Shown piece after piece: positions 1 to 20,232 of a stretch of DNA of 20,232 nucleotides. Within the stretch, counting starts at the first letter, position 1. The number at the start of each line of letters is the position of its first letter. Origin of the DNA: a virus; IMG/VR virus record IMGVR_UViG_3300003690_000533, positions 1 through 20,232 of that record. One strand, given 5' to 3'. The notes under the pieces are model-generated. The model was given only the letters and a program-made list of their open reading frames with translations. It was not told the DNA's origin and did not search any database. A program made the position numbers and the translations under genes.

Positions 1-2
1 GG

Positions 3-662
3 CTAGGGTATACCAACGAACTCCTCGACGTGACAACGCTCGACGTATCGGCACGGAAGCGGATCATCGGGATAGTGGACGGGGAGATCAGCGTCGACGC
101 CTTCTTCGATAATGCGTCGGCCCGCCAGCATGCCGTCTGGGCGTCTAATTCCGGCAAGCTTCCGACGGCTGATCAGGAGGTGCTTGTCCCGATGGGTTCT
201 GCCGTTGGCGACCCCTCGGTCTCCCTGGTATCGAAGGAGGGGACCTATACCGTGACGCGGTCTCCCGGCTCCGCGATTACGGCCAGCGCGACCTTTTCGG
301 CCAACGGCTCCGGGCCAGAGTTTGGGATCATGCTGACCAGTCACACAGACTCGATCACGGCGTCCACGTCGGGGTCGTCGGTCGATAACTCCGCGAGTAG
401 TAGTGATGGCGGGTCGTGGATTTACCAGGTCACCGCGCTGAGTGCCGTCGGCGGTAACGCCCGCTGGCATTTGAACGTCCAGCACTCCTCCGATAACTCG
501 ACCTGGACGGACGCATCGTCGGCGACCGTTACCGCGTCCGACGGGATCGGAGCCGCAAGGGCTACGTTCACGGGAACCCTGAACCGGTACGTCCGGCAGC
601 GAGTTGTGCTGGACGCATCATCGGGATCGTTAACATACGCGATAGCATTCACCAGGGCATAG
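3..662 (+). CDS. Major tail (tube) protein, long form; 5'-truncated
   Basis: This is probably the subunit of the tail tube, a virion protein that stacks around the tape measure. The frame is open from the first complete codon and no convincing start lies inside the window. The GTG at 30 falls within the conserved region, so the true start is likely about 100 bases upstream. The N-terminal part (TLDVSARKRI, then a DGEISVDAFFDNAS-type stretch) aligns with residues about 42-70 of the next gene, which shows paralogy. The C-terminal 130 residues are serine-, threonine- and glycine-rich and beta-like, with a WHLNVQHSSDNSTW stretch and an ending AIAFTRA. I recall that pattern from tail or structural proteins of many siphoviruses. 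It ends ten bases before the next ATG. The family call rests on the paralogue, this pattern and gene order. Confidence 0.75.
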   Translation, partial: LGYTNELLDVTTLDVSARKRIIGIVDGEISVDAFFDNASARQHAVWASNSGKLPTADQEVLVPMGSAVGDPSVSLVSKEGTYTVTRSPGSAITASATFSANGSGPEFGIMLTSHTDSITASTSGSSVDNSASSSDGGSWIYQVTALSAVGGNARWHLNVQHSSDNSTWTDASSATVTASDGIGAARATFTGTLNRYVRQRVVLDASSGSLTYAIAFTRA

Positions 663-671
663 GAGGCCAAA

Positions 672-1088
672 ATGGCGAAACAAACAGGTCTGGGCGACAT
701 GCTTCAAATAGACGACAGCGGCGGGACGGCCAGAGACATCAGTTCAGACGTCGGCGATTACGGAATCAATATCGCGCAGGAGTTGGTCGAGACCACCGGC
801 CTCGACAAGTCGGCGAAGGAGCGGATCACGGGGATGAGCGACGGAGACGTATCGCTCAACGGGTTCTTCAACGCCGCGTCGAACAAGAGCCACGACGTAT
901 TCAAAACGAGGACAGGCACCCGGACGTTCGATCTGCGGATCGGCGGGAACTCGTCGAGTAATCCGAAGCTGGCGATGGAGATGCAGGTCGCTTCTTACGC
1001 TATCACGCGGGGTTCTGACGGGGCATTGACGTGGTCGGTAACGCTGAACCTGGCAGACGGTACGGTTCCGGCATGGTCGACAGTCTAA
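672..1088 (+). CDS. Tail tube protein, short paralogue
   Basis: This 138-residue protein is likely a second tail tube subunit. It starts at an ATG with AGGAGG just upstream (around 661-666). Residues 30-70 read NIAQELVETTGLDKSAKERI and then a GMSDGDVSLNGFFNAAS-like stretch. This is the recurring core of small siphovirus tail tube proteins and matches the upstream gene position by position (SA.ERI.G..DG..S...FF..AS...H). The C-terminus alternates polar and hydrophobic residues as expected for beta strands (MEMQVASYAITRGSDGALTW). The stop overlaps the next ATG (TAATG), suggesting coupling to the chaperone. Two adjacent paralogues imply either two tube components or a duplicated gene taking on a terminator or decoration role. 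The family is likely; the division of labour is unknown. Confidence 0.8.
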   Translation: MAKQTGLGDMLQIDDSGGTARDISSDVGDYGINIAQELVETTGLDKSAKERITGMSDGDVSLNGFFNAASNKSHDVFKTRTGTRTFDLRIGGNSSSNPKLAMEMQVASYAITRGSDGALTWSVTLNLADGTVPAWSTV

Positions 1089-1453
1089 TGGTGGTTAGTA
1101 CCAACGGCGTCAAGCCATACGTCATCCAGCGGCGGCGGGCAATCCTGGTTTTTAATGAGCCGGAATATGCCGGTATCCATATCGAGGCCCGGCTAGACGT
1201 CGACCTCCGGACTTTCCTCGATCTTCAGACTCTAGCCGGGGCGACGGACTCCAATCCGGACGATCTGCGCGCAGCGTTCTCGATGTTCGGCGACGATATT
1301 CTGTCCTCGTGGAATCTACAGGACGAGGACGGGACCGTGCTGCCGGCAGACGCAGCGGGTTTCCTGTCGCTACCTCCGGCCCTGGCGACGAAGGTGCTGG
1401 GCGCGTGGACGGAAGCGGCGACCACGGCGGGGGAAGCCTTAGCCTCGGAATAG
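1088..1453 (+). CDS. Tail assembly chaperone (gpG-like)
   Basis: This 121-residue acidic protein lies exactly where tail assembly chaperones sit, between tail tube and tape measure. It would bind the tape measure during tail assembly and not remain in the virion. The ATG at 1088 is chosen because it overlaps the upstream stop (TAATG); an in-frame ATG at 1073 is possible. The sequence starts with beta-like VKPYVIQRRRAILVFNEPEY, followed by helical LRTFLDLQTLAGA and a C-terminal helix ending GEALASE. It terminates at an amber codon (1451-1453). The same frame then stays open and encodes a T-like segment down to 1633. In lambda-type phages the G and G-T proteins are joined by a programmed -1 frameshift; here the second part is in the same frame, which is unusual. 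The assignment rests mostly on gene order. Confidence 0.7.
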   Translation: MVVSTNGVKPYVIQRRRAILVFNEPEYAGIHIEARLDVDLRTFLDLQTLAGATDSNPDDLRAAFSMFGDDILSSWNLQDEDGTVLPADAAGFLSLPPALATKVLGAWTEAATTAGEALASE

Positions 1454-1498
1454 CCCGGTGGCTGGCGGTCCGAGGCGGCACGTATCAGGAATCTAGAG

Positions 1499-1633
1499 AT
1501 GGCCGAGATCGTCGACGGCATCTGTCAGCGGTATAGCTGCCTGCCGTCCCAGCTAATGGCCGAGGACGTGGGAATACTGCGGATGCTGGCAATCGTGAGC
1601 GAGGGCAAGGTAGAGGACAAAGCGAGTGGCTAA
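1499..1633 (+). CDS. Small chaperone second part (T-like), 44 residues
   Basis: This short ORF begins MAEIVDGICQRYSCLPSQL and ends KVEDKASG. It has high G/C at third codon positions, as real genes here do, and overlaps the tape measure start by 8 bases. The RYxxLPSQLMAEDVGILRML pattern resembles the short proteins commonly found just before tape measure genes. The ATG at 1499 has an AGGA about eight bases upstream (1487-1490), so independent initiation is possible. Upstream codons in this frame also look coding (WRSEAARIRNLE) back to the amber codon at 1451-1453, with no start codon between. It may therefore be made as an extension of the gpG-like protein by amber readthrough. That it is coding is likely; the expression route is unresolved. 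Confidence 0.6.
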   Translation: MAEIVDGICQRYSCLPSQLMAEDVGILRMLAIVSEGKVEDKASG

Positions 1634-3407
1634 TACCGTCACCATAACGGTCGACGCCGACACAAAATCGGCCGAGAAGAGCGTCAAGGGCATGGGCGGG
1701 AAGTTCAAGACCGCCATGAAGGGCGTTGCTATGGCCGCTGGTGGTTTAACGCTGGCCGCTGGCGCGGCGGCGAAACTCGGCCAGGAATATCAGGAGGCGA
1801 CGAACACAATTGCTGCTGGTACTGGCGCATCTGGGGAGCAGCTTGAAGGGCTGACCCAGAGCTTCAAAGACGTCTGGGGAACGGTTCCGCAGGACGCAGC
1901 GGCAGTATCGGCGGCAATCGCCGACATCAATACCGAGATGGGGCTGGAGGGCGCAGCCCTGGAGGATGTCACCAGGGCATTCCTCGATGTCTCGCGGGCG
2001 ATGGGCGAGGAAGCGGGGCCGATGATTAAATCGGTCGCCGACGCCATGATTGCCTTCGGCGTTCCGGCATCAGAGACCCGCGCTCAGTTGGACAAGCTGA
2101 CCACGGTTTCCCAGGCGGTGGGTGTACCGATGAGTGCCCTCGCGGCCACCGTCGTCAAATTTGGCCCGCAGTTGGCAACGATGGGTTTAAGCCTGGACGA
2201 GTCCACTGCGTTGATTGCGAACATGGAGGCGGCGGGCCTCTCTGCCTCTAAAATGATGCCGGGGCTGAACACGGCAATCGGGAAGCTGGCGAAGGAGGGT
2301 GTTACCGACATCAAGGGTGGACTGATGGAGATGATCGCCAGCATCGAGAATGCCGAGACAGAAACCGAGGCACTGGCGATTGCGACTTCTAATTTCGGTG
2401 CTGGTGCCGGTATCCGGTTTAAGGACGCCATCGATAAAGGCGTGTTCTCCCTGGAGGATATGCTGGAGGCGATGGCGAACTCCGAGGGCAAGGTCGCAGA
2501 CCTCGGAGCGGCCACTCTGACCATGTCGGACAAGATGGACATCATGAAGAACAAGGTCAAGGGCGCACTCTCGCCCATCGGGAAATTCGCCACGGCCCTC
2601 GGCCCGATGGTGATTATGGCCCCGGCGATTGCCACCGGCATCTCCGCGATGGCAGCATCCCAGACTATAGCGACGGCGGCGACCTGGCTCCAGACTACGG
2701 CGATGGCGGCGTTGAACCTCGCAATGGGCCCTGTGGGATTGATCATAATCGGAATTGTTTTGGCAATCGCTGGAATTGTCCTCGCGATTAAGAACTGGGA
2801 CAAGGTGACCGCGGCCTTCTCCAAGGTCTGGGATACGGTCTGGGGTACGATCAAGCGGGTCTTTGAGCCGGTCGTCGATTTCATCAAGGGCGTGATCGAC
2901 GGGCCGTTCGGCTGGCTCCTCCCAGGAGGCGCGCTGATTAAGGCTTTGTTCTTCCTACGCGATAACTGGGACACGATCTGGAACGGGATGAAGGAGGTCG
3001 TCAAGACGATTGCCCGCCCCATTATCAGCGTGATCAACGTGGTGATAGGTGCGATTAACGGCCTGCTCCAGGCCCTGAACGACATCAACATTGACATCCC
3101 CTCTGTGGGGATTGGCCCCTTCAAAACCCCTGCTTTCTCTTTCGACCCGTTCAATTTCCCGATGATCCCGGACATTCCCATGCTGGCCCAGGGCGGCATC
3201 GTCCGGTCGCCTACCCTCGCCATGATCGGAGAGCGGGGGCCGGAGGCGGTCGTCCCGCTGGGTCGCGCCGGAGGAATGGGCGGTGGTATCACTATTAACA
3301 TCCTAGGCCCGACGTACGGGTTCGACGATTTTGAGCGGAAGGTCTCGACAGCGATCCGCGACGGCGTCCGCCGGGGCGGGTTCTCCGGCATCCTAGCCCC
3401 AGCATAG
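1626..3407 (+). CDS. Tape measure protein
   Basis: This 593-residue protein sets tail length and is threaded through the tail tube. It starts at a GTG overlapping the previous stop by 8 bases, with an AGAGGA-type site upstream. The N-terminus (VDADTKSAEKSVKGMGGKFK followed by an alanine- and glycine-rich helix) and the EYQEATNTIAAGTGASGEQL stretch near residues 54-73 are typical of TP901-type tape measure cores. A very hydrophobic segment lies around 364-388 (MGPVGLIIIGIVLAIAGIVL). The C-terminal motif around 519-546 (LAQGGIVRSPTLAMIGERGP, then EAVVPL) is found in many phage tape measures. At roughly 0.15 nm per residue the tail would be about 90 nm, which is an inference. It is the largest gene in the window, and both flanking blocks fit siphovirus order. 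Confidence 0.93.
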   Translation: MANTVTITVDADTKSAEKSVKGMGGKFKTAMKGVAMAAGGLTLAAGAAAKLGQEYQEATNTIAAGTGASGEQLEGLTQSFKDVWGTVPQDAAAVSAAIADINTEMGLEGAALEDVTRAFLDVSRAMGEEAGPMIKSVADAMIAFGVPASETRAQLDKLTTVSQAVGVPMSALAATVVKFGPQLATMGLSLDESTALIANMEAAGLSASKMMPGLNTAIGKLAKEGVTDIKGGLMEMIASIENAETETEALAIATSNFGAGAGIRFKDAIDKGVFSLEDMLEAMANSEGKVADLGAATLTMSDKMDIMKNKVKGALSPIGKFATALGPMVIMAPAIATGISAMAASQTIATAATWLQTTAMAALNLAMGPVGLIIIGIVLAIAGIVLAIKNWDKVTAAFSKVWDTVWGTIKRVFEPVVDFIKGVIDGPFGWLLPGGALIKALFFLRDNWDTIWNGMKEVVKTIARPIISVINVVIGAINGLLQALNDINIDIPSVGIGPFKTPAFSFDPFNFPMIPDIPMLAQGGIVRSPTLAMIGERGPEAVVPLGRAGGMGGGITINILGPTYGFDDFERKVSTAIRDGVRRGGFSGILAPA

Positions 3408-3419
3408 AGGTGGCGCGAT

Positions 3420-4046
3420 ATGGCGAACGAACTGAAGCACGGCTCCGTCGGCACCGAACTGACGCAGGCCGAATGGGAGGCCGTGGGGACGCACGTTGTG
3501 GCGAATCAGGCCGTCGGCGATATTGTCTACGCCTCGACCACCGCGCAGTTGAGGAGACTGGGAGTCGGCTCGACTAACGACGTACTCCGAGTTACCGGTG
3601 GGATACCCGACTGGCAGGCGACCTCGTTCATCACATCTCTCGGCACCATTGCGACCGGGGTCTGGCAGGGGACGGACGTCGGCGTGGCATATGGCGGAAC
3701 AGGGGTCTCGACCCTGACCGCTAACGGAGTCCTGATCGGTAACGGAGCCTCTGCTATAGCCTCAGTTGATATGAGCACGAAAGGGCACGTTCTAATCGGT
3801 GACGGTTCCGGGAATCCTCGGATGCTCGGCGTCGGCACCAACGCCCATGTTCTAACCGCCGACTCGGGCGAAACGACAGGCGTGAAATGGGCCGGCCCGG
3901 TGGGGCGTAACGAATTCCTGGGGGACGTCCTGGGCATCATGGGCGAGCCGGAATTTCTCTGGACACCTCAGTCGGGCGATACTACCGCCGCCACCGAGTC
4001 CTCCCGGAACGCCGACACAATCACATGGGATGCGGGGGACGCCTAA
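3420..4046 (+). CDS. Tail fibre or tip protein, N-terminal part (frame-interrupted)
   Basis: This encodes a 208-residue repetitive beta-rich protein. It starts at an ATG a few bases after GAGGTGG. It carries phage-fibre signatures: GDIVYASTTAQLRRLGVGST, DVLRVTGGIPDW, GVAYGGTGVSTLTANGVLIG and HVLTADSGETTGVKW. These are common in tail fibre shafts, which attach virions to cells. The frame stops at TAA 4044-4046, but the -1 frame continues without a break into a LamG-like domain (next entry). The intact paralogue at 4963-5802 has an equivalent N-terminal lead-in and LamG domain in one ORF. I infer one original protein of about 414 residues, broken or recoded at the G5 run 4034-4038. The last few residues in this frame may therefore not be native. 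Confidence 0.7.
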   Translation: MANELKHGSVGTELTQAEWEAVGTHVVANQAVGDIVYASTTAQLRRLGVGSTNDVLRVTGGIPDWQATSFITSLGTIATGVWQGTDVGVAYGGTGVSTLTANGVLIGNGASAIASVDMSTKGHVLIGDGSGNPRMLGVGTNAHVLTADSGETTGVKWAGPVGRNEFLGDVLGIMGEPEFLWTPQSGDTTAATESSRNADTITWDAGDA

Positions 4047-4663
4047 GCACTCTGGGGTCTGGCCTATCTCAGGTCTTCGACGCCTCGAACGATGAGGGCG
4101 ACTCCCCGAATAGCGGCGATCACCACTTCGGAAATGGTGCCGTCGATGAGCCGTTCAGCGTCTTTGCGCTGCTAGACGCTGATGACGCTACTCCTGCGGC
4201 TGACGCTACGATTATTTCAAAGTGGAACGAGGATACCGACGGGGAACTGCGCGAGTGGCGGTTTCTACTTACGACCTCCAACGGATACCCACGGCTGGAA
4301 CTATACGACGAGTCTGCGAATGCCTTCATCGGTCGGGAAGATCAGTCGGCCCTCACGGCTGACACTTTCACATTCCTATGCGCGACATACGATGGCTCTG
4401 GGGCCAACACGGGCATCAAAATATATGTGAATGGCACCCAGCGCGATGATGCCGACTCCAGTTCAGGAACCTATGTGGCGATGGAGGGTACGGGGCCGAT
4501 CCTGTCCATCGCGCACAACCTGTCCGCCTCGGGAACGCCGGTGGCGGAGGGGTTCTGGGATGGGGACATGGCGTTGATCGGCCTCTGCCGGAAACAGCTT
4601 TCGACCGAAGATATTTGGGCACTTAAAGGGTTGGTCAATGGGTTTTTCAATCTCTCGTTATAG
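4025..4663 (+). CDS. LamG/concanavalin-like domain, C-terminal part of the interrupted fibre
   Basis: This frame carries a jelly-roll carbohydrate-binding-like domain that aligns along its length with the protein at 4963-5802. Matching stretches include DEGDSP with DEEADSP, ISKWNEDTDGELREWRF with LAKYDTAGDTREWQF, LELYDESANA with ILLYDESESG, TFTFLCATYDGSGANTGIKI with WHFVAATYDGSADATGLNL, and AMEGTGPILSIAHN with SMENLGGTMKLAHT. The ATG at 4025 has no ribosome site and sits inside the upstream gene. Translation therefore most likely enters by a -1 slip near 4034-4038, or one base is missing from the G run. Such domains in tail tips usually bind glycans. Domain family confidence is fairly high; whether it is expressed is uncertain. 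Confidence 0.65.
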   Translation: MGCGGRLSTLGSGLSQVFDASNDEGDSPNSGDHHFGNGAVDEPFSVFALLDADDATPAADATIISKWNEDTDGELREWRFLLTTSNGYPRLELYDESANAFIGREDQSALTADTFTFLCATYDGSGANTGIKIYVNGTQRDDADSSSGTYVAMEGTGPILSIAHNLSASGTPVAEGFWDGDMALIGLCRKQLSTEDIWALKGLVNGFFNLSL

Positions 4664-4672
4664 GAGCAGGAC

Positions 4673-4963
4673 ATGCCAACATATTCGATAGATTATCCTA
4701 CCTCCGTGGTCAACGCCATGCTGGCCGACCTGGGGGAGGATGGCGACGGCCTCGTTGGAAAGGCTGTCGTCCTGGCTTGGCTACGGCAAAACCTCCGATC
4801 CAGTATGGTGCGGGCTGGACGTCGGACGCTCGGCAGCCCGACCGCCCTGGAGGCGGCCCGAGGGGTCGCCGAGGCCGCCCTGAGAGACGAGCAGGCTGCT
4901 CGTAAGGCCGCCGAGGACAGTGCTGATACGCAGGCTGCGGTGGATATAGGACGGATCGCATAA
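4673..4963 (+). CDS. Small tail-region protein of unknown function
   Basis: This 96-residue protein has a good ribosome site (AGGAGCAGG) ahead of its ATG. It ends in a TAATG overlap with the following LamG protein, so the two are probably coupled. The first half (MPTYSIDYPTSVVNAMLADL) is mixed. The second half, from about residue 55, is a charged alanine-rich helix (EAARGVAEAALRDEQAARKA and onward) likely to form a coiled coil. I recognise no family. It lies between two LamG-bearing fibre genes, so a trimerisation, shaft or fibre-assembly role is a reasonable guess, without direct evidence. Confidence 0.65.
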   Translation: MPTYSIDYPTSVVNAMLADLGEDGDGLVGKAVVLAWLRQNLRSSMVRAGRRTLGSPTALEAARGVAEAALRDEQAARKAAEDSADTQAAVDIGRIA

Positions 4964-5802
4964 TGTCTGCTCTCGATTCGCTCTGGCGTAAAAACTTTGC
5001 ACTACTGGAACCGTCCTGGGAGCAGGTGTTTGGCATCCTCGGGGATACTGGTACTGTTCTGCCCCTGGTAGGGCCAGGCGACGATGGGCAGCCTAACGCG
5101 ACCTCGTTCAAGACGAGACGCAGACATGCTAGCGGTCTAGAGGCCGTCTTCACCTGGTCAAAGATCCCCAGCACCTTTGACACAGGGCTTGACCTGACAG
5201 ACCCCGCTAAGTGGCAGGGCATCGTCCCCACGGTCACGTTTGACGGAACGGATGAGGAAGCCGACTCTCCTGATGCGGCGTACTGGACGCGGGCCCTAGC
5301 CGCGGCATCCTGGGCGGCCTGGGTCAACGTGAATAATACTGCCACCAATAAAACTATTCTGGCCAAGTATGATACCGCGGGGGACACCAGGGAGTGGCAG
5401 TTCCACGTAGATGATAACGAAGCTCTGGCCATCCTTCTCTACGACGAAAGTGAGTCAGGTAACCCCCTCATTCGTACATATGGTGGGAATACATCGGTAG
5501 TTCCTGGTGAATGGCACTTTGTCGCAGCTACCTATGACGGGTCGGCGGATGCGACCGGCCTCAATCTATACGTGGACGATGCTGTGATTTCCAGTACGGA
5601 TACGGACAATGCGGCCTTCGTGAGCATGGAAAACCTGGGCGGTACTATGAAACTGGCCCACACAAATGCCTCGCCGCACAGCTTCTTCGACGGTAGTATG
5701 GCAGGTGGTCCCTTCGGCCCCCTCTTCGTACAGGCCGAGCTAACAGCGGCCCAGGTCAAGCGACTATATAACCTGGGCCGAGCAGCCATGGGGCTGACGT
5801 AA
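4963..5802 (+). CDS. LamG/concanavalin-like tail fibre or receptor-binding protein
   Basis: This intact 279-residue protein is a paralogue of the interrupted gene just upstream. Residues 1-80 form a lead-in (LWRKNFALLEPSWEQVFGIL and onward). From about 85 to 270 it is a LamG-like jelly roll, with VTFDGTDEEADSP, ILAKYDTAGDTREWQFHV, GEWHFVAATYDGSADATGLN and a final helix-like QAELTAAQVKRLYNLGR. That ending is typical of LamG_3-type domains in phage and surface proteins. It starts at ATG 4963, overlapping the upstream stop. The expected role is binding host surface polysaccharide at the tail tip. Two LamG genes in a row suggest duplication and divergence of receptor-binding modules. Confidence 0.8.
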   Translation: MSALDSLWRKNFALLEPSWEQVFGILGDTGTVLPLVGPGDDGQPNATSFKTRRRHASGLEAVFTWSKIPSTFDTGLDLTDPAKWQGIVPTVTFDGTDEEADSPDAAYWTRALAAASWAAWVNVNNTATNKTILAKYDTAGDTREWQFHVDDNEALAILLYDESESGNPLIRTYGGNTSVVPGEWHFVAATYDGSADATGLNLYVDDAVISSTDTDNAAFVSMENLGGTMKLAHTNASPHSFFDGSMAGGPFGPLFVQAELTAAQVKRLYNLGRAAMGLT

Positions 5803-5846
5803 GGGTGGGACGAAACCGAGCTAGTAGTGGGGAAAGAGGCAGCCGA

Positions 5847-6041
5847 ATGACCCAGCAACAGAACCAGATAACAGACGCGGACCTCCAGGCACTCCTGTCC
5901 GCGAACCCGCTAGCGGCGGAGCAACTACGCCGGATCATGGCCGAGCGTCAGGTGGTGGAGTTGCAGGCCCAGCTTGCAGCATCTAACGGCTCTGCGGGCG
6001 ACGCGGGGGCTCTGGAGGTGGCTGAGGCGGTATATGGCTAG
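5847..6041 (+). CDS. Small protein of unknown function
   Basis: This is a 64-residue protein beginning MTQQQNQITDADLQALLSAN. The ATG at 5847 is preferred because GAGG lies seven bases upstream; an upstream in-frame codon at 5805 has no such support. It is rich in alanine, glutamine and leucine. A helical stretch AEQLRRIMAERQVVELQAQL around residues 22-42 could form a coiled coil. The stop overlaps the start of the hub-like gene by 8 bases, so it is probably translated with it. I do not recognise the family. Confidence 0.6.
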   Translation: MTQQQNQITDADLQALLSANPLAAEQLRRIMAERQVVELQAQLAASNGSAGDAGALEVAEAVYG

Positions 6042-7587
6042 CTATACCCTTCTCGTCGACTGGAATAACGACGGGGACTTCACCGACTCCAATGACGACA
6101 TTACCGGCGATGTGCTGTCCTTATCGTGGGAGCGGGGGCGGGATTATGCCTCCCAGTTGCAGGGTAGTAGTATCGCCGGGAAGCTCACCGCACAATTGCT
6201 CAACACCGGTGGCAAGTATTCCCCGTCTAATACTTCCTCGGCCCTGACGGGTGAAATCCTACCGGGTCGGTCGATCCAGCTCCAGGCCGGTTCCGGGTCG
6301 TTCCCGTATGTGTTCCCGGTCGCATTCAACGACGGGGTCAGGTGGCAGGGCAAGCTCGACCGGATCAAACCCTCTCCAGCGGCATCAGGTCGCAGGACGG
6401 CGACCCTCACGGCGTTCGGCACCTTGGGCTATCTGAACCAGTTCGAGACCCAGTTGGCTTCGGAGACCGACGTGCTGACCTCGGCCCCATCTGGCACGGA
6501 CAGCGCAATCGGTAGCATTTTGACCGATATAGGCTGGCCTGATGATACCGATAATCGGACTCTAGAGATAGGTCAGACCAGAATTGCGCGATTCTGGATA
6601 AGTGGGAAGAAGGGCATTGACGCAATGCGGCTAGTCGAAGAAGCCGAGGCCGGATTCCTGTTGGAATCCAAAGACGGAAAAGTTGTGTTTCAGAACCGTT
6701 ACCACCGGCTGATCGAGACAGCATCCACCACGTCCCAGGGCACGTTCAGTGATGCGGACGGGGCCGCGCACACGTTTGTTCAGGTTGCACAGGACGACCC
6801 GCTCGGGACGATCGTTAACCACGTCGAGGCGACGGCCCGAACTTTTGATACGGCCAGCCTCGCTACGCTTTGGGTGCATCCTGAGACCGGGTTGGACTCG
6901 CCCACCCTGGCACCCGGCGAGGCGAAGGTGTTCGTTGCCGAGTACCCCAATCCTGACGCCGGGAACAATGCGATGGAGGTTGCCGCCTGGACGACTCCAG
7001 CGGCAACCACGGACATCCTCGCGAACACGGCATCGGGTGGCTCATCAGGGGACAGCGGGGATAAGATCGCGGACATCATGGAGATCAGTTTAGCGAATGC
7101 CGACGATGGATCCTCAATATATTTAACCAAAATACAGGCGCGAGGCACGGCGGTCACGACGAAAAACCCGTGCATCGTGCGGGCTATCGACACCACTTCT
7201 CAGGGGATTTACGGTGAGCGAAAATACGTGGCGAAAACCAAGTTCATCCCGACGACGTCCGAGGCGCAGGACTGGTGTGAGTACCAGGTTTTGATATTCG
7301 CATCGCCGACCAACATTCTCACCCTGACCATCCCGGCATCGGCCACGGGCAATATCGGACAGGCTCTCAGCCGTGACCTGTCCGACCGAATCACCGTCGT
7401 GGCCTCCAATGACGCGAAGCTCGGCATTTCCGAGGATTTCTTCATCGAGTCCGAGAAACATCAGGTTTCGGAGGGCGGCCAGGAGCATACGACCGTCTGG
7501 GAGCTATCTCCCGCCTCCGGCGGCTATAGCCAGTTCTGGGTGCTGGGCGTTAGTGTCCTAGGCACCTCGACGGTTCCGGCGTTCTGA
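6034..7587 (+). CDS. Minor tail or tail-hub-like protein
   Basis: This 517-residue protein starts MASYTLLVDWNNDGDFTDSN. The calcium-loop-like WNNDGDFTDxNDDIT opening, then LSWERGRDYASQLQGSSIAG and KLTAQLLNTGGKYSPSNTSS, form a pattern I know from minor tail proteins of many siphoviruses. The next part (WQGKLDRIKPSPA, then RTATLTAFGTLGYLNQFETQ) resembles hub or baseplate domains that define a ring around the tail tip. The remainder is beta-rich. The ATG at 6034 overlaps the previous stop by 8 bases; a codon further upstream (5974) in the same frame is unsupported. It follows the tape measure and fibre genes, fitting a role in tip assembly or attachment. The exact part of the tip is inferred. 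Confidence 0.75.
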   Translation: MASYTLLVDWNNDGDFTDSNDDITGDVLSLSWERGRDYASQLQGSSIAGKLTAQLLNTGGKYSPSNTSSALTGEILPGRSIQLQAGSGSFPYVFPVAFNDGVRWQGKLDRIKPSPAASGRRTATLTAFGTLGYLNQFETQLASETDVLTSAPSGTDSAIGSILTDIGWPDDTDNRTLEIGQTRIARFWISGKKGIDAMRLVEEAEAGFLLESKDGKVVFQNRYHRLIETASTTSQGTFSDADGAAHTFVQVAQDDPLGTIVNHVEATARTFDTASLATLWVHPETGLDSPTLAPGEAKVFVAEYPNPDAGNNAMEVAAWTTPAATTDILANTASGGSSGDSGDKIADIMEISLANADDGSSIYLTKIQARGTAVTTKNPCIVRAIDTTSQGIYGERKYVAKTKFIPTTSEAQDWCEYQVLIFASPTNILTLTIPASATGNIGQALSRDLSDRITVVASNDAKLGISEDFFIESEKHQVSEGGQEHTTVWELSPASGGYSQFWVLGVSVLGTSTVPAF

Positions 7588-7851
7588 TGGCCTGGACAAC
7601 GCCGAAAAGCTGGACGAGTAGCCACTCTATCAGGCGTCTCCCTGTCGGCCCTGGTAGTGCTGGTACTCGCTGCCCCTGGCGGCAGTCCATCCAGCGCGGC
7701 CCCGTATCAGCTTCGGCGGGTTGGGAATAACCTTGAATACTACGGGGCCGCGCTCGTCGGCCTATATGCCGACGGAGCGGCAGGGGTCGCTACACTACGG
7801 ACGCTCGGCACCGGGTCGACTCAGGCGGCAGCGGGGAATCACTCTCACTGA
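7587..7851 (+). pseudogene. Collapsed, frameshifted paralogue of the fibre gene at 8000
   Basis: The ATG at 7587 overlaps the previous stop (TGATG) and begins MAWTTPKSWTS, matching MAWTAPRDWSG of the gene at 8000. That frame soon stops (7728-7730). The +1 frame then carries the rest: LSGVSLSALVV, RRVGNNLEYYGAALVGLYAD and ATLRTLGTGSTQAAAGNHSH. These align with MSGLTLTALAT, QRNGNDLLWYGSSLVNLTAA and ASLRTLGTTSIKAAAGDHTH downstream. About 37 residues of the paralogue are missing between the two parts. The match ends at the HSH/HTH point, where a TGA stops it. I read this as a shortened copy with a deletion that changed frame. A +1 recoding event making a roughly 87-residue minimal fibre cannot be excluded. 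Confidence 0.6.
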
Positions 7852-7988
7852 TGGGCCTGACGACGGTGACAGCCCGACCGATGATCCGACAGGCGAGGCA
7901 ACAGCCACCGCCTCGACTCCTCTGGCTGTCGCGGATCGTCAGCAAGGGATTCCCGTATGAATTCCCGTTCCGGTTCCCGGTTCAGTAG
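7851..7988 (+). CDS. Possible 45-residue protein, unknown
   Basis: This ORF starts at an ATG overlapping the stop of the collapsed fibre copy (TGATG). It ends at a TAG that is part of the AGGAGG ribosome site of the next gene. The product begins MGLTTVTARPMIRQARQQPP and ends KGFPYEFPFRFPVQ. It is strongly basic with an aromatic, proline-containing tail. I recognise no family. The tight coupling on both sides supports it being translated, but its length and odd composition leave room for it being non-functional sequence left by the rearrangement. Confidence 0.35.
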   Translation: MGLTTVTARPMIRQARQQPPPRLLWLSRIVSKGFPYEFPFRFPVQ

Positions 7989-7999
7989 GAGGCTTAGGT

Positions 8000-8812
8000 A
8001 TGGCGTGGACAGCTCCGCGGGACTGGTCTGGCATTAGCAACGATATTGTGACGGCGGAAATGCTCAACGTCGACGTGCGGGACAATCTAGGGATTCTCTC
8101 GACGCATACACACACGGGCGATCCTGGCATGGGGGCATCGAGCATGTCTGGCCTGACCCTCACGGCTCTGGCGACCCTCACGTTCGCGAATCAAAACGCG
8201 AACCCTGACGCTGCCGGGGAATTGCAAAGAAATGGGAACGATCTCCTCTGGTATGGGTCGAGCCTGGTCAATCTGACAGCGGCAGATGCGTCCGCCGGCA
8301 CCGCCAGCCTCCGGACTCTTGGCACGACCTCAATTAAGGCCGCAGCCGGCGACCATACGCACGGCGTGAATGCGGTCACCGCCAATGTTTATTATTCTGT
8401 ACAGGGCAACTTCGGAAACCTCCACTGGATGGACCGCGGAACTGTCGGAACGTCACTGGGTGCGGTTAGTGGCACGACTCAAAGCCCCACGTATACAGGT
8501 AGCAACATGGGTCGGGTTCTCACGGGGGTCTGGGTTGGTGGACACAATGACACCAGCAACGACGTTGATTATACGGTGGCATTATTTATAGACGGCTCCC
8601 AGGTAGCCACTGTGACCCGCACATTTCCCTCGACTGACGTGGTTTCCAATGAGACCCCGCAGTTTGGGAACGCTATCACGGTGACCTATGTCGAGGAATC
8701 GGCAACGTCAGGGGAAGAGGTGATACTGAAAGTCAGCCATGAGGATGTCGGCAGTGCTAGCCACAAAACTATGGGCGGTGGTCTGGCTAATTATTTTGTG
8801 AACGCTCAGTAG
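8000..8812 (+). CDS. Tail fibre protein
   Basis: This 270-residue protein starts MAWTAPRDWSGISNDIVTAE with a strong AGGAGG eight bases upstream. MAWT.P..W....VTA..LN...RDNL is a common N-terminal anchor of phage tail fibre proteins. Two histidine pairs, STHTHTGDPG near 34-43 and AAGDHTHGV near 114-122, are typical metal-binding turns in trimeric fibres. The middle (QRNGNDLLWYGSSLVNL) is repeated in the collapsed copy upstream. The C-terminal half is beta-rich (DVDYTVALFIDGSQVATVTR) and probably forms the head domain. It would be part of the virion adhesion apparatus. The fibre call is well supported by motifs and position; the receptor is unknown. Confidence 0.78.
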   Translation: MAWTAPRDWSGISNDIVTAEMLNVDVRDNLGILSTHTHTGDPGMGASSMSGLTLTALATLTFANQNANPDAAGELQRNGNDLLWYGSSLVNLTAADASAGTASLRTLGTTSIKAAAGDHTHGVNAVTANVYYSVQGNFGNLHWMDRGTVGTSLGAVSGTTQSPTYTGSNMGRVLTGVWVGGHNDTSNDVDYTVALFIDGSQVATVTRTFPSTDVVSNETPQFGNAITVTYVEESATSGEEVILKVSHEDVGSASHKTMGGGLANYFVNAQ

Positions 8813-8823
8813 TTTGATATGTT

Positions 8824-9015
8824 ATGGACGAGCGACAGGGCGAACGGATCGATAACCTCACGACGCTCGTTGCCCTCCATGCCATCCCGCTCCTCCGTCA
8901 TGCCGAGGAGCAGATGCGGATACTCGTATGTCTGGTACGGGTCGGACTCGTGCTATCACTGGTCTCGTTCGGACTAGCCGGGGCAATCCTATGGCTAGTC
9001 GTGAGTAGCACATGA
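8824..9015 (+). CDS. Small membrane protein, one transmembrane helix
   Basis: This 63-residue protein has a polar N-terminus (MDERQGERIDNLTTLVALHA). One long hydrophobic helix runs from about residue 32 to 62 (LVRVGLVLSLVSFGLAGAIL and onward). The ATG at 8824 has no clear ribosome site, but it follows the fibre gene by only eleven bases. Small one-helix proteins between fibre and lysis genes are often holins, holin partners or spanin-like. With no endolysin in view, this stays a guess. The stop overlaps a tiny 16-codon ORF (9012-9062) that leads into the next gene. Confidence 0.55.
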   Translation: MDERQGERIDNLTTLVALHAIPLLRHAEEQMRILVCLVRVGLVLSLVSFGLAGAILWLVVSST

Positions 9016-9051
9016 CAGCAGACGACACCGATCTACAGGAGGTATTTGTAC

Positions 9052-10071
9052 ATGCGAATTAGGCGGCCGAACCTACATCTGCGGTGGTTGTGGATATTGC
9101 CGGTTCGGTTGGCCTGGACATGGCCCCGTAGAGGTGCCCAGGCTGCCCTTAGAGGCGTCGGTTGGTTCCTCCTGGCAGTATGGCAGAAGCGGGACTTCGT
9201 TTTAGGCAAGATAGAATATGCCCATGGTGAGAGTGCCAAGTTTCGAGCATTATTCACCGCGCTGAAGCTCCCATACACCGGCCTTAGAGCTTGCGGACTA
9301 AACCCACAGGCTGCCATTGCCCTCCTCGCCCTCGGAGGAACCGCTGGCGGTGGCGTCATCGTCAACGAAACGATACTCTCAGAGCGGTCATTCGGTCGAG
9401 GTGACTCCGGCGTCTACTCTGCGCCGATGGACATCCCGACCTCATACAGTGATTCTAATAACACCCTCAAAATTGATTTGGGGGTGACGCCGGTTGGGGA
9501 AATCACGATCAGCGGGGTCACCGTTGGGACTGCGTTTACCGGCTCCACGCTACCCAGCGGGCAATCGAAGGTAATCATTGTGGGCGGGACTGCGGCCTCG
9601 TCAGGATTCACGGCGACGTGGCTTGAGGTCGGGCACCTCATCATTAACCGCTGGCGATGCACAAATTTCTCCATGAGCGACGTCGAAGCCCATACCCTCA
9701 ACATCCGGTACAACGCCTCGGACGGCCAGAGTATATCGCCTGTGGCAGGCACTCCCAGAGCTAGGGGCATTGGAGGTGGAAATCGAGCCGACTCGATGAT
9801 AACGTCGGGGGGCACCTACGACCAGATTATCATCGGCGCGCCGACATCTGCCGTCAACGGGAAGGTGGACGTCCTGCGGCTGAGTAATATCTACACAAAG
9901 GGTGGCCCGTGCGTTCTGTCCCGCATTAAGGCCGGTACAATTGATATCGAGTTCATGGAAACGGGAGCCGGAAATGGGTTCGCGTCGAAGGAATTTGTGG
10001 TCAGCACCAGCACGGTATACAAGATCGCGAACATCACTGACAACGTCGAGGTCAGTATTAGCCCGCCATAG
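9052..10071 (+). CDS. Hydrophobic-N-terminus, beta-rich protein of unknown function
   Basis: This 339-residue protein starts at ATG 9052, nine bases after AGGAGG (9037-9042); a TTG at 9046 is too close to that site. Residues 1-45 are rich in tryptophan, leucine and arginine (LHLRWLWILPVRLAWTWPRR), and 85-105 is a second hydrophobic stretch (AAIALLALGGTAGGGVIVNE). From about 110 onward it changes character. YSAPMDIPTSYSDSNNTLKI, repeated valine-isoleucine-glycine strands and GGTYDQIIIG.. LRLSNIYTKGGPCVLSRIKA suggest a beta-helix or beta-sandwich, as in phage spikes or surface lectins. It lies between the fibres and a holin-like protein. It could be a spike, a virion protein or a membrane-anchored late protein. 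I know of no firmly named family. Confidence 0.65.
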   Translation: MRIRRPNLHLRWLWILPVRLAWTWPRRGAQAALRGVGWFLLAVWQKRDFVLGKIEYAHGESAKFRALFTALKLPYTGLRACGLNPQAAIALLALGGTAGGGVIVNETILSERSFGRGDSGVYSAPMDIPTSYSDSNNTLKIDLGVTPVGEITISGVTVGTAFTGSTLPSGQSKVIIVGGTAASSGFTATWLEVGHLIINRWRCTNFSMSDVEAHTLNIRYNASDGQSISPVAGTPRARGIGGGNRADSMITSGGTYDQIIIGAPTSAVNGKVDVLRLSNIYTKGGPCVLSRIKAGTIDIEFMETGAGNGFASKEFVVSTSTVYKIANITDNVEVSISPP

Positions 10072-10080
10072 TGAGGCAGT

Positions 10081-10245
10081 ATGAGGGACTTATTCACCCG
10101 CGTCAGACCCCAAATTCTAGTCGCCCTGATGGTTCTCGGCGCGGTGAGCCTCTATTCCCTCCGGCTCGGTCACATCGAGGTGACGACGGGCGCAGTCACC
10201 GGGATGGTCGGCTTGTCCATGAAAATTCTAGAGGACAAGGACTAG
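10081..10245 (+). CDS. Small membrane protein, possible holin
   Basis: This 54-residue protein begins MRDLFTRVRPQILVALMVLG and ends MKILEDKD. A basic, arginine-containing start is followed by one hydrophobic helix (about 11-30), a short charged turn (RLGHIEVTTG) and a second moderately hydrophobic stretch (about 36-50). A GAGG lies four bases before the ATG. It is the last gene before the late terminator at 10371-10410. Size, topology and position at the end of the structural block fit a holin or similar lysis-related membrane protein. No endolysin is visible here, so the role is inferred. Confidence 0.6.
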   Translation: MRDLFTRVRPQILVALMVLGAVSLYSLRLGHIEVTTGAVTGMVGLSMKILEDKD

Positions 10246-10370
10246 ACTCGGGCCATGTCAGGGCAGGCCCCCAGAAGTTCTACGTGCCCGGAGAGCCAGC
10301 AGAAACCGCGCCGGATTCAATAGTCTAGTCCCAGTCTCCTGTATAATGGCATTGTCTCCCTTTTTCTCAT

Positions 10371-10410
10371 GCCGGGGCGTGGTTCTAGCCTCCCACGTCC
10401 CGGCGTTTTG
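10371..10410 (+). terminator. Intrinsic terminator of the late block
   Basis: GCCGGGGCGTGG (10371-10382) pairs with CCACGTCCCGGC (10393-10404) over twelve base pairs, one of them a G-T wobble. The loop is ten bases, and GTTTTGTG follows. It lies about 125 bases after the last small structural gene. The U-tract is short but the stem is very stable. Confidence 0.8.
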
Positions 10411-10426
10411 TGTCCGTTAACAGATT

Positions 10427-10499
10427 CGCCGTAGACGGGCAGCAACCGCCGAATAGCCCCTATCCCCTACCTCCCCCCAGTCGGTCGCCGTCTATGGCG
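10427..10499. repeat. 12-bp inverted repeat enclosing a C-rich tract
   Basis: CGCCGTAGACGG (10427-10438) and CCGTCTATGGCG (10488-10499) are inverted copies with one mismatch, which is a wobble as RNA. The 49 bases between include a run of C blocks (10457-10478: CCCC, CCCC, CC, CCCCCC), so the minus strand is G-rich. It lies between the late terminator and the early promoter. It could be a protein-binding or origin element; no function is shown. Confidence 0.5.
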
Positions 10500-10555
10500 T
10501 TTCCGCCCGTTTTCGGATTTCACTAAAATGACCCAAGATTGCCACCTATAGGGTA

Positions 10556-10584
10556 TTGACATGGGTATAGCACCTATATATAAT
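10556..10584 (+). promoter_or_regulatory. Consensus sigma-70-type early promoter
   Basis: TTGACA (10556-10561) and TATAAT (10579-10584) are both perfect and are separated by 17 bases, the optimum. Transcription would start near 10591 and read into the gene at 10784, leaving a leader of about 190 bases. CACCTATA occurs twice, just upstream of the -35 box (10543-10550) and abutting the -10 box (10571-10578), 28 bases apart. Such placement suits a repressor or activator site. Confidence 0.85.
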
Positions 10585-10713
10585 AAGGGTAGATCAGGCG
10601 GGGTGCAGGCCACCAACAAGCACCACAAACACCCAAACGGCAAGATGGCGGGCGAAGCGAGAGCAGGAGTAGCCCGGATGCGCCGAGACCAGAGAGGGGA
10701 ACTGGTCAAGGTC

Positions 10714-10759
10714 ACCGGACAACTTATCCGGTCTGAACGAGAGCCAGTCAGTAACTGGC
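10714..10759 (+). promoter_or_regulatory. Two hairpins in the early leader
   Basis: ACCGGA (10714-10719) pairs with TCCGGT (10727-10732) around a seven-base loop. GCCAGT (10743-10748) pairs with ACTGGC (10754-10759) around a five-base loop. The second ends about 12 bases before the AGGAG ribosome site of the gene at 10784. They could affect translation or mRNA stability; the stems are short, so chance is possible. Confidence 0.4.
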
Positions 10760-10783
10760 CGAAACCTACACAAGGAGAACGAC

Positions 10784-11122
10784 ATGAAGGCTCTAACGGA
10801 CGCAGGAATCCAAGAAAAGTTCCTGACAATCGGCACGGCGGTCAACTGGTGGTCGAAGGACTTCGGAATGATGGGCGACGCCATCAGCTTCATCGAGCGA
10901 GGCGAGGATGGCGAGACGATTACTCGGCTCGGCTTCGCTGGCTGGAAGGAAATCTTCACCAACCGTATGAAGCTCGGCGTTGAGCTTCACGAAGGAGCGT
11001 CGATGTATAAAGACCCGATGGCCCAGGTCGGGTACTGGTACGCGGGCGCGCAAGCTGGTGCAGGACGGCGAGTCGGTGTTCTTCAAGGGCGAGCGGGGGA
11101 AGCAGGGCAAGGCGGTTCATGA
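10784..11122 (+). CDS. Unknown early protein, N-terminal part (frame-interrupted)
   Basis: This is the first gene after the consensus promoter. It starts MKALTDAGIQEKFLTIGTAV at an ATG with AAGGAG upstream. The product up to about residue 88 (GVELHEGASMYKDPMAQVGY, then WYAGA) has strong G/C third positions. After 11050 this frame becomes glycine- and arginine-rich out-of-frame sequence, while the +1 frame takes on clean coding character (next entry). Joined, the two parts would make about 202 residues. I do not recognise the family. Being the promoter-proximal early gene, it may act early against the host or on phage control, which is a guess. Confidence 0.65.
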   Translation: MKALTDAGIQEKFLTIGTAVNWWSKDFGMMGDAISFIERGEDGETITRLGFAGWKEIFTNRMKLGVELHEGASMYKDPMAQVGYWYAGAQAGAGRRVGVLQGRAGEAGQGGS

Positions 11123-11393
11123 CGACTGCCGCGCGGCCACCGGCGGCGGGTGGTATGACCGCGACTGCGCGGTGACGTATCAGCGGCAGAGGCTGGGCAA
11201 TTGGGAGTTGGTGACGGACTACGACCTAAAAGCCACGCACGCGCAAAGGTCGAAGGAAGAAATGTTCGCCGAGATGTATAACGAATACCAGGGAGACGTT
11301 GCGGAAGGCCGCATGTCGCAAGAGGAATTTGCGAGGCTAACGCGGAGGTTCCAGAAGTCCGAACACGGTTACATCCTCGCTCCTCGCGAATAG
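11058..11393 (+). CDS. Unknown early protein, C-terminal part (frame-interrupted)
   Basis: This frame is open from before 10980 and is clearly coding from about 11050: VQDGESVFFKGERGKQGKAV, then HDDCRAATGGGWYDRDCAVT, ending FQKSEHGYILAPRE. The listed start is a GTG at 11058 without a ribosome site; a TTG at 10980 is no better. Both suggest this is not an independent gene. It is the continuation of the gene at 10784 after a +1 shift within the GCGGGCGCGC stretch (11042-11051). Two cysteines flank a GGGWYDRD segment. Function is unknown. A one-base insertion by mutation or assembly error, or recoding, would all explain the break. Confidence 0.6.
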   Translation: MQDGESVFFKGERGKQGKAVHDDCRAATGGGWYDRDCAVTYQRQRLGNWELVTDYDLKATHAQRSKEEMFAEMYNEYQGDVAEGRMSQEEFARLTRRFQKSEHGYILAPRE

Positions 11394-11405
11394 ACGGCTG
11401 AGAGG

Positions 11406-11425
11406 CCGGGGCCGCGTGGCCCCGG
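11406..11425 (+). terminator. Perfect 8-bp GC hairpin, possible terminator or mRNA end
   Basis: CCGGGGCC (11406-11413) pairs exactly with GGCCCCGG (11418-11425) around a GCGT loop, twelve bases after the preceding stop. ATTAAAG follows, so no U-tract is present. It may terminate weakly or protect the 3' end of the upstream message. A smaller GACCCG/CGGGTC stem follows at 11438-11458. Confidence 0.5.
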
Positions 11426-11481
11426 ATTAAAGCCCCAGACCCGGTCTCAAGGCGGGTCAAAATCAGGGCTGAGAGGGAGAC

Positions 11482-11583
11482 ATGGTAGAGGCTATGGCAG
11501 AGATTCGGGCGTTGATGGACGCCGGGCTGATCAGTCGGCGGGATGCCGAGCGGATTATCGCGAGACTGGAGGAGACACGATGA
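11482..11583 (+). CDS. 33-residue coupled small protein
   Basis: This tiny ORF begins MVEAMAEIRALMDAGLISRR and ends RIIARLEETR. It has a GGGAG ribosome site six bases upstream and overlaps the next gene by four bases (ATGA). The sequence is one or two amphipathic helices, and its codons have the G/C third-position bias of real genes here. Function is unknown; the pattern LMDAGLISRRDAERI is like a short helical hairpin. Coupling suggests it works with, or leads translation into, the following protein. Confidence 0.55.
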   Translation: MVEAMAEIRALMDAGLISRRDAERIIARLEETR

Positions 11584-11870
11584 GGGCAATCAGCAAGGGA
11601 CAGCGGGCCAAGGTCGAGCAGGCACTGGAGCAGCACGGGAGCTTCAGTGCCGGTGCATGGTTCATGACACCACCAAGCAACGCCAGTGGCAGGCGGTCGA
11701 TAGAGCGGAAAAACAATTGGGCCGTGGGATTCAAGCACGAGGGCATCCGGTACTCGTATTCCTCGTCGGTCAGGTGCAGCGTGAAGTATGTCTACTATTT
11801 GGGACGGTTTTGGGCAGACGGGGAGCGGGTCACGGTGCGGAGCTTCAAAAAGCTGGCGGGTGAGTCATGA
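11580..11870 (+). CDS. Small basic protein of unknown function
   Basis: This 96-residue protein begins MRAISKGQRAKVEQALEQHG and ends VTVRSFKKLAGES. It starts and ends in four-base ATGA overlaps, making it the middle gene of a three-gene coupled run. A short N-terminal helix is followed by strand-like, aromatic and basic sequence (NNWAVGFKHEGIRYSYSSSV, then YVYYLGRFW). It could bind nucleic acid on the basis of charge alone. I recognise no family. Confidence 0.65.
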   Translation: MRAISKGQRAKVEQALEQHGSFSAGAWFMTPPSNASGRRSIERKNNWAVGFKHEGIRYSYSSSVRCSVKYVYYLGRFWADGERVTVRSFKKLAGES

Positions 11871-12184
11871 CCGTCGTCAGATGCCCGGTCGAAGACACCT
11901 ATCTCGTACGGGACGACTCCGAGCCGCTCCCGGTCGGCCAAACCGAATCGAGCTTCTCGGTAGTTGTCCACCGCTACCGGTTCGGGTGGGTCTGCGAGCG
12001 GTGCGGATTCCGGGAAGGAACGACATTGCAGGATTGCGCCGGGCCGTGCTATTGCTGCGACCCAAAAAACTGCCACCATAATCCCTGTATAGTGCAGGCG
12101 GTATTTCCCGATGGCGGAGTCTGGGTCGCTAACCGCTACGGGTTCGCCCGCCGCATTGCACCGGATCAAATCAGGTCTGCTTAG
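11867..12184 (+). CDS. Cysteine-rich, probable zinc-binding small protein
   Basis: This 105-residue protein is coupled to the previous gene by an ATGA overlap. Its centre (about residues 43-70) has VCERCGFREG, then CAGPCYCCDPKNCHHNPC, with many cysteines and two histidines. It is likely a zinc-stabilised fold of one or two ribbons. Flanking strands (SSFSVVVHRYRFGW and GGVWVANRYGFARR) give a compact beta protein. Such small phage proteins often act on host transcription or DNA, but nothing here shows the target. The gene is well supported; the function is unknown. Confidence 0.65.
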   Translation: MTVVRCPVEDTYLVRDDSEPLPVGQTESSFSVVVHRYRFGWVCERCGFREGTTLQDCAGPCYCCDPKNCHHNPCIVQAVFPDGGVWVANRYGFARRIAPDQIRSA

Positions 12185-12202
12185 GAGTTAAGCCCGAAGC
12201 GT

Positions 12203-12225
12203 CGCCCCGGCATCCAGTCGGGGCG
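12203..12225 (+). repeat. 7-bp GC hairpin after the coupled small genes
   Basis: CGCCCCG (12203-12209) pairs with CGGGGCG (12219-12225) around nine bases, about 20 bases after the preceding stop. No U-run follows. It may be an mRNA 3' structure or weak terminator. Confidence 0.4.
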
Positions 12226-12325
12226 GGTCTCATAACGGGCCGGTGGTTCGGGCCATCGGCATCGAATCGAGTTGGAAGGAGTGAGACGAATCGGCCCGCC
12301 GGACAATTAGCAGATGGGAGACATT

Positions 12326-13348
12326 ATGCCAGCAGGAATTACAGAGACGGACGGAATGGCCTACGTGGGACGTAGGCCCTGGCACGGCCTGGGAACTTTC
12401 GTCGAGGGGAAGGCCATGAATTCGGCCCAGGCCATCGAGGCCGCGGGGCTGGACTGGGAGGTCGTGACCGAGCCGGTATTCCGGCATATCCCAGCCGACG
12501 ATTGGAGGCCGTACCACTTCAAGGAGGTCGAGGGCAAGCGGGCGGTCGTCCGCAGGGACACCGACGAGGTCTTCGGCGTCATGTCCGACGGGTACACGCC
12601 GATTCAAAACCTGGCGTCCTTCGACCTGATGGACGCGGTGGTCGGCTCCGGCGATGCGACGTTCCACACGGTCGGATCGTTGTTCGGCGGTCGGCGGGTC
12701 TGGATGCTTTGCAAGCTTCCCGGCGACTACCGGCTGGACAACGGGGAGAAGCTGGAGTCCTTCATCCTCCTCGACAACTCCCACGACGGGACGGCTGCGC
12801 TACGGATGCGCCTGACGTCGGTTCGGGTGGTTTGCAGCAATACGCTCGGATCGGCGACGAGTAGTCGGGCGGCATTCGCGGCACGGCATACGTCGGGGAT
12901 CATGGGCAGGGTCAACGAGGCCCGCGACCTCCTCGGCCTGAACGGCGTATACATGGCGCGTCTGATCGAGGACGCGAATCGGATCGCGGAACAGGCGTGG
13001 AGTCACGACGAGATGAAGAGCATGACCTACAAGCTCCTCGACCTGGACGACGACCGGTCGATGGATAAGCAGCGCGGGATCAAGGCCCCGGCGGCGTCGA
13101 AAATGCTAGACCTGTTTTATCTGGGCCAGGGCAACCGGGGCGAGACGAAATGGGACGCCCTCAACGCGGTGACCGAGTACCTCGATTACAGCCAGGGCTC
13201 GCGCTCAATGGACAGCCTGGACTCGACCGAAGACGCGGTAGTCTCCCGGCGGTTGCAAAATTCCTGGCTCGGCTCTGGCGGCGAGGCGATGCGGACGCAG
13301 GCGTGGTCGATCCTGAACGCTCCGAGTCCGGAGCTGGCCGGGGTCTAG
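12326..13348 (+). CDS. DUF932 / phage-plasmid-like TIGR03299 family protein
   Basis: This 340-residue protein begins MPAGITETDGMAYVGRRPWH. The ATG at 12326 is chosen over the one at 12314 because GGGAG lies six bases before it. The family signature is clear: WHGLGTFVEGKAMNSAQAIE, DRxTDEVFGVMSDGYTPIQN-like sequence near 80-95, FHTVGSLFGGRRVWMLCKLP, then LLDNSHDGTAALRMRLTSVR and VCSNTLG. DUF932 proteins are common in phages and plasmids. Their biochemical role is not established, though some are linked to DNA metabolism or recombination. The gene stands alone between two hairpins, not in an overlap chain. The family call is secure; the function is not known. Confidence 0.88.
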   Translation: MPAGITETDGMAYVGRRPWHGLGTFVEGKAMNSAQAIEAAGLDWEVVTEPVFRHIPADDWRPYHFKEVEGKRAVVRRDTDEVFGVMSDGYTPIQNLASFDLMDAVVGSGDATFHTVGSLFGGRRVWMLCKLPGDYRLDNGEKLESFILLDNSHDGTAALRMRLTSVRVVCSNTLGSATSSRAAFAARHTSGIMGRVNEARDLLGLNGVYMARLIEDANRIAEQAWSHDEMKSMTYKLLDLDDDRSMDKQRGIKAPAASKMLDLFYLGQGNRGETKWDALNAVTEYLDYSQGSRSMDSLDSTEDAVVSRRLQNSWLGSGGEAMRTQAWSILNAPSPELAGV

Positions 13349-13362
13349 GATAAGGCACGAAG

Positions 13363-13398
13363 GGCTTGGCGGTGATATACTACCCATACCGCCAAGCC
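13363..13398. promoter_or_regulatory. Perfect 11-bp inverted repeat before the helix-turn-helix gene
   Basis: GGCTTGGCGGT (13363-13373) and ACCGCCAAGCC (13388-13398) are exact inverted copies around 14 bases (GATATACTACCCAT). The right arm ends just before the GGAGGGAGGA ribosome site of the gene at 13414. It could be a terminator without U-tract, an mRNA hairpin, or an operator for the adjacent DNA-binding protein. TATACT inside the loop could act as a -10 box, but no good -35 is visible. Confidence 0.6.
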
Positions 13399-13413
13399 AG
13401 GGAGGGAGGACCA

Positions 13414-13653
13414 ATGCCAGTCGGGAAATGGTCGACGGTGCGCGAGTGCGCGCAGGAAATCGGGGTCACGCGGGCACGTGTCCATCAGCTAATCGGGAAG
13501 GGGTTGCTGGGCGAAACGCGACGGTGGAATACGCCGCGTGGCGTGGTCTGGATGATCCGGCGGCCGATACAACGTACGCCCAGTCGGTCGGGGTATCACA
13601 AGGCGGAGTGTACATGCGGGAAGCATCCGGGAGACAGGAGGTCGAAAGGATGA
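13414..13653 (+). CDS. Small helix-turn-helix DNA-binding protein
   Basis: This 79-residue protein begins MPVGKWSTVRECAQEIGVTR. The ATG at 13414 is preceded by a very strong GGAGGGAGGA, which rules out the longer ORF from 13366. Residues 7-45 (TVRECAQEIGVTRARVHQLI, then GKGLLGETRRW) are a MerR- or excisionase-like helix-turn-helix plus wing, ending VVWMIRR. A basic tail with CTCGKHPGDRR follows and may hold a metal or be disordered. The stop overlaps the next start (ATGA). A perfect inverted repeat lies just upstream, making autoregulation plausible. It may be a transcription regulator or replication accessory protein. Confidence 0.72.
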   Translation: MPVGKWSTVRECAQEIGVTRARVHQLIGKGLLGETRRWNTPRGVVWMIRRPIQRTPSRSGYHKAECTCGKHPGDRRSKG

Positions 13654-14069
13654 GGCTAGCACATGCGGTACAGAACGCGACGCTCGACGAGGTCGTTGTC
13701 GAACTGGTCGACGTTCGGAAGCGGATCAAGGCGATGGAGGAGGCCGAATACCTCCTGAGCCGTCAGGTAATCGAGGCGATGGAGGCTGACCAATCGGAGC
13801 GCATGAGGACGCCGGAGGGGGTGGTCACGATCACTCGGTCGGTAAGCTACGATGCCGCAATCCTCGCGGCTCTCCGCGAGATCACCGACCCGGCAGACCT
13901 GGACGGGATTTACTCGCCGGAGCGGGACGAGGTGCGGCGGGTGCCGGAGAAATGGAACATGGCGAGGGGGCGAAAGCTGCTCAAGCATAGTGGAGACCAT
14001 GCGGCGATTATAGAGGACGCGAAAATCTACGGACCGGCGAAGGTACAAATCGAGAAGGAGGGACGCTGA
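13650..14069 (+). CDS. Coiled-coil early protein, unknown function
   Basis: This 139-residue protein begins MRLAHAVQNATLDEVVVELV. The ATG at 13650 overlaps the previous stop and follows a CAGGAGG site, so the longer ORF from 13428 is not used. Residues about 12-45 (VVELVDVRKRIKAMEEAEYL, then LSRQVIEAMEA) form a probable coiled coil. The second half has strand-like EGVVTITRSVSYD and an ordered helical end (WNMARGRKLLKHSGDHAAII). The layout recalls small phage recombination-associated helpers, but I cannot place it in a named family. It is coupled by TGATG to an OB-fold-like protein, so involvement with DNA is plausible. Confidence 0.65.
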   Translation: MRLAHAVQNATLDEVVVELVDVRKRIKAMEEAEYLLSRQVIEAMEADQSERMRTPEGVVTITRSVSYDAAILAALREITDPADLDGIYSPERDEVRRVPEKWNMARGRKLLKHSGDHAAIIEDAKIYGPAKVQIEKEGR

Positions 14070-14878
14070 TGACTGTCAGCATTGTGGAGACAGAGGCGAC
14101 GATTCTTAGGGTGGAGAATGCCCGAGGCCGGGTCACTATTGAGGCCAACATCCCTGAGCTAGGGCAGTACCCGACTCGGTTCATCCGCTGGGCCGGGACG
14201 GGCAATGCCCCGGCAATTGGAAGCGAGGTTTGGGCGACGATGGAGCCGACTGTCCGACAGATGAGGTTCGTTAAGGATGGAACTTTTACGGGCGAGGCCA
14301 TCGACGGGGAGGAGAAACCGTGGCAGGTCAATTGGCAGATGACGGGCTCGCGGCCATTAGAGGGCGGGAACGGGACCGAGTCGGGCAATGCCACCGAAGC
14401 GGCCCAAAGGTCTCGCTCTGGGGCTGCAAGGGCCTCTGGTGGGGCCGCATGGATGGACCCAGCCCTCCGGTATCGCGTCGATACCATGACCATCAACGAC
14501 CGCGAGGCCGTCCGACAGGCTGTGGCGTTCGGAGCGGCAGAGGGTGGGAATATCATCGCGGACATCTCGACTCTGCTGGCGATGGCCGGGGAGCTTGCGG
14601 AGTGGTGGAACGCTCGGTTCCTGTCGCGCATCGGCGGGGACTCGCCTCTTGTCGCCCATGCCGAGAGTCTGGGCGCGGTGGTTGCGGAGGCACCGGAGCC
14701 GCCGTCTATCAAAAACGAGGCCGAGTTGAGGGAGTGGGTAGAGGGTCGCGAGTGGAGCCGGGAGGACGTGATCGGAGTGATCCGGTCGGCCGGGTACGAA
14801 TCGGCCAGTGAGTATCTGGCGGTGCCAGGGAATACGGCGTCGGGGCTGGCGTCTGTCCTCGGGGAGCACCTAGGATGA
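14069..14878 (+). CDS. Possible OB-fold DNA-binding protein
   Basis: This 269-residue protein starts at an ATG overlapping the previous stop. The first ~80 residues alternate as beta strands (ATILRVENARGRVTIEANIP, YPTRFIRWAGTG, GSEVWATMEPTVRQM), compatible with an OB fold as in single-strand-binding proteins. A glycine- and serine-rich linker (about 95-125) leads to a helical region (MDPALRYRVDTMTINDREAV and ISTLLAMAGELAEWWNARFL). A C-terminal helical part contains WSREDVIGVIRSAGYESASE. It sits just before the ATPase in the replication run. A single-strand-binding or replication accessory role is inferred from fold impression and context only. The C-terminus is not the acidic tail of classical SSB. 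Confidence 0.55.
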   Translation: MTVSIVETEATILRVENARGRVTIEANIPELGQYPTRFIRWAGTGNAPAIGSEVWATMEPTVRQMRFVKDGTFTGEAIDGEEKPWQVNWQMTGSRPLEGGNGTESGNATEAAQRSRSGAARASGGAAWMDPALRYRVDTMTINDREAVRQAVAFGAAEGGNIIADISTLLAMAGELAEWWNARFLSRIGGDSPLVAHAESLGAVVAEAPEPPSIKNEAELREWVEGREWSREDVIGVIRSAGYESASEYLAVPGNTASGLASVLGEHLG

Positions 14879-15156
14879 CGACGGCCCCGCTCCATTGTTC
14901 GGATGCGTACTGCGACCTGCACGACTACCGGATTAACACGCCGGGCATTTGTCTGCGGCAGGACGCGCTTCGGCGTTCGGTGGAGCTATCAACGCCTCGG
15001 TCGGCCTCTCATAACGAGGGGCTGGCCGGGGCGATCCTACGCCTGACGGAGATGCTGGAGGGGTGGCCGGAGCGACAGCCCCGTCCTAAGGCCACGCCCA
15101 GGGAGCCGGACAGACCGGCACGACGCGAGAGGCGTCAGGGAGGGACGCCGCTATGA
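14875..15156 (+). CDS. Small arginine-rich protein of unknown function
   Basis: This 93-residue protein is locked between two genes by four-base overlaps at each end. The N-terminus has cysteine-histidine content (LHCSDAYCDLHDYRINTPGI, then CLRQD) that could hold a metal. The middle is a short helix (GLAGAILRLTEMLEGW) and the end is a basic, proline-rich tail (RPKATPREPDRPARRERRQG). The tail could bind nucleic acid or the ATPase encoded next. No family recognised. Confidence 0.6.
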   Translation: MTTAPLHCSDAYCDLHDYRINTPGICLRQDALRRSVELSTPRSASHNEGLAGAILRLTEMLEGWPERQPRPKATPREPDRPARRERRQGGTPL

Positions 15157-16436
15157 TGGCACAGAGCCTTTCAACGCCGACGCTAGAGCGGCAGGGCACC
15201 GCTTACATGGTGACCTGGGCCGAGGGCGTGGTCGTCGAATGTCGACGCCTATACGAACACAGAGACCGCCACATTGAGGCCGTCGTCACAGTACGGGATA
15301 CGGCGGAGCTTAACGGCCCGCATCTCCTTGGGCCGATCCGGACCCACATCACCAAAACGTGGCGCGGGATCATCTCCGAGCTGGAGGCGATTTCGTCAAG
15401 GGACGACTGGCGGCAGCGGATGACCCAGGTGTCGTCCATGGTCACCGAGGCGTACCTGGCCGGGTCTCCGGCCATCGCGTTGGACGACGCTGAACCACCG
15501 GAGCCGAGTCGGGAGGTAATCTCCCGGATACTCTGGGAGGGGACGCCGTGCATCATTTACGGTGCGGGTGGAATAGGGAAATCCCTTGTCGGGCTAAACC
15601 TCATCCAGGGGTTACATTCCGGCTTCGCCGTGGCCGGTCTGGGGACGGTGCAACAGAACGCGCTCTGGCTAGATTGGGAGACTACCCGAAACCTGGCCTA
15701 CTGGCGGAACTCGGAGATACTCCGAGGCCGCGGGATCGAACCGGGGCGATGGCCTGATCCCGAGAGACCGGAAAGCCCACGGGGGCGGATGGTTTTCTAC
15801 CGGGAGATGGTCGGGAGCTTGAGCGACAACGTCGAGACGGTAGCCGACGAGATCGAGGCGTATAACATCGGGACCATCCTGGTGGACAGCGCGATTCCGG
15901 CGTGCGGAGGGGAGGCCGAGGCGACCAAGCCGACCCAGGACTTCTTCACGGCTCTAAGGGCGATCAAGCCGGCCGACCGCGACCTGTCGACGCTGATCAT
16001 CGCGCACGTGACGAAGGAGGCGACAGGTAGCAAGGCCAACGCCACGCCCTTCGGATCAACGGTATGGAAGGACCGGGCGAGAGACACTTTTGAACTGAAG
16101 GCGTCCCAACTGAGGAACGCCGCCTATAGCGACTTCGCCCTCCATCACAGGAAGTCCAATATGGGGCCGCTGCACGACCCGTTGGGCTTCCGTCTGACCT
16201 GGGCTGACGGCTGCACCATCGAGGCCTTGGACATCAAAGAAAATGCGGAGTTGGTGGCGGGTCTGCCCATCGCCGAGAGGGCGAGGATCGCTATCGGCGA
16301 GAACGGTGCGATGACAACGGAGGAGCTGGCCGAACTTCTGGACTCGCCACGGTCAACGGTCGCGTCGGCCCTGTCGCGAGATCATCGATTGGCTCCTCAG
16401 AACGGCCGCTGGGAGCCGTCGGGCACAGACTGGTGA
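15153..16436 (+). CDS. RecA/RepA-like P-loop ATPase (AAA_25 type)
   Basis: This 427-residue protein carries a Walker A motif GAGGIGKS at residues 137-144, preceded by WEGTPCIIY. A Walker B-like strand TILVDS ends at about residue 246, and an LIIAHVTKEA motif lies near 281-290. That order is typical of RepA/RecA-superfamily hexameric helicases and ATPases (AAA_25) in phages. The first ~110 residues form a separate domain. The last ~60 (AMTTEELAELLDSPRSTVAS and onward) form a winged-helix-like DNA-binding domain. It starts at an ATG overlapping the previous stop and ends overlapping the next gene. It is likely the replicative helicase or a recombination ATPase of the phage; the ATPase fold is secure and the precise job is inferred. 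Confidence 0.85.
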   Translation: MMAQSLSTPTLERQGTAYMVTWAEGVVVECRRLYEHRDRHIEAVVTVRDTAELNGPHLLGPIRTHITKTWRGIISELEAISSRDDWRQRMTQVSSMVTEAYLAGSPAIALDDAEPPEPSREVISRILWEGTPCIIYGAGGIGKSLVGLNLIQGLHSGFAVAGLGTVQQNALWLDWETTRNLAYWRNSEILRGRGIEPGRWPDPERPESPRGRMVFYREMVGSLSDNVETVADEIEAYNIGTILVDSAIPACGGEAEATKPTQDFFTALRAIKPADRDLSTLIIAHVTKEATGSKANATPFGSTVWKDRARDTFELKASQLRNAAYSDFALHHRKSNMGPLHDPLGFRLTWADGCTIEALDIKENAELVAGLPIAERARIAIGENGAMTTEELAELLDSPRSTVASALSRDHRLAPQNGRWEPSGTDW

Positions 16437-17461
16437 GGGAGCTATACAGGCGGGCACTACAGGCGTTCGGAGCGCGGATAATCTCAGAGAGGAGCGAGAC
16501 ATTGGCTACAAAAACGGACACGACCACAGGCACGGAGTGGGAAGATCAGGGACGATGCCGGGAGACGTTACCGTTTCCGAGGCGCATACACATGTGCGGG
16601 GCGGGGTGTTATTGGATCGCGGCCCCGATCAATAAACAGATGACGTCGAGGACTGTCCGGATCACGCCGGAGATTGCGGTGCAATGGCTGAAACGCAACG
16701 AAGCCAACCGGCCTTTCACGCGAGGAAATGCCCGTGCGCTCGCGGCTGAGATGGAACGGGGCTATTGGCAGGAAAACGGGGAATCAATCGTATTCGACAC
16801 GAACGGCATATTGATTGACGGCCAGCACCGCCTCCAAGCCGTCCTCAACTCCGGCTACGAGTACCTCGTCCCGGTGATCACGGGCGTTCAAGCAGCGGCG
16901 AGGCCGACGGTAGATACCGGCGTGAAACGCAGCGCGGCGAATAACCTTCAGATGGCGGATGAGCAGAACGCCTCCCTCCTGGCGGCAACGCTGCTGCTGT
17001 GGCGTGGGTATGAGGCCCGTAACGCTAGGATGATGACCCACCCGGCCTCGGTCGCGCCGGAGGATCGTGTCAGCATCCCTCGGATTCTTGAACACCTTAA
17101 AGAGTGGCCGGGGCTGCGGGAGGCGGCGCGGGAATCTCTCGCCCTCCGCCCGCCAGGCCGGGGCCGGTCGCTCGTCCCTTCGTCCGAGGCCGCCATGATC
17201 TGGTTCGCCATCGTTCAATCCGGGGCCAGTAAAGAACGGGCGAATCAGTTCCTGGGCTCCGTCCTAACGGGCTATAACCTGCCAGAGGACAGCCCCATTA
17301 TCGGGCTCCGGCGTCGGCTGATCGACATCATGGGGATAGGGTATCGGATGGATAAAAGAGAGCGGATCGCCCTCGTCCTGAAAACCTGGCAACTATGGTC
17401 AACCGGCAAATCCCGGAAGGTCATCAGGTGGGAGCCGACCGAGCCTTTCCCGTTCCTATGA
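16433..17461 (+). CDS. ParB-like phage protein
   Basis: This is a 342-residue protein if it starts at GTG 16433, which overlaps the previous stop by four bases. A TTG at 16502 is an alternative, with a better AGAGGAG site seven bases upstream, and would remove 23 residues. The central motif FDTNGILIDGQHRLQAVLNS (DGQHRL at 129-134) is the ParB/sulfiredoxin-like core. It is preceded by NRPFTRGNARALAAEMERGY and followed by TVDTGVKRSAANNL, an arrangement frequent in phage proteins of this superfamily. An N-terminal segment has three cysteines (RCRETLPFPRRIHMCGAGCY). The C-terminal 160 residues are helical. ParB-like folds in phages can bind or cut DNA or use CTP; which applies here is unknown. 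Confidence 0.8.
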   Translation: MRELYRRALQAFGARIISERSETLATKTDTTTGTEWEDQGRCRETLPFPRRIHMCGAGCYWIAAPINKQMTSRTVRITPEIAVQWLKRNEANRPFTRGNARALAAEMERGYWQENGESIVFDTNGILIDGQHRLQAVLNSGYEYLVPVITGVQAAARPTVDTGVKRSAANNLQMADEQNASLLAATLLLWRGYEARNARMMTHPASVAPEDRVSIPRILEHLKEWPGLREAARESLALRPPGRGRSLVPSSEAAMIWFAIVQSGASKERANQFLGSVLTGYNLPEDSPIIGLRRRLIDIMGIGYRMDKRERIALVLKTWQLWSTGKSRKVIRWEPTEPFPFL

Positions 17462-17570
17462 TAGCGGGGCGCATTACCGGCATGTAGGGGTTAGGGGCCG
17501 GGGCGGTCTTAACACGCCGCTCCGGCGATCCTCGCACGGTCTATAGGTATTTATGGGAGGCGGTAACATT

Positions 17571-17945
17571 ATGCACCAGCAGGCCAGTTTCGACTGGGTG
17601 GCAGAGGGTAGGCTGGAGACAAAGTTCTGGGAGTTCCATGTGCAGCATCCGAAGGTATACCGGACGCTTCTATACTTCGCCCGGCAATGGCGGAAAAAGC
17701 GCGGGCCGGACGCCGTCTGCGGGATCGGTGCCTTGTACGAGCGGGCGCGGTGGGAGATGTGGTTCCAGAGTCTAGACGATAATCCGCCGCCGAAGCTGTC
17801 CAATAATCACCGGGCATTCTACGCGAGGCTGATTATGGAACGGAACCCGGACCTCGCCGGAATCTTCCGGCTGAAGCGGCAGAGAGTACAGGCCACGTTC
17901 GGCCCAGATAATCAGACTCTCGATCCTAACGAACACCTGGAATGA
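17571..17945 (+). CDS. Small phage protein with HP-VY / NNN-YARLIM pattern
   Basis: This 124-residue protein begins MHQQASFDWVAEGRLETKFW. The ATG at 17571 is favoured over 17553 because GGGAGG lies between them at a usable distance. The core reads EFHVQHPKVYRTLLYFARQW, IGALYERARWEMWF and KLSNNHRAFYARLIMERNPD, ending IFRLKRQR. I recognise this combination from small phage proteins often encoded near resolvase or replication genes. No activity is established to my knowledge. It stands apart from the coupled run, with its own ribosome site, and is followed at once by a strong terminator, so it is the last gene of this transcript. Confidence 0.72.
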   Translation: MHQQASFDWVAEGRLETKFWEFHVQHPKVYRTLLYFARQWRKKRGPDAVCGIGALYERARWEMWFQSLDDNPPPKLSNNHRAFYARLIMERNPDLAGIFRLKRQRVQATFGPDNQTLDPNEHLE

Positions 17946-17966
17946 ATGCGATATCTACGGCAAATC

Positions 17967-18014
17967 AAGCCCCGTCTGGACTCTCAAGCCGAGGGTCTGG
18001 GCGGGGCTTTTTTT
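17967..18014 (+). terminator. Strong two-part intrinsic terminator
   Basis: AAGCCCCG (17967-17974) pairs with CGGGGCTT (18002-18009). Inside, GACTCTC pairs with GAGGGTC, including one wobble, around AAGCC. The T run covers 18008-18014. It ends the early transcript 20-odd bases after the gene at 17571 and is the most convincing terminator in the window. Confidence 0.92.
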
Positions 18015-18031
18015 GTGGTTACGGGGCAGGA

Positions 18032-18058
18032 GGTTTTGAGGGTTTTGATGGTTTTGAT
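18032..18058. repeat. Three tandem 9-bp repeats
   Basis: GGTTTTGAG (18032-18040), GGTTTTGAT (18041-18049) and GGTTTTGAT (18050-18058) follow one another with no gap, and a partial AGGTTTT follows at 18062. They lie between a terminator and an operator-like region, like short iterons or regulator sites. They contain TTGATT-type boxes that could serve as a weak -35, with CATAAT (18075-18080) at short 15-bp spacing. Confidence 0.6.
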
Positions 18059-18089
18059 TCTAGGTTTTCCGATACATAATCGCCCTGAT

Positions 18090-18124
18090 CCGTTGCGCCG
18101 CAATTGCGGGCCGTTGCGCCGCAA
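18090..18124. promoter_or_regulatory. Twin palindromes, operator-like
   Basis: CCGTTGCGCCGCAA occurs twice (18090-18103 and 18111-18124), and each copy contains the palindrome TTGCG-C-CGCAA. The copies are 21 bp apart, two helical turns. A further perfect palindrome, CGCAATTGCG (18099-18108), overlaps the first copy, giving five half-sites. This is the expected shape of a cooperative repressor operator upstream of the RusA-like gene. Confidence 0.65.
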
Positions 18125-18165
18125 CAGCTACGATCCCCCTCGCGCGCGGGGAGTCTAGTACTGAC

Positions 18166-18303
18166 TATATAAGACTGAGACTTAGCCCTGAGTCACGTAA
18201 GAGACGAAGGGCTAAGAGACTAAGACTGAGAGACTAGACTAGACTGACGCCCACTCGCCCTAATGGGCTCACTGGCGTCAAGCTCAAAACAGAGAAGGAG
18301 ATT
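18166..18303 (+). promoter_or_regulatory. AGACT-repeat leader with two strong hairpins
   Basis: After an AT-rich TATATAAG (18166-18173; possible -10, no good -35), the sequence is rich in AGACT and AGACTNAG repeats up to 18245. CTTAGCCCT (18181-18189) pairs exactly with AGGGCTAAG (18208-18216). TGACGCC (18245-18251) pairs with GGCGTCA (18274-18280), with an inner GCCC/GGGC stem. The ribosome site AGAAGGAG follows. It looks like a structured 5' leader for the gene at 18304. Confidence 0.55.
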
Positions 18304-18684
18304 ATGGACTCACTGACAATCGAGATTGTCCCGGACTCTAGACTGTCCAAGAATGGCCTGCGGAAATCGAATTGGCGGACGTCCCAGGCCCTTATGAAAC
18401 AGGCCCGAGAAGACGCCTACATGCTCGGCCTGGCTGAGATGGAGGATGACTGGCAGACGCCCGAGAAGGCCACCGTCCAGATCACACAATACTTTGCGCG
18501 TCGCCCCCTGGATTTTGACGGTTTGGCGTGTATCGTCGCACCGACGCTGGATGGACTTGTGGATGCAGGCGTTCTTGAAGACGATGACCCAGGTCATATC
18601 GTCGGGTATACTCTGGGCCATGTGAAGGTGGCGACGATGCCCGAGAACCGCGTGACGATCACCGTGACGCCTGTCAGCGAATAG
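18304..18684 (+). CDS. rusA: RusA-like Holliday junction resolvase
   Basis: This 126-residue protein starts at an ATG with AGAAGGAG upstream. RusA dimers cut four-way DNA junctions made in recombination or before packaging. The usual motif is D-x-D-N followed by a conserved lysine and a second acidic patch. Here D70-F-D72-G leads into VAPTLDGLVDAGVLEDDDPG, with acidic residues at 83 and 93-95. The N-terminal strand (LTIEIVPDSRLSKNGLRKSN) also fits, and the length is close to the family norm of about 120. Oddly, the Asn of DxDN is Gly and the expected Lys is not seen. It is probably active or recently diverged. The fold assignment is strong; catalysis should be treated with some caution. Confidence 0.82.
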   Translation: MDSLTIEIVPDSRLSKNGLRKSNWRTSQALMKQAREDAYMLGLAEMEDDWQTPEKATVQITQYFARRPLDFDGLACIVAPTLDGLVDAGVLEDDDPGHIVGYTLGHVKVATMPENRVTITVTPVSE

Positions 18685-18695
18685 GAGGAGCAGTC

Positions 18696-18884
18696 ATGGA
18701 AACCGTTCGACATTCTGGGGCTGGATACCCGATCCCTAGATTCGGCACCGCCCCCCCATTGATGACCAAGGAGGAGTATGCGAACCGCCGCCCGCTAAAC
18801 CTGGGGCATAACAGGCCAGCGAGTGAGGCAGATTATCATCCAAGAACTGAGGAGTCGAAAGTCGAAGGCGTTCCGGTGCGTTAG
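18696..18884 (+). CDS. 62-residue small protein
   Basis: This begins METVRHSGAGYPIPRFGTAP and has a very good AGGAGGAG site before its ATG, eleven bases after the RusA-like stop. The composition is proline- and charge-rich, probably with little stable structure (LMTKEEYANRRPLNLGHNRP). Its last 62 bases overlap the next ORF in another frame, which is longer than typical here. One of the two ends or starts may therefore be wrong. Function unknown. Confidence 0.5.
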   Translation: METVRHSGAGYPIPRFGTAPPLMTKEEYANRRPLNLGHNRPASEADYHPRTEESKVEGVPVR

Positions 18885-19101
18885 GTGCGGGGCCTCGGAG
18901 GAGGCACTGCCCACGGGTACCACCGACGTTATGGGCGGCACTCATTTTGTCTACACTACGCCGCCGGGGTGGTGGAGCATTACCACCGAGACCGGGATGG
19001 TAACGTTCTGCGCTGGCGAGGACGTGGGCATAGTGACCGCCGAGATCATAGACGGCCTGAACAATATGGAGGTGCAGCCGTGCAGATCAGAGACCGGATA
19101 A
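18823..19101 (+). CDS. Zinc-ribbon-like small protein
   Basis: This 92-residue protein from GTG 18823 has FRCVRCGASEEALPTG near its N-terminus, a CxxC pair, and a later cysteine in GWWSITTETGMVTFCAGED. CxxC...LP.GW....C is a common layout of small phage zinc-ribbon proteins. No start codon lies closer to the FRCVRC motif, so the overlap with the previous gene seems real. The ribosome site is weak. It overlaps the next gene by 22 bases. The role is unknown, perhaps protein or nucleic-acid binding. Confidence 0.6.
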   Translation: MRQIIIQELRSRKSKAFRCVRCGASEEALPTGTTDVMGGTHFVYTTPPGWWSITTETGMVTFCAGEDVGIVTAEIIDGLNNMEVQPCRSETG

Positions 19102-19355
19102 CGGCCCAGTGCGATGAGTGCGCGGGCAGCATAGATATTAGCAAGGGATACAATCCGATATGCGGGAAGCTCTTGGGTGGCGAGCCTCCCGCATCGCGGG
19201 TATGGGTGGGCAATAAATTCCATTCGATGGGGGCCACCTTCGCCTGCGCTGATTTGATCTGCCCTGATTGCAGACGGGACGACACCGTGCGGCGATATTC
19301 GCGGGAGACTGGGCAGCCTCTGGGCTTTGGTAAGTGGCGACGGATGCACGAATAA
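19080..19355 (+). CDS. Cysteine-rich small protein (zinc-binding)
   Basis: This 91-residue protein starts at GTG 19080 with GGAGGT seven bases upstream, which excludes the longer ORF from 18885. Cysteines occur as AQCDECAGSIDISKGYNPIC and later FACADLICPDC, so a two-part zinc-binding fold is likely. The first seven codons (MQIRDRI) are identical to those of the next gene, on a 19-base exact repeat. The C-terminus is basic (GQPLGFGKWRRMHE). Function unknown. Its neighbours are a second zinc-ribbon-like gene and the ParB-methyltransferase, which suggests a DNA-related task. Confidence 0.7.
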   Translation: MQIRDRITAQCDECAGSIDISKGYNPICGKLLGGEPPASRVWVGNKFHSMGATFACADLICPDCRRDDTVRRYSRETGQPLGFGKWRRMHE

Positions 19356-19392
19356 TCCATAGGAGCCAGACGATGCAGATCAGAGACCGGAT
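19081..19392 (+). repeat. 19-bp direct repeat at two gene starts
   Basis: TGCAGATCAGAGACCGGAT occurs at 19081-19099 and 19374-19392. Both copies begin at the second base of a start codon (GTG and ATG), so both proteins begin MQIRDRI. The spacing is 293 bases. It probably marks a local duplication or recombination that reused a start region. Confidence 0.8.
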
Positions 19393-20232
19393 CAAGGAGC
19401 TGAGGCGCGTCCCGGCGTCGGAGCTTCTACCGAACCCCAAGAACTGGAGAACGCACCCTGTCGCGCAGCAGGACGCCCTTAGAGGCGTGTTAGCCGAGGT
19501 CGGGTATGCCGACGCCCTGATTGCCAGGGAAACGCCCGAGGGGCTGATGTTGGTCGATGGGCACCTGCGGGCTGAGACCACGCCGGACTCCGACGTCCCG
19601 GTGCTGGTGCTGGACATCAACGAGGCCGAGGCCGACCTGATGCTGGCGACGCTCGACCCGCTGGCAGCGATGGCGGGGCGGGACGAGGAGCGGTTGACGG
19701 AGTTGCTATCGACGGTGTCATCCGATAACGCCACGGTGAACGCCCTCCTCCAGACCCTGGCGAACGGGTACGAACCGCTGACGTTGTTGGAGCCGGAGCC
19801 GCCGGACGAGGGCTTCGACGTAGACGACGCGCTGGACGATGTCGAGGAAGACGATTACGAGCCGACGGTTCAGCGGGGCGAGGTCTGGAGTCTGGGGCGG
19901 CACCGCCTCATGTGCGGGGATTCTACTGACGGCGAGGCTGTTGGATTGTTGATGGCGGGAGAGAATTTTCAATGCCTGCTTACTTCTCCGCCTTACAACG
20001 TGGATGTGGTTTACGGTGTTCACGACGACAAGCGTACATCTTGGGATGAATATGGAGGGTGGCTTAGAAATGTGATTGCTGCGTGGGTGCAGCAGATGGA
20101 TATTGGAGGGGCTTGGGTATGGAATATTGGGGTGTCGCCGTCTACGTTCCCATTTCAACAGGGAGTGCTGTTGGCTGAGTTTCTTGAATTTGAACGGCAG
20201 CTAATTTGGAGGAAAGTGGGCGTCCCAGTACC
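19373..20232 (+). CDS. ParB-DNA methyltransferase fusion, 3'-truncated
   Basis: The ORF starts at ATG 19373 with TAGGAG upstream and is open to the window end (286 codons seen). Residues 1-90 are a ParB-like domain (ASELLPNPKNWRTHPVAQQD, LMLVDGHLRAET, DVPVLVLDINEAEADLMLAT). An acidic linker (DVDDALDDVEEDDYE) leads to the methyltransferase opening RGEVWSLGRHRLMCGDST and motif IV LLTSPPYNV. ParB-methylase fusions are common in phages, and S-P-P-Y fits N4-cytosine or N6-adenine enzymes of the beta-type motif order. It likely methylates phage DNA to evade restriction or regulate replication. From about 19918 codon use becomes much more AT-rich than in the first 180 codons. The SAM-binding motif would lie beyond the end. 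Confidence 0.85.
   Translation, partial: MQIRDRIKELRRVPASELLPNPKNWRTHPVAQQDALRGVLAEVGYADALIARETPEGLMLVDGHLRAETTPDSDVPVLVLDINEAEADLMLATLDPLAAMAGRDEERLTELLSTVSSDNATVNALLQTLANGYEPLTLLEPEPPDEGFDVDDALDDVEEDDYEPTVQRGEVWSLGRHRLMCGDSTDGEAVGLLMAGENFQCLLTSPPYNVDVVYGVHDDKRTSWDEYGGWLRNVIAAWVQQMDIGGAWVWNIGVSPSTFPFQQGVLLAEFLEFERQLIWRKVGVPV

Follow-up and report, generated by a model that had tools for sequence, protein, structure and literature searches.

A conserved pair of dyads before rusA as a candidate control site of a late operon in uncultured phages

What is the pair of palindromes that lies in the gap before a rusA-like gene of an uncultured phage, and does the tandem repeat beside it belong to the same element? 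We analyzed a window of 20,232 bases, which is a whole IMG/VR record (linear, complete, ~60% G+C) with its main open reading frames (ORFs) on one strand. An earlier note on this DNA had described tandem 9-mers, twin palindromes 21 bp apart and an overlapping CGCAATTGCG, with no repressor gene adjoining on either side. All of these elements are present in the sequence, and the neighbors are an ORF of unassigned function and a resolvase gene:

18032-18058, + strand: three tandem 9-mers, GGTTTTGA(G/T), starting at 18032, 18041 and 18050
18093-18103, no strand assigned: dyad 1, TTGCGCCGCAA
18114-18124, no strand assigned: dyad 2, TTGCGCCGCAA, 21 bp from dyad 1
18099-18108, no strand assigned: CGCAATTGCG, overlapping half-sites between the dyads, found in some relatives only
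17553-17945: function-unassigned ORF (phrog_13625), upstream neighbor of the site
18304-18684, + strand: RusA-like Holliday junction resolvase (PHROGs phrog_34, E 6.4e-8), first gene of the downstream unit

The dyads are 21 bp apart from center to center, or two helical turns, and the exact dyad occurs in the record only as these two copies, with a single further dyad-like copy (one mismatch, at 16674) inside a coding region. Dinucleotide shuffling of the window gave two dyads with the same 5-nt arms, spaced 12–30 bp apart, in 1 of 200 trials, and shuffling the 260 bp upstream of rusA gave no pair as good in 300 trials.

The left part of the window holds tail genes (tape measure, 1626-3407), and an early block, delimited by ORF reading and family matches, begins at about 10.5 kb; a gene for a ParB-domain methyltransferase follows rusA and runs off the window end. 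Besides a small HTH gene described further on and, after the ATPase gene, more ORFs of unassigned function, the early block has two genes that serve as landmarks below:

12314-13348: DUF932 gene, early block
15153-16436: AAA_25 ATPase gene, early block

No tRNA genes were found in the window, megablast of positions 12000-20232 against a phage collection gave no near match, and the RusA alignment, scanned against genome contigs with the host in question, gave no relative there. Ribozyme candidates were seen in the early block, namely a Twister-P5 match at 11396-11455 (+ strand, before the ORF at 11580; 33.4 bits, gathering threshold 37.6, E 1.1e-4), with a similar match in L041 (11400-11457, 34.2 bits), and a Pistol match at 12182-12232 (+ strand, before the DUF932 gene; 32.7 bits, gathering threshold 34.5, E 1.4e-4). 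Pistol matches recur in relatives L040 (35.7 bits), L087 (42.2), L042 (34.3) and L043 (32.6), with L040 and L087 above the curated threshold, and L041 carries a type III hammerhead candidate near its early leader (10481-10537, + strand; 47.5 bits, gathering threshold 48.5, E 2.1e-7). Self-cleaving ribozymes seem to lie between early genes of this phage group.

Viral contigs searched with the RusA-like protein yielded 10 loci, and a search with an alignment of nine yielded 28, of which 26 could be read upstream (L070 and L071 start inside rusA). With L045 and L066 left out, as they start after the dyad position, 24 relatives and the window make up the 25 records compared. All nine clade A records (the window, L046–L051, L011 and L064) carry a TTGC(G/A)-N-(C/T)GCAA pair at exactly 21 bp, and all 13 clade B records (L052–L057, L059–L063, L067 and L068) carry a GGWTAAC-N-GTTAWCC-like pair in the same place at exactly 22 bp; the latter amount to 7 distinct sequences, since L053–L055, L057/L062/L063 and L059–L061 are identical or nearly so. 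Three further relatives (L058, L065 and L069) have rusA and its leader hairpin and no dyad pair. The earlier note had held that related phages lacking the symmetry or spacing, with normal expression of the downstream gene, would speak against it; the part of this comparison that concerns symmetry and spacing found both kept in 22 of the 25 records. At the center of the clade A dyads the window has C where the other records mostly have G, with symmetry kept, and more generally each unit remains self-palindromic while its center bases vary (C/C, G/G, T/T, A/T), which argues for a dimer site rather than a hairpin between units 1 and 2. A dyad 1–dyad 2 hairpin was rejected as the main constraint, the center bases being mostly non-complementary. 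On these comparisons, the pair is real and conserved, and probably a protein-binding site.

The 9-mers do not share this history. Three copies occur in the window and none in nine other clade A records, of which seven extend across this place and two (L011 and L045) begin beyond it. With 0 of 7 informative close relatives carrying the repeat, the proposal that 9-mers and palindromes form one functional unit falls, and the 9-mers were rejected as iterons because they are private to the window record. The true additional repeats in relatives are CGCAAC half-sites, found upstream of the pair in close relatives at roughly one-turn and two-turn steps, and in one relative (L064) two more full dyads, making four dyads spaced 21, 24 and 21 bp. 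The two roles first suggested for the palindromes, a cooperative regulator or an iteron origin, both survive once the 9-mers are removed from the element.

The clade A dyad, allowing at most one mismatch, was found at the locus in 9 of 13 records searched, the other matches being only single ones with one mismatch. A scan of the whole collection for paired TTGCG dyads returned 16 stretches: 8 belong to the rusA-site family of the window, one (L018), in unrelated DNA that looks coding, is spaced at 21 bp, and 7 are spaced otherwise. A scan for pairs of TAACNGTTA gave 49 stretches: 13 are clade B records, and the other 36 show no rusA. A phage group unrelated to this one carries TAACNGTTA repeats, in 11-bp steps, within a gene starting MARIRYLKPDFFKDEDIKEL (L117, L118, L120, L121, L130, L134, L138 and L140), or, in L100, within a gene with a different but similar-looking start; this gene is possibly a replisome organizer with an origin inside. 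DnaA boxes were rejected as an account of the clade B dyads, where, by eye, TTATCC lacks a conserved ACA after it. Relatives of the upstream gene at 17553 (L034–L038) showed, by eye, no rusA directly downstream. A literature search with the dyad strings and with phage late promoters and origins associated with RusA found no account of the element among the papers listed; the kind of region, a phage operator or iteron region, is already known, and this member of it is new.

The surroundings of the site bear on its function. Just before it stands a terminator:

17967-18009, + strand: intrinsic terminator closing the upstream transcription unit, 19-pair stem and T tract

The terminator is near-identical in the close relatives of clade A that cover it. 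It is shared by L017 although the gene before it there is unrelated, which places an exchange boundary near the terminator, with the site traveling on the rusA side. In clade B no terminator was seen ahead of the pair, and rusA might be fed by read-through in that lineage. Downstream, the relative L039 reveals the unit after the site as rusA, a methylase, a TerS-like helix–turn–helix (HTH) protein, terL, a second methylase, portal, head and tail genes, with rusA, methylase, the TerS-like gene, terL and portal all on one strand (the window stops within the methylase gene). In L039, the site therefore lies directly before a packaging and structural operon, as expected of a late promoter.

Sigma-70 promoters were sought with a crude consensus, which may not be the host's. 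The window contains a single perfect match:

10556-10584, + strand: sigma-70 promoter match (12/12), heading the early operon

The best matches in L041 (11/12), L040 (10/12) and L082 (10/12) are syntenic with it and lie next to conserved leader DNA; in the window, this conserved early leader follows the perfect promoter (10556-10778). Between the terminator and rusA, the scan found no match in the window or in L039, and at the site none in L040 and none on the rusA strand of L082, where one 9/12 match lies on the opposite strand. Judged by this consensus, the site is poor where the early promoter is good. No conserved −10 element was found among relatives between the dyads and rusA.

The leader of rusA is predicted to fold into two hairpins:

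18181-18216, + strand: hairpin a of the leader, whose internal loop is GA/GA
18246-18279, + strand: hairpin b of the leader, immediately ahead of the ribosome-binding site

When 21 leaders were folded, each but that of L066, which starts inside the folded stretch, gave a strong hairpin immediately upstream of the rusA ribosome-binding site. Among nine clade A leaders, 6 of 22 hairpin pairs were changed on both sides, as were 9 of 19 among eight clade B leaders, and the covariation score in both clades exceeded that of every one of 500 shuffles and of every slid control; the figure for cells paired leans towards the structures, since these were derived from the same alignments. In hairpin a, the GA/GA internal loop is kept in all nine aligned clade A sequences and its flanking stems change. 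Rfam gave no family match for 17940-18320 (best E 3.9) and none at E ≤ 0.5 for the loci of 11 relatives, and a known leader or ribozyme at the site was rejected, as no curated family matched.

Our preferred reading, a tentative one at slightly less than an even chance, is that the site controls transcription of the operon running from rusA into the late genes, its dyads being bound cooperatively by a phage-encoded dimer that is probably an activator. Early, upstream transcription would end at the terminator; the dyads at 18093 and 18114 would be two homodimer sites on one helix face, filled cooperatively; and the bound early phage protein would recruit or activate host polymerase, switching on the late operon, whose transcript would have, ahead of the ribosome-binding site of rusA, one or two stable hairpins that may serve in processing or stability. 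A cooperative, phage-encoded dimer is suggested by the two-turn spacing, the self-symmetry with a free center, the single site per record and the lineage-wise change of sequence, and it is the wholesale change of the dyads between lineages that points to a phage-encoded binder. Activation of the late unit is favored by the position, the terminator, the missing sigma-70 match and the leader hairpins, and an activator is the most likely kind of bound protein given that no recognizable sigma-70 promoter lies at the site and a perfect one at the early operon. We also counted in its favor that terL and portal lie downstream and that early transcripts carry RNA elements (the ribozyme candidates), and against it that no −10 is conserved, that clade B lacks the terminator and that three relatives lack the pair.

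Which protein might bind? One candidate is encoded in the early operon:

13411-13653, + strand: small winged-HTH protein, candidate dyad binder

This protein (67–85 residues, starting MP(V/F/I/Y)) comes after DUF932 in the early block and was found in 10 of the 28 records, those long enough to reach it by our reading of record lengths. Its predicted structure is a winged HTH (mean pLDDT 73) resembling the small winged-HTH proteins P2 Cox, mycobacteriophage Xis and BldC; the listed Foldseek neighbors included a P2 phage protein (4lhf, TM-score 0.51; we take it to be Cox), Pukovnik Xis (4j2n) and BldC (6ama), but none matched at E ≤ 0.001, and the Pfam matches, such as HTH_17 in the clade B proteins, fell below curated cut-offs. 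The recognition helix is nearly identical in clades A and B although the dyads differ, which speaks against this protein as the sole specificity factor and leaves its role as a lead only. What the comparison shows is the conservation, spacing and position of the pair, the gene order, the covariation of the hairpins and the lack of a sigma-70 match; protein binding at the dyads, a phage origin of that protein, activation rather than repression and the winged-HTH protein as the factor are things that we infer. The C-terminal sequence of the early-block ATPase also looks, by eye, like a winged helix. The gene at 17553 was weakened as a candidate binder, as L017 keeps the dyads but has an unrelated ORF in that place; on reading its translation, this replacement ORF has a winged-helix look. 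As a separate observation, the clade A winged-HTH proteins carry a C-terminal ECTCGKH motif, a possible metal site, that is absent from the clade B versions.

Two characterized activator systems offer partial parallels. In the excerpted account of phi29 (PMC3100819), the single late promoter A3 has low homology to the host consensus, carries paired inverted-repeat sites and needs the early protein p4, and early genes use host-type promoters. The rusA site is similar in its poor consensus match, paired inverted repeats and host-type early promoter, but the p4 sites given there (CTTTTT-15 bp-AAAATG) are unlike the present dyads, and activation here is a proposal. At the Mu middle promoter Pm, as excerpted from PMC4390567, Mor binds a dimer site with 5-bp inverted repeats in place of a missing −35; that is one 16-bp site with a 6-bp spacer, compared with two dyads with a 1-bp center here, and the −10 hexamer of Pm has no conserved counterpart at the rusA site.

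The main rival is a lambda-type replication origin, in which the dyads would be iterons for an initiator that opens an adjoining weak stretch for helicase loading. Such a stretch was found:

18148-18247, + strand: the 100 bp of the window that melt most easily, a candidate stretch for unwinding or promoter melting

Among all 100-bp stretches of a contig, the one between the dyad position and rusA ranked as the weakest in 6 of 10 contigs that have the region upstream of rusA (the window, L040, L042, L043, L083 and L086), second in L082 and L087, fifth in L020 and sixth in L039. Excerpts of two accounts (PMC3349717, PMC7466680) describe ori-lambda as four iterons of 18–19 bp, each an imperfect inverted repeat, separated by short spacers and beside a 38-bp AT-rich stretch, two iterons and the AT stretch being enough for unwinding. 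The present locus may be analogous, with two to four clustered inverted-repeat iterons at regular spacing (two dyads in most records, four in L064, and in other close relatives two dyads plus CGCAAC half-sites that continue the spacing), an easily melted stretch just after them and a single site in each record; the TAACNGTTA repeats inside the replisome-organizer-like gene of the unrelated phage group, on reading only, point the same way. However, easy melting is common to promoters and hence weak evidence: the window's other weakest stretch is the early promoter. L083, at rank 1, is one of the relatives without a dyad pair. A TATAAG within the weak stretch (18168-18173) is present in the window only and absent from relatives. 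The lambda origin also lies inside gene O, whereas the site here is outside any initiator gene and intergenic in the records read, its dyads are 11–15 bp with a 1-bp center, and no initiator, including any relative of lambda O or P, was recognized. GC skew does not turn at the site, and although the covarying hairpins might instead form in the single-stranded DNA of an origin, they and the upstream terminator are more directly explained by transcription. We consider an origin possible and the serious rival, less likely than transcription control. It is a good deal less probable that both functions coincide, with one dimer at the dyads melting the weak stretch and firing both replication and the late operon.

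Clustered dyads are common among operators of temperate phages. The same conservation and shuffle results would suit an operator at which a phage repressor or autoregulator silences or damps the rusA operon, but no repressor or integrase was noticed by eye in the ORF translations of the window or L039, and the consensus scan found no promoter at the site for a repressor to block, so that we find this reading improbable. More doubtful still is a role in packaging, as a cos or pac site recognized by the small terminase subunit, for which one could cite the TerS-like and terL genes about 2.2 kb downstream in L039 and the five records (L045, L011, L051, L063 and L066) that start within 310 bp before rusA (at distances, in order of size, of 39, 143, 152, 236 and 306 bp). 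No two of these five starts coincide, several fall in hairpins or repeats that may interrupt assembly, and they are probably assembly breaks; among 13 loci found with the upstream ATPase, L015 is the one record to end short of the site, and rusA and a methylase gene stand between the site and terS. Chance palindromes in an intergenic gap, conceivable for such short elements in DNA that drifts, can be set aside given a fixed-spacing pair in 22 of 25 records and in 0 of 300 shuffles.

Returning to the control-region reading, the site provides, from comparison alone, a precise candidate for an early-to-late (or replication) switch in uncultured phages. Should the same dimer serve both functions, the site would be a dual-use switch coupling late transcription to replication, in which the dyad specificity is swapped whole between lineages and the spacing, hairpin and rusA stay. 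The locus also illustrates that a conspicuous tandem repeat may have no bearing on the genuine site next to it. With differing dyads in the same slot of sister clades at a fixed two-turn spacing, these phages form a natural series for studying how a regulator and its site change specificity together.
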